DNA of 64,000 nucleotides from Anaerolineaceae bacterium (lineage in GTDB: Bacteria > Chloroflexota > Anaerolineae > Aggregatilineales > Phototrophicaceae), in the NCBI GenBank assembly GCA_007693385.1, contig REDR01000063.1:1-64000 (forward strand), written 5' to 3'. The notes under the pieces are model-generated. The model was not told the origin of the DNA. It ran no database searches and worked only from the letters and a program-made list of their open reading frames with translations. Numbering within the stretch: the first letter of the stretch is position 1; each line of letters opens with the position of its first letter. Positions 1-64,000 of the stretch are shown piece after piece. The translations under genes were made by a program, and so were the position numbers.

Positions 1-140
1 CTTTCCGGCTAGCGGGTAAGATTCGGGCGCGTCATGGCGTCAGTATAAAACAGGCCAATGAGCAAATTTGAACCAATCGAAGTAGGCCGCCGTAACCGAA
101 GCAAACCAGAGAACCGTAATCCTACTGAAACTGCGAAATG

Positions 141-161
141 GCCGCTGATTGCGGCTTTTTT
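141..161 (+). terminator. Intrinsic terminator of an upstream transcript
   Basis: A 5-bp GCCGC/GCGGC stem with a TGATT loop is followed directly by six T residues. It lies upstream of the first gene and would end a transcript entering from the left of the window. The first 140 bases hold no convincing gene. Confidence 0.6.
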
Positions 162-199
162 GCTATCTGACCGGATTTTTGATACAAGGAGCGCGAATA

Positions 200-448
200 A
201 TGAATGACCGTATTTATTACAGTCAAGAAGCGGAAAAACAGGCAAAACGTGAACGCACCGTACTGGCATTAGCGGCGGCCATCATGGGGATAGGATTGGG
301 CGCGGTGCTCGCGTTGATCTTCGCGCCGCAATCCGGCGACAAGACGCGCCAGCAGATCGAACAACAGGCGCGGGAATGGATGGATCAGGGCGAAGACGCC
401 GCACAGCAAGCCGTCAGCAAAGTTCGCAAAATAGCCAACGATAGCTGA
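200..448 (+). CDS. YtxH domain-containing small membrane protein
   Basis: An 82-residue protein with one membrane segment at about residues 21-40, followed by the YtxH signature FAPQSGDKTR and a charged, probably helical tail. YtxH proteins are small membrane-anchored proteins often tied to envelope or general stress; the molecular role is not known. The track starts at 149, but the ATG at 200 has an AAGGAG ribosome site 8 bases upstream, and the extra N-terminus would run through the terminator hairpin, so 200 is preferred. The stop lies one base before the possible GTG start of the cyclase gene, so the two are probably co-transcribed. Confidence 0.82.
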   Translation: MNDRIYYSQEAEKQAKRERTVLALAAAIMGIGLGAVLALIFAPQSGDKTRQQIEQQAREWMDQGEDAAQQAVSKVRKIANDS

Positions 449-449
449 T

Positions 450-1007
450 GTGTCGGGCGTGATGCAGATTATTGATCTGAGCGCGACGTTGCGCGATGGC
501 ATGGCCGTTTATCCGGGTGATCCCGATGTTTCGATTTCCGTCGTGCATCACTATCATCAGCACGGCTGGCTGTTGCGGCTTCTGCAGATGGGATCGCACA
601 CCGGAACACACGTTGATGCCTTCTCGCACATGGATGAACGGGGCGCATCGCTCGATGATATGCCGCTTGATCGCTTCTGCGGGTTGGCGATGGTCGCCGA
701 TACCCGCCGCCCGCTACCGCCGTCCGTCGGGCTGGTCTTCCGCGATGGTGATTTGAACGAAGCGCATCTGTCGACCATTTTGACCGCCGGTGCGCCGTTC
801 GTTGCCGTCGGCGACTCAGCGACGATGACCGTCGATCTGGAACGCGCACTATTGCAGAAGCAAGTTGTGACGTTCACCGGTCTGGTCAACTGTGACCAAC
901 TGCCGGCAAATCACCCGTTTTTCTTCTTCGGCTTGCCGCTAAAAATCGCAGATGGCGATGGCTCGCCGGTTCGCGCCGTCGCCGTGCTGAACTGGGATCA
1001 ACGCTAG
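450..1007 (+). CDS. Cyclase-family metal-dependent hydrolase (kynurenine formamidase-like)
   Basis: 185 residues matching the cyclase family (kynurenine formamidase KynB and relatives), which hydrolyse amide or ester bonds using a divalent metal. The family metal-binding motif is visible as HTGTHVDAFSH near residues 50-60, and the N-terminus (DLSATLRDGMAVYPGDP) matches the usual DLS..G...YPGDP opening. The start could be GTG at 450 or ATG at 462; no strong ribosome site separates them. It follows the ytxH-like gene with one base between and is closed by an intrinsic hairpin. No other kynurenine pathway gene is nearby, so the substrate cannot be assigned. Confidence 0.78.
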   Translation: MSGVMQIIDLSATLRDGMAVYPGDPDVSISVVHHYHQHGWLLRLLQMGSHTGTHVDAFSHMDERGASLDDMPLDRFCGLAMVADTRRPLPPSVGLVFRDGDLNEAHLSTILTAGAPFVAVGDSATMTVDLERALLQKQVVTFTGLVNCDQLPANHPFFFFGLPLKIADGDGSPVRAVAVLNWDQR

Positions 1008-1040
1008 ATCAACGTAGCATCAACATCATTCACAAAGCGA

Positions 1041-1072
1041 AAGGGCGCTCCGATGCGGGGCGTCCTTCTTTT
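1041..1072 (+). terminator. Intrinsic terminator after the cyclase gene
   Basis: AAGGGCGCTCC pairs with GGGGCGTCCTT (two non-Watson-Crick positions) across a 5-base loop, followed by CTTTT. It sits 34 bases after the cyclase stop. Confidence 0.6.
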
Positions 1073-1090
1073 CGTTAGTATTACATACCG

Positions 1091-1120
1091 TTGACAGGGC
1101 GGGGCGCTCCGTGCTACACT
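1091..1120 (+). promoter_or_regulatory. Sigma70-type promoter for the SRP RNA
   Basis: A perfect TTGACA at 1091-1096 and TACACT at 1115-1120 with an 18-base spacer lie just upstream of the SRP RNA gene. The expected start of transcription is near 1127. Confidence 0.65.
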
Positions 1121-1154
1121 CGCCGCACCATTAAAAACGTATGTTAGGGTTGTT

Positions 1155-1275
1155 GGCAGTACGCTCTTGCTGGGTCCTGCGCGGCAGGAACTCCGAACCG
1201 TGTCAGGACCGGAAGGTAGCAGCACTAAGGGGTAAAACCTGGGTGCCGCAGGGGTTCCTGGCAGGAGCGCAGTGC
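1155..1275 (+). ncRNA. ffs: Signal recognition particle RNA, small bacterial (4.5S) type
   Basis: The universally conserved SRP domain IV is present: GTCAGGACCGGAAGGTAGCAGCA at the apex of a long hairpin. The ends GCAGTACGCTCTTGC and GCAGGAGCGCAGTGC pair with each other (including G-U pairs) and close a rod of about 120 nt with no Alu domain. The RNA works with Ffh in co-translational membrane targeting. It has its own promoter upstream. No terminator is visible before the next reading frame, which starts 36 bases later, so read-through into that gene is likely. The exact ends are estimated from the pairing. Confidence 0.92.
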
Positions 1276-1311
1276 TAGCAACCTTTCGTTTATCTACCTG
1301 AGTATTCATCT

Positions 1312-2811
1312 GTGTTCCATAGCGACGACACCCAACCCACCGGCGCACAACCCGCCGTAACGGTTCGGCCACAGCCCCCCGTTCGCCGCTTGCTACGCGC
1401 CATCATCGCCCTGAGCTTCATCGGCCTGATCGTTACCGGCTTCGTGCTGGTCAATGCGCTATTAGAAGAAAACCAGCGCCCTGAACCGTTGATGGTCGTT
1501 TTGCTGGCGGATGCCCCCGCGCAGACGATCACCACCCGCGCCGCCACCGTCGGCGATCTGCTGGAGGAGCGCGGCGTGCGTCTGGCGACGGCGGATGTCG
1601 TCTTGCCGGATAGCGATACCGCGCTGAGCGACGGCCTGCGCATCGTGGTGCAACGCGCCCGCATGGTACGCATCCGCGTTGACGACGACGCCCGACAGAT
1701 TGACACCACACACGAAAATCCATTCGACATCTTGCGACAGGCGCAGATCACCGTCGGCGTGCATGACGCGGTTCGCGTCGATGGTCAGATGGTGCATCCC
1801 GCCGACCTCATCGCGTGGCCGCTACCCGCCGACGACATCGCCATCACCCGCGCCCGCCCGATCACGATTATCGACGGCGACGAATCGCGGACGGTTCAGA
1901 CTACCGCCGCCACCGTCGGCGATGCGCTGTTTGAGGCGGGCGTGCCGTTGTACATGGTCGATTCGATCACGCCGCCGGTCAACGCGCCGGTGTCTGCCGA
2001 TATGGAAATCGTCGTAGATCGTTCGCGGGCGGTGGTGATTCAGGCGGACGGCACGCGCACCGAGACCCGCGTTAACGCGCAGACCGTCGGCGGGGCGCTG
2101 GCCGAAGCCGGTATCACCTTGCAGGGGTTGGACTACAGCATTCCCGACGAGAATATCGACCTTCTGCCCAATATGACGATTCGCGTCATCCGCGTGACGG
2201 AGGAGATCGTCAACTATGAGGAAGTTCTGCCCTTCGAGACGCGCTATCAAGCTGACGACTCCCTGCCACTGGATACGCGCCGCGTGATTCAAGCGGGGCA
2301 GGAGGGATTGTACGAGCGCGTGGAGCGCGTGCGCTACGAGAACGGCGTCGAAGTGCGGCGCACGGTAGAAAGCGAAGGCGTGACCCGCGTCCCGCAGGAT
2401 GGCATCGTCGCCTATGGCACGCAGATCATCGTCCGCACGCTGGACACGCCGGACGGCCCCGTCGAGTATTGGCGACATCTGCGGATGTATGCCACCAGTT
2501 ATCGTCCGGCATCCGTCGGCGGCAGTACCACCACATCCATCGGCGAGACGCTCCGCAAGGGCATCATCGCCATTGATCCGACCATCGTCAACTATCGCAC
2601 CAATATGTACGTGCCCGGCTATGGGCAGGGCTTCGCGGCGGATACCGGCGGGCCGCGCCGTTCGCCTTACTGGGTCGATCTCGGTTATGAAGATCATGAC
2701 TGGGTGGGATGGTCGCGCTGGGTGGATGTTTACCTGCTGTTGCCGGTGCCGGATAACGTGCGCTACATCTTGCCGCCAAGCGGCAATGAGGGCGGCCCGG
2801 TCATCGACTAA
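1312..2811 (+). CDS. DUF348/G5/3D-domain cell-wall protein (YabE/Rpf-like architecture)
   Basis: A 499-residue single-pass envelope protein. A membrane segment lies at about 30-52. It is followed by about four ubiquitin-like DUF348 units, each with a TVGDLLEE- or TVGDALFEAG-type motif, over about residues 60-290. A G5-like stretch follows (about 295-370), then a C-terminal 3D domain (about 385-480) with the spaced aspartates in AIDP, ADTGG and DLGY. This is the YabE/YuiC layout of proteins bound to and remodelling peptidoglycan; the 3D domain is related to lytic transglycosylase folds. The start is GTG, 36 bases after the SRP RNA, with no clear Shine-Dalgarno site, so a later start is possible. 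Confidence 0.8.
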   Translation: MFHSDDTQPTGAQPAVTVRPQPPVRRLLRAIIALSFIGLIVTGFVLVNALLEENQRPEPLMVVLLADAPAQTITTRAATVGDLLEERGVRLATADVVLPDSDTALSDGLRIVVQRARMVRIRVDDDARQIDTTHENPFDILRQAQITVGVHDAVRVDGQMVHPADLIAWPLPADDIAITRARPITIIDGDESRTVQTTAATVGDALFEAGVPLYMVDSITPPVNAPVSADMEIVVDRSRAVVIQADGTRTETRVNAQTVGGALAEAGITLQGLDYSIPDENIDLLPNMTIRVIRVTEEIVNYEEVLPFETRYQADDSLPLDTRRVIQAGQEGLYERVERVRYENGVEVRRTVESEGVTRVPQDGIVAYGTQIIVRTLDTPDGPVEYWRHLRMYATSYRPASVGGSTTTSIGETLRKGIIAIDPTIVNYRTNMYVPGYGQGFAADTGGPRRSPYWVDLGYEDHDWVGWSRWVDVYLLLPVPDNVRYILPPSGNEGGPVID

Positions 2812-2839
2812 ATACGGCGGGGAAATGGCAATCTTGTAG

Positions 2840-2868
2840 TTGACAATCGCCCCCATCACCGATACAAT
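2840..2868 (+). promoter_or_regulatory. Promoter P1 of the tRNA-rpmG unit
   Basis: TTGACA at 2840 and TACAAT at 2863-2868 with a 17-base spacer: a near-perfect sigma70-type promoter upstream of tRNA-Thr(TGT). Confidence 0.7.
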
Positions 2869-2889
2869 GCGCCACAGTTAACCCGCCCA

Positions 2890-2919
2890 TTTACAAGCGA
2901 GCGCCTACCCTGCTATAAT
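2890..2919 (+). promoter_or_regulatory. Promoter P2 of the tRNA-rpmG unit
   Basis: TTTACA at 2890 and a perfect TATAAT at 2914-2919 with an 18-base spacer. It lies 50 bases downstream of P1 and about 27 bases before tRNA-Thr(TGT) begins, giving tandem promoters for the stable-RNA unit. Confidence 0.7.
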
Positions 2920-2952
2920 CTGTGCATTCATGACGGTTTGCCCGTCCGTAGT

Positions 2953-3025
2953 GCCCTCTTAGCTCAATTGGCAGAGCACGTTACTTGTAATAATGAGGTT
3001 ATGGGTTCGAGTCCCATAGAGGGCT
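2953..3025 (+). tRNA. tRNA-Thr (anticodon TGT)
   Basis: Full cloverleaf of 73 nt: acceptor GCCCTCT/AGAGGGC, D-arm GCTC/GAGC, anticodon stem CGTTA/TAATG around the loop CTTGTAA, and T-arm ATGGG-TTCGAGT-CCCAT. CCA is not encoded. Confidence 0.96.
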
Positions 3026-3033
3026 TTTAACAT

Positions 3034-3116
3034 GGGTCCGTGTCCCGAGCGGCAAAGGGGGCTGACTGTAAATCAGCTGCGGTAACGCTTCGCAGGTTCG
3101 AGTCCTGCCGGGCCCA
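3034..3116 (+). tRNA. tRNA-Tyr (anticodon GTA)
   Basis: 83 nt with a long variable arm (class II), acceptor GGGTCCG/CGGGCCC, anticodon arm CTGACTGTAAATCAG giving GTA, and T-arm GCAGG-TTCGAGT-CCTGC. It is 8 bases after tRNA-Thr(TGT), as in many bacterial Thr-Tyr-Thr clusters. CCA is not encoded. Confidence 0.95.
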
Positions 3117-3140
3117 CAGTTTCACCCACCACGTTAATCC

Positions 3141-3212
3141 GCCTCCGTAGCTCAGGGGTAGAGCGCTTTCTTGGTAAGAAAGAGGTCATGGGTTCAAATC
3201 CCATCGGAGGCT
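3141..3212 (+). tRNA. tRNA-Thr (anticodon GGT)
   Basis: 72-nt cloverleaf: acceptor GCCTCCG/CGGAGGC, anticodon stem CTTTC/GAAAG around TTGGTAA (GGT), T-arm ATGGG-TTCAAAT-CCCAT. It complements the TGT isoacceptor upstream. The rpmG gene starts about 50 bases later. Confidence 0.95.
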
Positions 3213-3263
3213 CATGCGCCACAACTACACTGTGGTGTTTTTTGGCGATAAGGGAGTTAGATC

Positions 3264-3431
3264 ATGGCGAAGTCCAAAAAAGGCACGCGCATTGTCATCA
3301 AACTCAAGAGTACGGAAAGCGGCCACATGTACCTCACGTACAAGAATCGCCGCAACGATCCGAGCCGCCTTGAGTTTAAGAAATACGATCCACTGGTGCG
3401 CCGTCACGTCGTCTACCGCGAGACAAAATAG
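3264..3431 (+). CDS. rpmG: 50S ribosomal protein L33
   Basis: This 55-codon gene is too short for the ORF track. The translation begins [20 protein letters not shown] and ends [10 protein letters not shown], a clear L33 match at the family's normal length. It contains no cysteine, so it is the zinc-independent C-minus form. GGGAG lies about 8 bases before the ATG. It follows the Thr-Tyr-Thr tRNAs, a common bacterial order, and is probably co-transcribed with them. The usual next genes secE and nusG are absent; a hairpin and then ychF follow. Confidence 0.93.
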
Positions 3432-3482
3432 CGGCGACATCCGGCGGACAGGCAGTATTGACCGGCAAAAACAACTAACGGG

Positions 3483-3517
3483 AGGGGCACAAAGCGAACG
3501 ACGTTGTGCCTCTTTCG
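3483..3517 (+). terminator. Probable terminator of the tRNA-rpmG unit
   Basis: AGGGGCACAA and TTGTGCCTCT form a 10-bp stem with one mismatch around an 11-base loop, followed by a short TTTC tail. The T tract is weak. It lies between rpmG and ychF. Confidence 0.5.
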
Positions 3518-3541
3518 CGTTAAAATGCGATAGGACAAATC

Positions 3542-4624
3542 ATGCGACTGGGCATCATCGGCCTACCTAATAGCGGCAAGACCACCATATTCAACGCACT
3601 CACCGGACAGAATCTCAGCACCGCCGCCGTCAGTAGCGGCCAATTTGAAGTACACACGGCGACAGTCGATGTGCCCGACCCGCGCCTTGATGCGCTCTCC
3701 GCGCTTTTCAAGCCGAAAAAGACCACACACGCCACCATCATCTACGCCGACATCGCCGGACTGGACAAGGGCATCAGCGCCGGTGGCCTGCAAGGACAAT
3801 TCCGCAACCAGCTATCACAGGTGGACGGCTTCTTGCACGTCGTCCGCGCCTTCGACGACGAGACCGTGCCGCACCCGTATGTCGATGTTGACCCCGCCCG
3901 CGATCTGGAAATCATCGACGGTGAATTTCTACTCGAAGACATGGCGACTGTCGAGCGCCGTCTGGAGAAGATCGCCGACGAAATCCGCATCAAGGGCAAA
4001 AAAGTAGAAGCCCAGCACGCCGAAGAAGTCGGACTGTTACAGCGCATTCAGGCGCATCTGGAAGAAGAGAAGCCGCTACGCGACTTCGACCTGACGCCGG
4101 AGCAAGCGAAGAACCTGCGCGGCTTCGGCTTCTTATCGCTCAAGCCGATTCTGGTGGTGGTCAATACCGGCGACGACGCGCCGCAAGCCGCCGCCGAGCT
4201 GACATACGATCACCGGCATAGCGCCATCGTCGGCTTGCAGGGCAAGCTGGAAGCGGAAATCGCGCAGTTAGATGACCCCGATGATGTCGCCATGTTCATG
4301 GAAGAATACGGCATCACCGAATTGAGCCGTGCGAAGGTCATCCGCCTCAGCTACGAACTGATGAACATTCAATCGTTCTTCACCGTCGGCGAAGATGAAT
4401 GCCGCGCATGGAGCGTCCGCATCGGCGCGACAGCGCCGGAGGCCGCCGGTACGATCCACAGCGACCTGCAAAAAGGGTTCATCCGCGCAGAGGTCATGCA
4501 ATATCAAGATTTGCTGGATGCCGGTAGCGAAGCCGAAGTCAAGAAGCAGGGCAAGATGCAGTTGCAAGGTAAAGATTACATCGTGAAAGATGGCGACATC
4601 GTTCACATTCGTTTCAACGTCTGA
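3542..4624 (+). CDS. ychF: Redox-regulated P-loop ATPase/GTPase YchF
   Basis: 360 residues, the usual YchF length. The P-loop GLPNSGKTTIFNAL is at about 7-20, a DIAGLDKGISAGGLQG switch II is near 75-90, a coiled-coil insert lies around 125-190, and a C-terminal TGS-type domain ends with LQGKDYIVKDGDIVHIRFNV. YchF is an Obg-family protein that prefers ATP because its G4 motif is not NKxD; here that position reads NTGD. It binds ribosomes and affects translation start and oxidative stress responses in other bacteria. A short AGGACA site precedes the ATG. It is separate from rpmG by a likely terminator. Confidence 0.94.
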   Translation: MRLGIIGLPNSGKTTIFNALTGQNLSTAAVSSGQFEVHTATVDVPDPRLDALSALFKPKKTTHATIIYADIAGLDKGISAGGLQGQFRNQLSQVDGFLHVVRAFDDETVPHPYVDVDPARDLEIIDGEFLLEDMATVERRLEKIADEIRIKGKKVEAQHAEEVGLLQRIQAHLEEEKPLRDFDLTPEQAKNLRGFGFLSLKPILVVVNTGDDAPQAAAELTYDHRHSAIVGLQGKLEAEIAQLDDPDDVAMFMEEYGITELSRAKVIRLSYELMNIQSFFTVGEDECRAWSVRIGATAPEAAGTIHSDLQKGFIRAEVMQYQDLLDAGSEAEVKKQGKMQLQGKDYIVKDGDIVHIRFNV

Positions 4625-4637
4625 TTTGTGGCGGGGG

Positions 4638-4671
4638 CGCGGGGCGGTGGCCGGATGGTGAACGCCCCGCG
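4638..4671 (+). terminator. GC-rich hairpin after ychF
   Basis: CGCGGGGCG and CGCCCCGCG form a perfect 9-bp stem with a 16-base loop, 14 bases after the ychF stop. No T tract follows, so it may be a weak or factor-assisted terminator or an RNA-stability hairpin. Confidence 0.35.
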
Positions 4672-4703
4672 TCCGACGCCGCCCGATAAGAGGAGCATCC
4701 GCT

Positions 4704-5156
4704 ATGACTGCGCCGCACGGCCTGTATTTTGAAGACTACACCACCGGCCAGCAGATGACCACCCGCGCCCGCACCATCACCGAAGCCGACATCGTGCAAT
4801 TCGGCACGCTGACCGGTGACTTCAACCCGATGCACTTCGACGCGCATTATATGGCCGAGCACATGCTCGGTCAGCGCGTAGCGCACGGCATGTTGACGAT
4901 CAGCTACGCCGTCGGGCAGGCGTATCAACTGGGCTTCATGGAACGCACCGTTTTAGCTTTCCGCGCCATCGAGATGAAATTCAGCCAGCCGGTTTTCATC
5001 GGCGATACCGTGCATGTCGAACTGACGGTGGCGGCGCTCAAAGAAGCGCGGCGGCTGGGCGGCGGGCTGGTCACACTGGACGTTCGCATCGTCAACCAGA
5101 AGGGCGAAGCGGTGCAAAAAGGCGCATGGACGGTACTCATCGCCACGCGCCCCTGA
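4704..5156 (+). CDS. MaoC-like dehydratase (R-specific enoyl-CoA hydratase fold)
   Basis: 150 residues with the MaoC hot-dog fold. The catalytic hydratase motif appears in FGTLTGDFNPMHFDAHY (about 32-48), where Asp and His would activate water, followed by GQRVAHGMLT (about 56-65). Such enzymes hydrate 2-enoyl-CoA to (R)-3-hydroxyacyl-CoA, though many stand-alone members act on other acyl-CoA substrates. AGAGGAG precedes the ATG at good spacing. The propeller gene follows 32 bases later on the same strand, with no functional link that I can see. A methylmalonyl-CoA mutase pair lies 9 kb away, so acyl-CoA metabolism is represented in the region. Confidence 0.85.
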   Translation: MTAPHGLYFEDYTTGQQMTTRARTITEADIVQFGTLTGDFNPMHFDAHYMAEHMLGQRVAHGMLTISYAVGQAYQLGFMERTVLAFRAIEMKFSQPVFIGDTVHVELTVAALKEARRLGGGLVTLDVRIVNQKGEAVQKGAWTVLIATRP

Positions 5157-5188
5157 ACAGACAGACATTTTAAGGACACAAAAACGCT

Positions 5189-6214
5189 ATGATGCAACAG
5201 ATTCAATTGCTCAATCGCGGTCAACGCATCGTGATCTTCATTTTGATATTCGGTGGCGGCATCGCGCTGATCGCCGCTATCGCGCTATTACTGCTGACTT
5301 TCACGTTGAACGTTCAGCCGCGTGTGATGGCGCAGGCCGTCGCCGATGGCGTGACCGTGCGCGAATTCGCGCAACTGCCCGACGATGACGCTTATCCGGC
5401 GGGCGTGACCGTCCGTGAGGATGGCATGGTGTACACCGCGAGCTATGATACCGGCGTCATCTACGAGATAACGCCGGATGGCGTGGTCAGTGAATTGCCG
5501 CAAACACGCGAATTTATCGGCAGTGTCACCGGCCTGACGTTCGGCGATGATGGCCTGCTGTATGTGTTTGATCGCATCGTGGAGAATCCGCGCTCGTCAG
5601 GCGGCTTGATCTGGCGCTTTCTGCCCGGCGATACGCCGCAGGAATGGGGCTTCATTGAGGATGAAACCGGCTTCGTCTCGCCGGAGGATGTGCTGGCGGT
5701 GCCCGGCGATGCGGTGTATGTGGCGGATCGCGGGCGGCGTGAGGTGTGGCGCTTCGGCGCGGATGGCATCGGCACGCTGTTCTGGCGCGTCGGCAGTAAC
5801 GAGCCGGACGCGGAGCAGGTGCGCCCCACCGGATTAGCGTATGATCGCGCCAATAACGCGCTGATCGTCACTGACTCCGGCCTGAATCGGTTGTACCGCG
5901 TGCCGTTGGGCGGGACAGGCGACGCGGAGATGATCTACGAACACACGCGGACGGACGCCACCCCCGATTTCACCGGCGTGGCGGTGGGGGCGGATGGCGC
6001 GTTCTATGTGGCGGCGTTGGGCGGCGGCGTGGTTGCCATCCGCCCGGATGCCGAAGTGCCGTTCGAGACGTTGGCGATCAACTTTCGCGGCGCACGCGAT
6101 GTCGCCTATCACGACGGGCGGCTGTATGTGACCAACTTCGACTCCGCCAGTCTGGTTAACCCGTTGATCGACCCGCAATTGCCCTTTGCGCTGGATGTCA
6201 TCGAATTCGAGTAA
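5189..6214 (+). CDS. Membrane-anchored SMP-30/NHL-type beta-propeller protein
   Basis: 341 residues: a hydrophobic anchor at about 15-40 (VIFILIFGGGIALIAAIALLLL), then an extracellular domain with repeated strands of the type YPAGVTVREDGMVYTASYDT, GLTFGDDGLLYVFDR, GLAYDRANNALIVTDSGLNRLYRV and AVGADGAFYVAAL. These are typical of six-bladed SMP-30/gluconolactonase/NHL propellers. Metal-binding residues cannot be judged by eye, so enzyme activity is uncertain; many such proteins only bind ligands. AAGGA precedes the ATG. The gene ends 7 bases before the convergent WD40 gene. Confidence 0.7.
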   Translation: MMQQIQLLNRGQRIVIFILIFGGGIALIAAIALLLLTFTLNVQPRVMAQAVADGVTVREFAQLPDDDAYPAGVTVREDGMVYTASYDTGVIYEITPDGVVSELPQTREFIGSVTGLTFGDDGLLYVFDRIVENPRSSGGLIWRFLPGDTPQEWGFIEDETGFVSPEDVLAVPGDAVYVADRGRREVWRFGADGIGTLFWRVGSNEPDAEQVRPTGLAYDRANNALIVTDSGLNRLYRVPLGGTGDAEMIYEHTRTDATPDFTGVAVGADGAFYVAALGGGVVAIRPDAEVPFETLAINFRGARDVAYHDGRLYVTNFDSASLVNPLIDPQLPFALDVIEFE

Positions 6215-6221
6215 GGCCGAG

Positions 6222-7814
6222 TTACCCGCCAACCGTCCACAGATAAGCCGCGCCCGTCGTGTCCAGCGTGGCGAGATACCGCCCGTCCGCGCTGAAATCT
6301 AGCGCGATGATCGGCGCGGTGTGGGCGCTACTCTGCATCAACTGGCCGCCGTCCGCAGATGACCACAACACCAGCGCGTACACCGTATCACCGATAGCGG
6401 TCTCGAAAGCGACAGAACCGGCCAGCACGTCACCGGCGGGCGTCGCGGCGATGGGCACATCCGCGCCTGTCGCGTCAGTCACCGCGCTGAACGGCGTCGC
6501 ATAGCTGGCGCTGATCGTCTCCGTGCCTGCTTCGTACACGACCAGCGATAGCGCCCCGTCATCGTCGGTGATGATGCGGGCGGGCGGCGTTTCCGGCGCG
6601 GACGGGGAATCCGCCCACGTCGGCACAGCATCGGCTAGCGGTCTATTCGCCGCCGCGTCCCAGACCAGCGACAGCGCCCCATCATTAATTAGCGCGACCT
6701 GATCGCTATTGGTTGGCGACCACAGCAGACGATCCCCGCCCGCCCAGCCGATGGCCTGCTGAACGCGGTTGCTGTCAAATGTCGTCCACGTCATCATGCG
6801 GCCATCATCCAGCCATGCGGAAATCCGCGCCCCGTCCGCCGACCATGCCAGCGCGGAGGGCTGGCCGCCGTCGGTGTCTAACTCGCCGCGCTCAAGTCCC
6901 GTCCACGCATCCAACAGGCGCAACGCTGGCGCGGAATCACCGGCGGGCGCATAGGCGAAAGCCGCCGCCTGTGGCGACCAGCTCACGACGCCTGTCGGTA
7001 CATCCGCCGGAAAGCTGGAGATGTTGTCGCGTGTTTCGCCGTCCAATACCACCAGACTAAAACCGACTTTCGTCAGCAGATAACGCGCATCCGCCGACCA
7101 TGCGGCCACCGTATGATAGCCGTCTATCGCTTCCGGCTGGCCGGTCATCGTGTTCCAGATGAACAGCTCTTCCGACGATGCGGAGGTCAGGCGGCCAAAC
7201 GGCGACAACGTGACGGCGGTCACGGGGGCGGTGTGTCCGGCCAGCGCGAAGAACGACGCGCCGTTACTGCTCTCCCAGATATTGACCATGCCATCGCTAC
7301 CGCCGCTAATCAACTGCGTGCCATCCGGCGACCAGCGCACAGCGATAGCGCCGCTAGCCGTCATTTCGTCGTCGAACGCCGGATCGAACGCGGCGAAGTC
7401 GTCGGGCGTCGTCGGCTGATGCGCGTCGATGCGTAAACGCTCCGCGCCGCTTCGCACATCCCACACGCGCACCGTGCCATCTGCTAGCGCGGCGGCGACC
7501 TCCGACGAATCAAAGCGCCACGCGACGGCGTTCGCCCGCCCGATGTGTAGCCGTTGCGCCTGCTGATATAGCGGATCGAACAGCCAGACGCCGTTGACCG
7601 TCGCCATCGCCACCCGCGTCCGATCCGGCGATTCGGCGGCGGCGTTGGCTAGCCCATAGCCGATAGTGGCGCTGGCGCGAAGTGTGGCGGCGTTCTGCGC
7701 GGTAATGGCCGTCGCGGAATCGACGGTCGTCGGAGAATCGACGGTCGCCCCTTTGATGGGCATGACCATCAACAGGAGCGCCAGCAAGACATAAGCACGT
7801 GACAACTTTTTCAT
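6222..7814 (-). CDS. Exported WD40-repeat beta-propeller protein
   Basis: 530 residues with an N-terminal signal peptide (MKKLSRAYVLLALLLMVMPIKGA). The mature part is made of WD40-like blades, for example ALADGTVRVWDVRSG, SGGSDGMVNIWESSNG, and a last blade ending YLATLDTTGAAYLWTVGG. Such exported propellers act as binding scaffolds; no enzyme motif is visible. AGAGG precedes the ATG. Soon after the signal peptide is ITAQNAATL, which resembles ITPQNAAQL in the second exported WD40 protein (43238-44329). A histidine phosphatase lies 18 bases upstream on the same strand, so the two may be co-transcribed. Confidence 0.85.
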   Translation of the reverse strand: MKKLSRAYVLLALLLMVMPIKGATVDSPTTVDSATAITAQNAATLRASATIGYGLANAAAESPDRTRVAMATVNGVWLFDPLYQQAQRLHIGRANAVAWRFDSSEVAAALADGTVRVWDVRSGAERLRIDAHQPTTPDDFAAFDPAFDDEMTASGAIAVRWSPDGTQLISGGSDGMVNIWESSNGASFFALAGHTAPVTAVTLSPFGRLTSASSEELFIWNTMTGQPEAIDGYHTVAAWSADARYLLTKVGFSLVVLDGETRDNISSFPADVPTGVVSWSPQAAAFAYAPAGDSAPALRLLDAWTGLERGELDTDGGQPSALAWSADGARISAWLDDGRMMTWTTFDSNRVQQAIGWAGGDRLLWSPTNSDQVALINDGALSLVWDAAANRPLADAVPTWADSPSAPETPPARIITDDDGALSLVVYEAGTETISASYATPFSAVTDATGADVPIAATPAGDVLAGSVAFETAIGDTVYALVLWSSADGGQLMQSSAHTAPIIALDFSADGRYLATLDTTGAAYLWTVGG

Positions 7815-7832
7815 GAGCCGTGACCTCTAATT

Positions 7833-8570
7833 TTATGTGAGCATATCCGGCGTTAAATGCGATATACGGTTCATATAGCGTAGCATAACGATGCCCTGTT
7901 TGGTGATGTCGATGCGCGAAATCGCGGTGTTGTTATGCCACAGGAAGAAGCGATCCGACGGGAGCGCGTGCAAGAACGCTTTGATGAGGATGTCGATGAA
8001 GCCGCCATGCGCTACCAGCACGATCTGATCGTCGGCGTGATTTTCGTTCTGGGCGCGGCGGCGTAACGTATCGGCCACGCGGATCGCCCGCGCCATTGAT
8101 TCGCTGAAATGCTCGTACTTCTTATTGACATCGTACCAACCGGCTTCGGTGATGCTATCCGGCAGGATATAGTCGGGGAATTCGGCCAATATCTGGGCGC
8201 GGGTCATGCCGCCATAACCGGTCACGACGCCATCTTCCTCTAAAAAGATGCCGCCGAATTCGTGCAAATCCGGCCATACTTCGACGCGTAAATTAAACGC
8301 GGCGGCGATGGGGCGGGCGGTCTGCATGGCGCGGTGCATCGCACTGCTGTAGACGTGGGTGATGGTCTGTGGGAAGGCCTCGTGATCGCGCTCGTCGATC
8401 TTGTGGCGCACCATGCTCACCAGATTCGGCTGTGCGTGCAGATAGTCGGCCACCAGTTGCGCCTGACGCTGACCGACATCGGTCAATGCCGGGTCTTTAA
8501 CGCGGTGCGTTTGATCGTCCATCAGCGCGTTGTTGGTCGATTGCCCGTGCCGGATGATGTAGACTTCCAT
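7833..8570 (-). CDS. Histidine phosphatase family protein (phosphoglycerate-mutase-like)
   Basis: 245 residues. The phosphohistidine loop RHGQSTNN is at 7-14, a second conserved stretch SSAMHRAMQTARPIA is near 95, and the second catalytic histidine is in VAHGGFIDI near 185. The fold removes phosphate from small metabolites or acts as a mutase; this member cannot be assigned a substrate. Residues between the first motifs form a longer insert than in compact cobC/gpmB-type enzymes. AAGGAG is 6 bases before the ATG. Downstream on the same strand lies the WD40 gene and upstream the C39/TPR gene. Confidence 0.85.
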   Translation of the reverse strand: MEVYIIRHGQSTNNALMDDQTHRVKDPALTDVGQRQAQLVADYLHAQPNLVSMVRHKIDERDHEAFPQTITHVYSSAMHRAMQTARPIAAAFNLRVEVWPDLHEFGGIFLEEDGVVTGYGGMTRAQILAEFPDYILPDSITEAGWYDVNKKYEHFSESMARAIRVADTLRRRAQNENHADDQIVLVAHGGFIDILIKAFLHALPSDRFFLWHNNTAISRIDITKQGIVMLRYMNRISHLTPDMLT

Positions 8571-8597
8571 GTGTTCTCCTTGATCCTGTCATTGTGT

Positions 8598-9695
8598 TCA
8601 GTTGCCTAGCCGGTTGAGCCACTCCTGCGCCGACGTGAAATTCGGGTTGTAGTTGACGACCTGACGGAAGTTATCGCGGGCGCGGTCATATTCGCCCATG
8701 TGATAGCGGGCGATCCCCGCATAGTAGAACGATTCTTCCACGTTGCCGCCGCTATTGTCGATGATCGTCCGCGCTAGCTCGATGACTTCATCGTAGCGTC
8801 CGGTTTCGATGTAGGCGGTGTACGGCGCGAACTGATACCACATCATGCGCCACGGCAGGCCGATCTCGCGGGCGCGGTCGAAAGCGCGGGCGGCGTCTTC
8901 GTAGCGGCCTAGCTCGGTCAGCATACTGCCCATGTTGAACCACGCGAAGGCGTCGGTTTCGTCGGCGATGGCTTCTTCGCGGGCGGCATAAAAGGCGTTG
9001 ATGTAGTTCTGTTGCATGTCGGCATCATCGCCGAGTAATTCCAGCAGGCGCGGCTCGTCACCGCCCTCGTATAGTACCATATACACGTAGTTGAAATGTT
9101 GCCAATGCGTCTCGATATGGTCATAACTATACGGCAGGTTGGCGCCGTCGTAGCTATCCATCGTGTAGATGACGCCCTGTGCATCATCCCAACCGGTCAT
9201 CAGCAGGTAATGTCCCATCCAGCCCTGCGCGGCGCGATCGGGATCATAGCCGACTTCGATGATGACCGGAAATCCGGCATGAACCAGCGACTTGATGCGC
9301 GTCAAATCGCCGCCGTAACGCTTGAGCGAATAGACCGGCAATTCCGTCACCTGTGTATTGACGAATTCGACCATCTGCCACGGGCTGACGTTCTTATCTT
9401 CGCGGTTGGGCTTCAGCCAATTGGCGGCGCGGCCTTGATCTTCGCTATAGCCAAAGTAAGAGAGCGCCATGGTCAGCGTCGCCGGGCCGCAATTATTCCA
9501 CCATTGCGCGTGATACGTGATGCCGTCTAGCCGATGCGCGGTGGGCAGGTCGGGCGCGGCGTCCTGTGCGAAAAAGGCGGCGACCTCTTCTTCCGTCCAT
9601 TCTTGCGTGTCATCGTCGCTTTGCTGACCCCACGCCACAGAAGCGAGTGATAGTAGCGCCAACAACAGCGCGAATCGAGTGATTTTTAACATCAT
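8598..9695 (-). CDS. Exported C39-family cysteine peptidase fused to TPR repeats
   Basis: About 365 residues from the chosen ATG. A signal peptide (MMLKITRFALLLALLSLASVAWG) is followed by a C39/papain-like domain: catalytic Cys in WNNCGPATLTMALSYFGY and His in GHYLLMTGWDD. TPR units follow, such as FNMGSMLTELGRYEDAARAFDRA and YAGIARYHMGEYDRARDNFRQV. C39 domains in ABC exporters cut double-Gly leaders; stand-alone exported forms have unknown targets. The track extends to a TTG at 9764, but that would bury the signal peptide; AGGA before ATG 9695 supports the shorter form. The same layout is common in Chloroflexota (family knowledge). Confidence 0.83.
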   Translation of the reverse strand: MMLKITRFALLLALLSLASVAWGQQSDDDTQEWTEEEVAAFFAQDAAPDLPTAHRLDGITYHAQWWNNCGPATLTMALSYFGYSEDQGRAANWLKPNREDKNVSPWQMVEFVNTQVTELPVYSLKRYGGDLTRIKSLVHAGFPVIIEVGYDPDRAAQGWMGHYLLMTGWDDAQGVIYTMDSYDGANLPYSYDHIETHWQHFNYVYMVLYEGGDEPRLLELLGDDADMQQNYINAFYAAREEAIADETDAFAWFNMGSMLTELGRYEDAARAFDRAREIGLPWRMMWYQFAPYTAYIETGRYDEVIELARTIIDNSGGNVEESFYYAGIARYHMGEYDRARDNFRQVVNYNPNFTSAQEWLNRLGN

Positions 9696-9844
9696 AAGGA
9701 TATATCCTGTCTCATCTGTGTGATGTGCTGACTTCATTATAGGCGCGGGGCGGGGTGGCTTCAATGACGATTGCCCGACGCGGGCGCAATGGTACGCGCC
9801 CTGCCCCCGTGATTGATTATTCCCGCGTGATTGATTCGTACCGC

Positions 9845-9873
9845 TTGTTTAAGCGGGTGGGCGGTGGTACAAT
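9845..9873 (+). promoter_or_regulatory. Promoter of the tRNA-Pro/Gly/CAT cluster
   Basis: TTGTTT at 9845 and TACAAT at 9868-9873 with a 17-base spacer, 14 bases before tRNA-Pro. Confidence 0.55.
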
Positions 9874-9886
9874 GTGCTTGCGGCGG

Positions 9887-9959
9887 CGGGGTGTAGCTCA
9901 GCTGGCAGAGTGCTGCGTTTGGGACGCAGAAGTCATCGGTTCGAATCCGGTCACCCCGA
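9887..9959 (+). tRNA. tRNA-Pro (anticodon TGG)
   Basis: Acceptor CGGGGTG/CACCCCG, anticodon stem CTGCG/CGCAG around TTTGGGA (TGG), T-arm with TTCGAAT. First of three closely spaced tRNAs. Confidence 0.95.
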
Positions 9960-9968
9960 CTGTTATAT

Positions 9969-10039
9969 GCGGGTATGGTGTAATGGTAGCATACGACCCT
10001 TCCAAGGTCTCGGTACGGGTTCGAGTCCCGTTACCCGCT
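9969..10039 (+). tRNA. tRNA-Gly (anticodon TCC)
   Basis: 71 nt with acceptor GCGGGTA/TACCCGC, anticodon loop CTTCCAA (TCC) and T-arm ACGGG-TTCGAGT-CCCGT. Confidence 0.95.
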
Positions 10040-10044
10040 CATAA

Positions 10045-10116
10045 GGGCCTATAGCTCAAAGGCAGAGCACACGCCTCATAAGCGTTCGGTTGTAGGTTCG
10101 AATCCTACTGGGCCCA
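10045..10116 (+). tRNA. tRNA with anticodon CAT (elongator Met, or Ile2 read after lysidine modification)
   Basis: 72 nt with acceptor GGGCCTA/TGGGCCC and anticodon loop CTCATAA. It pairs at position 1:72, so it is not the initiator. The C4-G69 and C5-G68 pairs resemble tRNA-Ile2 recognised by TilS, but elongator Met cannot be ruled out by eye. The 27:43 pair appears mismatched. Confidence 0.9.
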
Positions 10117-10121
10117 ACTTC

Positions 10122-10143
10122 AAACCCCGTTCAGGGGTTTTTT
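10122..10143 (+). terminator. Intrinsic terminator of the tRNA cluster
   Basis: AAACCCC-GTTCA-GGGGTTT is followed by more T residues, 6 bases after the last tRNA. The stop codon of the convergent yjjX-like gene lies inside the loop. Confidence 0.85.
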
Positions 10144-10682
10144 GTTGCTGGCGTGCCGAAGTGCAAAGACGGGTTGAGGAATGGCACCAGCGCCAGCAAG
10201 ATCGCCGGTGTGTAGAACGTCATCCGCGTGAGGCGATCGCCGGTGAGGATGCCAACCGAACCGTTTTTCTGCTTGCTGTTCTGGCCGCCGAATACCACGT
10301 CGTCGGCGTCGCCCAGTTCCAGCCCTTCGCGCACCAGACGGGCGACTTCATCGGGCAGGGCGAAGGCCGCCGTCCGCGCTTGACCGCGCCGCGCATCCCC
10401 GCACACCACCATCCACGCGAAGCAGAACAGCATCTCCCCGCGTGGCTCGATGCCGCCTTCGATGCCTACCCAATAATCGGCAGAAGGATGCAGGCGGCGG
10501 GCGGCTTCGGCGCGATTTATCGCCCCCTGTTGCGTCTCGGCGTCGCTCATTGGCTGGTCACTGACGCCAGAGCTAGCGCTGAGGCCGGTGACTTCTAACG
10601 GCGTATCGGGGAAGGCCAACTCGAAAGCGGCGCGGGCGGCGTTGATCTTGACCGGATTTTGTGACGCGACGACGATTTGCAT
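10131..10682 (-). CDS. yjjX: Inosine/xanthosine triphosphatase (DUF84, YjjX family)
   Basis: 183 residues starting MQIVVASQNPVKINAARAAF, the nucleotide-binding opening of the DUF84/YjjX family, with YWVGIEGGIEPRG near 72-84 and a conserved DDVVFGGQNSKQKNGSVGILTGDRLTR stretch near 125-150. The family removes non-canonical ITP and XTP to protect the nucleotide pool. It is a normal length for the family. GGGAG is about 9 bases before the ATG. The gene converges on the tRNA cluster and its stop codon lies within that cluster's terminator loop. Confidence 0.85.
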   Translation of the reverse strand: MQIVVASQNPVKINAARAAFELAFPDTPLEVTGLSASSGVSDQPMSDAETQQGAINRAEAARRLHPSADYWVGIEGGIEPRGEMLFCFAWMVVCGDARRGQARTAAFALPDEVARLVREGLELGDADDVVFGGQNSKQKNGSVGILTGDRLTRMTFYTPAILLALVPFLNPSLHFGTPATKNP

Positions 10683-10857
10683 AGTCTAAACTCCCAGTAT
10701 GATGTCTGCACAGCGCTCCGTTATAGCAGAATCCGCGCCGCGCCACAAGCCAGCAGATGCGCGGGGAGCGTCCGCGCCGCTTGCTGACCAATGCTTGCAC
10801 ATTTCCGGTAGATGTGTCATGCTCTCATCGCGTGAGGGTTAAGGAGACAATCGCACC

Positions 10858-11268
10858 ATGTACATGCCAGCTATTAGCGATGCGCGTCGCGTCGCCACGT
10901 ATCTTATCGGCTCTTATATCGCTGTCTTGCTGACCGATTGCGAGAGTGAGGACGATATTCACTATAAACACGTCTTGCTGATCTATCTGCCAGACCCGCA
11001 TGACCGCACCACGCACCCGCAGGTCGTGCTGGCGGTCACGGCGGAGCGCCCTATAACGCTGGATGAATCATCGGACGATGAAGCAGAAACGGGCTATTTT
11101 CTCGGCATCTTTCCGGGCGCGGGGCATATCAATCTGGGGATTTCGGTTGATTGGGGCGATATAGATAAGTTCACGGAGAAGGCGCTGACGGTGGCGCGGG
11201 AATATCTGACGATCCCGCAGACGCCGTATCGCGTGCGCGACAACAGCGAGCCGCATACGCATGATTGA
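10858..11268 (+). CDS. Hypothetical acidic protein
   Basis: 136 residues with no family I recognise and no signal peptide or membrane segment. It is acidic, with stretches such as DESSDDEAETGYF, and appears to be a small mixed alpha/beta protein. It begins at ATG 10858, preceded by AAGGAG with 11 bases between. Normal codon use and a clear ribosome site support a real gene. It stands alone between the divergent yjjX-like gene and frr, with about 170 bases on either side. Confidence 0.6.
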   Translation: MYMPAISDARRVATYLIGSYIAVLLTDCESEDDIHYKHVLLIYLPDPHDRTTHPQVVLAVTAERPITLDESSDDEAETGYFLGIFPGAGHINLGISVDWGDIDKFTEKALTVAREYLTIPQTPYRVRDNSEPHTHD

Positions 11269-11444
11269 GGATTTCACCCGTGATGAAAGCCCGACAATAT
11301 GAAATAATAATCATGGGATGCGTGAGGCCGCGTTCAACCGGCGATCACCCAACCACCCGTGCGTGACATCGTTTTAAGTATTTATACCGCGAACGTTGTA
11401 CACTTAAAAGACATTAGCTTGTCGTCATGATGAGGCCATTTAAG

Positions 11445-12002
11445 ATGATAAACGATATTCTGAACGAAACAAAAAGTAAAATGCAGTCAACTGTCAACGT
11501 GCTCAAAGACGATTTACAGGGGATGCGCGGCAACCGCGCCAGCACGTCGCTTGTTGATCGCCTGCGCGTGGAATACTACGGACAGGAGACCGAGCTACGC
11601 CAGCTCGCCAACATCTCCACGCCGGAAGCCATGCAGATTTTGATTCGCCCGTATGATACCAGCGCGGTCAGCGCCATCGAACGCGCCATTCAGCAATCTG
11701 ATCTGGGCATCAACCCTAACGTGGACGGCAGTAGCATCCGGCTGAACATGCCGGCATTAACGCGGGAACGCCGTCAGGAATTGGTGCGGCTGGTCGGTAA
11801 GCGTCTGGAGGAGGCGAAAGTCGCTATCCGCAACATCCGGCGCTCGGCCAATCAAGACCTCGCCGAGTTCGAGTCGGAGAAGATGATCTCCGAAGACGAA
11901 AAGCGGCGCGGTGAGGACGAAGTGCAGAAGTTGACTGATGAGCAGATCAAACTGATTGAAGAACTCGGCAAGCAAAAAGAAGCCGATTTGATGGAAGTTT
12001 AA
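11445..12002 (+). CDS. frr: Ribosome recycling factor
   Basis: About 185 residues matching RRF across its length. The N-terminal helix (LNETKSKMQSTVNVLKDDL) leads into LQGMRGNRAS, then the beta domain with VEYYGQETELRQLANIS and the C-terminal RRQELVRLVGKRLEEAKVAIRNIRR and EDEVQKLTDEQIKLIEE helices. With EF-G it splits ribosomes after termination. The track starts at 11427, but ATG 11445 (MINDIL) matches the family N-terminus and has GAGG 9 bases upstream. uppS follows about 100 bases later, a common bacterial order (frr-uppS-cdsA), but cdsA is absent here. Confidence 0.94.
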   Translation: MINDILNETKSKMQSTVNVLKDDLQGMRGNRASTSLVDRLRVEYYGQETELRQLANISTPEAMQILIRPYDTSAVSAIERAIQQSDLGINPNVDGSSIRLNMPALTRERRQELVRLVGKRLEEAKVAIRNIRRSANQDLAEFESEKMISEDEKRRGEDEVQKLTDEQIKLIEELGKQKEADLMEV

Positions 12003-12103
12003 CGCGCCGATTGCACCTGATAGCGCATGATTGCGCGTCACCTGCCGGGTGCGTTACCGGCGGGTGGCAATTTTGAAAGACAGCACAGGAGAGGCGGCCT
12101 AAC

Positions 12104-12874
12104 ATGGTCAACGTATTGGACAACCAGAAAAAGAATGCCTCCGTCGCGTTGCCGCCGGTCATCCCCCAGCACATCGGCATCATCATGGATGGTAACGGGC
12201 GCTGGGCGAAGGCGCGGGGGTTACCACGCACACAGGGACATCATCGCGGCAAGGAGAATTTACGCCAGATTCTTGAATCTTGCGTTGAGTTTGGCGTTAA
12301 GGTGCTGACCATCTACGCCTTCTCGACGGAAAATTGGGAACGACCAGTCGGCGAAGTGCGCGTGTTGATGTCGATTTTGAATCTGGTGCTGGATCAAGAA
12401 GTGAAGCGCCTGCACAAGAACGGCGTGCAGGTGCGCCACATCGGGAGCATGGACGGCGTAGACCCGCGCTTGCAGAAGAAAATCATGGACGCCTGCGAAC
12501 ATACCCGCGACAATGACCGCCTCGTGCTGAACGTGGCGTTTAATTATGGCGGACGCGGCGAGATCGTCCACGCGGTACGCAACATCATGCGCGATGGCGT
12601 CGCGCCGGAAGATGTGACCGAAGAGATGATCGGGCGCTATCTGTACACCGGCGGCCAGCCCGACCCGGATTTAATCATCCGCACCGGCGGCGAGTTCCGC
12701 CTGAGTAACTTCTTGCTGTGGCAAGGATCGTATGCCGAGTATTATTCGACGCCGACCTTCTGGCCGGATTTCGACAAATCAGCATTGCTTGAAGCATTGT
12801 GGGAATTCAACCGTCGTCGTCGTCGCTTCGGTATGATCGACGAGCAGATCGACGGCCACCAAACCGGCAATTGA
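12104..12874 (+). CDS. uppS: Isoprenyl (undecaprenyl diphosphate) synthase
   Basis: 256 residues with all main cis-prenyltransferase motifs: [17 protein letters not shown] near 25-41 containing the catalytic Asp, [21 protein letters not shown] near 72-84, and [19 protein letters not shown] near 188-206. It makes the C55 lipid carrier used for peptidoglycan and other wall polymers. A good GGAGAGGC ribosome region lies before the ATG. It follows frr on the same strand. [10 protein letters not shown] replaces the more usual RTSGEQRLSN, a mild variation. Confidence 0.93.
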
Positions 12875-12893
12875 TCGCTTCATCGGCGGTGGA

Positions 12894-14066
12894 ATGGGTA
12901 ATAGTAACGAGGTTATGATGCTAGATCGGTCTATTCCGCTATCAAAACTCAAGGAAATCACGAGCATCGTCATGCACGCCGCCAGCGCGGACACGTTCGA
13001 GCAAGCGCTCCAGCGCATCGCCGACGCCACCCGCGAACTGGTTCAGGCGCGATACGCGGCGCTGGGCGTCCCCGACGGGCACGGCGGCCTGACGCATTTT
13101 CGCGTCTCCGGCCTGACGCCGGAGCAGATCGAAAAGATCGCCCATCCACCGATGGGGCGCGGGCTACTGGGCGCGATCATGGAGGAGCGCAAGCCGATTA
13201 TGGTCAATCGCATCACGGATGATCCGCGCTCTAGCGGCTTCCCGCACGGACACCCGCCCATGGATAGTTTTCTGGGCGTGCCGATTAAGGTCGGTGATGA
13301 GTTATTCGGCATGTTGTACCTGACGGATCGCCTCGACGGTGAATCGTTTTCGCAAGAAGATCAGTGGTTGGTGGAGACGATGGCCGGATATGCCGCGCTC
13401 GCCATCGCCGGCCGCAACCTGCACGATAAAAACCGTCAGCTAACGCTCCTCAAAGAACGTCAGCGCATCGGCATGGCGCTACATGATGGCGTCATACAAT
13501 CTTTGTATGCGCTGGGGATGCACCTCGATATGATACGCACCCGCACTGATGTGCCGTCGGATACGTTCAAGCCGGTCATTGACGGGCTGAACGGCGTCAT
13601 TGAGGACATCCGCGACCACATCATGAACCTGCGACGCCGCGATAACGAAAATTGGACGTATCGCGCTTTGATGGAAGATGTGGTCAGTCATCTATACATC
13701 CCACAGCAGATGCGCGTGGTCATCAACGCGCCGGATCGTCCGGTGCCGATGGCGCTCGAAGATGCGGAGTCGGTGTGTATGATCGTCCGCGAAGCGCTGA
13801 GTAATGCGGTGCGGCACGCGGGCGCATGTACCGTGACGATCACCGTCTGGTATTATCCCGACAGCTTGAAGATCATCGTCACCGATGACGGCGAAGGCTT
13901 CGACTTCGACGCGCTGACCAAAAACGAAGGTCTGGGCGTGCGAAACATGCACGAGCGTGCCCATCTACACGGCGGCACACTGGAAGTCACCAGCATGGTT
14001 AACGTGGGGACGACGGTCACGCTCCTTGTGCCGTTCCAATCGCCGGAATCAGGCTTCAACGCCTAG
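12894..14066 (+). CDS. GAF-domain sensor histidine kinase (NarL/DevS-type)
   Basis: 390 cytosolic residues without a membrane segment. A short lead-in is followed by a GAF domain (about 40-180) with [19 protein letters not shown] and a HisKA_3 dimerisation helix carrying the phosphoacceptor in [20 protein letters not shown] (about 187-206). The HATPase domain has [11 protein letters not shown] (N-box), TDDGEGF and [12 protein letters not shown]. This class pairs with NarL/LuxR-type regulators; the only such regulator in the window is at 49789-50481. ATG 12915 is an alternative start. It lies 20 bases after uppS and its 3' end overlaps the convergent mutase gene by 18 bases. Confidence 0.9.
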
Positions 14067-16238
14067 CCGCTTCTCCAACTCATCCAGCACGCGAGACGCC
14101 GCCGCCGGAATCACCGTGCCCGGCCCGAAGATGGCGGACGCGCCGTGCTGGTACAGGAATTCATAGTCTTGCGCCGGTATCACGCCGCCGATGACCACCA
14201 TAATATCAGGGCGGCCAAGATCGGCCACCGCATTCACCAGTTGCGGCAATAGCGTCTTGTGTCCCGCCGCCAGCGATGAAATGCCGATCACGTGTACGTC
14301 ATTCTCTACCGCTTGACGGGCGACTTCTTCCGGCGTCTGGAACAGTGAGCCAATATCGACATCAAAGCCGAGATCGGCGAAAGCGGTGGCGATCACCTTC
14401 GCGCCGCGATCATGTCCATCCTGTCCCATCTTGGCGACCATCAAGCGCGGCCTGCGCCCTTCACGCTCCGCGAATGCGGATACCCGTTCGCGCACGACGC
14501 CGACTTGCTCGCCGTCGCCGTATTCTGCACGATACACGCCGCTAATCGCCCGCACGACGGCTTGATGCCGCCCCCAGACCGCTTCTAGCGCGTCGCTGAT
14601 TTCGCCCAGTGTTGCGCGTGCCCGCGCCGCGTCCACCGCCAGCGCCAGCAAATTACCCGCGCCGCTTTCGGCACAGGCGGTCAATTCGGCCAGCGTCGCC
14701 TCGACCTGCGCGGAGTCGCGGTCGGCACGTAGCGCCTCAAGCTGGCGGATTTGCGAATCGCGCACGGCGGTATTGTCTACTTCCAGAATGTCGAAGGTGT
14801 CCGCCGTGTCGGGGCGGTAGCGGTTGACGCCGACGATAGCTTCCTGTCCGCTATCAATGTGCGCCTGACGGCGGGCGGCGGCTTCCTCAATACGCATCTT
14901 GGGCAGGCCGGTTTCCAGTGCCTTCGCCATGCCGCCCAACGATTCGATCTCCTGAATATGCGCCCATGCGCGATCCAGCAAGCCGCCGGTCAGCGCCTCG
15001 ACGTAGAAACTGCCGCCCCACGGATCGGCGATAGCGGTGATGTTGGTTTCGTCCTGCAAGAATAGCTGAGTATTGCGGGCGATGCGTGCCGAGAAGTCCG
15101 TCGGTAGCGCGATGGCTTCGTCTAGCGCGTTGGTGTGTAGCGATTGCGTATGGCCGAGCGCCGCCGCCATCGCCTCGACGCATGTCCGCGCCACGTTGTT
15201 GAACGGGTCTTGCTCGGTCAAGCTCCAGCCGGATGTCTGCGAGTGGGTGCGGAGCGCCATTGATTTCTCGTTTTGCGGGTCGAAGCCTTTAATCAGCTTC
15301 GCCCAGATCATCCGTGCCGCCCGCATCTTGGCGATCTCCATGAAGTAATTCATGCCCACCGCCCAGAAGAACGACAGGCGCGGCGCGAAGGAGTCGATGC
15401 TCATGCCCGCCGCGAGTCCGGCGCGGACGTATTCCAGACCATCGGCCAGCGTGTAGGCTAGCTCGATGTCGGCAGTCGCTCCGGCCTCTTGCATGTGATA
15501 GCCGCTAATGCTGATGCTGTTGAAGCGCGGCATGTTCTGCGCGGTATAGGCGAAGATGTCGGCGATGATCTGCATAGAGGGCTTCGGCGGGTAGATGTAG
15601 GTATTGCGTACCATGTATTCTTTCAGGATGTCGTTTTGAATTGTGCCGGTCAGTTGTTCCGGCGTGACGCCCTGTTCTTCTGCCGCCACGATGTAAAATG
15701 CCATGATCGGCAATACCGCGCCGTTCATCGTCATGGAGACTGACATTTGATCGAGTGGGATGCCGTCGAACAGCATCTTCATATCCAGCACGCTGTCGAT
15801 AGCGACTCCGGCCTTGCCGACATCGCCCACCACGCGGGGATGGTCGCTATCGTAGCCGCGATGCGTGGCTAGATCGAACGCGACGGAAAGACCCTTTTGT
15901 CCGGCGGCCAGATTGCGCCGATAGAAGGCGTTACTCTCTTCCGCCGTGCTGAATCCGGCATACTGGCGCACCGTCCACGGGCGCTGAGCGTACATCGCCG
16001 GATACGGCCCGCGCAGGTAAGGCGCGATTCCGGCCACGTAGCCGGTATGCGGCAGGTCGGCGGTTTGCTGGCTGGTGTACAGCGCGGCCACGTCGATCTG
16101 CTCCAGTGTGCGCCACACCAGCGTTTCGGCGCTCTCGCCGGTTTGCTGGTGGACGGCTTCGCGCCATTGCTCATAGCTCATCTTCGGCGCGGCGGATGGG
16201 TACGCGATTTTCGTAAAGTCGGGATTTTTTTTCGACAT
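14049..16238 (-). CDS. mutB: Methylmalonyl-CoA mutase, large (catalytic, B12-binding) subunit
   Basis: 729 residues. The N-terminal TIM barrel holds [20 protein letters not shown] (substrate-binding Tyr/Arg) and the catalytic-histidine segment SGYHMQEAG. The C-terminal B12 domain (about 600-725) shows the axial-ligand motif [10 protein letters not shown] and [13 protein letters not shown]. The enzyme interconverts methylmalonyl-CoA and succinyl-CoA with adenosylcobalamin. AGGAAAG precedes the ATG. It lies 38 bases after the small-subunit gene in the same operon. Neither the G-protein chaperone MeaB nor an epimerase is in the window. The 3' end overlaps the GAF kinase gene by 18 bases. Naming of the subunits as mutA/mutB varies between species. 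Confidence 0.95.
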
Positions 16239-16276
16239 CTTTTATCTTTCCTACTTAAATACCTGTACTCGTCCGG

Positions 16277-18250
16277 TCATTCGATGCCCAGCCATTCGTG
16301 CAATTGGCGGTTGAGCGCGAGACAATCCGCGCCGAGATAGATGAACGCATCGACTCCGGCAGATTTCAGCGCGTCGATCTGCTCTTTGGGATAGCCGGCC
16401 AGCATGACCGGCATATCGGCGTCCTCAGCCCGCAGTGTTTCGATAAACGGCGGCACATTCGACGGGTAATCGTCATCCATGCCGCAGATGACGACGGCCA
16501 CCGCGCCGGATTCCAGCGCCGCGTGCGCCGCGTCTTGCGCCGTCTCGAAGCCTGCCGGATAAATCACGTCGAAACCGCCCACCGCGAGGAAGCCCTGCGC
16601 GAAATCCGCCCGCGCTTTGTGTCGCCGCAACGCGCCGAGATTGGCGAGGAAGACTCGCGGCGTTTCGCCAACCGTCTCCGCATGACGACGGGCGGCGGCT
16701 CGCAGTTCCTCAAACGGCCCCGCGAAGCGGACGGGCGCGGGCGTGGTGGCGGTTGTATCCGGCGCGTGCAGACCGTCGATCATGTCGTTGATCGCCAGCG
16801 ATTGCACGCCGCCCCGCACCGCGTCGATGATCGTCTCGTAGCGCGTCAGGTCGATGTCGTCAATAGCTGTGGTCGGGGCGTCTGCTGGCTGGCGTCCGGC
16901 GATGAATTCCGGCTCGCCGCGCACGTCGCCGCCACCGAGATCAACGTACATATTGACGCCGACCAGCCGTTCGCGCCGCGTCGCATAACGCGCCGAGCGT
17001 CCGGCGGCTTGCTCCTTCAGCGCGGCGTGAATCCGCCCGTCAGTCAACGCGGCGACGATGCCGCCGTCCGCTTCGATCTGCTGGAACGCTTCCCACGCCG
17101 CCTGCCCGACGGCAGACGTCAGGTGTTCGACGGCGTAACTGCCGCCCGCCGGATCAATCACCCGCGACAGGTTGACTTCTTCCTGTAGGATGATCTGCTG
17201 ATTGCGGGCGATGCGCCGTGCGAATTCATCCGGCACGCGCAGAATCTCATCAAATGGCGCGACGTGCAGAGCATCGACGCCCGCGATAGCGGCGGATAGC
17301 GCCTCTGTGGTGGTGCGGAGCATGTTGTTATAAGCGTCGAAACGCGCTTTGTTGGTGTTGCCCGTCGCGGCGTAGACGTGCATCATGGCGGATTCGTCAT
17401 CACCGCCGAAGGCGCGGACGACATGCGCCCATAGCAGACGCGCCGCCCGGAATTTTGCGATCTGCATGAAGAAATCCGCGCCGATACCCAGCGCGAACGT
17501 CATCCGCCCGCAGGCTTGATCGACGCTCAGGCCGCGTGCGGTCAGTTCGCGGATGTATTCCGCGCCGGTTGCCAGCGCGTAGGCGATTTCCTGCACCGCC
17601 GTCGCGCCCGCGTCGTGATAGCGGCGGGTGTCAATCATCACGGTGCGGACGTTCGGCGCACGATCCAGCGCGTAGCGCGTCAGCGCGGCGCTGGCGTCAT
17701 AGGCGGCTGATTGGCGCACCATGCCCAGCTTGACCAGCGAGCCGAGCGGATCGAAGCCGATGAAGCCGCGCAGGGTGGCGGGATCATCAGCTAGCGCGAA
17801 GATCATCGCGCCTTCCGCGAGTCCGGTCTGCGCGATCAACGGCCACGCAGTCAGATCAATGTCGGCCAACGCCTGACGCATATCGTCTATTGTGCCGATC
17901 ATCGGCTTAAAGCGCGTGATGTTGATGGCGGTCTGGCCGCGTTCTAAATCGTGGCGGAGCGCCGCGTTGAATTGTGCCGGATCGCGGTAGGCGATTTCCT
18001 GCGCGATCTGCCACGCGGCGGGCGTCGCCGATGTGCCGCGCACGAACGGGAATTCGCCGGGCAGGGTGTGCTGATGTGCGATGTGGGCGCTGTGTTCGGC
18101 GGTATATAGCGGCTGTAGGGTGATCGCTTCGGGGGTGCGCGTGGTCAGCTTGTCGAAGGGTGCGCCCTTCAGGGATGCGATGGCGACTTCGCGCCATTCT
18201 TCAAAAGTGGGTTCGCGGAATTCTTCAAAAGTCAATTGTTCGTCAGTCAT
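16277..18250 (-). CDS. mutA: Methylmalonyl-CoA mutase, small (non-catalytic) subunit
   Basis: 657 residues from the chosen ATG. It opens with FEEWREVAIASLKGAPFDKL, the usual small-subunit entry, followed by a mutase barrel (RFKPMIGTIDD, QEIAYALATGAEYIRELTARG) and a C-terminal flavodoxin-like domain that lacks the DxHxxG cobalamin motif (VFLANLGALRRHKARADFAQ), as expected for the inactive partner. The track starts at 18304, but ATG 18250 has AGGGG 9 bases upstream and fits the family N-terminus. It is first in the two-gene mutase operon. Heterodimers of this type are common in bacteria and in many Chloroflexota. Confidence 0.93.
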   Translation of the reverse strand: MTDEQLTFEEFREPTFEEWREVAIASLKGAPFDKLTTRTPEAITLQPLYTAEHSAHIAHQHTLPGEFPFVRGTSATPAAWQIAQEIAYRDPAQFNAALRHDLERGQTAINITRFKPMIGTIDDMRQALADIDLTAWPLIAQTGLAEGAMIFALADDPATLRGFIGFDPLGSLVKLGMVRQSAAYDASAALTRYALDRAPNVRTVMIDTRRYHDAGATAVQEIAYALATGAEYIRELTARGLSVDQACGRMTFALGIGADFFMQIAKFRAARLLWAHVVRAFGGDDESAMMHVYAATGNTNKARFDAYNNMLRTTTEALSAAIAGVDALHVAPFDEILRVPDEFARRIARNQQIILQEEVNLSRVIDPAGGSYAVEHLTSAVGQAAWEAFQQIEADGGIVAALTDGRIHAALKEQAAGRSARYATRRERLVGVNMYVDLGGGDVRGEPEFIAGRQPADAPTTAIDDIDLTRYETIIDAVRGGVQSLAINDMIDGLHAPDTTATTPAPVRFAGPFEELRAAARRHAETVGETPRVFLANLGALRRHKARADFAQGFLAVGGFDVIYPAGFETAQDAAHAALESGAVAVVICGMDDDYPSNVPPFIETLRAEDADMPVMLAGYPKEQIDALKSAGVDAFIYLGADCLALNRQLHEWLGIE

Positions 18251-18322
18251 AAATATTTTCCCCTGATGCGGTCTGATGCTCTCACGGTCAGGCGACGCGA
18301 ACACCGCCGACGCCTACATTGT

Positions 18323-18353
18323 ATTGTACGTGTCGGCAGGGTATCCGGCGCAA
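18323..18353 (-). promoter_or_regulatory. Candidate promoter of the mutase operon
   Basis: On the minus strand TTGCGC (18353-18348) and TACAAT (18328-18323) are separated by 19 bases, a little long. No cobalamin riboswitch is apparent in the 113-base leader region. Confidence 0.3.
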
Positions 18354-18363
18354 CCGACCTTTG

Positions 18364-19368
18364 TCATTTATTTTGGTTACCTAACGCCTTTTCCGATTTG
18401 CGGCGGCGATAGCTGACCGGCGGCTCGATGTGGTTCTCGCGGTGATAGGCGACGATACGCGCTAAATATTCGCTCACCGGCGTGTAATTCATGCCTAGCT
18501 CCTCTTTGCTCCGCGTGTTGTCTAGCTCGGACATCCACAGATCGCTGAACGGTGAGCAATCCGGCAGGAAGCCGCGCCCTTCCAGCGTATCGCGCTCGAT
18601 ATAGCGGATGTCGGGCTTTTTGCCGATGGCCTCACCGAGCAGATGCAAGAACTGAGCGATGCTCAGTGTCTCGTCCTGACTGATGTTGTAAGCGCGGCCT
18701 TGGCCGATGCCGTCTTGCAATAGCGTCATGATAGCGGCCACGACATCGCCGCCGTATACATGGCGCAACGGATGATTCGGCGTCTGTGGCACCAGCACCG
18801 GCCCGCCGTCCTGCACGCGCAGGATGTAGCCATACAAGCGGCGGAAAGTGTCGCGCTCGCTGTTGACCATCGGTAAGCGGAGCGTGGTCACGGGGAAATC
18901 GCCCGCCGCTTCTGCGCGGTACAGCGTGTCCTCAATGGCGCGTTTGCCCATGCCGTAGCGCCATTCTTCATGATCGTATGTGTTCGGCTGTGGTTCGGGG
19001 ATGAGGTCGCCGTCGTAGTCGCTTTCGACATACGGGCGGTTTGCATTGTCGCGCACCAGATACACCTGCCCGCTACTGATGGCGATGTAGCGATCCACGC
19101 GCCCCCTGAACAGATCGACCACCGTTTCGGCTTCGTGTTCTTTGTACAGCGCCATGTCGATCACCGCGTCGAAATCGCGGTTGGCGACGGTGCGGTGCAT
19201 CTGACGGGCGTCGGTGCGATCACAGATCAGCCGATGTACGGAATCCGGCAGATCGACGGGCGTCACGCCACGATTGAGGATCGTCAGGCGGTGGCCTTCG
19301 GCGATCAGGCGTTGCGACAAAAAATAACCTGTATTTCGCGTTCCCCCAATAATCAATATATTTTTCAT
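18364..19368 (-). CDS. NAD-dependent epimerase/dehydratase family protein
   Basis: 334 residues with an extended-SDR Rossmann opening ILIIGGTRNTGYFLSQRLI (residues 4-22) and later VIDMALYK, YIAISSGQVY and GGDVVAAI. The catalytic Tyr-x-x-x-Lys of typical members is not obvious at the usual site; the Ser of YIAISSGQVY is present and a Tyr follows within that segment, while YGMGKRAIEDTLY may supply YxxxK. It probably acts on a nucleotide sugar, or is an RNA-binding relative. It is separated by 110 bases from the mutase promoter region, with no operon partner. Confidence 0.78.
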   Translation of the reverse strand: MKNILIIGGTRNTGYFLSQRLIAEGHRLTILNRGVTPVDLPDSVHRLICDRTDARQMHRTVANRDFDAVIDMALYKEHEAETVVDLFRGRVDRYIAISSGQVYLVRDNANRPYVESDYDGDLIPEPQPNTYDHEEWRYGMGKRAIEDTLYRAEAAGDFPVTTLRLPMVNSERDTFRRLYGYILRVQDGGPVLVPQTPNHPLRHVYGGDVVAAIMTLLQDGIGQGRAYNISQDETLSIAQFLHLLGEAIGKKPDIRYIERDTLEGRGFLPDCSPFSDLWMSELDNTRSKEELGMNYTPVSEYLARIVAYHRENHIEPPVSYRRRKSEKALGNQNK

Positions 19369-19486
19369 ATTCTTGCAGGTCGCTCCCTGTGCGTTCCAAT
19401 TGTACGGTTAATCCGCAAACAATTATACGCGGTTTGCCCTATAATGTCTGTATAATCACTCGCATTTTTCTCGACAAGGTGGACGC

Positions 19487-20326
19487 ATGACCAAGTACCA
19501 GAAATTGTTGCCGATCATTGATGAACTACTGGCCGACACTGACGCGCTACTGGCGGGCGGATATGGTGGCATCGCCCGCGACGACGAAGACATGCGCGAC
19601 GACACATTGAGCATTCAAGAGGGCGGCGTCGCGTTGCGTTCCGCGCTGGATGATGTCGTGCGCGGTGACGATGAGCTTATCTCCACGATGGCGCATGATC
19701 TGCGCGGCATGTTGAATGTCGTCATCGGCTGGGCGGAGATTATCGTGCAGGGTTTGAACGGCGAATTGACGCCGGAGCAGATGACCGTTTATCGGCGTAT
19801 TCTGGATAGCGGCGTATTCCTGTTGATGCAGACCGACGCCATCATCAGCTACAGCCGCGCCAACATCGGCACGCTAGGTCTGCGTGTGCAGGAAATCCAG
19901 CCCGATAGCATGATCGGGGCGCAGTTCCGTTGTTACGATAACCAGAAACCCATCGCGGTGACGCTGGATACCAGCGCCGCGCCGTCTACGATGCACGCCG
20001 ACATCACGCGATGCCGTCAGGCGATTTATTACGTTGTTCGCAATGCCGCTGATTATGGCGCGGATGAAATTCGCGTGCGCTTGCATGAGGCCGACGCCGC
20101 GTTATGCGTGGTCGTTAGCGATGATGGGGCGGGTATCGCGCCGGAGCATCTGCCGCATGTCGTCGAGCCGTTCTATCAGATTAACCCTGACCAGTCCGCC
20201 GGCGTCGGTCTGGGCTTGACGCTGGCGCGGACGTTCGCGGAGATGCAGGGCGGCCAATTCAAGCTGGAATCATCGTCGGCGGGGACGACCTGCACGTTGC
20301 ATTTTCCGCTACGAGTCGAACTCTAG
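19487..20326 (+). CDS. Soluble histidine kinase (HisKA-HATPase)
   Basis: 279 residues with no membrane segment or clear sensor domain. The first 60 residues are acidic with no family match. The phosphoacceptor helix is STMAHDLRGMLNVVIGWAEI (about 66-85), and the ATPase domain shows VVRNAADYGADEI, VVSDDGAGIAPEHL and GVGLGLTLA. AAGGTGG lies 6 bases before the ATG. It converges on the PhoB-type regulator gene and the two overlap by 18 bases, an unusual layout for a possible cognate pair, since partners usually sit in one operon. Its input is unknown. Confidence 0.85.
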   Translation: MTKYQKLLPIIDELLADTDALLAGGYGGIARDDEDMRDDTLSIQEGGVALRSALDDVVRGDDELISTMAHDLRGMLNVVIGWAEIIVQGLNGELTPEQMTVYRRILDSGVFLLMQTDAIISYSRANIGTLGLRVQEIQPDSMIGAQFRCYDNQKPIAVTLDTSAAPSTMHADITRCRQAIYYVVRNAADYGADEIRVRLHEADAALCVVVSDDGAGIAPEHLPHVVEPFYQINPDQSAGVGLGLTLARTFAEMQGGQFKLESSSAGTTCTLHFPLRVEL

Positions 20327-20995
20327 CTTATAGCCGATGCCCCAAACCGTCTCGATGGTGGGCTTCATGCTTTCGAGCTTCTGACGCAGGTGGGCGATGT
20401 GAACATCAACGGTGCGCGTCTCGCCGAAGAATTCATACCCCCACACCAGTTGTAACAGTTTCTCGCGGCTGAAAACGTGACCTTTCTCGCGGGCTAACGT
20501 CAGCAGAAGGTCGAACTCTTTCATCCGCAGGTTGACCGGATGATCGTCTATTTTGATCGTGCGCCGCGACGGATCAATGTGCAGATTGCCGATGCTGACC
20601 ACTTCGGACTCGTCGCTATCCGGGTCCGGCAGAGGCACGCGGCGCAGGATTGCCCGCACACGGGCGACCAGTTCTTTCGGATTGAACGGCTTGGTCAGGT
20701 AGTCGTCCGCGCCCATTTCCAGCCCGGCGATCTTGTCGGCGTCGTCGGTGCGGGCGGTCAGCATGATGATCGGCACGTCGGACTGTTCGCGTACCTGACG
20801 GCATACATCGAAACCCTTCATTTCGGGGAGCATCAGATCAAGCACGATCAGCATATAGTCGTTCCGCAAGATTCTATCGAGCGCGTCGCGCCCGTTCGCG
20901 CTGGTCTCGCATTTATAGCCGGCGTTTTCCAGATAAGATTTTGCCAGTTCAACGATGTGTTGCTCGTCATCGACGATCAATATGGTATCGCTCAT
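20309..20995 (-). CDS. OmpR/PhoB-family response regulator
   Basis: 228 residues. The receiver domain (1-120) starts TILIVDDEQHIVELAKSYLE, has the phosphoacceptor Asp in LIVLDLMLPEMKGFD, the conserved Thr in IMLTARTDDADKI and Lys in DDYLTKPFNPKEL. The winged-helix DNA-binding domain (about 130-228) contains LRMKEFDLLLTLAREKGHVFSREKLLQLVWGYEF and RTVDVHIAHLRQKLE. AAGGA precedes the ATG. A perfect 11-bp tandem direct repeat lies over the proposed promoter, as expected for OmpR-type binding sites. The gene converges on a kinase that may be its partner. Confidence 0.94.
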   Translation of the reverse strand: MSDTILIVDDEQHIVELAKSYLENAGYKCETSANGRDALDRILRNDYMLIVLDLMLPEMKGFDVCRQVREQSDVPIIMLTARTDDADKIAGLEMGADDYLTKPFNPKELVARVRAILRRVPLPDPDSDESEVVSIGNLHIDPSRRTIKIDDHPVNLRMKEFDLLLTLAREKGHVFSREKLLQLVWGYEFFGETRTVDVHIAHLRQKLESMKPTIETVWGIGYKLEFDS

Positions 20996-21016
20996 TTTGT
21001 TGTTCCTTTTCGCTTG

Positions 21017-21038
21017 TTGTAGTATTGTTGTAGTATTG
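21017..21038. promoter_or_regulatory. Tandem 11-bp direct repeat, candidate operator of the PhoB-type regulator
   Basis: TTGTAGTATTG occurs twice back to back, with no mismatch and an exact 11-base period. OmpR/PhoB regulators bind head-to-tail direct repeats with one helical turn (about 11 bp) between half-sites. The repeat lies 22 bases before the regulator start and overlaps its proposed -10 element, so autorepression is possible. It also lies upstream of the divergent lutA-like gene. Confidence 0.5.
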
Positions 21039-21062
21039 TACTGTGATAGTGGCCGTTGCCAA
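21035..21062 (-). promoter_or_regulatory. Candidate promoter of the PhoB-type regulator gene
   Basis: On the minus strand TTGGCA (21062-21057) and TACAAT (21040-21035) are separated by 16 bases. Confidence 0.45.
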
Positions 21063-21089
21063 AGCAGAAAACAGCATTAGGTTTAAGTT

Positions 21090-21857
21090 ATGAGTGAGAT
21101 ACACAGACCATCACCGCGCCATAAGCCCGTCGCGCTGTTTGTGACGTGCATGGTCGATATGATCTATCCCGATGTGGGCAAGGCTACCGTGCGCCTGCTG
21201 GATCATCTGGGCGTGCCGGTCAGTTTCCCCGCCGGTCAGACCTGTTGCGGGCAACCGGCATTCAATGGCGGCTTTCACGATTCAGCGCGACCTGTCGCCC
21301 GTCAATTCCTGCGGGCGTTCCGCACGGCGGAGGTGATCGTCGTGCCGTCCGGCAGTTGCGCGTCGATGATTCGCCACTATTACCCGCAACTGTTCGCCGA
21401 TGACGCCGCGCTGTATCCGCTTGCGGTGCAGATCGCCAGCCGAACGTGGGAGCTGAGCGAATATCTGGTCGATGGGCTGGGGATTGACGATCTGGGCATC
21501 ACGCGGCCTCCGGTGCGCGTCGGCTTTCATGACGCCTGTCATGGACTGCGCTTGAGTGGCCTGCGTGAGCAATCGCGGCGGCTGGTGGCGAATGTCGGCG
21601 GGGTGCAGGTGGTTGACCTGCCGAACGCTGATGCCTGCTGTGGCTTCGGCGGGCTGTTCTCGGTCAAGATGCCAGCCATCAGCGCCGCCATGCTAAAAGA
21701 TAAGCTAGAAGGCATCGCCGCTATTGACCTTCTGCTGACCGGCGACTGCGGCTGTATCGCGCAGATTGACGGCGGCCTGCGCCGCATCAGCGCCGACGAT
21801 CCGCGCCGCGTGCCGGTGCAACACATCGCCGAATTCATCGCGGATGGGTTAGGTTAG
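21090..21857 (+). CDS. lutA: LutA/YkgE-type Fe-S-binding oxidoreductase subunit (CCG domains)
   Basis: 255 residues with two cysteine-rich CCG domains: QTCCGQPAFNGG near 50-61, FHDACHGLRLSGLREQ near 146-161, and DACCGFGGLFSVKM near 181-194. It matches LutA/YkgE of the LutABC complex, which oxidises L-lactate through iron-sulfur clusters; similar subunits occur in glycolate oxidase and heterodisulfide reductase-like complexes. LutB is not in the window, and a LutC-like gene lies 21 kb away (42562-43248). The assignment to lactate is from the family only. The ribosome site is weak. It is divergent from the PhoB-type regulator. Confidence 0.85.
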   Translation: MSEIHRPSPRHKPVALFVTCMVDMIYPDVGKATVRLLDHLGVPVSFPAGQTCCGQPAFNGGFHDSARPVARQFLRAFRTAEVIVVPSGSCASMIRHYYPQLFADDAALYPLAVQIASRTWELSEYLVDGLGIDDLGITRPPVRVGFHDACHGLRLSGLREQSRRLVANVGGVQVVDLPNADACCGFGGLFSVKMPAISAAMLKDKLEGIAAIDLLLTGDCGCIAQIDGGLRRISADDPRRVPVQHIAEFIADGLG

Positions 21858-21884
21858 TGATTGATTCAGGAGCGATAAAATACG

Positions 21885-22415
21885 ATGGCCGGAATAAAGT
21901 GTGAAAATTGTGGCGCGATAAATCGTGTCGGCGAAGTTTTCTGTCAGACGTGCAGTTGCTCGTTGATTGACGATGTTAGCCTATTGGAAACCAGCAACTT
22001 CGATGATTCCGACGACTCCGATGATTTCGACTCGTTTCATGATGCCGGTGGTTATGTGCCGTACAGCTTGATGCTGGTGCTGGTGATGGACGAAACCAGC
22101 GAAGACATCAGCATTGATCCGCAGGACGGAGGGAGCGTGGTCATCGGGCGGGTAGACCCCGAATCGCAGACGACGCCCGACATCGACCTGAGCGACTTCG
22201 GCGCTTACGAGCGCGGCATCAGCCGCAATCATGCCCGCGTCACCCGCGACGGCGAGACGATCTACTTGCAGGATTTAGGCAGTAGCAACGGCACATTCAT
22301 CAACGGCGCACGCCTGCATCACGATCACCCGCGCCAGCTCGTCGAAGGCGACCGCGTGCGCTTCGGTCAATTGGGCTTTCGCGTGCGTTTCGTGCCGTCC
22401 GTCGTCAGCAATTGA
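21885..22415 (+). CDS. Zinc-ribbon/FHA-domain protein
   Basis: 176 residues. An N-terminal zinc ribbon (CENCGAINRVGEVFCQTC, CxxC...CxxC) is followed by an acidic linker (FDDSDDSDDFDSF) and an FHA domain at about 75-170 with the signature IGRVDPES, GISRNHARVTR and LQDLGSSNGTFINGARL. FHA domains bind phosphothreonine, so it would be a target or adaptor of a Ser/Thr kinase; none is in this window. AGGAG lies 12 bases before the ATG. A second FHA protein is encoded at 32306. The 3' end overlaps the convergent trehalose-phosphatase gene by 11 bases. Confidence 0.9.
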   Translation: MAGIKCENCGAINRVGEVFCQTCSCSLIDDVSLLETSNFDDSDDSDDFDSFHDAGGYVPYSLMLVLVMDETSEDISIDPQDGGSVVIGRVDPESQTTPDIDLSDFGAYERGISRNHARVTRDGETIYLQDLGSSNGTFINGARLHHDHPRQLVEGDRVRFGQLGFRVRFVPSVVSN

Positions 22416-23202
22416 GCGCGACCAGCCAGCCTAAAAACGCCTCCACATCGGGGATGCCCTGCGCGGTATAGTCGGCATTCTCGATGACGGCTGGCGGCGT
22501 CTCCGCCGATTCGACCCCCACACCCACCGCATAGCATACGCCGGACTGTCGTAAAGCGGCGGCGCTCTTCAGCGCGTCGATGTCGGTGGTGTCGTCGCCG
22601 ATATAGACCGCCGCCGTCAGGTCATATTCGCGCACCAGCGCGGCGAAGGCACTCCCCTTGTTGGTGTCGATGGGTGGGCGCACCTCATAGATCATGCGCC
22701 CCGCGAACGTGCGTAAATCGTGCGCGGTTTCGATCTGCGCCATGACCGGATGCAATCGCGCCTGTACCGCGTCATGGTCTTCCGCCTGCCGATAATGCAC
22801 GGAGAGCGTCGCGCCTTTGTCCTCCACCCACGCGCCCTCAATGCCGACTAGCGCCGATTCGATGCGAGCGATAGCGGCCTCTAAATTCGGGCGATAAGCG
22901 CGGACATCGGGCGGGATTTCTACCGCGCCATCGCGCCAGCGCTCCATGCCGTGATTGCCGACATAGACGGCGCCCGCCACGCCGACGCGCTCGCGCACAT
23001 CCGCCGCGCCGCGCCCGCTAATCACGCCGACGAGCGGCAGGGCGGCGGCCAATCGCGTCAGGTGCTGGCGGGCGGTCTGGCTGACCTGCGCCGCGTCCGG
23101 CACATCGACAATCGGGCTGATCGTGCCGTCCACGTCAGTGATGACGCCCAATCGCGCTGTTTGGGTGAAGGCGGTCTGCGTTTTGAGTGCTTCCCAGTGC
23201 AT
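22405..23202 (-). CDS. otsB: Trehalose-6-phosphate phosphatase
   Basis: 265 residues of the HAD superfamily. Motif I is LGVITDVDGTISPIVDVP (nucleophile Asp within DVDGT), followed by GVISGRGAADVRERVG, then YEVRPPIDTNKGSAFAAL (the KG of trehalose-phosphatases) and motif IV AVYIGDDTTDIDAL. It removes phosphate from trehalose 6-phosphate to give trehalose, a compatible solute. Length fits OtsB. AGAGGA precedes the ATG. No trehalose-phosphate synthase (otsA) is in the window, so the substrate would have to come from a gene elsewhere; a related sugar phosphatase is a minor alternative. Confidence 0.88.
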   Translation of the reverse strand: MHWEALKTQTAFTQTARLGVITDVDGTISPIVDVPDAAQVSQTARQHLTRLAAALPLVGVISGRGAADVRERVGVAGAVYVGNHGMERWRDGAVEIPPDVRAYRPNLEAAIARIESALVGIEGAWVEDKGATLSVHYRQAEDHDAVQARLHPVMAQIETAHDLRTFAGRMIYEVRPPIDTNKGSAFAALVREYDLTAAVYIGDDTTDIDALKSAAALRQSGVCYAVGVGVESAETPPAVIENADYTAQGIPDVEAFLGWLVALNC

Positions 23203-23242
23203 AGTGTTTCCTCTGTTTTTCGGGCGTTATGCCGTCCGCGTG

Positions 23243-23950
23243 CTAATCGTCATAAGACCGGATGCGGTCTGCCGGACGGCGCGGCGGCGCTGATGGCGGC
23301 TCGTCGTCGAAGTAGTCGGCTGTGATCGGCGTCTCGTCGAATGTCGGGCGGACGTGTGGACGCTTGACGGGGCGCGTGACCGGATGCGGGATGAACAGGC
23401 GGATGAACTCGGTCAATGGGCCGGTTGCTCCGGCGACGATCACGCCAGCCAGCGTCAACCAGAAGCCGGAAGCCACCACCTGCGCCGCCAGAAAACCATC
23501 GTAGAAGCGATACATGATGAATGATGGCACGATCACATTGGCGGTCAGGCCGAAGACCACACCGAACACGATGAACAGCGCCCGAAAGCGGCTGGGCGGA
23601 TACAGTGGCCGCCCGATGATGACCATGACCAGAGCGGTCAGCGCGGCGAAGGCGTGGCCGACACCTAGCAAGACCACACTGAAGATCGCCAGCGTCGGCC
23701 AGTAGTCCGCGATGATGTCGCGTGCCGCGTCGCCCATGCCGCGCAGTAAATCCGGCGATAGCTCCTCGCCGATCAGTAGCAATTGCGTCTGGAACTGGTC
23801 GAGCGTCAGGCGGGCGAATTCGTAACCACGACGCGGCGCATCGACGGAATCCGGCAGGGTGCGCCAGTCCATCAGAAAGAAGCCGTAGAAGATGGCGGCG
23901 ACTCCGCCCGCGTACCCGACGAAGATCAACAATCTGATGGCACGGTTCAT
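23243..23950 (-). CDS. Four-helix membrane protein of unknown function
   Basis: 235 residues with about four membrane segments: LLIFVGYAGGVAAIFYGFFL (about 6-26), LAIFSVVLLGVGHAFAALTALVMVII (about 87-112), ALFIVFGVVFGLTANVIV (about 124-141) and FWLTLAGVIVAGATGPL (about 161-177). The C-terminal tail is cytosolic, proline-rich and charged. I do not recognise a family. GGAG precedes the ATG. It lies 40 bases upstream of otsB on the same strand and could be co-transcribed. Confidence 0.65.
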   Translation of the reverse strand: MNRAIRLLIFVGYAGGVAAIFYGFFLMDWRTLPDSVDAPRRGYEFARLTLDQFQTQLLLIGEELSPDLLRGMGDAARDIIADYWPTLAIFSVVLLGVGHAFAALTALVMVIIGRPLYPPSRFRALFIVFGVVFGLTANVIVPSFIMYRFYDGFLAAQVVASGFWLTLAGVIVAGATGPLTEFIRLFIPHPVTRPVKRPHVRPTFDETPITADYFDDEPPSAPPRRPADRIRSYDD

Positions 23951-24019
23951 CGCGTTACGCTCCGTATGATCTAGCCGACATTTGATGATCTCATTTTACC
24001 GCAAATCGTCGGCGCTGTG

Positions 24020-25048
24020 TCATGCGTCATCCACCGGATAGCCCAATTCGACGGCGCGTTCAAGGTCGCGGACGGCGTTCTCATTCTCGCCGAGCGCCTG
24101 ATACACACCGGCGCGATTGTAATATGCGATGGCTGATTCCGGCTGTAGCGTCAAGGCCAGCGTGAAATCACCGAGCGCGATGTCGTGATTGCCCTGCTGA
24201 TAATGCGCGACGCCGCGATTGATGTAAGCGGTGACGAACGACTCATCCTGCGCGATGGCGGCGGTGAAGTCGGCGATGGCGTCGTCGTATTGCATCAGCG
24301 CGAGATGCGCCATGCCGCGACTGTTGTAATTAAACGGATCGGCGGGGGCGTGGGTGATGGCCTGCGCGTAATCGGCGAAGGCGGCTTCGTGGTCGCCGCG
24401 CCCGAATAACAGCATGGCGCGGTTGTGGTAGGCGACGGCGAAATTCTCCTGCAAGCGGATGGCGCGGTCGTAGTTGACGCGGGCGGCCAGCACATTACCG
24501 GCGTCGGCGTACAGATTGCCGCGCTCGAAGAAAATCGGGAAGAAATCCGGATCGAGGCGGGCGGCGCGGTCATAATCGCGCAGGGCGGCGTCAACATCGC
24601 CGTTCAATTCAGCCATGCGCCCGCTATGATACCAGACTATCGCGGACTGCGGCGCGAGTTCACGCGCCCGTGCGATGTCGTCGTCTGCCGCGTCGCGCTC
24701 GCCGCGTGTCAGATGCAGGCGGGCGCGGAAGGCATACGCCAGCGCCGAATCCGGCAGTAGGTCGAACGCCTGCGCTTTGTCGTCGTCGGCCAGATCGAAG
24801 TCGCGCCGGATGCGATAGATCGAGCCGCGATAGATGTAAGCCTCCGCCAGCGCGTCCGCTTCTTCGTCGCCCGCGTCGATGATGTCGGAAAGAGCGTCCA
24901 GCGCGGCGTCGTAGTCGGTCAGCCAGTACAGCAAGATGGCGTCATCCAGCGCGGACGGCGCGGCGGCGGAAGCGTCGTCGTCCGCCTGTGCGCCACCGGC
25001 CACCATCAACGCGACGAGAATGAACAGCGTGGTCATCAATCTTTTCAT
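24020..25048 (-). CDS. Exported tetratricopeptide-repeat protein
   Basis: 342 residues: signal peptide (MKRLMTTLFILVALMVAGGAQA) followed by about eight or nine TPR units of 34 residues, for example AYIYRGSIYRIRRDFDLADDD, AVAYHNRAMLLFGRGDHEAAFADYAQA and AIAYYNRAGVYQALGENENAVRDLERA. TPR arrays give binding surfaces for other proteins. It is downstream of the VWA gene on the same strand, so it may belong to the MoxR/VWA unit, but 140 bases separate them. GAGGG precedes the ATG. Confidence 0.88.
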   Translation of the reverse strand: MKRLMTTLFILVALMVAGGAQADDDASAAAPSALDDAILLYWLTDYDAALDALSDIIDAGDEEADALAEAYIYRGSIYRIRRDFDLADDDKAQAFDLLPDSALAYAFRARLHLTRGERDAADDDIARARELAPQSAIVWYHSGRMAELNGDVDAALRDYDRAARLDPDFFPIFFERGNLYADAGNVLAARVNYDRAIRLQENFAVAYHNRAMLLFGRGDHEAAFADYAQAITHAPADPFNYNSRGMAHLALMQYDDAIADFTAAIAQDESFVTAYINRGVAHYQQGNHDIALGDFTLALTLQPESAIAYYNRAGVYQALGENENAVRDLERAVELGYPVDDA

Positions 25049-25188
25049 GGTGTTTTGCCCTCAAACGGCGCGTATTTATCCCGCGCCACTACGCGATTTC
25101 CATTGATCTTTACACGTTACATCATAACCGCAAAGGCGCGGGGCTGGCTACAAAAAGTAGAAACACCGTTAGACTTGTGACAAAACTT

Positions 25189-28101
25189 TTACCCGCCGGA
25201 CGATTTACCGTCGCCGCGCCGCTTACGCAACAGCCGCGAGCCGATATTGCCGACATCGGGTTGCCCCGCCGTCGGGCCGAAATCGGATTCTCTCGCCGTC
25301 GGGTCGGCGTCGGATTGCCTCGCCGTCGGGTCGTCGTCGGCTTGCCCCGCCGTTGAGTCGGTGTCGGCCTGTTCCGGTGCGGCGGTGCGGGCGGGCGCGG
25401 ATAGCGCCGTGCGGTCAATCGCCGGTTGACGGGTGGCGGAGCGGGCGCGTTGTCGCGCTTGTTGCAATGTCGCCATGCGCTGATCGGCGGGCGTTTCATC
25501 ACCGGTTCGCCGCGTAATCAACCACGCCCGCAGGCGCTCTAAATCCGTCCGCGTGATGAGCAGTCGCCGGACGCCGACATCAAACGGCAACAGCACCACC
25601 GCCAATAGCAATAGGAACGGCCAGATCGGTTCAAAGCCGCGTGTGGCCGTCGCGGTATCCGTCCAGACCGCCGCCGGATCGTCGGATAAATCCGCGCCGC
25701 CGGTTCTGCGGGCGATCTCCGCGAGGATGTCGGTAGCCGGTGGGCGCATGTCGTATTCGCGGGAATAGCCGCGCACCCAGCCGATTGTCTGCGTGTAGGC
25801 GGCGTCCGGCGTGCCGACGCGCACCAGATGAGCGCCTTCCGCCATTGGCACGAAGCGGCCTTCGTAGCGTCCGGGCGCGACCTGCTGTAGACCGATGCGG
25901 CGGGCGTCACCTTCGCGGGCGTGTACCACGCTGGCGCTTAATGCCAGTCCGTTGAGGAAATTGCCGTCGTCGTCGCGGGCGTCCACTGTGATGAGCGCTG
26001 AACCGTCGCGCCGCGTGACTTGCGTCTCCAGATTGCGCGAGGCGTCGTCGCTGATCGTCCAGCGTACCGTCTGCCCCCAGAATGTGGCGAAGTCGTCCCA
26101 GTTGATCCAGTCCGCGCCCCAGCGCCCCGTCGCGTCACTGGTGAAGGCGACACTGCGCCCCAGCCCGTATTGCCACGCCGCCATAATCGGATCGGCGTAA
26201 GGTTCGGGCGCTCGCAATATCACGGTGGCGGCGGGGCGGGCGGTGGTGGTCACGTAGCCGCGCAGAGGGGGCAGTCCGCCGATGCCGTCCATGACCGGAT
26301 GCGGGCGTTGACGCGGCGTGAAATCTTCCTCTTGAATATAAGTGCGCGTGGTTAACACCGTCTCGGCGGCGAAGATCAACGGAATTTGTTCGGCGTCGAT
26401 CACCTGATAGAAGTTGCCGCCGCCTAGCTCGGCCATCTCCTCCATGAAGCCGGATTCCCAGTCGCCGATGGAGATGACCGTCGTCGTGACGTTCTCATCA
26501 CGATATAGCGCTTCGGTGAATTCCGGCAGACCTTCACGCGGCGCGCCGCCATCGGTCAATAGGATGATGTGCTTGAGGTTGCTCGGCTCGTCCACGATGG
26601 TCTCGGCGGCGAATTCCATACCGGCGCGGATGCTGGTGCCGCCGCCCGCCCGCAGGGATGCCACCTGTCGCTGTAATGCGGTGCGATCCGTCACATTCTG
26701 GAAATCAAACACCCAGAACGCGGACGTATCAAACGACGCGACCCCGGCGCGGTCGGCTTCCGTCAAAAAATCCAGCGAGCGAATGATGGCCTCTTTCGCC
26801 ACATCCAGCCATGTGATGCCGCTTGGCGTGCGGAGGTTCATACTGCCGGAGCGATCAATCACATAGGCGATGGTCAGCGTCGGCAGGCGTTCTTCGTCAT
26901 CTATCCGCATCTCGACGGGCAGAGCGTCCTCTAGCGGCGTCTGGAAGTAGCCGCCCGGCGCGTAACTCTGCGGCCCGCCGATGACCACCAGCCCGCCGCC
27001 TAGATCGCGCACATAGACTTCTAAAGCGCGAAGCTGGCGCGGCGGCATGTCGGTAGCGCTGATGTTGGCTAAGATCACGCTTTGATAACCGGCCAGCCCG
27101 TCGAATGAGGGCGGCAGTTGGTCAGGGGTGATCGTCTCGACGTTTAAGCCGACGCCGGTCAGCGCGGGCGCGATTTGCGCCGTCTCCGCGAAGTCGTCAC
27201 TGCCATCCACCAGCAGGACACGCGGCTCGCCGGTTACGCGGCTGAACGCGGCCAGTTGATTATTCTGGAAGAAGCCGTCTTCGCCTTGCGGGTCGATGCG
27301 GACTTCAAAATCGCGGAAGCCAGCAGAGCCGCTTTGCAGGCGCACCGGATACACCGTCTCGCCCGCCGCTAACGCGATGCGCTCCTGCCGCACAATCGCG
27401 CCGCCCGCCAATACCGTGATGTCGGCTGTGGTGTCCGTCTCGCTGTATAGCGTCGCGCTGAGGGTGAACGCCTGATCCTCGTTCAGCACGGCGGGCACAT
27501 CGACGGCACGAACCAGCACTTCCGGCGTCGGCGGGCGCGTATAGCTGACGTAGCTGATCTCGACTCCGGCGCTGGCGGCTAAGTCGGCGGCGGATTCCCA
27601 GTCGCCGCGAGTCGGGCGACCATCGCTCAATAGCACGATGCGACGGTCAGCGTCCTGCGGCAGAATCGCCAGCGCCAGCCGGATGGCGGCGGCGTAATCG
27701 GTGTTACCGGCTGGTGGCGCGGCCAGAATCGCGCCGAGTTCACGCGAGTCGCTCATGTTGCGGGCGATCTGCGCTGTCTCCGCGAAGGCGACCACGCCAG
27801 CCACGTCGCCCGGGCGTAGCTCGTTGATGCTCTGCGCGATGAAGTCGCGGGCGGCGTCCTGTAATGTCGTGCCCATGCTGTCGCTCATGTCTAGCAGGTA
27901 AACGACGGCCAGCCGATCAGCAGAGCGGATGACGCTCGTCCCCGCCAAGCCCATCACCAGCAGGGTGACGATGCTCACGCGCAAAAACAGGCTGACGCTA
28001 TCGCGCCCGCGCCGCCATCGTGAGCGCGGCCAACCGATATAACATACGATGGGGAGCGCGATCAGCAACAGGAGCAGGGCTGACGGGCTGGTGAATGTCA
28101 T
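25189..28101 (-). CDS. Large membrane-anchored protein with two VWA domains (BatA-like)
   Basis: 970 residues. N-terminal membrane helices (about 7-24 and 39-57) lead to a VWA domain with the MIDAS motif YLLDMSDSMG (about 70). A GATase-like segment (GGLVVIGGPQSYAPGGYF) comes before a second VWA with IAYVIDRSGSMNL (about 410). A membrane helix follows near 850 (PIWPFLLLLAVVLLPFDVG), then an acidic C-tail containing four 9-residue repeats. VWA proteins beside MoxR ATPases are thought to mature or activate envelope complexes. The start overlaps moxR by 4 bases (ATGA), so they are translationally coupled. Confidence 0.87.
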   Translation of the reverse strand: MTFTSPSALLLLLIALPIVCYIGWPRSRWRRGRDSVSLFLRVSIVTLLVMGLAGTSVIRSADRLAVVYLLDMSDSMGTTLQDAARDFIAQSINELRPGDVAGVVAFAETAQIARNMSDSRELGAILAAPPAGNTDYAAAIRLALAILPQDADRRIVLLSDGRPTRGDWESAADLAASAGVEISYVSYTRPPTPEVLVRAVDVPAVLNEDQAFTLSATLYSETDTTADITVLAGGAIVRQERIALAAGETVYPVRLQSGSAGFRDFEVRIDPQGEDGFFQNNQLAAFSRVTGEPRVLLVDGSDDFAETAQIAPALTGVGLNVETITPDQLPPSFDGLAGYQSVILANISATDMPPRQLRALEVYVRDLGGGLVVIGGPQSYAPGGYFQTPLEDALPVEMRIDDEERLPTLTIAYVIDRSGSMNLRTPSGITWLDVAKEAIIRSLDFLTEADRAGVASFDTSAFWVFDFQNVTDRTALQRQVASLRAGGGTSIRAGMEFAAETIVDEPSNLKHIILLTDGGAPREGLPEFTEALYRDENVTTTVISIGDWESGFMEEMAELGGGNFYQVIDAEQIPLIFAAETVLTTRTYIQEEDFTPRQRPHPVMDGIGGLPPLRGYVTTTARPAATVILRAPEPYADPIMAAWQYGLGRSVAFTSDATGRWGADWINWDDFATFWGQTVRWTISDDASRNLETQVTRRDGSALITVDARDDDGNFLNGLALSASVVHAREGDARRIGLQQVAPGRYEGRFVPMAEGAHLVRVGTPDAAYTQTIGWVRGYSREYDMRPPATDILAEIARRTGGADLSDDPAAVWTDTATATRGFEPIWPFLLLLAVVLLPFDVGVRRLLITRTDLERLRAWLITRRTGDETPADQRMATLQQARQRARSATRQPAIDRTALSAPARTAAPEQADTDSTAGQADDDPTARQSDADPTARESDFGPTAGQPDVGNIGSRLLRKRRGDGKSSGG
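25261..25368 (-). repeat. Four 27-bp tandem repeats within the VWA gene
   Basis: Units at 25261, 25288, 25315 and 25342 share the pattern TTGCCCCGCCGTCGGGTCG with substitutions. They encode the 9-residue unit QADDDPTAR (variants QADTDSTAG, QSDADPTAR, ESDFGPTAG). It is a likely site of length change by slippage. Confidence 0.85.
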
Positions 28102-29099
28102 CGGCTTTCCTCAAGCGCCGCCGTCATCTTCCGCAATAGATCGGCGACGATGTGATCGGTGCTGATGCCTTCGGCCATGCCCTCAAAGTTGAGCAGTAAG
28201 CGATGGCGCAACGCGGAGGCGGCCACCGCGCTCACGTCGTCCAGCGCGACGTTAAAGCGGCCTTCCAGCAGGGCGTTGATCTTCGCGCCCAGTATCAGCG
28301 CCTGTGCGCCGCGTGGCGACGCGCCGTATTGCACATAGCGCCGCACCATGTCGGAGGCGTCGGCGTGTGTCGGATGCGTGGCGACGATCAAGCGGGCGAC
28401 ATAGCGCGTGATGTGTGACGCAACCGGCGTATTCAATGCTAGCTCGCGCATGTTGATGACCTGCTGGCCGGTGGCGACGTGCTGGGCTGAGGCGGTCTGC
28501 GTGCCGGTGGTGCGCTCGATGATGCTGACCAGTTCATCCGCCGTCGGGAAGGTGACGTTAATCTTGAACATGAAGCGGTCTAACTGCGCTTCCGGTAGCG
28601 GGTACGTGCCTTCTTGCTCCACCGGATTCTGGGTTGCCAGCACGAAGAACGGCTGTGCCATCGGGTACATCGTGCCGCCGACGGTGACGGTCTTTTCCTG
28701 CATGGCTTCCAGTAGCGCGGATTGTGTCTTGGGGGTGGCGCGGTTGATCTCGTCAGCCAGTATCAGGTTAGCGAAGATCGGCCCGCGCTGAAAGCGGAAT
28801 ATCTTGCGTCCGGATTCGTCGTCCTCCATGATGTTGGTGCCGGTGATGTCCGACGGCATCAAGTCCGGCGTGAATTGAATACGGCTGAATTCCAGATCGA
28901 GCGCGTCGGCTAAGGTGCGGATCAGTTGCGTTTTGCCCAGTCCGGGCACGCCTTCTAGCAAAGCATGGCGTCCGGCCAGTACGCAGATCAACACGTCGCG
29001 CACGACATCATCCTGCCCGACGATCACCCGCCCGACTTCCGCTTCGATATTGCGGGCTAACTGGCTGAATTCTTCTAGCGCGATGGCCTGATCGCTCAT
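28098..29099 (-). CDS. MoxR-family AAA+ ATPase
   Basis: 333 residues. Walker A is EGVPGLGKTQLIRTLAD (about 44-60) and Walker B is LILADEINRATPKTQSALLEAMQEK (about 110-134), with sensor regions after it (ATQNPVEQEGTYPLPEAQLDRF). MoxR ATPases act as chaperones that help metal insertion or assembly of envelope complexes together with VWA and DUF58 proteins. AGGAG is 6 bases before the ATG. VWA follows with a 4-base overlap. The DUF58 partner, usually adjacent, is instead at 55202-56125. Confidence 0.95.
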   Translation of the reverse strand: MSDQAIALEEFSQLARNIEAEVGRVIVGQDDVVRDVLICVLAGRHALLEGVPGLGKTQLIRTLADALDLEFSRIQFTPDLMPSDITGTNIMEDDESGRKIFRFQRGPIFANLILADEINRATPKTQSALLEAMQEKTVTVGGTMYPMAQPFFVLATQNPVEQEGTYPLPEAQLDRFMFKINVTFPTADELVSIIERTTGTQTASAQHVATGQQVINMRELALNTPVASHITRYVARLIVATHPTHADASDMVRRYVQYGASPRGAQALILGAKINALLEGRFNVALDDVSAVAASALRHRLLLNFEGMAEGISTDHIVADLLRKMTAALEESR

Positions 29100-29227
29100 G
29101 TGTTTCTCCTCAATATGGGGCGTCGTTCATCCCGTCACGTTTTTGTCCGCTATCAGTGTACAACAAACCGCGCCCATCCACGACTACCGGCTGATTACGG
29201 GTTGGGCGTGGCACGCGACGCCGCTAC

Positions 29228-31591
29228 TTATTCCGCGACATCGCCGGGCGCTGATCCGCCTTCGGATAGCGTCTCGTCGAATGCGACATCGTCGGTCAGG
29301 GCTGGCAGATAATACAGCGCGTACTGGCGACTTTGTGCCGCTTCGTGCGTGGTGTAAAACGGCCCGATGATCTCCGGAAAGACCGTCGTCAATAGCTCTG
29401 TTGCTAGCGCGTTGTCCGGTGCGATGAAAAAGGCGTTTGGCGTGATGGTTTGCACGTTCTGGTTGATGTAGATTTCATCGAAGATCGGCGCGGTGGTCGA
29501 AGTGATGAAAACCGTCTGCCGGTCACGATCCCCGCGAAAGAAGCGCAGGAGGTTGTTCAGGTCGCCCTGTAGGAAAGCGACATGGCCGACCACAAAGACG
29601 CGGGTGAACGCCTCAAAATCCACCGAGCGATAAATCGCGTCCTCTACGTCTAATTCGCGGTTGACCTGCTCTTCGCGGGATTGCACGTTGAAGCGTTCCA
29701 TGTATTCACCGAAGAAGAAATTGACCTGCCACACCGCCAGCGCTCCCACCACGCCGACCAGCGCCCAGCGCCGTACACGCGGCCAATGTCCGACGACCAC
29801 CGCGACGAATAGATCAATCCCCAGCGCCGTGACCAGCGCCAGCGCCGGAAACTCCACCACGTACCGCGCCGAGATGCGCCCCTGTGCCATCAACATATTG
29901 CCCGCCCACGTCGCCGCGATCCACATCAGCAGTAACAACGCGCCGGCCTGCGCCATCGCTCGCCCGCGCCCACCGCTTTTAACGCCGCCGGTCAAGGCCA
30001 GCCACAGCGCATAGAACACGCCAGCCATGAAGAACGGGAGCGCGACTCGCGGGATGAGCGGCTCGTCGCCGCCGTAGTACAGCGCCTCCTCCGGCAGGCT
30101 GACATGGATGAGAAAGCTCTGGTTCAGGCGGTTGGCGGTATGATCGAGCATCGCCTGCCAGCCATCCAACTCGTTGACGGTATCGTCACGCAATCCGGCG
30201 GTTTCCAGCCGTTGCGCTAACGGGCGCTCGATGCCGTTCAGCGTGTAGTAGATCGGCGCACCGACCAGCACCGCACCCAGCGCAAAGACGACCAGTGCCC
30301 GCAGGTAGCGCGGCGCGGCGTTCTGCCGCCACACCGACGGGAAGGCCATCACGCCGATTAACGCCATCCACGCCACCGCTAGCGCCGGAAACAGGAAGCG
30401 CCCGCCCTCATACCAGTATTGCGTCAGGCCGACCATCACGCCCGCCCACGCGAAGCAAGCCACCCGTCGCGCCGGTTCACGCCACGCCACCGCCAGAAAA
30501 TACAGCGCCATCGTGCCGAAGAACGGGTCAGCGATGTTGTTCAATCCGATGCGGCTATATTGCAGATGCACCGGCATGACGGCCAGCAGAACAGCCGCCA
30601 TCAGCGCCACGCGCCCGCCGAACAGCGCCCGCGCCAGCAAGTACAGCGCCCACACGTTCAGCACCCCGAAGAGGCTACTGGGCAGGCGCAAACCGGCTAG
30701 ATTGTGGCCGATTAACTCGGCGGTGTGCATCTGCAAATAGGGGTAAGTGTACGGGAAGGCGGCGATAGAGCTGAACGGCTGGAATAGGCCGATGTCGCCG
30801 TTCAGCCACAGGTAGATCACCGGATTGACGAAGTGAATTTCATCGACCAGAAAGCGCTGGGCTTGCTCTAGCTGGTACACGCGCAGGATGAACGCGGCCA
30901 GCAGGATCACGCCGAGCAGGATGAACTCGCCGCGTGGCGGCCACCGTCGCGGCGTGGCGGCCTGCTTATCACTGATGCGCCGCCCCGCCAGCCCGAAGCC
31001 GACCAGCGTCACACCGCCCACCCACATCACGAATTGCAGATGCGTGGCGATGTCAGTCAGCGCGTCGATCTCCAGCACGCGCCCGTTGATCTCCGCCACC
31101 ATCCACAGCAGGATGATGCCGGGCACCAATGCCAGCCACCGGAAACGGACGCGCCCGCCCATCGCGTAGCTGGCGCTGTCCGTCTCCCGCGTTGCCAGCC
31201 ACGAATCGCTGACGTGCAACAACGCGCCGATCAGCGCTAGCCCGCCCGCGAACAACCATTCCGCGCCCAGTTCCGCCGTTTCCAGCCCGCCGGTATAGAT
31301 GATGACGCTGTTCGTCAGCAGGCCGAGCGCGATGATGACGCCGACAACGGCGAAGATATGCAGATCATTCAGCCAGTCAGGGCGCATCCGTGCCGGGACT
31401 GTCAAGCGCACGCCCAGCAACCCCGCGCCGACCAACCACACGCCCGCGCCTAATGCGATGTGCGGCGTGAATAACCACACCATTAACGCTAGCCCAACGA
31501 CCACCCACAGCGCGATTGCGCCGATGATGATCGCCTGTTTCGTGCCTAAATTTGTCTTTTTCGTTTGATTTCTGGTATCCATGCCAGCCAT
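29228..31591 (-). CDS. GT39-like membrane glycosyltransferase (ArnT/PMT fold)
   Basis: 787 residues with many membrane helices (roughly 12 or more). The catalytic-type acidic motif appears in QRFLVDEIHFVNPVIY near 265, followed by the conserved PYTYPYLQMHTAELIG region, and further helices such as LAVMPVHLQYSRIGLN and FAWAGVMVGLTQYWYEGGRFLF. The soluble C-terminus (about 640-780) follows the last helix. Such enzymes use polyprenyl-phosphate sugars to modify proteins, lipids or wall glycans on the outside of the cell. No partner gene is visible. ATG at 31582 is an alternative start with similar evidence. It follows a NYN gene on the same strand. Confidence 0.83.
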   Translation of the reverse strand: MAGMDTRNQTKKTNLGTKQAIIIGAIALWVVVGLALMVWLFTPHIALGAGVWLVGAGLLGVRLTVPARMRPDWLNDLHIFAVVGVIIALGLLTNSVIIYTGGLETAELGAEWLFAGGLALIGALLHVSDSWLATRETDSASYAMGGRVRFRWLALVPGIILLWMVAEINGRVLEIDALTDIATHLQFVMWVGGVTLVGFGLAGRRISDKQAATPRRWPPRGEFILLGVILLAAFILRVYQLEQAQRFLVDEIHFVNPVIYLWLNGDIGLFQPFSSIAAFPYTYPYLQMHTAELIGHNLAGLRLPSSLFGVLNVWALYLLARALFGGRVALMAAVLLAVMPVHLQYSRIGLNNIADPFFGTMALYFLAVAWREPARRVACFAWAGVMVGLTQYWYEGGRFLFPALAVAWMALIGVMAFPSVWRQNAAPRYLRALVVFALGAVLVGAPIYYTLNGIERPLAQRLETAGLRDDTVNELDGWQAMLDHTANRLNQSFLIHVSLPEEALYYGGDEPLIPRVALPFFMAGVFYALWLALTGGVKSGGRGRAMAQAGALLLLMWIAATWAGNMLMAQGRISARYVVEFPALALVTALGIDLFVAVVVGHWPRVRRWALVGVVGALAVWQVNFFFGEYMERFNVQSREEQVNRELDVEDAIYRSVDFEAFTRVFVVGHVAFLQGDLNNLLRFFRGDRDRQTVFITSTTAPIFDEIYINQNVQTITPNAFFIAPDNALATELLTTVFPEIIGPFYTTHEAAQSRQYALYYLPALTDDVAFDETLSEGGSAPGDVAE

Positions 31592-31653
31592 TTATAATGC
31601 ACATCATCGCGCTTGTGTAGCGTATGATGTCGCATTGTGTGTTTGACGCGGCG

Positions 31654-32130
31654 TTATTTTTTCTCGTCGCCGCCGAACAACGCCAGCCATTCCGCGATCT
31701 CATCGTCGGTTAGTTTGACATCCGGCGCGGTACTGCGATCCGGCTTGGGCGGCTCCGGTGGGCGGCGCAACAACGCGACAAAATCCGTCGATTTGATGCT
31801 CGCCATGCCGCCACGTCTGGCGGTATTCAACACGCGATGATCGCCGGAGACTACCGTCCACAGGCGCGGGTTCTTCTCTTTGAGGATGCGCCGCATGATG
31901 ATGCTGTCCGCGTCTTCTTTCTGCGAAGCGAAGATCACGCGCACCTTGCCGGTAGACATGCGCGACTTACCGCCCGGCACGCCATGATCGAACACCACAG
32001 TGCAACGCGATTTGGTGCGGGCGGTGAAGCTGATGAGCTGTTGCACCAGCTTGGCTTCGTCGTCGGGGTCATCTAGCGATAAATCCGGTATCTGTCCGAT
32101 TAAGTTATGACCGTCTATAATATAGTGCAT
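31654..32130 (-). CDS. NYN-domain (YacP-like) predicted ribonuclease
   Basis: 158 residues with the NYN/PIN-like acidic pattern: YIIDGHNLIG at 3-12, CTVVFDHGVPGG near 43-54, EDADSIIMRRIL near 72-83 and VVSGDHRVLNTARRG near 92-106. These carboxylates match the metal site of NYN ribonucleases (Rae1/YacP), which cut mRNA or ribosome-associated RNA. AGGAAA precedes the ATG. It lies upstream of the glycosyltransferase gene with about 60 bases between, and diverges from an FHA gene. Confidence 0.85.
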   Translation of the reverse strand: MHYIIDGHNLIGQIPDLSLDDPDDEAKLVQQLISFTARTKSRCTVVFDHGVPGGKSRMSTGKVRVIFASQKEDADSIIMRRILKEKNPRLWTVVSGDHRVLNTARRGGMASIKSTDFVALLRRPPEPPKPDRSTAPDVKLTDDEIAEWLALFGGDEKK

Positions 32131-32158
32131 CAGATTTCCTGTCGCCGTTTGAGAACAT

Positions 32159-32180
32159 TATGTTGTATGATAGCAACATA
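32159..32180. promoter_or_regulatory. Short inverted repeat in the NYN/FHA divergent region
   Basis: TATGTTG-TATGATAG-CAACATA is a perfect 7-bp inverted repeat with an 8-base spacer, 29 bases upstream of the NYN start. It could be a dimeric-repressor operator or a small hairpin. TATAAT (32228) and TACAAT (about 32257) lie nearby on the plus strand as candidate -10 elements for the FHA gene. Confidence 0.3.
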
Positions 32181-32305
32181 AACTGAGTGTTGCATCAGGA
32201 CGCCCATTAAGTTCATCCGCAATTTTTTATAATCGGGCGCGATTTGTAAAAGATGCTACAATCATTTAAGGCATAATCGTTTTCTTATTCATGGGGAGTT
32301 ATATG

Positions 32306-32770
32306 ATGTCTAAATCAGACGAAACGAGGCAATTGGGTGAACAGGAGGAAAAAACCCTGCCTCAACTAGCCGCACGTAATGGTAAACTGACCGACGCGCA
32401 AGAAAAGGCGTTGTCCGTCTATAAGTCATCCGTGCCAGATCGTCTGCGAGTGATCTTTCCCGATAAATCCGTCAAAGTATTCAACACACTACACCCGCAA
32501 CTGGTGATCGGGCGGCGCACACGCAACAATTACGGGCAGGTTGATGTGGATATGTCGCCGTTTGATGACGGCGTGCAGGGTGTCTCCCGTATTCATGCGG
32601 TCATCGTGCCGGAGACAAGCGGGCTGGTCATCAAGGACATGCAAAGCACCAACGGCACGTTCATCAACAGCCGTCAACTGATGCCGGTGCAATCGTATCC
32701 GCTAGCGCACGGGGATAAAGTCAAAGTCGGTAATCTGCGGCTTGAATTGCATTTTGAATACAACGATTAG
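32306..32770 (+). CDS. FHA-domain protein
   Basis: 155 residues from the chosen start. An N-terminal charged region (about 1-45) is followed by an FHA domain with VIGRRTRNNYGQVDVDMSPFD, GVSRIHAVIV, and MQSTNGTFINSRQLMP. The C-terminal strand is GDKVKVGNLRLELHF. FHA domains bind phosphothreonine. GGGGAG at 32293 sits 7 bases before ATG 32306, so the track start at 32291 is too early. No kinase gene lies beside it; the zinc-ribbon FHA protein is 10 kb away. The LysM-LTD gene follows on the same strand. Confidence 0.88.
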   Translation: MSKSDETRQLGEQEEKTLPQLAARNGKLTDAQEKALSVYKSSVPDRLRVIFPDKSVKVFNTLHPQLVIGRRTRNNYGQVDVDMSPFDDGVQGVSRIHAVIVPETSGLVIKDMQSTNGTFINSRQLMPVQSYPLAHGDKVKVGNLRLELHFEYND

Positions 32771-32841
32771 GCGCTTTGCTCAGATGCCTGCCGTATGCTA
32801 TGATTTGAGGTTGATGATTACGAGAATTTGAGGCAGGCATC

Positions 32842-33822
32842 ATGCGTGCAAGAGGATTACTTCCGATTCTTCTGCTGAATGTGATCGTGTCGGTGGCGGT
32901 AGCCTTCGGCGTGATTGCGATATTTAATAGCAATGCCAGTGACCGCGAAAATGAGAGATTGGTGACTCTTGAGGTGGTCGTCACCGCCACCCCTGATCCA
33001 GACGTGACTCCTAACGTGGTCATTATCACCACCACCCCGCGCCCGGGCGATCCGCAAACGGTGGACATCCCCGACGAAGCGCTGGCCGATGCCGCTTCTA
33101 ATCCATCCAGCGATGACGACGACGACGAACTGGACGAAGACGGGGTATCCGTCGCCCGCGCTGGATCAGGCACGGATGAGGACGGCGACCTGCCGCCCGG
33201 CTGTATCCTGCATACGCTGGCCGACGGCGACTCGCCGTATGGCGTCGCGCTAGAATACGGCGCGAATCCGTTTTCGCTGATGGCGGTCAACAACCTCACG
33301 GAGGAGAGCGCCCGCTTCTTACGCACCGGCCAGACGCTGATCGTGCCGCTAGACGGTTGCCCGATTGAGCTTTTCGTCGCGGAGAGCGAAGCGCCCACCG
33401 CCACGCCACAGGCTGACGATGACGACGATGAGGCCGACGATGACGCCACCCCACAACCGACACCGACAATCACGCCGATCCCGACGGTGACGCTAGCCCC
33501 CACCGCCGCTAATTCGCAAATCCGCATCATGGAAGTGATCGGCGTCGGCGACATCACCCGCGAGTCCGTCGTCATCCGCAATGACGGCATGACCACCGAC
33601 ATCGGCGGCTGGCAACTGACCGACATTGACGATAACACCTTCACCTTTCCGGCGGATATTCGCCTGTGGGGTGGTGCGGGCGTGACGGTCAACACCCGCG
33701 ATGGTGCCAACACGCCGATACAATTCTTCTGGGGGCGGGATAGCGCCATCTTCGAGAGTGGCGACGTGCTGACCCTGCGTGATCGTGATGGCGCGGTGCG
33801 GGCGACTTTCCGCGTGCCGTAA
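32842..33822 (+). CDS. Exported LysM and lamin-tail-domain (LTD) protein
   Basis: 326 residues: an N-terminal signal anchor (LLPILLLNVIVSVAVAFGVIAIF), then a low-complexity Thr/Pro/Asp-rich linker (about 50-115), a LysM domain with YGVALEYGANPFSLMAVNNLT flanked by two cysteines (CILHTLADG and DGCPIELF) that may form a disulfide, an acidic/proline linker (ADDDDDEADDD, TPTITPIPT), and a C-terminal LTD of about 95 residues (IRIMEVIGVGDITRES, IGGWQLTDIDDNTF). LysM binds peptidoglycan; LTD domains occur in exported bacterial proteins of unclear role. GAGG precedes the ATG. Confidence 0.82.
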   Translation: MRARGLLPILLLNVIVSVAVAFGVIAIFNSNASDRENERLVTLEVVVTATPDPDVTPNVVIITTTPRPGDPQTVDIPDEALADAASNPSSDDDDDELDEDGVSVARAGSGTDEDGDLPPGCILHTLADGDSPYGVALEYGANPFSLMAVNNLTEESARFLRTGQTLIVPLDGCPIELFVAESEAPTATPQADDDDDEADDDATPQPTPTITPIPTVTLAPTAANSQIRIMEVIGVGDITRESVVIRNDGMTTDIGGWQLTDIDDNTFTFPADIRLWGGAGVTVNTRDGANTPIQFFWGRDSAIFESGDVLTLRDRDGAVRATFRVP

Positions 33823-33841
33823 ACCAGCGACGGGCGGCTGT

Positions 33842-34561
33842 CTAGGCGAATGTGATGACTTTCAGCAGGGCGAACGCGCCGAACATCGCATGAGCGACGA
33901 TGGCCGCCCGCGTGCTTCCGGTATGGGCGCGAATGGCGGTCAGCGTCATGCCCTGCAAAAATGGCAACCCCAGCCCGTACCACAGGAACACCGTTTGATC
34001 GTCTACGGCGGGGGTGTATGCTAGAAAGTGAAACATCGCATAGAACGCCGACACCGCGAAGAATCCCAGCCGCCCCCCCAGCGCCGCGCTAAAAGCCGGA
34101 TACATCATCCCGCGCAACACCATCTCTTCGCCGACTGGCTGTAGCAATACCAGAAACAGCAGAGCCACCAGCCAGCCCATGATGCTCACATCGCTCGCGC
34201 TGAGCGTCAGTAACTCGGCATTTGCCAGCGTTTGCTGACCGACTACAACCCAGCTCACCAGATCGAACAGTACCGCCACGCCGAAGGCGAACAGCGCGAT
34301 CAGTGGTAGGCGGGCGGATGTTTCGCCCAATCGTAGCGCTTCGATGCTCTGCGGATCGTGGCGGCGGGAGAATACCACATAGCCGATGGTCAACGCCATG
34401 CCCGCGCTCCAACCGACGACGAGCGCGATAGGGGCATCGCCCAGCAATGTACCGGCGATGGTCGCGCCGATGATGATGGATAAAAACATGGCGATGAACG
34501 CGCCCAGCGCCGCCAGATACGACCACGGCGGGGCGGCCTGTTGTTTGAAGATTTTCTGCAT
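33842..34561 (-). CDS. CPBP-family intramembrane metalloprotease (Abi-like)
   Basis: 239 residues with about seven membrane helices. The motifs of the family are all present: GEEMVLRGMMYPAF (EExxxR), AFYAMFHFLAYTP (FHxxx) and IVAHAMFGAFALL (third His). CPBP proteins are Rce1-like proteases or bacteriocin self-immunity factors; the substrate here is unknown. The ribosome site is weak. It converges on the LysM-LTD gene with 19 bases between. Confidence 0.87.
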   Translation of the reverse strand: MQKIFKQQAAPPWSYLAALGAFIAMFLSIIIGATIAGTLLGDAPIALVVGWSAGMALTIGYVVFSRRHDPQSIEALRLGETSARLPLIALFAFGVAVLFDLVSWVVVGQQTLANAELLTLSASDVSIMGWLVALLFLVLLQPVGEEMVLRGMMYPAFSAALGGRLGFFAVSAFYAMFHFLAYTPAVDDQTVFLWYGLGLPFLQGMTLTAIRAHTGSTRAAIVAHAMFGAFALLKVITFA

Positions 34562-34707
34562 GGTTGATACTCACTTTCGTGATAGATTTCGCTAAAACGT
34601 TAAAACTTTTTTATACAGACTAGCTATCGTCGGTTAAAATAGCGATAAATGGATATAAGAACGCTAGCACAATATCGCAATAGACCAAGACGGAATGATA
34701 AAATCTA

Positions 34708-36402
34708 ATGGATAATTTCCAGCTTTCCGAGCAGACACGCGAACGTATAAAAACCCATCCGCTTTACAAAGGCGATGTTGACCTTTTTATCCATGACTTG
34801 CTGGATATGGCGACGCCTGATCCGGCACGACAGACCGCCTCCGAGATGTTATACACTTCACTAGACCACATCGACAACGCGCTATTTCTGGTCGATAACG
34901 ACTGGCGATTCGTCTACCTGAACAATAAAGCGGAATCGCTGTTGCGGCAAGACCTCAACTCATTGATCGGGGCGCGTATCTGGGATGCGTTCCCGGATGC
35001 TGTCGGCACCACTTTCCACACGGAATATCAGCGCGTGGTATATACGCGGCGCTCGTCGCGCTTCACTGAATATTTCGCGCCGTTGCAGACGTGGTTTGAA
35101 GTGCAGGCCGACGCGATGCAGGGCGGCTTGATCGTGCAATTCCGCGACGTGACCGCACGTAAAAAGCTGGAGGATGCGCTTCAGCGCTCGGTTAGCGATC
35201 TGGAGATGCGCGTCCGCGAGAGCGATCAGGAATTGACGCAGATCAATCAGCAGTTGCTACAGGAGATCGCCCTGCGCGAAGAAGCGCAACACGCGCAGAT
35301 GCGGCTGGTCAACATATTGGAGACGACCAGCGACTATGTGACCATCGTCAATGAGGCTGGCGAGATGCTGTACATCAATCAGGCCGCCCGCGCCGCGCTC
35401 GCCGTCCCGGAAGGTACGCCAGCCACCGACTACAAAGCCAAACAATTTTTCCGCCGCGAAGATTTTAAGGTGATCCTGCGCGACATCATGCCGCAGGTAG
35501 ACCGTGACGGCACATGGCAGGGCGAAATCACCGTGCGCGGTCTGGACGGGCGCGAGATCGCGGCGTCAAAGGTCATCATCCGCCACGATCAAGCCGACGC
35601 GCCGCCGCTCTATTCAGCGATCACCCGTGACATCAGCCACCGCAAACACATTGAGGATGAACTGCGCCAGACCTTGCAGAAAGAGCGCGAGCTATCCGAG
35701 TTGAAATCGCGCTTTAGCGATCTGGTCAGCCACGAATTCCGCACGCCGTTAGCCATCATCCAGACATCAACCGACTTGATTCTGCGCTACAATGACCGCC
35801 TGACGCCGGAAAAGCGCGACGAGTATCTGGAAAGAATACAACAACAGATCACCCAGTTGAAGTATCTGCTGGATGACTTCTCCACGATGGGGCGGGCGGA
35901 TTTGCTCGGCCAGCCATCACAGCCGACGATGGTCGATTTCTCGGCGTTGTGCGTCGCTATCATCACGGAACTGCGTCAGGTGGATGGCGACGTTCACAAC
36001 ATCGAAGCCGACATCATGCCGACGCCGCGCCTGTATTTTCTCGATCATAAGCTACTGCGCGAGATGGTGATTAACCTGCTATCGAATGCGCTGAAGTATT
36101 CGCACGCCGGTTCGACGGTCAAGCTAAAACTGAGCTATGACGACGACGGCATCGAATTGCAGATCAGCGATGAGGGCGTCGGCATCGCGGAGGATGAAAA
36201 GCCGCACATCTTCGATAGCTTCTTCAGGGGGCGCAATGTCGGCCACATCCCGGGCACCGGATTGGGCGGCGTGTTGATCCGGCAGGCGGTCAAAGCGCAC
36301 AACGGCGCGCTGACGCTGGATAGTCAGCTTGATGTCGGCACGACGGTCACGGTTCGCCTGCCTGCTGAGGCGCAACAACCGGTCAATGACCGCAAGCCGT
36401 GA
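34708..36402 (+). CDS. Soluble PAS-PAS sensor histidine kinase
   Basis: 564 residues without membrane segments. PAS 1 lies at about 50-155 (LFLVDNDWRFVYLNNKAESL), a coiled coil at about 150-200 (LQRSVSDLEMRVRESDQELT), and PAS 2 at about 205-320 with GEMLYINQAARAAL. The HisKA phosphoacceptor is SDLVSHEFRTPLAIIQTSTD (about 337-356), and the ATPase domain shows MVINLLSNALKYSHAG, ISDEGVGIAEDEK and GTGLGGVLIRQAV. Its regulator is not adjacent. A weak ribosome site precedes ATG 34708. It is followed by tatA, 62 bases downstream. Confidence 0.92.
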   Translation: MDNFQLSEQTRERIKTHPLYKGDVDLFIHDLLDMATPDPARQTASEMLYTSLDHIDNALFLVDNDWRFVYLNNKAESLLRQDLNSLIGARIWDAFPDAVGTTFHTEYQRVVYTRRSSRFTEYFAPLQTWFEVQADAMQGGLIVQFRDVTARKKLEDALQRSVSDLEMRVRESDQELTQINQQLLQEIALREEAQHAQMRLVNILETTSDYVTIVNEAGEMLYINQAARAALAVPEGTPATDYKAKQFFRREDFKVILRDIMPQVDRDGTWQGEITVRGLDGREIAASKVIIRHDQADAPPLYSAITRDISHRKHIEDELRQTLQKERELSELKSRFSDLVSHEFRTPLAIIQTSTDLILRYNDRLTPEKRDEYLERIQQQITQLKYLLDDFSTMGRADLLGQPSQPTMVDFSALCVAIITELRQVDGDVHNIEADIMPTPRLYFLDHKLLREMVINLLSNALKYSHAGSTVKLKLSYDDDGIELQISDEGVGIAEDEKPHIFDSFFRGRNVGHIPGTGLGGVLIRQAVKAHNGALTLDSQLDVGTTVTVRLPAEAQQPVNDRKP

Positions 36403-36464
36403 CGGTGCTATAATGGCGCTATTGTCTGCCGTGAGGCGTTATCGTAGATCATGAGGAGAACATC

Positions 36465-36647
36465 ATGCCGGTTGGACCGCTAGAATTAGTGATTATTCTG
36501 GTCATCGTGCTGGTGCTGTTCGGCGGGGGGCGTGTCGCTAACCTGATGGGTGAATTGGGTAGCGGTCTCGCCAACTTCCGCAAGGGCTTGCGCGAAGGCG
36601 ACGCCGAAGAGAAAGACAAGCTAGAGGACGGCAAGCCGAAAGAATAG
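36465..36647 (+). CDS. tatA: Sec-independent protein translocase TatA/E
   Basis: 60 residues: an N-terminal membrane helix (PLELVIILVIVLVLFGGG), a hinge with the typical FG and GGRVANLMGELG, an amphipathic helix (LANFRKGLREG) and a short acidic tail (DAEEKDKLEDGKPKE). It forms the pore of the twin-arginine translocase for folded proteins. GAGGAG is 7 bases before the ATG. No tatC is in the window. A strong terminator follows 9 bases after the stop. Confidence 0.95.
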   Translation: MPVGPLELVIILVIVLVLFGGGRVANLMGELGSGLANFRKGLREGDAEEKDKLEDGKPKE

Positions 36648-36656
36648 GCGCGGGCG

Positions 36657-36692
36657 CGGGGCGATCTCACCAACGGCGGATCGCCCCGTTTT
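36657..36692 (+). terminator. Intrinsic terminator after tatA
   Basis: CGGGGCGATC and GATCGCCCCG form a perfect 10-bp stem with a 12-base loop, followed by TTTT. It sits between tatA and the convergent def gene. Confidence 0.8.
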
Positions 36693-36695
36693 GAC

Positions 36696-37241
36696 TCAAC
36701 CCTTTTCGCTGTCCTCTGCCGCCGCTTCGTGCTGTTTCGCCATCTCCTCCGCCGTCCATACGCGGCTGGCGATGTCGGTATACAGGCGGCCTTCCAGATG
36801 GTCGATCTCGTGCTGGAACACCCGCGCCAGCCAACCCTGCGCTTTGATGCGTAACGGCTGGCCGTGCCTGTCCTGTCCGGTGATGACGATGGTCTCGTGC
36901 CGGTCTACCGAGCCGAAGTAGCCCGGGATGGACAGACACGCCTCGACCCCTTCGACCATCTCTCGGCTTTGCTTGGTGATCTTCGGGTTGGCGACGACGT
37001 GCAGGACACCGGCCATCTCGCCGTATTCCTCGCGGGCGTCCTCGTCGTCGGGCAGGCGCACCACGATCACGCGGCGGCTGATTGCCACTTGCGGCGCGGC
37101 CAGTCCGACGCCGGGCGCGTCGAGCATCGTCTCCACCATGTCATCGACCAGCTTTTGAAATGATGCGCCGAAGTCATCCACACGGATCGCTTTTTTCCTC
37201 AAGATGGGATTGTCAGGTTGGATGATCTCTAAAACAGCCAT
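36696..37241 (-). CDS. def: Peptide deformylase
   Basis: 181 residues. The three metal/active-site motifs are GVGLAAPQV (about 44-52), VEACLSIPG (EGCLS-type) and HEIDHLEG (the HExxH). It removes formyl from the N-terminal methionine of new proteins. The second motif reads EACLS rather than EGCLS, a known tolerated variation. GAGGGG precedes the ATG. Confidence 0.95.
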   Translation of the reverse strand: MAVLEIIQPDNPILRKKAIRVDDFGASFQKLVDDMVETMLDAPGVGLAAPQVAISRRVIVVRLPDDEDAREEYGEMAGVLHVVANPKITKQSREMVEGVEACLSIPGYFGSVDRHETIVITGQDRHGQPLRIKAQGWLARVFQHEIDHLEGRLYTDIASRVWTAEEMAKQHEAAAEDSEKG

Positions 37242-37315
37242 GTTAAGCCCCTCGCTGAATAGGTTCTTGTCGGATGATGGCTCATTTTACACGCCATCCC
37301 CATGTTTATTTAAGA

Positions 37316-37696
37316 TCAAGAAGAGGCCGCCGCCGAGCGCCCGCGCTTGAGCAGATACTCCACGATGCGCCGCAATTCGTCGGTACTCTGCGAGATGGTG
37401 ACGACGTGCTGGCGCTGGGCGGGCGTCAGCGTTTCCATCGTGCGCTTCATCAGCAATTCGGAATAGCCGTACATCGGCGTTAGCGGGTTGCTCAATTCGT
37501 GACGCAGGTCGTCGCTGACGTAGGCGGGCGGCTCGGCGATGAAGCGCGTCGCCAGATGGATGAACTGCTCGGCATTGGTCAGGATGGCGCGGACGAATTG
37601 CTCCTGTCTGTCACTTAGCTCTCCGTCCTGTCGGCTGATGAGGGCTTGCGCGGCGGCGATGATTGTATCAATATGGTGTTGCAGTTCTTCTTGCAT
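37316..37696 (-). CDS. Stand-alone HisKA-domain protein (no ATPase domain)
   Basis: 126 residues from the chosen ATG. It holds a helical N-terminus and then a clear H-box, DDLRHELSNPLTPMYGYSELL, followed by a second helix (QRQHVVTISQSTDELRRIVEYLL). There is no HATPase_c domain. It looks like the dimerisation/phosphotransfer half of a histidine kinase and could receive phosphate from a regulator or another kinase. The track starts at 37762, but ATG 37696 has GTGGA upstream and fits the domain boundary. It stands alone 75 bases upstream of def on the same strand. Confidence 0.72.
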   Translation of the reverse strand: MQEELQHHIDTIIAAAQALISRQDGELSDRQEQFVRAILTNAEQFIHLATRFIAEPPAYVSDDLRHELSNPLTPMYGYSELLMKRTMETLTPAQRQHVVTISQSTDELRRIVEYLLKRGRSAAASS

Positions 37697-37793
37697 GATG
37701 TGTCCACTTTGTTTTACGAGTGCGATTTTTTCATTATAACCTAAAGGCGGCGCATTAAACAAAGCCTGCCATAACGTGAGGAAAGTCTGAACG

Positions 37794-38315
37794 ATGAAAC
37801 GATTGATCCCCTACGCCCTGCTGATCTTCGCGCTGATGCTGGTCGCCTGTGAGCCGCAGAGCATCGTCCAGCGTGGCGGCGGCACCGATTCCGATTGGCT
37901 GGTCACGGTGTCGCGTGTGCCCGCCGGAGAAACCGCCCGCGTCACGCGCATCATTGACGGCGACACGATTGATGTCGAGATGAACGGGCAAACTTACCGT
38001 GTGCGCTACATCGGCATGGATACGCCGGAACGTAACGAGCGATGCTTCCGCGAAGCGACGGACGCCAACCGCGTGCTGGTCGAAGGGCAGACCATCCGCA
38101 TGGAGCGCGACGTGAGCGAGACGGATCGCTTCGGGCGGTTGTTGCGTTATATCTATGTGGGCGATGTGTTCGTCAATGCGACGCTGGTTCGGCAGGGCTA
38201 CGCGGAGGTGCGGCGCTATCATCCTGATGTGCGCGAGCATGACGACTTCATGCGCTGGCGACGCGAAGCCGCCGCCAACAATCGCAACTGCCACGCGACA
38301 GGGGTCTTCCGATGA
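37794..38315 (+). CDS. Staphylococcal-nuclease-like lipoprotein (thermonuclease family)
   Basis: 173 residues with a lipoprotein signal (MKRLIPYALLIFALMLVAC, Cys19 lipidated) and an SNase domain: VTRIIDGDTIDVEMNGQ, VRYIGMDTPERNE (substrate Asp/Arg region) and DVSETDRFGRLLRYIYVG. SNases cut single- and double-stranded nucleic acids at the cell surface using Ca2+. Catalytic Arg and Glu positions appear retained, although the alignment is by eye. GAGG precedes the ATG. The folC start overlaps its end by 4 bases (ATGA). Confidence 0.87.
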   Translation: MKRLIPYALLIFALMLVACEPQSIVQRGGGTDSDWLVTVSRVPAGETARVTRIIDGDTIDVEMNGQTYRVRYIGMDTPERNERCFREATDANRVLVEGQTIRMERDVSETDRFGRLLRYIYVGDVFVNATLVRQGYAEVRRYHPDVREHDDFMRWRREAAANNRNCHATGVFR

Positions 38316-39682
38316 CTCTCGTGCCGTTCACTGACGAGACGCAGGCGATCAGCTATGTATTCGAGTCGCTGGCGGCGAGCGATTGGCGCGGGCGCGGGCT
38401 GGATGAGCATACCCGCGATCTGACGCCCACCCGCAAGCTACTAGCGGCGCTCGATCAACCGGACACCAGCCGCGAGTATGCCGTCGTCACCGGAAGCAAG
38501 GGCAAAGGCTCGGTGTCAGCCATCACCGCCGCGCTGTTGCAGTCGCTCGGGCATCGCGTCGGCTTGCTGACCAGCCCGCACCTGACCACGTATCGCCAGC
38601 GCTTCCGCGTCGATGGCCGCATGATGTCGGAGGCTGATCTGGTGCGCCACATCAACGCCATTCGCCCGCACGTTGATGAGATACGCGCCACGCTGAAGCC
38701 CGGCACATACATCAGCCCGCAGGGGATATTTCTAGCCGTCGCTCTGCGCTGGTTTGATGAACAGGGCGTGACCTGTGCCGTGATCGAAGTCGGGCGCGGC
38801 GGACGCTTCGACGATAACGCGCTGGTGCCCAATAAGCTATCGCTATTCACGCCGATTTTGTTGGAACACACGCGCTATCTGGGCGATACGGTGGCGCGGA
38901 TCGCGTGGCACAAGGCCGGTATCATCAAGCCGAATAGCTTCGCCTACAGCTTATCGCAGACGCCGGACGCGCTCGCGGTGTTGCAGGCCGAAGCGGAGAG
39001 CAAAGACGCCAATTTTGACTGGCTCGCGCCGATTGACTCCGGCGTGTGGCTGGACGATCTACCGGACGGCCAGCGCGTCGAGTTCGGGCGTTATGGCGCG
39101 GTGGATTTACCGTTGATGGGACGCTACGAGATCGCCAACGCATCGCTGGCGATATGGGGCGCGGGCAACATGCACGCCCGTCTGGAGTCACCGATCAAAC
39201 ACGGGATGCCGGAATACGTCGCCGCCATCCGCGCCGGATTGGAGCGCGTGCAGTGGCCGGGACGGTGCCAGCGCCTCGCCACCGCGCCTGATGTATACGT
39301 CGATGGCGCGATTAACGTGCATTCGGCGTCGTCATTCATCGAGAGCGTGCGGGGGCGTCTGTCCGCGCCGGTGGTCACGGTGCTGGCCGTGCCGCTTGAT
39401 CGTGATGTGGCCGGTGTTTACGCGCAGTTCGCGCCGGTCAGCGATGCGCTGATCTTGACGACATCGCCGCGCAATATCACCATCAAATTCCCGCGCTCTA
39501 CGGAGGCGGTGCGCCTCGCCGCCGCGCTTCATGATGATGTGTCGTGGGCGGACGATGTAGCGACGGCGATTGAGACGGCGACAGCCCGCGCCGGACGCGA
39601 TGGGGTGGTCTTGCTGGCGCTGGCACAACCGGCTATCGGCGATACGATGGCGTATTACGGCCTGACGTTCGAGCAGATTTAG
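38312..39682 (+). CDS. folC: Folylpolyglutamate synthase / dihydrofolate synthase
   Basis: 456 residues of the Mur-ligase-like family. The ATP-binding loop is VVTGSKGKGSVSAITAALLQ (about 49-68), then GLLTSPHLTTYRQRFRVDG, the catalytic-type VIEVGRGGRFDDNALV near 155-170, and IAWHKAGIIKP (activated Lys/His region). It adds glutamate to folates to retain them in the cell and may also make dihydrofolate. The start overlaps the SNase gene by 4 bases, giving translational coupling between unrelated functions. Confidence 0.9.
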   Translation: MTLVPFTDETQAISYVFESLAASDWRGRGLDEHTRDLTPTRKLLAALDQPDTSREYAVVTGSKGKGSVSAITAALLQSLGHRVGLLTSPHLTTYRQRFRVDGRMMSEADLVRHINAIRPHVDEIRATLKPGTYISPQGIFLAVALRWFDEQGVTCAVIEVGRGGRFDDNALVPNKLSLFTPILLEHTRYLGDTVARIAWHKAGIIKPNSFAYSLSQTPDALAVLQAEAESKDANFDWLAPIDSGVWLDDLPDGQRVEFGRYGAVDLPLMGRYEIANASLAIWGAGNMHARLESPIKHGMPEYVAAIRAGLERVQWPGRCQRLATAPDVYVDGAINVHSASSFIESVRGRLSAPVVTVLAVPLDRDVAGVYAQFAPVSDALILTTSPRNITIKFPRSTEAVRLAAALHDDVSWADDVATAIETATARAGRDGVVLLALAQPAIGDTMAYYGLTFEQI

Positions 39683-39823
39683 CGTCTAACGATTGTCATA
39701 GCCTCATCTCTGTGAAGATTTGCATGACTCTGAAACGTTGACTTTTGGACATAATGGCTATAACAGTTTTGCGACATTTGCGTTATTTTTGTCATGATCC
39801 AGTGTATTTTTAGAGGAATGGGC

Positions 39824-40795
39824 ATGTCTAACGCAAAACAGCAGGCCGAAAGCGAACCAACACCGGAATTCAACCAGCGTTGCATCGCTGTGCTGAGGCG
39901 CTGGGAGGGCGGCGACTTGCCGTTCAAAGAGGCGCTGGCGCAGTTGACCACGCTCAGCCAGCGAGCCGACGCCGCCGGTGAGACCGTCAATCAAGGTCGC
40001 GCCGAGCAATTATTGGCGTACATCCAGCACTATCGCGGCAATCTGGACGAGAGCATCTACCACAACAAACGCGCCCGCACGCTGTATCATCGCGCCGGCA
40101 ATCTGCGGCGCGTCGGCATCATCGACTTGAATCAGGGTGAGAATTATCGTTTTAAGGGTGATTTCATCCACGCCCAACACCTGTATCAATCCGCCCAGCG
40201 CATTTCAGAAAAATTGGAAGACACCGGCTCGTTGACGCTGGCGACGGTCAACGAAGGGCTGATTCTGCTGGCGATGGGCGATAACGCCGCCGCTTATCGC
40301 GCTTTCCAGAAAGGGCTGGCGCTGGCGGCGCAATATCCGCAAGATAACGAGATTCAACAGCAGACCTACCGCCGCCTGATGAGCGAAATCCGGCACGGGC
40401 TGGCCGTCATCTATCTGCGTGAGAATAACGTGGCCGGTGCGTGGGAGGAAGCGACCAGCGCGTTGAAGCTGGCCGAACGCACCGGCGACGCGATCTTGAG
40501 TGGCTACGCCTACCGCACCATCGGCGAAGTATTGACCGCGCTCGACCAGCCGCCGGAGGGCGATTACAGCGCTGACCCCGACGACTACTTCCGCGCCGCG
40601 CTGGATTCGTTCCGTTCGTTGGACGCTGAAGCGGAGATCGCGCGGACGATGTACGCGCAGGCGTTGAGTCTGGCGGCACGCGGGCGACGCAACACCGCCG
40701 CCCGCAAGTTACAGCATGTGATGATTATGTTCGAGCGTCTGGGCATGGTAGACGACGCCAACCGCGCCGCGCAAGCTCAGCGCGATGTGACGTAA
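39824..40795 (+). CDS. Cytosolic tetratricopeptide-repeat protein
   Basis: 323 residues from the chosen ATG with several TPR units: QLLAYIQHYRGNLDESIYHNKRA, IDLNQGENYRFKGDFIHAQHLYQSA, VNEGLILLAMGDNAAAYRAFQKG and LAVIYLRENNVAGAWEEATSA. It lacks a signal peptide, so it is probably a cytosolic scaffold. AGAGGA lies 6 bases before ATG 39824, preferred over the track start at 39794 and ATG 39818. It ends directly against the convergent 40796 gene with no gap. Confidence 0.83.
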   Translation: MSNAKQQAESEPTPEFNQRCIAVLRRWEGGDLPFKEALAQLTTLSQRADAAGETVNQGRAEQLLAYIQHYRGNLDESIYHNKRARTLYHRAGNLRRVGIIDLNQGENYRFKGDFIHAQHLYQSAQRISEKLEDTGSLTLATVNEGLILLAMGDNAAAYRAFQKGLALAAQYPQDNEIQQQTYRRLMSEIRHGLAVIYLRENNVAGAWEEATSALKLAERTGDAILSGYAYRTIGEVLTALDQPPEGDYSADPDDYFRAALDSFRSLDAEAEIARTMYAQALSLAARGRRNTAARKLQHVMIMFERLGMVDDANRAAQAQRDVT

Positions 40796-41215
40796 TCAGC
40801 GCCGGTTCACCGCGTCCAATCGCTCGCGGATGACGCGCCGCGCCTCCGCTATGTTATCGGTGAAGTACACATCATCAAGGGCGCGACGATCTAAAATCGT
40901 GAAGCCCTTAGCGATGACCTGCACGACAGCGTTCATGCCGACGACGGCGATAGGTCCTTTGCCCGCCGCGCCCATCTGCAACATCTGGCGGGCTTTTTCG
41001 CGTGTTTCGCGGCTGAATACATTGCCGTTGGGCACATTCGCGCCGGGTTCAATCTGCACAATCGCGCCGATCAACTCGCGGCGGCGTCCGGTCACGCGCT
41101 GAATATCGCGTAGCGTGTCGAACATGCCCGCCCATGTCCACCCCTTGCGAAAATAGGCCAGCATGATCGTCTGCGCGTCGTCGTCCCAGTAAAGTTCAAT
41201 CGTCTCGTCAGTCAT
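40796..41215 (-). CDS. Small STAS/SpoIIAA-like protein (tentative)
   Basis: 139 residues without signal or membrane segments. The order of strands and helices (IELYWDDDAQTIMLAYFRKGWTWAGMFDTLRDI; KGPIAVVGMNAVVQVIAKGFTIL; VYFTDNIAEARRVIRERL) resembles the STAS/SpoIIAA-like fold seen in many small Chloroflexota proteins, but no phosphorylatable Ser is obvious. Its function is unknown. GGGGTGA precedes the ATG. It is 23 bases downstream of the CBS transporter-like gene on the same strand. Confidence 0.65.
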   Translation of the reverse strand: MTDETIELYWDDDAQTIMLAYFRKGWTWAGMFDTLRDIQRVTGRRRELIGAIVQIEPGANVPNGNVFSRETREKARQMLQMGAAGKGPIAVVGMNAVVQVIAKGFTILDRRALDDVYFTDNIAEARRVIRERLDAVNRR

Positions 41216-41238
41216 CGTTCACCCCGTTTCGTATCCGG

Positions 41239-42390
41239 CTAACCCGACGCCAGATGCGGCGGATTGTAGCCGCTATTGCCCGCCGCTTGCTGGAGCATAC
41301 GCTGACGTTCGGCGCGTTGTTGTGCCAGCAAGCGCAGGTCGGCGGCGATGTCGCTCTCGTCGGTGATCTCCACGCCGAGCAAGCTCTCGACCACATCTTC
41401 CAGCGAGATGATGCCCGCCGTGCCGCCGTATTCGTCAATCACCAGAAAGATATGTTGCTTGCGTTGCATGAATTCGTCCATCGCTTTCGTCACCGGCAAC
41501 GTCTCCGGGACGACGTGCATCTCGCGCACCAGATCGCCCAACGGCACGTTATCTTTGTCGTCGGCGGCGTGTTGCAGGATGTCGTGACGCAGGGCGAAGC
41601 CCAATATATCGTCGATGTGATCCTGATAAACCGGAATGCGCGAGTAGGGGATGGCCTTCTTGTCGGCCATGACTTCGGCGATGGTGGTCTGCTTGGGGAA
41701 GGCCATCATCACCGTGCGCGGCGTCATGATGTCGCCCACCTGCACGCGATCCAGATGGAGCAGATTCTTCAGGATGCGATGCTCGCTCTCGTCCAGACTG
41801 CCCTCTTCGGAGCCAATCGTCGCCATGATCTCGAATTCCGCCCGTGTGATGGTTGGCGCTTTTTCATGCGGTGTGATGCCGTTCATCATGCGCTTGAACA
41901 CGGATACCACCGGATAAAATATCGGCACTAGCACGCGCAGGCTGTACGCATTGAACACGAATAGTTGCTTCCAGTAGACCGCGCCGAGCGTCTTGGGGAT
42001 GATCTCCGAAAAGACCAGAATCAGGATGGTGAGAATGAACGTAATCACCGCCGCCCATTGACTGCCGAACACGCCCACCGCCTGAGCGCCCGCACCCGCC
42101 GCGCCGAAGGTATGCGCGAACGTGTTCAGCGTCAGGATGGCGGTTAACGGCTCGTCAACGTCCTCTTTAGCTTTCTGAAACCAGCTTGTCGCACGCGGGG
42201 ATTTTTCGGCCTGTGTCTCGATGTAAGATGGCGGTGTGGAGAGCAATCCGGCTTCTAGCATGGAGCAGAAGAACGAAACGCCGATTGCCAGACCGATGAA
42301 AAACAGCAAGCCGCCCAGCGTTCCCGATGCGTCCCCGGTGGGGACTGCGGCGGCCACGAATGTTATGAAACTACTGCCTATGTCGTCCAT
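41239..42390 (-). CDS. CNNM/CorC-type membrane protein with CBS pair
   Basis: 383 residues: a DUF21 membrane region of three or four helices (LFFIGLAIGVSFFCSMLEAGLL, WAAVITFILTILILVFSEIIPKTLGAVY), then a CBS pair beginning DIMTPRTVMMAFPKQTTIAEVM with IPYSRIPVYQDHIDDILGFAL and VTKAMDEFMQRKQHIFLVIDEYGGTAGI. These proteins export or sense Mg2+ or Co2+; a former name is hemolysin-like. The C-terminal CorC_HlyC domain present in many members seems short or absent. AGGA precedes the ATG. Confidence 0.88.
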   Translation of the reverse strand: MDDIGSSFITFVAAAVPTGDASGTLGGLLFFIGLAIGVSFFCSMLEAGLLSTPPSYIETQAEKSPRATSWFQKAKEDVDEPLTAILTLNTFAHTFGAAGAGAQAVGVFGSQWAAVITFILTILILVFSEIIPKTLGAVYWKQLFVFNAYSLRVLVPIFYPVVSVFKRMMNGITPHEKAPTITRAEFEIMATIGSEEGSLDESEHRILKNLLHLDRVQVGDIMTPRTVMMAFPKQTTIAEVMADKKAIPYSRIPVYQDHIDDILGFALRHDILQHAADDKDNVPLGDLVREMHVVPETLPVTKAMDEFMQRKQHIFLVIDEYGGTAGIISLEDVVESLLGVEITDESDIAADLRLLAQQRAERQRMLQQAAGNSGYNPPHLASG

Positions 42391-42561
42391 TGTTCCTTAA
42401 TCTGTATATGGTCAATTGTAAAGCGCGGGAGTTGCACCGCGCTTTGTCGCACAGTATAGCACAAAAGCGGCATTTCACGGCGGTGATTTCCCCGCGTCGC
42501 GGTCTGCGGTAGAATGAAGGTTGAAATATGACGACGATCAGCCCGAAGAGGTGTGCCGACT

Positions 42562-43248
42562 ATGACCGCCCGTGACCGCATCCTGAATAAATTACGCGCC
42601 GCCCGCCGCCCATTCCCCGACGCGCAACCGCCCCCCGCCGACTATCTGCCCGCCGTGCGCGTGGATGATACCGCGCCCGATGCTTTGCTGGAGCGCTTCA
42701 CGGCGGAGCTAGAAGCGCTGGAAGGCGAAGTATTCGCGGTAGATTCCGCCGACGCCGCCCGCGAGCAGGTGCTGTCTTTGCTGAGGGCGGGCGCGGCGCG
42801 GCGTGTGATGTCGTGGCACTTCAAACATATTCCGGTGCCGCGACTGTATACCGCCATCCAGCAGGCCGGTTATACCATCGATTATCCGCAGACACGCGGC
42901 GATGACCGCCCCGAACGGCTGGCGCGGCTGGAAACGGCGGAGATCGGCTTGACCGGCGCGAGCGTCGCCATCGCGGGCACCGGCACGCTGGTCATCCAGA
43001 CCGGCAAAGGCATGACGCGCCTGCCCGCCATCCTGCCGCCGACTCACATCGCGGTGATACGCTTGCGTCAGATCATCCCGCGCATCGAGGATTGGCTGGC
43101 GCATCAACGCCGGAGCGATTCGCCCGCGCTGAACGATCCGGCCAACGTCTGTTTCGTCACCGGGCCGAGCCGCACCGCCGACATCGAGAAGATGCTGGTG
43201 CTAGGCGTTCACGGGCCGAAGCGCGTGCAGGTCATCGTCATTCGTTGA
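42562..43248 (+). CDS. lutC: LUD-domain protein (LutC-like)
   Basis: About 228 residues. The N-terminus is loosely conserved; the C-terminal LUD fold shows GASVAIAGTGTLVIQTGKGMTRLPAILPPTHIAVI (about 135-170) and VCFVTGPSRTADIEKMLVLGVHGPKRVQVIVI, the glycine-rich ending of LutC. LutC is the non-iron-sulfur partner of LutAB in lactate use. The track starts at GTG 42553, but ATG 42562 has GAGGTG 8 bases upstream. LutB is not in the window; a LutA-like gene lies at 21090. The 3' end overlaps a WD40 gene by 11 bases. Confidence 0.85.
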   Translation: MTARDRILNKLRAARRPFPDAQPPPADYLPAVRVDDTAPDALLERFTAELEALEGEVFAVDSADAAREQVLSLLRAGAARRVMSWHFKHIPVPRLYTAIQQAGYTIDYPQTRGDDRPERLARLETAEIGLTGASVAIAGTGTLVIQTGKGMTRLPAILPPTHIAVIRLRQIIPRIEDWLAHQRRSDSPALNDPANVCFVTGPSRTADIEKMLVLGVHGPKRVQVIVIR

Positions 43249-44329
43249 GCGCTGGAACGCCCCACACCGTCACCACGCCGCTATCATCGCCGGTAGCCAG
43301 CCACGCGCCGGAGTCGTCAAACGCGATGGCGACCAGTCCCGCGCCGTTCGCCCCGTTGATTTCGCGCAGTAATTGCGGCGCGGTGGTGTCGCTCACGTCA
43401 TACAGATAAGCGCCGCCCTCACGCGAGGCCACCGCCAGCAAATCGCCCGCCGCGTTGAACGCGACGCCGGATAGCCATTCATTGCCCGTGCCCGCCGTGA
43501 TGATGGCGAGCGCGTCCATCGTCGCGCCGTCGTCACCCAGCGCCAGCGCCCACAGATGCACCGTGCCATCGTCGCCCGCCGTCGCCAGCGTCCAGCCATC
43601 ATCGCTCGCCGTCGTCAGCGCCAGCGCGTTGATGCCGCCCGCGTGCGCCTGCGGCAACATCTGCGGATCGTCGCCGGTGATGCCATTCCCCAGCCACAGC
43701 CCATCATCAGGGAAGCCGGTAGCGGTCAGGAACGCGCCGTCCGCGTCCGGCACGAAGGCGATATCGAGGATGCTCAGCGCGGTGAAAGCGTAGATGTGGC
43801 GGCGGTCAAAATCCGCGTTATCGAGGATATGCACACTGCCATCGCCCACCGCGAAGCCCAGCCACGCGCCGTCATCGCTGTAACGCACGCGATCAATGAT
43901 GTGCGTGAAGCCGACGAAAGCCGGTAATTGTTCCAGCGTGTAGCCGCCACGATCATCAGCGCTGATCCGGTGACGGCGTACCGTGCGATCCCACGACGCG
44001 GTGACGATCACATCGCCCGTCGGCGCGAAGGCGACGCCCTTCATCACCGAGCTATGCGGGTACGCTTCGACCAGCGCTTCGCCGGTGCGGGCGTCCCACA
44101 AACGCAGGCTGAGGTTGTCGCCGGTTGTTGCCAGCACCGCCCGCCCATCTGCTAGCACGCCGAAGGTCAACGCGCTGACCGGCATCTCGTGCGCTTCTAA
44201 TGTGTGCTGAATGGTCAGTTGCGCCGCGTTTTGTGGCGTGATCGGCACGGGGGAGTCGTCGGCGTCGTCCGCCCGCACAACGCCCGCCAGCAGGCAGGCC
44301 AGAATCAGCACGGCAAGCAAACGGTTCAT
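43238..44329 (-). CDS. Second exported WD40-repeat protein
   Basis: 363 residues with a signal peptide (MNRLLAVLILACLLAGVVRA) and about six WD40 blades, for example NLSLRLWDARTGEALV, TASWDRTVRRHRIS, ATAGDDGTVHLWALALG and ATGDDSGVVTVWGVP. The early mature segment ITPQNAAQL resembles that of the other exported WD40 protein at 6222-7814. It is downstream of the M24 peptidase with a 4-base overlap (ATGA), and its 3' end overlaps lutC by 11 bases. Confidence 0.86.
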   Translation of the reverse strand: MNRLLAVLILACLLAGVVRADDADDSPVPITPQNAAQLTIQHTLEAHEMPVSALTFGVLADGRAVLATTGDNLSLRLWDARTGEALVEAYPHSSVMKGVAFAPTGDVIVTASWDRTVRRHRISADDRGGYTLEQLPAFVGFTHIIDRVRYSDDGAWLGFAVGDGSVHILDNADFDRRHIYAFTALSILDIAFVPDADGAFLTATGFPDDGLWLGNGITGDDPQMLPQAHAGGINALALTTASDDGWTLATAGDDGTVHLWALALGDDGATMDALAIITAGTGNEWLSGVAFNAAGDLLAVASREGGAYLYDVSDTTAPQLLREINGANGAGLVAIAFDDSGAWLATGDDSGVVTVWGVPALNE

Positions 44330-45429
44330 AGTGAGAAATTTCCTTTCGGGTAGTTGGTCAACACTTCCGCACCATCCGGCGTGATGAGGATGTTATCCTC
44401 AATACGCACGCCGCCCAGATGCGGCAGATAAATGCCCGGCTCAATGGTGAAAACCATGCCGGCCTGCAAGATCGTGTCGTTGTCGGGGGCGATGTCGGGC
44501 TGTTCGTGGACGGCCAAGCCCATCCCGTGCCCGGTGCGATGCGTGAAATATTGGCCGTAACCGGCGCGTTCGATCACCTCACGGGCGGCGCGGTCGATCT
44601 CGCCCGCCTTGCGTCCGGGCGCACACTGCGCGATGGCGGCGCGGTTGGCTTCTAACACGGTGCGGTAGATGTCGCCCGTCGTCACGTCCGGCTCACCGGC
44701 GCAGAATGTCCGCGTGATGTCCGCCGGATAGCCCGCCCACAGCCCGCCGAAGTCGATCAGCAGGAGTTCGCCCGCCCGCCAGATGCGCTCGCTGACGTGA
44801 CCATGCGGCACCGCGCTATTGACGCCGGTCTGCACCAGCGTCTCGAAGGCCAGCCCCTCCGCGCCCATCTCGCGCAGATGGCGCTCCAGTTTGTCGGCGA
44901 TGGTGCGTTCGCTGAGGCCGGGACGTATCGCGTCGATGGTGCGCTCCAGCGCACGCTGGCTGATGTCGATGGCGCGGCGTATGGCGTCCACTTCTTCCGG
45001 CGTCTTGATCGCACGGATCGCCAGCAGATCAGCCGCCACGTCGATCAACGCCGCGCCGGTGGCTTCCAGCGCCAGATATTCAAACACGCGCATCTCGCGC
45101 CCGTCCACACCCAACCGGCAACCATCACAACCGAGCGCGGCCACCGCCGCCTTGAACGCGGACGCGAATCCGCCCGCATCCGTCCACACGAACGGCTCAA
45201 TATCTAATTCGCGGCAGGCGGATTCCCATACCGGCATTTCCAATTGTGGCACGATGACCGCCCGCTTATCCGCGCCCAGCAAGACCACCGTCGGGCGTTC
45301 TGAGGGGTGCATGGCGACGCCGGTGAAATAGCGCATATTCGCGCCCGGCACCAGCGCCACCGCCACCACATCGGCTGATTCGAGACGGTCAGCCATGCGC
45401 TGATTGCGGGCGATATAGTTAAAAGACAT
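44326..45429 (-). CDS. M24 aminopeptidase (Xaa-Pro dipeptidase-like)
   Basis: 367 residues with an N-terminal creatinase-like domain (YFTGVAMHPSERPTVVLLG) and a C-terminal pita-bread domain. Metal ligands are visible in LLIDFGGLWAGYPADITRTF (two Asp), RTGHGMGLAVHEQPD (His), VFTIEPGIYLP (Glu) and GGVRIEDNILIT (Glu). Enzymes of this type remove N-terminal residues, often before proline. GGAGGG precedes the ATG. The exported WD40 gene overlaps it by 4 bases. Confidence 0.92.
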   Translation of the reverse strand: MSFNYIARNQRMADRLESADVVAVALVPGANMRYFTGVAMHPSERPTVVLLGADKRAVIVPQLEMPVWESACRELDIEPFVWTDAGGFASAFKAAVAALGCDGCRLGVDGREMRVFEYLALEATGAALIDVAADLLAIRAIKTPEEVDAIRRAIDISQRALERTIDAIRPGLSERTIADKLERHLREMGAEGLAFETLVQTGVNSAVPHGHVSERIWRAGELLLIDFGGLWAGYPADITRTFCAGEPDVTTGDIYRTVLEANRAAIAQCAPGRKAGEIDRAAREVIERAGYGQYFTHRTGHGMGLAVHEQPDIAPDNDTILQAGMVFTIEPGIYLPHLGGVRIEDNILITPDGAEVLTNYPKGNFSL

Positions 45430-45495
45430 GACGTTTTTTCCCTCCGCGTGTTACAATCTAACGCTTGAGTATAACGGAAAGAAGATGACTTCCCC

Positions 45496-46701
45496 ATGAC
45501 CACTTATGACTTCGACACCATCATTGACCGGCGCGGCACGGACTGCGTGAAATATGACATCTTCGACTCGCCCGATCTGCTTTCGCTGTGGGTGGCCGAT
45601 ATGGATTTCGCCGCGCCGCCCGCCGTCGTGCAGGCGTTGACCGAACGCCTGCAACATCCGATATTCGGCTATACGATGGATATGCCCCGCCTGCGTGAGG
45701 TGATCTGCGAACGGCTGGCGCGGCTGTATAACTGGCAGGTGACGCCGGATGAGATCGTGTTTTTGCCCGGCGTGGTCGCCGCGCTGAATGCGTCGATGCG
45801 GGCGGTGAGTGAACCCGGCGACAATGTGCTGATCCATACGCCGATTTATCCGCCGTTTCTGGCTTCGCCGGAGAAGAACCGCCTGCACAGTAACACCGTG
45901 CCCCTGACGCCCGTCGTGACCGATGGCATCCTGCGCTACGAGATCGACTTCGACGCATTCGAGGCGGCGATCAACGATGGTACGAAGCTATTCGCGCTGT
46001 GTAGCCCGCACAACCCCACCGGACGCATCTGGACGCCGGACGAGTTGCGGCGCATGGCGGAAATCTGCATCGCGCACGATGTCGTCATCTGCTCCGACGA
46101 GATTCACGCCGATCTGGTATTCGAGCCGCACACGCCGACGGCGACGCTCTCGCCGGAAATCGCGCAGAATACCATCACGTTGATGGCGCCGAGCAAGACG
46201 TACAACATCCCCAGTCTGGGATTCAGCTTCGCGGTGATCCAGAACGCGGACTTGCGGGCGCGGTTTGTGGCGGCGGAGGGCTTCGTCGTGCCGCATGTCG
46301 GCGTGTTGGGCTATACGGCGGCGCTGGGCGCGTACACCGGCGGCGATGAATGGCTGGCGCAGGTGATCGACTATTTACGCGAAAACCGTGACCTGACCAC
46401 GCGCACCATCACCGAACACATGCCGCAGATCATCCCGACGCATCCCGAAGGCACGTATTTAACATGGTTGGATTGTCGCGATTTGCCCGCGCTGAATGGC
46501 GACGCGGACGCGGCGGGGAGCGAGTTCCTGAAGTGGATCGAGCCATTCTTCTTGAAACAGGCCAATGTCGCGCTGAACAATGGCCTGTTATTCGGTGAGG
46601 ATGGAGTCGGGTTTGCCCGCCTGAACTTCGCCTTGCCGCGCTCGCAATTGCGCGAAGCGCTGGAACGGATGCGGCGGGCGCTGGAGGCCGCTACAGGCTG
46701 A
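45496..46701 (+). CDS. MalY/PatB-type PLP-dependent C-S lyase (aminotransferase fold)
   Basis: 401 residues. The N-terminal CVKYD and LSLWVADMDFAAPPAV are signatures of the MalY/PatB group, with LCSPHNPTGRIWTPDELRRM in the middle and the PLP lysine in LMAPSKTYNIPSLGFSF. The group splits cystathionine to homocysteine or acts as an aminotransferase. The ribosome site is weak. The 3' end overlaps the convergent SDR gene by 11 bases. Confidence 0.9.
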   Translation: MTTYDFDTIIDRRGTDCVKYDIFDSPDLLSLWVADMDFAAPPAVVQALTERLQHPIFGYTMDMPRLREVICERLARLYNWQVTPDEIVFLPGVVAALNASMRAVSEPGDNVLIHTPIYPPFLASPEKNRLHSNTVPLTPVVTDGILRYEIDFDAFEAAINDGTKLFALCSPHNPTGRIWTPDELRRMAEICIAHDVVICSDEIHADLVFEPHTPTATLSPEIAQNTITLMAPSKTYNIPSLGFSFAVIQNADLRARFVAAEGFVVPHVGVLGYTAALGAYTGGDEWLAQVIDYLRENRDLTTRTITEHMPQIIPTHPEGTYLTWLDCRDLPALNGDADAAGSEFLKWIEPFFLKQANVALNNGLLFGEDGVGFARLNFALPRSQLREALERMRRALEAATG

Positions 46702-47422
46702 TGATGCCGCCGTCCACGTTGAGCGCCTGCCCGGTGATGAACGCCGCGCCGTCGCTGAGCAGGAACAGCGTCGCGTGCGCGACATCTTCCGGCGTGCCCG
46801 GACGCTTCAGCATGTTATCGTGATGGGTGGGTAGGTCGTCGTCGGCGATGTTGCCCGCGCAGACCGCATTCACGCGGATGTTGTGCGGGGCGAGTTCGCG
46901 GGCGGCCTGCCGCGCCAGTGTGATGACCGCGCTCTTGGTCGCCAGATACGGCGCACCACCGGCCAGCGTATGCGCCGCGTAACTGTTGGCGATCATCACC
47001 ATCGCGCCGCCGCCGTCGTCCTGCAGAACGCGGCTGACCAATTGCACGAAGAAATAACTGCCGACCAGATTAACCTCCGCCTGTCGGCGCACGTCCCACT
47101 CATCGACGCTTTGTAGCGCGGTAGGCTGGAACGCGCCGACGGCGTTCACCGCGATGTCCAGTTTGCCGAACGTGTCGCGGGTACGCTCGATAAAGGCCGA
47201 CACCTGAAAGCGGTTGGCGATGTCGCCCTGAAAGCCGGTGGCATGTCCGCCGCGCTCGCGGATGATGGCCGGTATCGCGTCGGCGCGGTCTGGATTCAAG
47301 TCCATCACGCCGACATTCGCACCCGCTTCCGCCAGCGCCAGCGCAATCGCCCGCCCGACGCCATCGCCGCCGCCCGCCACTAACGCGGTCTTGCCTGATA
47401 GATCAACTTTGAAATTGCTCAC
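46691..47422 (-). CDS. Short-chain dehydrogenase/reductase
   Basis: 243 residues with the classical SDR pattern: TALVAGGGDGVGRAIALALAE (residues 13-33, TGxxxGxG type, here AGGGDGVG), DIAVNAVGAFQP (NAG-type motif), catalytic Ser in ANSYAAHTLAGG, YLATK with the YxxxK pair, and IRVNAVCAGN. The coenzyme is probably NAD(H), because Asp follows the second strand (GVMDLNPDR). The GTG start overlaps the hydrolase stop by 4 bases (GTGA), so the two are translationally coupled. The substrate is unknown. Confidence 0.9.
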   Translation of the reverse strand: MSNFKVDLSGKTALVAGGGDGVGRAIALALAEAGANVGVMDLNPDRADAIPAIIRERGGHATGFQGDIANRFQVSAFIERTRDTFGKLDIAVNAVGAFQPTALQSVDEWDVRRQAEVNLVGSYFFVQLVSRVLQDDGGGAMVMIANSYAAHTLAGGAPYLATKSAVITLARQAARELAPHNIRVNAVCAGNIADDDLPTHHDNMLKRPGTPEDVAHATLFLLSDGAAFITGQALNVDGGIISL

Positions 47423-48120
47423 AATGATTTCAACCAGTCTTGAATCTTATGTACGGCTGTCAGATGAAATGTTTGATCGCCGCGCCCCGCCCGTAGCAGA
47501 TCATGGTCGGCGTCGGGCACGATGTAATGCTTCGCGCCGTGCGCGTATGTTTGATGGTGGATGGTCGCCGCTTCTTCGGCATATCTGGCCGGATCGTTCC
47601 AGTCGTTCGCGCCTTGCAAGATGTACAGCGCGGTATCCAACGCCAGAATCGCGGGGGGCGCGGCGCGGTTGGCGGCCAGCAAGACGCCCGCCGGACGCTC
47701 GACGCGGCGAAACAGGCTGAAGTTTTCGACGAGTAGGCTGGTGCTTTCGCCCTGCGCGAGGATCACGGCGCGGGCGGGGTTGATGTGTGATAGCGAGAGC
47801 GCGGTCTGATAAGCGCGAACGGCGTCCTGCGTCGCGCTCCCGACTCCCGCCGCGCCACTCGCGCCGGTGCCGCGCCGATCCCACCGGAACACCGCATAAC
47901 CGGCATTGAGCGCGGTGCGCGTGTAATTCTGGTAGGCGCGGCGGTCAGGCCAGCTAGCATGAGGCAGGATGAACAACAGAGGATAATTGGCTTCGGCGCG
48001 TCGTTCCCTGCCCGCCGGATAATCGACTTGACCGGCAAGGCGCACGCCGTCACCGGCAAAGGCGATCTCGCATGTGAGGTTTTGCGGGCAAGAGCGCTCG
48101 ATCACATAGTTGGCTATCAT
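47419..48120 (-). CDS. Alpha/beta hydrolase
   Basis: About 233 residues from the chosen ATG. An oxyanion region LLFILPHASWPDRRAYQNY, VFRWDRRGTGASG, a likely nucleophile in ILAQGESTS (GxSxS rather than GxSxG), and a His in VPDADHDLL near the C-terminus fit the fold. Substrate is unknown. The track starts at 48156; ATG 48120 has a GGGGAGGA ribosome site 12 bases upstream and is preferred. It is first in a two-gene unit with the SDR. Confidence 0.78.
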   Translation of the reverse strand: MIANYVIERSCPQNLTCEIAFAGDGVRLAGQVDYPAGRERRAEANYPLLFILPHASWPDRRAYQNYTRTALNAGYAVFRWDRRGTGASGAAGVGSATQDAVRAYQTALSLSHINPARAVILAQGESTSLLVENFSLFRRVERPAGVLLAANRAAPPAILALDTALYILQGANDWNDPARYAEEAATIHHQTYAHGAKHYIVPDADHDLLRAGRGDQTFHLTAVHKIQDWLKSL

Positions 48121-48479
48121 AATACTTTCTATCCTCCCCTGTGCGTACATTTGCATGTGTGTGCATGTTTCGACAATCGCGTTTTGCAGGGTGAACGCCC
48201 GTGTAATGGTTGCGCGTGGTCTGGCCGGACGGGGTGCGCCCTGTATGGTTGGTTCATCAATCGGGTTTTACGGATAGAAATAAGCTGTTTTTTAGAGGTT
48301 TGATTTTTAATAGATTATACGCATCTTTTGGCGATTGCCTGAATGATAACGCAAAGTGCCGGACGGCGCAATGACGAATTCGCTGATGTGTCCGCGTGCC
48401 CATGATTCTATCGCGTCCGGTGTAAATGCGTTCAAAATCAGGTATGATGCGGTGCGACAGTAGCGAAAGTAGGTGAGCG
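48121..48479. other. Divergent intergenic region between a hydrolase and a GNAT gene
   Basis: 359 bases without a credible gene. It holds TATGAT at 48443-48448 as a candidate -10 for the GNAT gene, with no good -35. A GCCGGACGG sequence occurs twice (near 48224 and 48359). I see no tRNA, riboswitch or terminator. Confidence 0.5.
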
Positions 48480-49073
48480 ATGTTTGACTTCAAGCGTGTG
48501 CCGGAAATCCGCACCGAGCGCCTGTTGCTCAACGCGGTGACGGCCAACGACGACGACGCACTTTATGACATCTTCAGCGACGTGGAAGTGACGCGCTACA
48601 ACGATGTGCAGACCTTCATCAACCGCCGCGAACCGGCCATCTTCCGGCGTTTCATCGAGAGCCGCTTTGAGGAGCGCGTCGGCGTTCGCTGGGCGATCCG
48701 GCTGGCGGATGCGCCGGGAAAGTTGATCGGGCTGGCTGGCTATAACGTCTGGACGCGGCATAATCGCTGTGCGGAAATCGGATACGATCTGTTACGCTTT
48801 TACTGGAATCGCGGCATCATGACCGAAGCATTGCGCGGGGTGATCGCGTTCGGCTTCCGCGAGATGGCGCTCAACCGCGTGGAGGCGCTGGTCACGGACA
48901 CCAATCGCGGGTCGTGTCGTGTGCTGGAAAAGCTGGATTTCACGGCGGAGGGCTTGCTCCGTCAGCGCGGATGCTGGAAGGGGCGTTATCATGACCTGTG
49001 GCTGTTCGCGTTGTTGCGGGCGGACGTTATGCAGAAAGGTTTGACTTGGGCGGGACTCTCCTCAACACCTTGA
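48480..49073 (+). CDS. GNAT acetyltransferase (RimJ/RimL type)
   Basis: 197 residues. The start (RVPEIRTERLLLNAVTANDDDAL) and core (AIRLADAPGKLIGLAGYNVW, CAEIGYDLLRFYWNRGIMTEALRGVI, AFGFREMALNRVEALVTDTNRGSCRVLEKLDF) match the RimJ/RimL family, which acetylates N-termini or small molecules; the acetyl-CoA loop is in the RFYWNRGIM segment. AGGTGA is 4-5 bases before the ATG. The 3' end overlaps the next gene by 28 bases if the TTG start there is right. Confidence 0.9.
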   Translation: MFDFKRVPEIRTERLLLNAVTANDDDALYDIFSDVEVTRYNDVQTFINRREPAIFRRFIESRFEERVGVRWAIRLADAPGKLIGLAGYNVWTRHNRCAEIGYDLLRFYWNRGIMTEALRGVIAFGFREMALNRVEALVTDTNRGSCRVLEKLDFTAEGLLRQRGCWKGRYHDLWLFALLRADVMQKGLTWAGLSSTP

Positions 49074-49780
49074 CCGTCACGTTGGGCGCGTCGCTCGGAT
49101 TGCTGATCGGCCATCGTTTGCCGGGACGCATACAGGAATCGATCATCATCGGGCTGGCGCTGGTGACGATCTTCGTCGGGCTGGATAACGCGGCGCAGAC
49201 GACTAACGTCATCATTCCGATGCTCAGCTTGATGATCGGCGTGATCGTCGGCGAATGGCTAGACATTGACTCCGCGTTGAAGCGGCTGGCGAACTGGCTA
49301 CAGTCGCGGGTGGCGTCGCGTACATCGCCCAGCGATGATCTGCCGGTGCAGGGGGCGATGAGCGAGCGTCAGCGCTTCGTGACCGGCTTCGTGACGGCCA
49401 GTCTGGTCTTCTGCGTCGGCCCGTTGACGATATTGGGCAGTATTCAGGATGGGATGGGCTTGCCTGCTGGATTCGAGCAACTGGCGATTAAATCGACGCT
49501 GGACGGATTCGCCGCGATTGCGTTCGCCGCGACGTTCGGGGTCGGCGTGCTGTTCACCGCGTTCACCATCTTCTTCTTTCAGGGCAGTCTGGCGCTAGGC
49601 GGGAGCATCGCCGGACAGTTCATGACGGAGGCGATGATCGCCGAGATGGTGTCCACCGGCGGGCTGATTTTACTGGGGTTGGCGCTGGTCATACTAGAGT
49701 TAAAGCCGGTACGAGTCGCCAATTTCTTACCGGCTCTGGTGGTTGCGCCGCTTATCGTGCTGATCTTGAGCTTATTTTGA
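49046..49780 (+). CDS. DUF554 membrane protein (YdfK-like)
   Basis: About 244 residues with seven or more hydrophobic segments. The N-terminus LGGTLLNTLTVTLGASLGLLIGHRLP and LMIGVIVGEWLDIDSALKRLANWL are typical of DUF554. Family members are small transporters or channels of unknown cargo. The track starts at 48998, but the TTG at 49046 with AGAAAGG upstream begins right at the family N-terminus. It ends 8 bases before the convergent NarL-type regulator gene. Confidence 0.8.
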   Translation: MGGTLLNTLTVTLGASLGLLIGHRLPGRIQESIIIGLALVTIFVGLDNAAQTTNVIIPMLSLMIGVIVGEWLDIDSALKRLANWLQSRVASRTSPSDDLPVQGAMSERQRFVTGFVTASLVFCVGPLTILGSIQDGMGLPAGFEQLAIKSTLDGFAAIAFAATFGVGVLFTAFTIFFFQGSLALGGSIAGQFMTEAMIAEMVSTGGLILLGLALVILELKPVRVANFLPALVVAPLIVLILSLF

Positions 49781-49788
49781 GGCCGTTA

Positions 49789-50481
49789 TCAGGTGGCGCT
49801 GTCCCGTTTTTGCGCGTCGTCGTCATCGTCAAAATGCACCACGCGGTTGATATTGTGCTTGACCGCATAAATGGCGGCTTCGGCGCGGTTGCTGACATTG
49901 ATCTTGGATAGCACACTGCTGACGTAATTCCGCACCGTGCCTTCACCTAGAAATAGACGCATGGCGATCTGGCGATTGGTCAACCCTCTGGATACCAGCG
50001 CCAGCACCGCTAATTCCTGTTGCGTCAGGTCGCTGAACGCGCTGGCGTCCTCAGCGCGGTTGGCTTCGCGCACTTTCTCGAATACGGTCTGCGTCATGGT
50101 CGGATCGAGCGTGCCCTCACCCTGACTGACGCGCTCGACGGCGTGCAATAGCTCGTCACTGCCGATGCGCTTGAGGACATAGCCGGACGCGCCCGCGTCG
50201 ATGGCGGCCAGCAGTAGCTCGTCCTCCGCGTAGGATGTCAGCATCACCACGCGGCAACCCTCCACCGTCTGCACGATCTGGCGGCAGGCATCAATGCCGG
50301 AGAGTCCCGGCATCCGGATGTCCAGCACGGCGACATCGGGGTGATATTCCTGCGCTTTGTTGACGGCCTCTTCGCCGGTGCCCGCTTCGGCGATCACACG
50401 GAATCCGTCACGGCCTTCCAGTAGAGCCTTCAGACCGGCGCGTACTACCGCATGATCGTCTGCGATCAATATTCTAACCAT
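49789..50481 (-). CDS. NarL/FixJ-family response regulator
   Basis: 230 residues. The receiver domain opens with ILIADDHAVVRAGLKALLEG, has Asp in VAVLDIRMPGLSGID, and YVLKRIGSDELL. The LuxR-type DNA-binding domain is LTQQELAVLALVSRGLTNRQIAMRLFLGEGTVRNYVSSVLSKI (about 148-190). GAGGGA precedes the ATG. It is divergent from a CBS protein gene, and a perfect 8-bp inverted repeat pair plus a TTGACGGTCAA palindrome lie between them. The GAF kinase at 12894 is of the class that pairs with such regulators, but is 36 kb away. Confidence 0.93.
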   Translation of the reverse strand: MVRILIADDHAVVRAGLKALLEGRDGFRVIAEAGTGEEAVNKAQEYHPDVAVLDIRMPGLSGIDACRQIVQTVEGCRVVMLTSYAEDELLLAAIDAGASGYVLKRIGSDELLHAVERVSQGEGTLDPTMTQTVFEKVREANRAEDASAFSDLTQQELAVLALVSRGLTNRQIAMRLFLGEGTVRNYVSSVLSKINVSNRAEAAIYAVKHNINRVVHFDDDDDAQKRDSAT

Positions 50482-50535
50482 TTTTTATCGTCCCTCGTTC
50501 TCGTGTATCCTACCATCTCTCGGATTTTATTGTAC

Positions 50536-50546
50536 TTGACGGTCAA
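50536..50546. promoter_or_regulatory. 11-bp palindrome TTGACGGTCAA
   Basis: TTGAC-G-GTCAA lies 54 bases upstream of the response-regulator start in the divergent region. It contains a TTGACx element on both strands, so it may be a -35 region or operator. Confidence 0.35.
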
Positions 50547-50557
50547 ATCGGCATGAC

Positions 50558-50621
50558 ATGACACGTATCATCAATTTATTATGACGTAAATGCTTAGACG
50601 TAGCGCCGTGATGCGTGTCAT
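50558..50621. promoter_or_regulatory. Spaced inverted repeat ATGACACG...CGTGTCAT
   Basis: Two perfectly complementary 8-mers, ATGACACG (50558-50565) and CGTGTCAT (50614-50621), separated by 48 bases, lie between the divergent regulator and CBS genes. They may be two binding sites for one regulator; function is inferred only. Confidence 0.35.
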
Positions 50622-50677
50622 AATTACAGTCACAAGCAAGTCGTCCGCGCATCTTGAAACAAGGAGTAGATATACGG

Positions 50678-51136
50678 ATGAACGTAAAAGAGGTTATGAC
50701 ACGCTCACCCGTGACCATCCGCCATGATGCCACGTTGGGCGAAGCGCTAAGCCTGATGGAAGAAGTCGGTTGTCGGCATCTTCCGGTTCTTAGCCGCGAT
50801 AATCATTTAGTCGGTATCATCAGTGATCGTGACTGCCGTCTGGCGTTGAATTCGCCACACGTCCTGCGCGAACGCTGGCAGGATGAAGCCATCGTCCACC
50901 AGACCACAGTCGCCGGTATCATGTCGCCCGCGCCGATCATCGTTGAGGGCAGTTGCGCCGCTTATGAGGCCGCCCGCTTGATGCTGGAACACCGCATCAG
51001 CGCTCTGCCGGTCATGCGTGGCGAGACGCTCATCGGCATTGTGACCACCAGTGATATTATGATGGCCTTCATCTCGTCGCAAAAGCGTATGAATTGCGTA
51101 CCCAACGGTAACGGCCATCCGGCTAAGCCGGCTTAG
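50678..51136 (+). CDS. Two-CBS-domain protein
   Basis: 152 residues made of two CBS motifs: VKEVMTRSPVTIRHDATLGEALSLMEEVGCRHLPVL and VAGIMSPAPIIVEGSCAAYEAARLMLEHRISALPVM. CBS pairs bind adenosine nucleotides and usually sense energy status; a stand-alone pair often regulates another protein. The track starts at TTG 50654, but ATG 50678 has AAGGAG upstream. It is divergent from the NarL-type regulator and its 3' end overlaps the AI-2E permease gene by 14 bases. Confidence 0.9.
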   Translation: MNVKEVMTRSPVTIRHDATLGEALSLMEEVGCRHLPVLSRDNHLVGIISDRDCRLALNSPHVLRERWQDEAIVHQTTVAGIMSPAPIIVEGSCAAYEAARLMLEHRISALPVMRGETLIGIVTTSDIMMAFISSQKRMNCVPNGNGHPAKPA

Positions 51137-52346
51137 GCTCTGGTATCATCTCATCTTCCTGATCTGCCTCATCCATTGGCTTTAGTGATAATTGCCCGTG
51201 TGAGTCTTCGACTAGCCGGACGCGGTGTTCGCGTTTGTCTAGCGCATCATACACATAAAGCTCTTGCCACAGGATGACCAGAATCGCCAGAATGGGCACG
51301 GCGAGGATAATCCCGAAAAATCCGAGCGTGGCCGCCGCGATCAACTGGAACGGGAACACGATGCCCGCCGGTATGTTGAGCTGGTTTTTGATAACATTAG
51401 GCGAGACGATCTTGCCGTCTATCTCGCTGATGACCCAGTATAGCACACCCGCCGGTATAATCTTCAGTGGATCGGCGACGGCGGTGAAGATCAATATCGG
51501 CACGAGGCCGATGTAATAGCCGACATTCGGGATGAACGTCGCTAACCCGGCGATGACGCCCAGCGCGATCACGTTGGGGATGTTCAGCACGAGGCCATGC
51601 ACGATGATGATGGATGTGCTGGTGAACACGATGGACACCGCCAGCGCTCCCATCCAACTGAGTACCGCCGTGCGTATCTTGTTGATAATCTGCACGACGC
51701 GGGCTTCGCGGCTTTTGGGCACCAGCGCGATGATCGGGCGGTAATACACCATCGGATCGAACATCAGATAGCTGGTGATGATGAAGATGAAAAGCGCGTT
51801 GGCGATCAAACTGCCGACGAAACTGCCGATGCCGCCCAGCACCGGAAGCGCCGACTGCACGAAGCGCCCGACGTTCAACTCCACCGCGCTCCCGCGCCCC
51901 TCCAGCATGTCCTCTCCGATCACTTCATCCAGCGTCGTCTCGAACAGGGCGCGGTAATCCTGCACGGTGAATTCCGGTAGATACTGGCCGATTTCCGGAC
52001 GATCTGTGCGGAATCCGTCGTAATCTTCGACAATCTGCTCGATAGCGGTGGGCAGGCTCTCGATCAAGTCGCGGGCTTGCGCGATGAATGGCGGGATGAC
52101 CACGAACAGGATCAAGCCGATAGCGACCAGCATAGAGGCCACCGTCGCCAGCATTGACACGCCTTTATTCAAGCCGATGCGCTGGAAGCGCAGGATGAGC
52201 TGGTGCAGGCCGATAGAAAGCACCCAGCAGGTGAACACGATCAACAGGATGCCGGTTAGCTCGATGAGTGCGGTGATGGCGAAGAAGGTGACGATGATGA
52301 TGGTGATGATGGTGACGGCGCGTTTGACGAACTCTCCATATGTCAT
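51123..52346 (-). CDS. AI-2E family permease (TqsA/YdiK-like)
   Basis: 407 residues from the chosen ATG, with about eight membrane helices, for example ITIIIVTFFAITALIELTGILLIVFTCW, MLATVASMLVAIGLILFVVIP, VIALGVIAGLATFIPNVGYYIG and LIAAATLGFFGIILAVPILAILVIL. Family members include AI-2 exporters and Na+/H+ antiporters, so the substrate is uncertain. The track starts at 52421, but ATG 52346 has a GGGGGAG site 9 bases upstream. The 3' end overlaps the CBS gene. Confidence 0.88.
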   Translation of the reverse strand: MTYGEFVKRAVTIITIIIVTFFAITALIELTGILLIVFTCWVLSIGLHQLILRFQRIGLNKGVSMLATVASMLVAIGLILFVVIPPFIAQARDLIESLPTAIEQIVEDYDGFRTDRPEIGQYLPEFTVQDYRALFETTLDEVIGEDMLEGRGSAVELNVGRFVQSALPVLGGIGSFVGSLIANALFIFIITSYLMFDPMVYYRPIIALVPKSREARVVQIINKIRTAVLSWMGALAVSIVFTSTSIIIVHGLVLNIPNVIALGVIAGLATFIPNVGYYIGLVPILIFTAVADPLKIIPAGVLYWVISEIDGKIVSPNVIKNQLNIPAGIVFPFQLIAAATLGFFGIILAVPILAILVILWQELYVYDALDKREHRVRLVEDSHGQLSLKPMDEADQEDEMIPEPKPA

Positions 52347-52515
52347 ACGTAGGTTCTCCCCCCTATGGCTTCGCTGATCGGTGCGCGATGTCATCATCGT
52401 CACAGGCAGACCAGCGAGCAAAACAACCTATGCTCTATTGAACCGCAAAACACGCCGCCGCGCAATCGGTTAAAAACGCAGGGGCGCGTTTTAGATCATC
52501 GGCAATATCTTAAAC

Positions 52516-52535
52516 GGGCGTAGCACGCTACGCCC
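52516..52535 (-). terminator. Hairpin downstream of the SUMF-fold gene
   Basis: GGGCGTAGC-AC-GCTACGCCC is a perfect 9-bp inverted repeat about 45 bases after the stop of the 52578-54353 gene. On the minus strand it is followed by GTTTAAG, a weak T-rich tail, so it is a possible terminator. Confidence 0.5.
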
Positions 52536-52577
52536 TTACAGTTTTTCGGCAGATGTCTGTATTGCGCTGTGCGCGGG

Positions 52578-54353
52578 CTAACCCTCGTCTTCGTCGTCGG
52601 GCGGCTCGGGCACGCTCAGGCCGGGCAGATCAGGCACGCCGGGGCGGGCGTCGTCGTCATCGTCGTCCGCGTCACCGGGCAAGCTGAGGTCGGGCAGGGC
52701 GGAGTCATCCGCTTCTGGTATTACGTCCTCTTCGACTGTATCCGGCAACAGCGCGTCTAGCTCTTCGGCATCGTCTTGATCCGTCGCGCAACGGAAGCCC
52801 GTCCATAGGAACTGCTCGTCAGGGCGCAGGCTGAGGCGATGCACCGAACGGGCGAAGAACGGCGGCGTATTCCACGATCCACCACGCAAGGTTTTCTGTA
52901 CACCTGCGGGCGGGCCGGTGGGATTCTCGACCAGTCCCCGCGCCTGTTGTTGCGGGTAGTAGTCGGAGAAATACCAGTCGTTGACCCATTCCGCCAGATT
53001 GCCGCCCATGTCGAACACGCCGAACTCGCTTTGATTCAGCGGATTCGATCCGGCGGCGTGCGGCGTGGTCGGGCGGTTTTCACCCGCGCTGACGTTGGCC
53101 GCGTTAGGGTTCCATGTGTTGCCCCATGGGTAGATGTTATTGCTGATGCCGCGTGCGGCGCGTTCCCATTCGGCTTCGGTGGCTAGGCGGCGTCCGATTG
53201 TCTCGCAATATTCCCGCGCCCCGTACCACGACACGCCACCAACCGGCAAGTCAGATTGGAATTGCGGGTTGCCGAGATCATAGTTCTGGCTATCGAACTG
53301 AATGAAGCTGAATTCGTTCTCGGCGGTGGTCAGCACGCACGGGAAGCCGCCGCATCCATCGCGGTGACTGCCCGGCCCGAGATAGTCCAGAAACGCCAGA
53401 TATTGCTCGTAGGTGACTTCGGTCTGCTCGATGAAGAAGTCGTCAACGAATACCTGATGCGGCGGGAAGGAGTCTTCGGCGGAGTTGCGCGTACACGCCC
53501 GCGCATCACGCTCGACACACTCGGTCACGGCGGTGTTGATCTCGTTGATGTCGGTGCCCATGGTGAACTCGCCGCCGTCAATGGCGACCAGTGGCGAGGC
53601 GAGGATGAGCAGGCGTTCCAGCGCCGGATCAAGCGCTTCGGCCTCAAAACGCTGGCCTTCGTCGGGCGGCGCTAAGCCGGTGACGCCAGTCGGGGGCGCT
53701 GTGCCTGTCTCGTCCGTGTCATCCAATCCGGTGATCGATTCCGGCGATTCGTCTTCTTCCGTTGTGTCAGCCGGCGCGGGCGGTTGAACCGGTGAGCGCG
53801 GCGTCGATGTCGGTATCTCCACGACGGCGGGCTGTTCCTGCACCTGTGCGGCCTGTGTTCCGGCGATGGACTGCGCGACAACCGCTTCGATGGTGGCCTC
53901 TATGTCGATGGGTTCATCGGTAGGCGGCGGTGGCGGGTCGGTGTTCGTCGGTTGCTGGACGGCTTCCTGCGTCGGCGGAACGACGGCGGCCTCCTCCTCA
54001 GTGGGGGGCACCGGCGTCGGCTCGGGTTGCGGCTCGGTGGGGACGACATCCGTCGGCGGCGGTTGCATCTGCTCCTGCAACTGCGCGACTGCCGCCGCGA
54101 TACCGGCGTCTATCGTGGCTTGAATGTCGATTTCGGCGGCGGGTTCCTGCGTCGGTAGCTCCGTCGCCTGTGCGAGCGGCTGTTCTTCGTCGCCGCTACT
54201 GAATTCCAGCACGCCTAGCGTCAGCAACGACAGCATGAAAACCGCCGCACAGCCGAAGCTAAATGTGCCGCCAATGATAATCCATTGCCACGCGGCGCCG
54301 CCGCTTCTAGCTTGCGGTCTACCGCCTACTGTCCCATATGATGGTCTTGTCAT
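52578..54353 (-). CDS. Membrane-anchored SUMF/FGE-fold protein lacking the catalytic Cys pair
   Basis: 591 residues. A membrane helix lies at about 25-47 (WIIIGGTFSFGCAAVFMLSLLTLG). It is followed by a long disordered linker rich in Pro, Gln, Glu and Thr (about 55-245), an FGE-sulfatase-type domain (about 250-545) with GGEFTMGTD, EVTYEQYLAFL, GGVSWYGAREYCETIGRRL and YPWGNTWNPNAANVS, and an acidic tail (ADDDDDD). The usual catalytic cysteines after GGSW are replaced (RGGSWNTPPFFARSVHR), so formylglycine-generating activity is unlikely and a binding role is favoured. AGGAG precedes the ATG. Confidence 0.82.
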   Translation of the reverse strand: MTRPSYGTVGGRPQARSGGAAWQWIIIGGTFSFGCAAVFMLSLLTLGVLEFSSGDEEQPLAQATELPTQEPAAEIDIQATIDAGIAAAVAQLQEQMQPPPTDVVPTEPQPEPTPVPPTEEEAAVVPPTQEAVQQPTNTDPPPPPTDEPIDIEATIEAVVAQSIAGTQAAQVQEQPAVVEIPTSTPRSPVQPPAPADTTEEDESPESITGLDDTDETGTAPPTGVTGLAPPDEGQRFEAEALDPALERLLILASPLVAIDGGEFTMGTDINEINTAVTECVERDARACTRNSAEDSFPPHQVFVDDFFIEQTEVTYEQYLAFLDYLGPGSHRDGCGGFPCVLTTAENEFSFIQFDSQNYDLGNPQFQSDLPVGGVSWYGAREYCETIGRRLATEAEWERAARGISNNIYPWGNTWNPNAANVSAGENRPTTPHAAGSNPLNQSEFGVFDMGGNLAEWVNDWYFSDYYPQQQARGLVENPTGPPAGVQKTLRGGSWNTPPFFARSVHRLSLRPDEQFLWTGFRCATDQDDAEELDALLPDTVEEDVIPEADDSALPDLSLPGDADDDDDDARPGVPDLPGLSVPEPPDDEDEG

Positions 54354-54432
54354 GTTTTTCTACTCCTTGCTGATGCACCCGCATCAGATTCCGGCTACTA
54401 TTTCTAATCTAAAATCGGCTTGAGTTCAAGTT

Positions 54433-55068
54433 CTAACCCGCGCCGGACGGGATCGCACCGCACGCCCCGCTGACCGTCCCTGCCTCAGCCGCGATCCAAC
54501 CGGATAACCCGTAGATCGTCGTGCCGAAGAAGCTATCGCCAGATTGCGCGGTGATGATGAACATATCGCCTGCGTCGGCGTCGCTGACCGTCTCGCGCAA
54601 CGCATCGGAGGCGTAGATCGGCGCGGCGGTGGATAGCGTCATCGCGCACACCACCGGATAATCGGTCACGTCACGCCCGTCACGCGGGATGTAACGCGCA
54701 TCACATTCGCCGGTCATGATGCCGCCGAACGGATCAACATAGCCATCAATGCCGCTAACGCTGATGCGGATGAAATTGGTTGTCGCGTTGATGCCCTGCA
54801 CCGGATACGGGATGCCGGGCGTCACGTCGATGATCTGGAACAGCGCATCTGCGAATGGCGCACTATACAGCGCGACGGCCTCCGCGCCGGTGTTGGTGAA
54901 GTTGCACGCCAGAAACGGCACGGCGGTGGGATCGCGGCGCTGTGCTTCCTGCTGGCGATCCAGCCGGATCAACGAGAGGATCAAGAACCCGCCCAGCACC
55001 ACAGCGAAAATCAAAAAGATGTAGACGGAGGCGCGGGCGTAGCGGGCTGGATTGAATTGGTTGTTCAT
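54433..55068 (-). CDS. Single-pass envelope protein of unknown function
   Basis: 211 residues with an N-terminal membrane helix (ASVYIFLIFAVVLGGFLILSLI) and an extracellular part with about six cysteines (for example LACNFTN, TGECDAR, VVCAMTL, SGACGAI). There are strand-rich segments such as EAVALYSAPFADALFQIIDV and GDSFFGTTIYGLSGWIAAEAG that may be SH3-like. No family is recognised. It lies upstream of the SUMF-fold gene on the same strand, 79 bases apart, so a shared envelope role is possible. Confidence 0.65.
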   Translation of the reverse strand: MNNQFNPARYARASVYIFLIFAVVLGGFLILSLIRLDRQQEAQRRDPTAVPFLACNFTNTGAEAVALYSAPFADALFQIIDVTPGIPYPVQGINATTNFIRISVSGIDGYVDPFGGIMTGECDARYIPRDGRDVTDYPVVCAMTLSTAAPIYASDALRETVSDADAGDMFIITAQSGDSFFGTTIYGLSGWIAAEAGTVSGACGAIPSGAG

Positions 55069-55201
55069 GTCGTCGCCGTCATCCTACTCACGATCAAGCG
55101 CCTATTATGCCTGTCCGGTGCGGATTTCTCAATCGCTTTGCGCTAGAATAGGGAAAACGTCAGCTTGACGCCCCGCGCCATAGCCGGAAAGGATGAGGCC
55201 G

Positions 55202-56125
55202 ATGACCGCCGCCAACCCGCTTTTACTAGAGGACGCCATCCGGCGCAAACTCGACCCGTTGACCTTGCACGCCCGCAAAGTTCGCGCCGGTGCGATCAAA
55301 GGCGATCGGCGTTCGACCAGACACGGCACGAGCATCGAATTCGCCGATTATCGCAACTACGCGCACGGCGATGACCTGCGCCGCCTTGACTGGAACGTAT
55401 ACGCCCGCACCGGACGCCCGTACATCAAATTGCTGGAAGATGAAGAAGATTTAGCGGTGCATGTCCTGCTGGATGCTTCGTTGAGCATGGATTGGCCGCC
55501 CGTCGATTCCGCCGAAGCCGACACGGTGCAGGACGCCCATAAGATGCTGTTTGCGCGGCGCTTGCTGGCCGGTCTCGCGTATGTGGCGCTGACCACCAAC
55601 GACCAGCTTATGCTGACCGCGTTTCGTGGCGGCGGCGACGATTCGTTCGGGCCGGTTCGCGGGCGCGGCCAGATCGTGCCGATGTTGCGCTACGCGCACG
55701 CGCTCCGCGCTGAGGGCGTGCTGGATTTGAACGCCGTCCTGCGCGATTATGCGACGCGGGCGCGGCGTCCCGGCCTGTGCTTCGTCATCAGCGATCTGCT
55801 CAACGCGGGCGGCTACGCGGACGGACTCAACGCGCTGGTCGGGCGTGGCTTTGAGGTGATCGTCCTGCATGTGCTATCGCCGGATGAGATCAGCCCGCCG
55901 CTAACCGGCGATCTGCGCTTGATAGATGTGGAGACCGGCGACATCCGCGAGATCAGCGTTGACGCCGACATGCGCGAGCTGTACGCCCGGCGCGTGACCG
56001 CGTGGCGCGATGAAATTCGTGCGGCGTGCGGACGGCGCGGCGTGACCTACGTGCCGCTACAGACCGGCGTCGCGTGGGAAAAGGCCATCCTGTACGACTT
56101 ACGGCGCGTCGGCGTCGTGCGGTAG
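55202..56125 (+). CDS. DUF58-domain protein (MoxR/VWA partner family)
   Basis: 307 residues from the chosen start. RKVRAGAIKGDRRSTRHGTSIEFADYRNYAHGDDLRRLDW near 22-61 is the DUF58 signature, followed by HVLLDASLSMDW (a VWA-like MIDAS, DxSxS) and a C-terminal VWA-like half. DUF58 proteins normally sit next to MoxR ATPases; here the moxR/VWA pair is 26 kb away. ATG 55202 is preferred over 55193 because AAAGGA lies 8 bases upstream of it. The 3' end overlaps the next convergent gene by 27 bases. Confidence 0.88.
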   Translation: MTAANPLLLEDAIRRKLDPLTLHARKVRAGAIKGDRRSTRHGTSIEFADYRNYAHGDDLRRLDWNVYARTGRPYIKLLEDEEDLAVHVLLDASLSMDWPPVDSAEADTVQDAHKMLFARRLLAGLAYVALTTNDQLMLTAFRGGGDDSFGPVRGRGQIVPMLRYAHALRAEGVLDLNAVLRDYATRARRPGLCFVISDLLNAGGYADGLNALVGRGFEVIVLHVLSPDEISPPLTGDLRLIDVETGDIREISVDADMRELYARRVTAWRDEIRAACGRRGVTYVPLQTGVAWEKAILYDLRRVGVVR

Positions 56126-56539
56126 GACGCTATCGCGCATCCGCATGAAAACCGGTGTGTACGTGTCGAACGCGCCCGACGTGGCCGCCAGCAATATGAC
56201 GATCCCGCCGATGTCGTCGCGCCGATGGCGGGGCGTGTCGTCGGCGCGGAGCGCGGGCGGCAAAATGGCGGCGATGTCGTCACCGTCTGTCGCCAGCCCG
56301 ATCACCGCACGTTCACACGGGCTGATAAAGACGACGTGCGGCGCGACGAACGAAGCCGATGTCACCACGCGCCAACCCGCCGGATACCACGCGCTGAAAG
56401 CGTCATTTTGAAAACTGTCCCGCGTGATGATGGCGGGCGGGCCGGGCGTCGCGTTCAGTTGGGGCGGGACGGCTACCGGCGCGATGCTCGCGCATCCGGC
56501 CAGCAGACCAGCCAGCAGGCCGACCAGCCAGCGCATCAC
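56099..56539 (-). CDS. Small lipoprotein of unknown function
   Basis: 146 residues with a lipoprotein signal ending LLAGLLAGC (Cys at about position 16), and a soluble domain with DAFSAWYPAGWRVVTSASF and VFISPCERAVIGLAT. The DAFSAWYPAGW stretch resembles the PsbP/DcrB-like fold seen in the 60394 protein, a tentative link. The start codon (GTG) overlaps the upstream gene's stop by 4 bases, so they are translationally coupled. The 3' end overlaps the DUF58 gene by 27 bases. Confidence 0.72.
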   Translation of the reverse strand: MMRWLVGLLAGLLAGCASIAPVAVPPQLNATPGPPAIITRDSFQNDAFSAWYPAGWRVVTSASFVAPHVVFISPCERAVIGLATDGDDIAAILPPALRADDTPRHRRDDIGGIVILLAATSGAFDTYTPVFMRMRDSVLPHDADAP

Positions 56540-57048
56540 GGCGCGACCCGATTCGGCGCGTCCGCCTGCCGCAGACCGTTCAAGCCGCTATTCGGCTCAT
56601 CGCAGGAGACGAAGCCCGACCACGCCGCCACGCGCCAATCATCCGGCGCGATTTCTACCACGCGATGATAAATGCACACCCCCGCGAACCCCTGATCGCG
56701 CTCGTATGTCGCCACCAGTTGCACGTCGAAGGCGTCGCCATCGCGTATCGCCCGCCGGAATACCGCGCCGCCATCGCGCACCAGATTCCCCCATTCCGGC
56801 GGGATGTAATCCGCGATGCAGGCCGACACGCGGCCATCGTCGCATGTGGCGTCAACGTAGGCTTGCATTTCCGGCGTCAGCAGGGCATAGGCCGCTTCGT
56901 CGTCGAATGTGCCCGCGCTATTGATGAAGCGCACGGCGGCGTTATATGCGCCTTTATTCTCCGGCGTCAAGACCATCGTCAGGCCGATTAATCCGGCGAT
57001 GACCACCAGCGATACAACCCCGATAGCGATTAAAACTTTGTTGTTCAT
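56536..57048 (-). CDS. Small exported protein, single membrane helix
   Basis: 170 residues with an N-terminal anchor (VLIAIGVVSLVVIAGLIGLTMVL). A soluble domain follows with FDDEAAYALLTPEMQAYVDATCDD and FAGVCIYHRVVEIAPDDWRVAAW, and four or five cysteines. The domain resembles an NTF2-like/DUF4878-type fold (a conical alpha+beta barrel), based only on pattern. GGGAA precedes the ATG. The lipoprotein gene follows with a 4-base overlap. Confidence 0.7.
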   Translation of the reverse strand: MNNKVLIAIGVVSLVVIAGLIGLTMVLTPENKGAYNAAVRFINSAGTFDDEAAYALLTPEMQAYVDATCDDGRVSACIADYIPPEWGNLVRDGGAVFRRAIRDGDAFDVQLVATYERDQGFAGVCIYHRVVEIAPDDWRVAAWSGFVSCDEPNSGLNGLRQADAPNRVAP

Positions 57049-57059
57049 GTATTCCCGCG

Positions 57060-57240
57060 TTTCCGTTTGGACTAGTAGTTTCTTTTGCTACCTTTTTTGT
57101 AAAAAAGGTAGCGCCAAAAAACTTCAAAATAGAGTTTGTTGGCTGATTGAAAATCGAAAGAGCAAAAGTTTTGGATATTTTCGTTCTGCTGTACCTGAGT
57201 AGTGACCTTTTTTCTACAGAAAAAAGAACAGGAAAAACCG
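57060..57240. repeat. AT-rich island with two perfect palindromes
   Basis: Between 57048 and 57279 the base composition turns clearly AT-rich. GCTACCTTTTTT-GT-AAAAAAGGTAGC (57087-57112) is a perfect 12-bp palindrome, and CTTTTTTCT-AC-AGAAAAAAG (57207-57226) is a perfect 9-bp one. The layout suggests a MITE- or REP-like element or a pair of strong terminators. No transposase is present. Confidence 0.5.
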
Positions 57241-57278
57241 CTAAAGATCACGCCATTATACCCGAATCGGGCGCGGAA

Positions 57279-58400
57279 TCAGCCCCCTAGCCGCCCCAGT
57301 AGATAGCCGATGACGAATACGACGACGGCCAGCACGCGCCAGATTTGCGTAGCGCGATCAACCGGCGCCATGCTCTCCCCGTAGCGCCGCCGATACGCCC
57401 GCCGGTAGAAGAAGCTCAGCACCGCCACCAGCAGGACATCGTGGAACCAGTAGCCCCATGCGGTATACGGGATTTGCGGCTGGTCATGACGCGGTGCGGG
57501 GATATCGCCCAATTCGACGGACGCCAGCGCCACATCATCGCCCGTGTTTTCGGTCTGCGTTATCGCCGTGCCATCGCTGTTGATGATCCGCGAGCCGTCA
57601 ATGCCCTGTCCGGTCAATGTCGCTTTGCGGGCGTCCCATGCGCGGAGCAGGAGCGATGGCTGGATGAACGCCGCCGGAAGCAGGCCGAGCGCCGCGCCCG
57701 TCGCCTCTGACGCGAAATCGCCACTCAGGGCGCTATGCACCACCGGCGCACCGAGCCACGCCGCCTGCCTGTCCATGTCGCCGCCGAACGGCGCATCGAC
57801 GCCGTGATACAGCAGACGCCCCGATTGCAACGGATAGGCTTCGTCGTCCTTCAGTTGGATGTGCAGGCTATCCGGGCGCGGCATCGCGGAGGCGATCAGC
57901 AGGAGGTCAACCCGTCCGGCGTAGCGTTTCCACAGGCGCGGATGCGCGTAATCCCAGCCGATCATCAGGCCGATTTTGCCGAGCGCGGTCCCGGCGATGG
58001 TCGGGCGGTGGCCTTCGCGGAATATGGCGCGTTCCCAGCCGAAAGCATACGTTTGATCGTAGCGCCAGAAGCGCCCCTGCGGACTGCACAGCACCATACT
58101 GTGATAGATGTCGTCGTCGTCGCGCAATAGAAAAGCGCCAGCCACGTATACGCCGTAGTTGGCGGCGGTCTGTGCCAGCCAGACGGCGGTTTTGCCGTTG
58201 GGCGTCTCCGCCAGATCATACGCGCTTTCATCCAGATGATAGCCGGTGTTGAACCGTGCCGGAAGCAGGATCAACTGAGCGCCGTTTTCGGCGGCGTGGG
58301 CGACGATGGCTTCGGCGCGGTGCAGGCGGACATCGACGCTAGCCGGTGCGATGTCCATTTGTGATGTCGCTAATTTTAGGGTGCGCGTTTCGGTATACAT
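57279..58400 (-). CDS. Nitrilase-superfamily membrane protein with substituted catalytic residues
   Basis: 373 residues. A carbon-nitrogen-hydrolase fold is seen in LKLATSQMDIAPASVDVRLHRAEAIV and QLILLPARFNTGYHLDE (about 40-57), but the usual catalytic Glu of PExxxxGY is Ala (LPARF). The catalytic Lys region reads RYDQTYAFGWE, and the catalytic Cys of ICxD is Gly (LMIGWDYAHPRLW). After the domain, two hydrophobic segments (LLVAVLSFFYRRAYRRRYG, VLAVVVFVIGYLLGRLGG) form a C-terminal anchor. It is probably a non-catalytic, membrane-tethered relative. GGGAGAG precedes ATG 58400, preferred over the track start at 58418. Confidence 0.8.
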   Translation of the reverse strand: MYTETRTLKLATSQMDIAPASVDVRLHRAEAIVAHAAENGAQLILLPARFNTGYHLDESAYDLAETPNGKTAVWLAQTAANYGVYVAGAFLLRDDDDIYHSMVLCSPQGRFWRYDQTYAFGWERAIFREGHRPTIAGTALGKIGLMIGWDYAHPRLWKRYAGRVDLLLIASAMPRPDSLHIQLKDDEAYPLQSGRLLYHGVDAPFGGDMDRQAAWLGAPVVHSALSGDFASEATGAALGLLPAAFIQPSLLLRAWDARKATLTGQGIDGSRIINSDGTAITQTENTGDDVALASVELGDIPAPRHDQPQIPYTAWGYWFHDVLLVAVLSFFYRRAYRRRYGESMAPVDRATQIWRVLAVVVFVIGYLLGRLGG

Positions 58401-58525
58401 GCTCTCTCCCGTCGCCATATGCGGATGATATTCAGTGTAGCAGACACCGGACGGTTTGACACCTCAGCGCGGCGTTTACGTATACATGCTAGCCGGTGTG
58501 TGGCTTAGCGCTTGTTATGAAGCGC

Positions 58526-58554
58526 TCAACACGTCCGGCGCGATATGCTAGGAT
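58526..58554 (+). promoter_or_regulatory. Candidate promoter of the Arf-like GTPase gene
   Basis: TCAACA (58526-58531) and TAGGAT (58549-58554) with a 17-base spacer, each four of six matches to consensus. Confidence 0.35.
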
Positions 58555-58598
58555 ATAAGCGGGCGCATGGCCTGAATGTTTGGATTAAGGGGCGAGAG

Positions 58599-59309
58599 AT
58601 GAGCAATGTTTTCGACGTGGTAGTGAACGTCCTTGTCGGCACGATTAGCACCGTTACCGGCACCGTTCGCGGCAGTGTGTCGATGCTGGAAGATTTCTTT
58701 TATGTGCGCGTGGGCGGCCTGCCTTTCATCGTGTTAGGTTCGCGGCAGGTGGGTAAATCGACGTTGATCGAGTGGCTACGCAAGAACATGAAGAGCATGG
58801 AAGGCTTCGAGCCGGAGCCAACCGCCGCCGGTGGTGACGAGATACCCGACTTCACATCGAAGATCGGCGATACGCGCATGAAGCTAAAAGCGATGCGCGA
58901 TGTCGGCGGTGAGTATGCTATGTGGGAGACGGACTGGGTGGAACTTTTCCGCGAGGCGCAACCACGCGGCATCATCTTCTTGATGGATCATACCGACGTT
59001 ATTCAGCAAAAAGACGCGCTGAATTTCGTGTTGCAGATGATCGACGACGAACCCGCCGCCGCCCGCAACTTGAAAGCGTTTTTCATCATCGTCAATAAAT
59101 GCGATGTGTGGGAAGGCATCACCACGCTGGACGACATCATGCTGAATTATCGCAACGAGCAAAAACGACTGGTCGCGCAATCGGAGCGACTCGGCTACAA
59201 ATACGCGATCACATACGGCAGTTTGTATACTGGCAAGGGCGTCAAGGCGATGATGAAAGAATTCTTCAACGTGCTACGCCCTAGCCCGCGCAAGAAGCAA
59301 GACTTATAG
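58599..59309 (+). CDS. Arf/SRPRB-like small GTPase with N-terminal hydrophobic helix
   Basis: 236 residues from the chosen start. The N-terminus is hydrophobic (VFDVVVNVLVGTISTVTGTVRGS), perhaps a membrane contact. G1 is VLGSRQVGKSTLIEWL, switch II is AMRDVGGEYAMWETDW, G4 is IVNKCDVW, and the fold is that of Ras-like GTPases. DVGG followed by a polar residue is typical of Arf, Sar1 and SRPRB, with Glu where the catalytic Gln usually sits. Its role is unknown. GGGGCGAGAG precedes the ATG. The next gene, a membrane protein, follows 56 bases later. Confidence 0.83.
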   Translation: MSNVFDVVVNVLVGTISTVTGTVRGSVSMLEDFFYVRVGGLPFIVLGSRQVGKSTLIEWLRKNMKSMEGFEPEPTAAGGDEIPDFTSKIGDTRMKLKAMRDVGGEYAMWETDWVELFREAQPRGIIFLMDHTDVIQQKDALNFVLQMIDDEPAAARNLKAFFIIVNKCDVWEGITTLDDIMLNYRNEQKRLVAQSERLGYKYAITYGSLYTGKGVKAMMKEFFNVLRPSPRKKQDL

Positions 59310-59365
59310 TGCGACGGGCGACTTCATCACGATTTGACACGATAACCAACTGAGGACGGTGATTT

Positions 59366-60340
59366 ATGTTGGGAGAACGCTTTAAGACACTGCGGCTATA
59401 TGGCCCGCCCGCGATTGTGGTGACGGCGGGCGCGGCGATCCTGTACGCGCAATACGCTAACCTGAACTGGATCAGCTACATCTGGCCGCTTTTCATCATA
59501 CTGGCCGGCTTTCCGATGCTGTATATCGCTTCGCGGAGCGAGGACGCCGCCCGCGTGCGTCTGGTATTTCCGGGCGTCATCGTCACCGGCACCGGCACGA
59601 TTCTACTGTATCAACTGGTGACATCACACTGGCATAGCTGGACATATGCGTGGGCGCTGTACGCGGTGTTCTTCGGCGCGGGTCTGGCGTTTCAGGGGCA
59701 ACGGCTGGACATCAAGAGCGATGTGCGTAGCGGGCGTTTGATGATGGCGGGCGGTGTCGCGGTGTTCGTCTTGCTGTGGTTGCTGTTCGAGACGGTGATC
59801 TTCGGTGGGCAATATCAGGGCGTCATGGGCTATATGCTGGCCGCGTTGCTGATCGGTTCCGGCGTGGTGTGGGGCGTTAATCGCTTTCGCGTGGCGCGGG
59901 TTCTGAATCAATCGCAGGTCATCCACGCCAAGCCGCCGCCTGAAAACATCACATCCGGCGCGGCCAACGGGGAGCAGAGCGCGATCACGCGCCCCGAACC
60001 TGTGCCGCCGCAGAAGAAAGACGTGAACCATCAGCTAGAGCAACGACGACAGGCGATGCTAGCCGGTAAGACCGCGCCGACAGATGGCACAGCGGTCACG
60101 CCACCGGATGACGATTCCGCGTCCGCGCCGGATGAAACATCCGCGCCACCGGCTTCAGCGGCGACGGCGGACGAGAAGCCCGCCGAAACAACCGACGAGA
60201 CCGGCTTCTTGCTCGATGAATACCGCCCGCCGACTGTCGCGCTGGATGATTCCGCCGCGCCGCCGACCACGATAGACCCCGACTTGCAGGCCAGGATCAA
60301 CGCGGCGTTACAGGGCGGGGACGATGACGAAAATAAGTGA
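59366..60340 (+). CDS. Multi-helix membrane protein with acidic C-terminal tail
   Basis: 324 residues with about six hydrophobic segments in the first 180 residues (AIVVTAGAAILYAQYA, IWPLFIILAGFPMLYIA, FPGVIVTGTGTILLYQLV, WALYAVFFGAGLAF, MMAGGVAVFVLLWLLFE, MGYMLAALLIGSGVVWG), resembling DUF5668-type membrane modules. The C-terminal 140 residues are low-complexity, Pro-, Ala-, Asp- and Glu-rich. No known function. GAGGA precedes the ATG. It sits just downstream of the Arf-like GTPase on the same strand and could be a membrane partner. Confidence 0.7.
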   Translation: MLGERFKTLRLYGPPAIVVTAGAAILYAQYANLNWISYIWPLFIILAGFPMLYIASRSEDAARVRLVFPGVIVTGTGTILLYQLVTSHWHSWTYAWALYAVFFGAGLAFQGQRLDIKSDVRSGRLMMAGGVAVFVLLWLLFETVIFGGQYQGVMGYMLAALLIGSGVVWGVNRFRVARVLNQSQVIHAKPPPENITSGAANGEQSAITRPEPVPPQKKDVNHQLEQRRQAMLAGKTAPTDGTAVTPPDDDSASAPDETSAPPASAATADEKPAETTDETGFLLDEYRPPTVALDDSAAPPTTIDPDLQARINAALQGGDDDENK

Positions 60341-60393
60341 CCGGCTAGCGCATGTCATCCGCTAGCGGCCACCTTGCGGCGCGGGGCGATTGA

Positions 60394-61686
60394 TTATTCG
60401 TCGTCGTCCGCGCCGTTTTCGTCCGCCTCGTCATCGTCTGCTTCGGCTTCTTCGTCATCGGCTTCCTCAACTTCGTCTGCCGATTCGTCGCCGTCTGCTT
60501 CGTCATCGTCCGCCGGTGCTTCAACTTCCGCGCCCGGGAACGGGGTAGGAGTCGGTGCTGGCTCGGGGCGCGGCAGATCAAAGCCGGTGATGACCGAGAA
60601 CGAATTCAGCACATCGCGCAAAGTGTTGAAGCCCGCGCCGTCCTCATTGAGGTCAACATCGCCCTGTGCGATGCGGGCGCTGGCGATGTAAAGCGAGCCG
60701 GTGTCGCCGTTGAGTAAGATCACCAGACCACTGACCGCTTCGCCGTCAAAATCGCGGGCGCTGTAGCTGATGCTGAAGCCGTTGCCGCCGGTGCGCTCGA
60801 TGGCCTGCACGCTGACGACTTCGCCGAAGCGCGCTTCCACCAGATCGCGGGCGGCGGATTCGTTGACGCTGGTATTCGGCGTCACGTCAACGCGGATCGC
60901 CGCGCCGTCATCAGCGCGGAAGCTGGTCGGTAGGCCGTCGCCGCCATCGGTGCGCGTCCATGAGCGCGGATAGCGCAGAAGCCATTGATGCTCACGGTCA
61001 TAACTGGCGTTCCAGCCGAACGGCCCGGCGGCGAAAGCGTCGATCACGTTCACGCTGTCCTGCATGATGTCCGATAGGTAGAACATTGATTCCTGCGCGT
61101 TGTCGGGCATGACCACCCGCGAGAAGTGAATCAATTCGCCGTCGATGCGGGCGACGTGTTGCGCTAAGAAGTTGCGCTGTTGGCGATCACGCAGGCGATA
61201 GTTGATGATTAGCCGATCTTCGGTGCTGGGGCGGCCTAGCTCCGACCAGCTCGCGTATTCCGCCGCCCAGATTTGTTGCATCCGGTTCTCGTCAAAATGC
61301 GCGTTGAGGTCGGCGACGCTGGTTATATCGCCGATGGGCACTTCAAAGCCGACCTGAATACGGCTCACCGCGTCGGGGTTGCTCATGTTGACCTGTGCGC
61401 GGCGTGTGTCGTTGATCGTCGTCTCGATGCTCCAGCCTGACGGAACATCAGCCACAAACACGCCGGAAGGGTGCAGGTATTGCTCGCCAATCGTTATCGC
61501 GTCCAGATTGCTGATGGGCGGCGGGAAGGTGGGCGGCACGGGCGTCGTCGTCGGCGGGGCTTCTTCCTGTATGACCGTCTGTGGCGGCGCTAATCCGGGC
61601 AGAAATAGCGTCACCGCCATCAGTACCGCCATGCTGATGCCGAACCCATAAAGCACTCGTTGCAATGTCTTATTTTTTCTTTGCAT
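60394..61686 (-). CDS. Exported PsbP/DcrB-like protein with acidic tail
   Basis: 430 residues: N-terminal membrane helix (VLYGFGISMAVLMAVTLFLPGLA), a proline-rich linker (EAPPTTTPVPPTFPPP), then two related domains with YLHPSGVFVADVPSGWSIETT and YDREHQWLLRYPRSWTRTDGG, each of the type seen in PsbP/DcrB or DUF1795-like proteins. The last 50 residues are almost entirely Asp and Glu. Function is unknown; such folds bind other proteins at the envelope. It is convergent with the membrane protein, 53 bases apart. Confidence 0.75.
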   Translation of the reverse strand: MQRKNKTLQRVLYGFGISMAVLMAVTLFLPGLAPPQTVIQEEAPPTTTPVPPTFPPPISNLDAITIGEQYLHPSGVFVADVPSGWSIETTINDTRRAQVNMSNPDAVSRIQVGFEVPIGDITSVADLNAHFDENRMQQIWAAEYASWSELGRPSTEDRLIINYRLRDRQQRNFLAQHVARIDGELIHFSRVVMPDNAQESMFYLSDIMQDSVNVIDAFAAGPFGWNASYDREHQWLLRYPRSWTRTDGGDGLPTSFRADDGAAIRVDVTPNTSVNESAARDLVEARFGEVVSVQAIERTGGNGFSISYSARDFDGEAVSGLVILLNGDTGSLYIASARIAQGDVDLNEDGAGFNTLRDVLNSFSVITGFDLPRPEPAPTPTPFPGAEVEAPADDDEADGDESADEVEEADDEEAEADDDEADENGADDDE

Positions 61687-61857
61687 GAACCTATTGACTC
61701 CGGTTGTAAGTGGACTCGCAGAATAAGACGGTATGTTACCGCAAAAACCGCCATCTGTTAAGCCCGCCCGTTACCCGTCACTATAATCCGTTTTGACCCT
61801 TTACAGCCTATTATGACCGTTATAAACTCGTCCTCAACAGTAGAAAGGGAAGCATAC

Positions 61858-62871
61858 ATGCAAGATCAAACTTTGTTGTTGGGCACGCGCTACACCACAC
61901 GTTCACTGCACCGTGCGGATTTTGAGGCGGCGCTCGCGCTGATTAACGCGCACCAGAGCACCATCAAGAACCATCCGTTGACCACTGCCGAACAGCTTGA
62001 AAAAGAATGGAACGATCCGGAATACGATCTCGACTCGACGCAGGCGGTATTCGATGCCGACGGCGAATTGATCGCATTTTCCGCGCTGGATACCCCCAAA
62101 CAGACCCCCGTCCGCCCGTTCGTTGAGGTCTTTCTGCATCCGCAGAAGGCCGACGACTCGCTGGGGCAGGCGTTGCTGGCGTGGGCGGAACAGACCGCGC
62201 ATCGCGTCTTTGACGAGGTGCCCGAAGATGCGCGGGTGACGCTGGTCGCGGGCGCTGAAAGCACCGAGACGCGATACAAAGCGATTTTAGAGACTGCCGG
62301 ATACCGCGCCGTCGGTCAGGCGTGGCACAAGATGTTGATCGAGATGGACGCCAAACCAGAATCGCCGGTCTGGTCGCCGGATGTGGAACTGGTCACCGCC
62401 GCCGGATATGATGACCTCCGCGCAATCTTCGAGGCGCAGGTCGATTCGTTTCAAGATCATCGCGGCTACGTCGAAGGTGACCGCGACGCCTATTATAAGC
62501 GCTGGCTGTATTACAACGTCGAGGACGAGAAGGCTTATGATCCGTCGCTGTGGTTTCTGGCGCTAGTCGATGGGCAGATCGCCGGGGTTAACCTGTCGCG
62601 TCCGTGCAACACCAGCGAGCCGGATGAAGGCTATGTGCATATTCTGGGTACGCGGCGCGAGTATCGCGGACGCGGCATCGCTAAAGCGTTGCTGGTGCAT
62701 AGCTTCCGCGAATTCTGGGAGCGCGGCAAGCGCAAGGTCAGCCTGTATGTCGATGGGAGCAGTAAGACCGGCGCGGATAAGCTGTACGTGCGGGCCGGGA
62801 TGCACGTCGCCCGCATCTATGAGACATACGAGAAGATGCTCCGTGATGGCGTCGAGTTGAGCGTGCAGTAG
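61858..62871 (+). CDS. Tandem GNAT N-acetyltransferase
   Basis: 337 residues from the chosen start, built of two GNAT folds. The first (about 10-160) is poorly conserved (LHRADFEAALALINAHQ). The second has VHILGTRREYRGRGIAKALLVHSFREF, a good acetyl-CoA loop (RxxGxG/A), followed by VSLYVDGSSKTGADKLYVRAGMH. Enzymes with this double layout include mycothiol synthase-like proteins, but the substrate here is not assignable. AAGGGAAG lies before ATG 61858, so the track start at 61813 is too early. Confidence 0.87.
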   Translation: MQDQTLLLGTRYTTRSLHRADFEAALALINAHQSTIKNHPLTTAEQLEKEWNDPEYDLDSTQAVFDADGELIAFSALDTPKQTPVRPFVEVFLHPQKADDSLGQALLAWAEQTAHRVFDEVPEDARVTLVAGAESTETRYKAILETAGYRAVGQAWHKMLIEMDAKPESPVWSPDVELVTAAGYDDLRAIFEAQVDSFQDHRGYVEGDRDAYYKRWLYYNVEDEKAYDPSLWFLALVDGQIAGVNLSRPCNTSEPDEGYVHILGTRREYRGRGIAKALLVHSFREFWERGKRKVSLYVDGSSKTGADKLYVRAGMHVARIYETYEKMLRDGVELSVQ

Positions 62872-63046
62872 CCGCGAGTGCCCGTGACGTACCTGAACGG
62901 GCGCTAATGTTTGCTTTAGAACCTGATGATTTTTCGTTGTCGTGCGCCCCTTTTCCCCTGATAATGTACGTGAGGAGGGGCGCATATTGCGGCGCACATC
63001 GCGGCGCATGTTTGCAATGTCTCGAAATCCATTAGGGGAAAACAAC

Positions 63047-64000
63047 ATGACGAAAAAAATCATCATCATCGGTAGCGGCTTCGGCGGATTGGGGGCGGCG
63101 GTACGTTTGGCCGCGAACGGCTATGACGTGGAAGTATTCGAGAAGCGCGACAAGCTCGGCGGGCGGGCGTATGTCTACGAGATGGACGGCTTCAAGTTCG
63201 ACGGCGGCCCGACGGTCATCACCGCGCCTTTTATGTTTGACGACATCTGGGAATTAGCGGGCAAGAAGCGCGAAGACTACTTCGAGCTAGTCCCGTGCGA
63301 CCCGTTCTATCGCATCTTCGACCATGAAGGCCAGCCCTTCGACTACAACGGCGATCCGGAATTCATCTACGAAGAAATCCGCAAGCGTAGCCCGGAGGAT
63401 GTCGAGGGCTATAAGCGCTTCATGGCGACGACGAAGGCGATCTTTGAAAAAGGCTTCGTGGAATTGGCCGATAAGCCATTCTTGAGCGTGATGGATATGC
63501 TCAAAGTCGCGCCAGACCTCATCAAGATGCAATCCTACAAGAGCGTTTATGCGTATGCCGCGCAGTTCGTCAAAGATGAATTCCTGCGGCGTTGCTTCAG
63601 CTTTCACCCGCTTTTGATCGGCGGCAATCCGTTTGATAGCCCCAGCATCTACGCGATGATCCACTATTTAGAGCGCGAATGGGGCGTGCATTATGCGCTG
63701 GGCGGCACCGGCGCCATCGTGCAGGGCATGGCGAAGCTGTTCGGCGAATTGGGCGGCAAGGTGACGCTGAATGCCGAAGTCGATAAGATCATGGTTGATG
63801 CGGATGGCAAAGCGTGCGGCATCCGCATGAAAGACGGCACGGAGCATCGCGCTGATGGCGTGGTCAGCAATGCCGATGTCGGCTTCACGTACCTGAAGAT
63901 GATCGACGCCAAGCATCGCAAGAAGTGGTCAGACCGCCGCGTGAAAAGCCTGAAATACAGCATGTCGCTATTCGTGATCTACTTCGGCACGAAGCGCCAA
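63047..64000 (+). CDS. crtI: CrtI-type phytoene desaturase (partial, cut by window end)
   Basis: The first 318 codons are in the window; the gene runs off the right edge and so is not in the ORF track. The dinucleotide-binding fold begins [57 protein letters not shown], the FAD motif and first conserved block of CrtI/CrtD-type desaturases, followed by [17 protein letters not shown]. These enzymes desaturate phytoene in carotenoid synthesis; related members act on diapophytoene or as oxidases. AGGGGA lies about 8 bases before the ATG. No other carotenoid gene is visible, and the C-terminal motif lies outside the window. Confidence 0.88.

Follow-up and report, generated by a model that had tools for sequence, protein, structure and literature searches.

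A membrane-tailed nitrilase-fold protein from an Anaerolineae bacterium that lacks the catalytic Glu, Lys and Cys: a probable pseudoenzyme derived from intact relatives

Pseudoenzymes occur commonly across many enzyme superfamilies. In the nitrilase superfamily, nitrilases and amidases are recognized by a Glu-Lys-Cys catalytic triad; Lnt, a membrane-associated member, combines a periplasmic domain with several membrane helices at its N-terminus. A natural homolog without the nucleophile has been described in mycobacteria, where the Lnt homolog BCG_2279c / Rv2262c-2261c has Ser in place of Cys and did not substitute for active Lnt in a knock-out (PMC3850990). Our literature search for nitrilase pseudoenzymes returned nothing relevant besides this Cys-to-Ser homolog. 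Here, we describe a protein with a more extensive loss, encoded in a stretch of 64,000 nucleotides (the window) from a metagenome-assembled Anaerolineaceae bacterium (GCA_007693385.1, contig REDR01000063.1).

The reading frame is intact (Table 1), and translation more likely begins at its second ATG (58400): the N-termini of orthologs (MPRTLK...) line up with this Met, and the motif GGGAGAG lies directly 5' of it; a reading made earlier from the sequence alone (the sequence-only reading) had placed the end of the gene at the same codon. The codon-position composition (GC1-3 0.67/0.48/0.76) is like that of the neighbouring genes. Residues 15-185 of the protein match PF00795 CN_hydrolase (E 6.9e-24, 85 bits against a curated cut-off of 23.2), and the match ends at profile position 182 of 256, which points to a divergent second half. 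An AlphaFold2 model built from 28 family sequences reached a pLDDT of 90.8 and a pTM of 0.89, and the best Foldseek matches in the PDB come from the nitrilase superfamily (E 7e-20, TM 0.82 normalized to target length), with the hyperthermophilic nitrilase 3ivz and Pyrococcus horikoshii PH0642 as the nearest solved structures and the C146A mutant of the P. horikoshii amidase with bound glutaramide (6ypa) at the top rank. Profile match and model thus both assign the protein to the nitrilase fold, as the sequence-only reading had held for everything outside the catalytic positions.

Table 1. Features of the nitrilase-fold gene and its neighbour in the window
Feature	Position	Strand	Remarks
CN_hydrolase-fold pseudoenzyme ORF (predicted)	57279..58418	-	379 aa, intact; probable start ATG 58400, giving 373 aa
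Ala54, codon GCA, for catalytic Glu	58257..58259	-	Glu in 76/79 family members
Gln122, codon CAA, for catalytic Lys	58053..58055	-	Lys in 76/79 members
Glu129, second active-site Glu	58032..58034	-	kept in 79/79 members
Gly154, codon GGC, for nucleophile Cys	57957..57959	-	Cys in 75/79 members
Long C-terminal helix 320-349	57372..57461	-	from model; KD at most 1.28, moderately hydrophobic; family-wide
Transmembrane tail helix 357-377	57288..57350	-	KD 1.99; helix 355-378 in model
Neighbouring gene, 170 aa	56536..57048	-	homolog (64% identity) near intact ortholog in G003 (L234)

When the protein is aligned to solved nitrilases with HMMER, Ala54, Gln122 and Gly154 fall in the columns of the Glu, the Lys and the Cys, so that the catalytic triad of a nitrilase or amidase is absent. 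The motifs on which the sequence-only reading had built its case (LPARF, RYDQTYAF and IGWDYAHP) are all present; they correspond to LPELF, KYRKIH and MICFD in 3ivz, and the last of these reads MIAFD in the C146A mutant 6ypa. Relatives were collected from 200 related genomes, 33 of which contained full-length members, and from a scan of 84,980 species genomes that added members beyond the first alignment. The relatives from the 200 genomes are well separated from generic CN-hydrolases (>179 against <75 bits), and the members added later are nearly all named as Chloroflexota, mostly as Anaerolineae. The scan of genome contigs relies on short conserved peptides and missed one of the degenerate members (L033), so members of this kind are probably under-counted. 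Column scoring, as the sequence-only reading had proposed, found the Glu, Lys and Cys intact in 68 of 72 members, or 75 of 79 distinct members once class-wide sequences were added. The four losses are the window protein (A/Q/G), L033 (A/Q/G), L083 (the gene also listed as L020; Q/Q/G) and L061 (also listed as L010; E/K/G). The same triple loss in L033, and C-terminal helices across the family, are also what the homolog search suggested in that reading turned up. L033 and L083 come from one genus, which is not that of the window, and L061 has kept Glu and Lys while its Cys is Gly, a possible first step of loss. The closest intact relatives of the window protein, L066 and L057, share 41-43% identity with it, are of equal length and have the tail. 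Because the window protein falls within a group of orthologs that retain the motif, the catalytic columns are not misaligned, and on this alignment evidence the triple loss is real and derived. The sequence-only reading had counted homologs with the residues against itself; such homologs are the rule, yet the pseudoenzyme reading stands, since the loss arose inside a family of enzymes, the activity of the homologs being itself presumed.

The same reading had excluded a near miss of the sequencing kind on the grounds that the Gly codon is GGC. This argument fails, as one T-to-G substitution turns TGC into GGC, and the other two codons are also one base off (GCA from GAA, CAA from AAA). Since each change is one base, the codons alone would leave room for a sequencing or assembly error, and the species is represented by one assembly. 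Such an error is nevertheless scarcely credible, because three separate codons are affected together and two further genomes, including a single-contig assembly (G027), lack the catalytic residues at the same three positions.

The membrane tail proposed earlier is supported by the last helix of the protein, which is clearly transmembrane. The description of a two-helix anchor holds in this part and is not supported for the preceding long helix, whose hydropathy peaks well below (Table 1), and the idea that the anchor had been added to the fold is not borne out, as the family as a whole has C-terminal helices, its intact members included. With a cut-off of KD >1.6 for the C-terminal part, 34 of 72 members pass, and several intact members end before the last helix; the anchor is therefore not tied to the catalytic loss. 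The stretch N-terminal to helix 357-377 is rich in Arg, and by the positive-inside rule the nitrilase domain probably sits on the cytoplasmic side. We also considered an Lnt-like acyltransferase and rejected it, as the protein has no TIGR00546 match and no hydrophobic N-terminal helix.

In a maximum-likelihood tree computed without the catalytic columns, the four losses all fall in one starred clade of 23 members. L061 is sister to the intact L089 (support 100/99), L033 and L083 are sisters (100/100), and the window protein groups with the intact L066 and L057 (94/95) and with L066 alone at 93/46. Parsimony gives three loss events, two of which are forced by starred branches. When the four losses were constrained to a single clade p-AU was 0.086, which falls short of a firm rejection, and it was 0.31 when only the window protein, L033 and L083 were joined. 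Long branches could also have affected the topology, and we therefore put the number of events at two to three: at least two separate losses appear to be needed, and the window protein, L033 and L083 could still share one origin.

The surroundings of the gene were compared by clustering the neighbouring ORFs at 71 loci and in the window, and no shared neighbour of the family emerged; the second-largest cluster consisted of ORFs overlapping the family gene itself on the opposite strand. The product of the neighbouring 170-aa gene has no Pfam match. In G003, a homolog of it and one (54%) of the membrane-protein gene at 51123-52421 are likewise found next to the intact ortholog, in rearranged order. 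As this locus shares its neighbours with the window, the gene is probably orthologous by position to that of an intact enzyme rather than an additional copy. A scan for promoters and terminators gave nothing above chance. Elsewhere in the window, a divergent small-GTPase-like gene with a sub-threshold Arf match (58545-59309, +), not conserved beside the nitrilase-fold gene, is followed by a gene for a LiaF-TM-like membrane protein (also sub-threshold), and the gene at 52578-54353 (-) encodes a PF03781 sulfatase-modifying-factor domain, preceded by a hydrophobic helix at the N-terminus and a long linker rich in Pro, Glu and Thr. In the genus of L033 and L083, the dead gene lies a few tens of bases downstream of a predicted membrane protein (L229:5281-6666, L230:7758-9149) with a signal peptide, a weak CARDB match, one transmembrane helix and a cytoplasmic part. 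An upstream gene common to L229, L230 and L231 was rejected, since that of L231 is unlike the other two and had matched the combined profile as one of its seed members.

How strongly the protein is still constrained bears on the possibility that the gene is simply decaying, the enzyme having become unneeded in the lineage and the active site lost so recently that stops have not yet gathered. The four longest paths among the 23 members are those of the loss members (1.73, 1.58, 1.53 and 1.37; the next is 1.26), and the longest is that of the window protein, whose terminal branch alone amounts to 1.43 changes per site. Such fast evolution fits relaxed constraint, and so do the lack of a conserved neighbour or partner and the patchy presence of the gene, which was found in 23 of 98 genomes of the taxonomic family and is therefore dispensable. 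Among 66 columns in which the intact members show at least 90% conservation, 12 are altered in the window protein, 13 in L083, 16 in L033 and 5 in L061 (intact median 2, maximum 6). The non-catalytic changes of the window protein at conserved positions include Y62L, N106H, P125A and P179M; P179 is altered in all four loss members (M, A, M, L) and N106 in three, indicating that other positions loosened along with catalysis. Against decay, the window protein has kept 54 of the 66 columns despite its long terminal branch, the ORF is intact, tail helix included, and has a normal codon-position composition, and all three catalytic positions are hit, which is beyond what a few random changes would give. 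In addition, the pair from the other genus indicates that the dead form can last under constraint. L033 and L083 lie in loci with the same order of about ten genes, and although synonymous sites have reached saturation between them (4-fold identity 0.24, pS 0.83), the proteins are still 47% identical. Provided that the residues were already missing in the ancestor of the pair, as parsimony indicates, selection has maintained the dead form. This pair supplies the best comparative support for such selection, while for the lineage of the window, which has no near relative with the same loss for comparison, we infer it. We regard decay as the main rival explanation, though a rather unlikely one.

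More doubtful still is an enzyme with another chemistry, in which Glu129, Asp156 or new residues such as His106 would act in the same pocket. It is true that Glu129 and Asp156 are kept in every aligned member, the dead ones included, and that N106 has become His in both the window protein and L033. However, neither the nucleophile position of the loss members nor the residues immediately next to it offer a Ser, Thr or Cys (IGWD, LGWD, VGWD), positions 54 and 122 carry the inert residues Ala and Gln, and the residues that replace the conserved P179 are unlike one another.

We therefore favour, as the reasonably probable reading, a former carbon-nitrogen hydrolase that has lost hydrolysis and now serves as a non-catalytic membrane protein that binds a ligand or acts as a scaffold. 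The starting point would be an amidase-type enzyme of the tail-anchored Anaerolineae family. Hydrolysis would have been lost when Ala took the place of the general base Glu, Gln that of the catalytic Lys and Gly that of the nucleophilic Cys, with the fold, the membrane tail and most of the remaining conserved positions retained. As a non-catalytic protein it would now be anchored on the cytoplasmic side of the membrane, where its emptied pocket may bind a small amide- or carboxylate-like ligand, or where it may be a scaffold. According to their PDB titles, solved structures of near relatives in which the Cys has been mutated contain ligands (6ypa, C146A with glutaramide; 4izv, E41Q/C145A with acrylamide). 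In the proposal of the sequence-only reading, a pseudoenzyme that binds a ligand or partner at the membrane, the fold, the triple loss and the tail can be read from the sequence, as can descent from intact enzymes; we infer the absence of activity, the topology and the binding, and the loci offer no conserved adjacent partner gene. The genome contains four CN_hydrolase genes, of which one alone belongs to the tail-anchored family; a role as regulatory subunit of an active sister was rejected because the genome has no intact copy of the family.

Another protein of this genome, encoded outside the window, belongs to a separate family in which the same residue is replaced. This paralog (L002; G000:C104:4118-4951, +) represents proteins of 278-281 aa in this genome, and its family (L131-L205, L235-L243) was found class-wide at 47-80% identity; of the 298 genomes sampled from the class, 167 have a match at E 1e-45 or better. 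All 71 class-wide sequences have both Glu and Lys, and the Cys column holds Gly in 69 and Ser in 2; nine members from a phylum search also have Gly, the Glu column being uncovered in one, and the next relatives (40% identity or less) carry Cys. Judged by these columns, nucleophile loss is more strongly conserved in this family than in that of the window protein. A predicted threonine-aldolase-like gene, named from its sequence, lies near the gene in 6 of 20 loci. With the Cys-to-Gly replacement nearly invariant across the class, one may ask whether a nitrilase fold can also work when it has no covalent nucleophile. It is possible, and we put it forward only tentatively, that a membrane-tethered amidase turned more than once into a non-catalytic binder, by change of Cys to Gly first and of Lys and Glu thereafter, and that nucleophile-free nitrilases are a standing functional class here. 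The graded series of E-K-C, E-K-G and A/Q-Q-G inside one family makes the order of loss, the shift in constraint and the new role directly testable.

Compared with the described systems, the protein shares with PH0642 (1j31, 6ypa) and 3ivz the nitrilase fold, similarity over residues 15-169 and the second active-site Glu, and differs from them in the absence of Glu, Lys and Cys and in an extra C-terminal helix and transmembrane tail. Like Lnt it is a membrane-associated nitrilase domain, whereas its membrane part is a single C-terminal tail and it does not match the Lnt model. The mycobacterial BCG_2279c / Rv2262c-2261c is likewise a natural nitrilase-superfamily homolog without the nucleophile, but there the Cys alone is changed, an intact Lnt is present in the same genome and the architecture is that of a true Lnt. 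Most similar is the intact tail-anchored Anaerolineae CN_hydrolase family of L066 and L057, which resembles the window protein in length, tail and sequence and, at the G003 locus, in its neighbours, and differs from it in the intact Glu-Lys-Cys.
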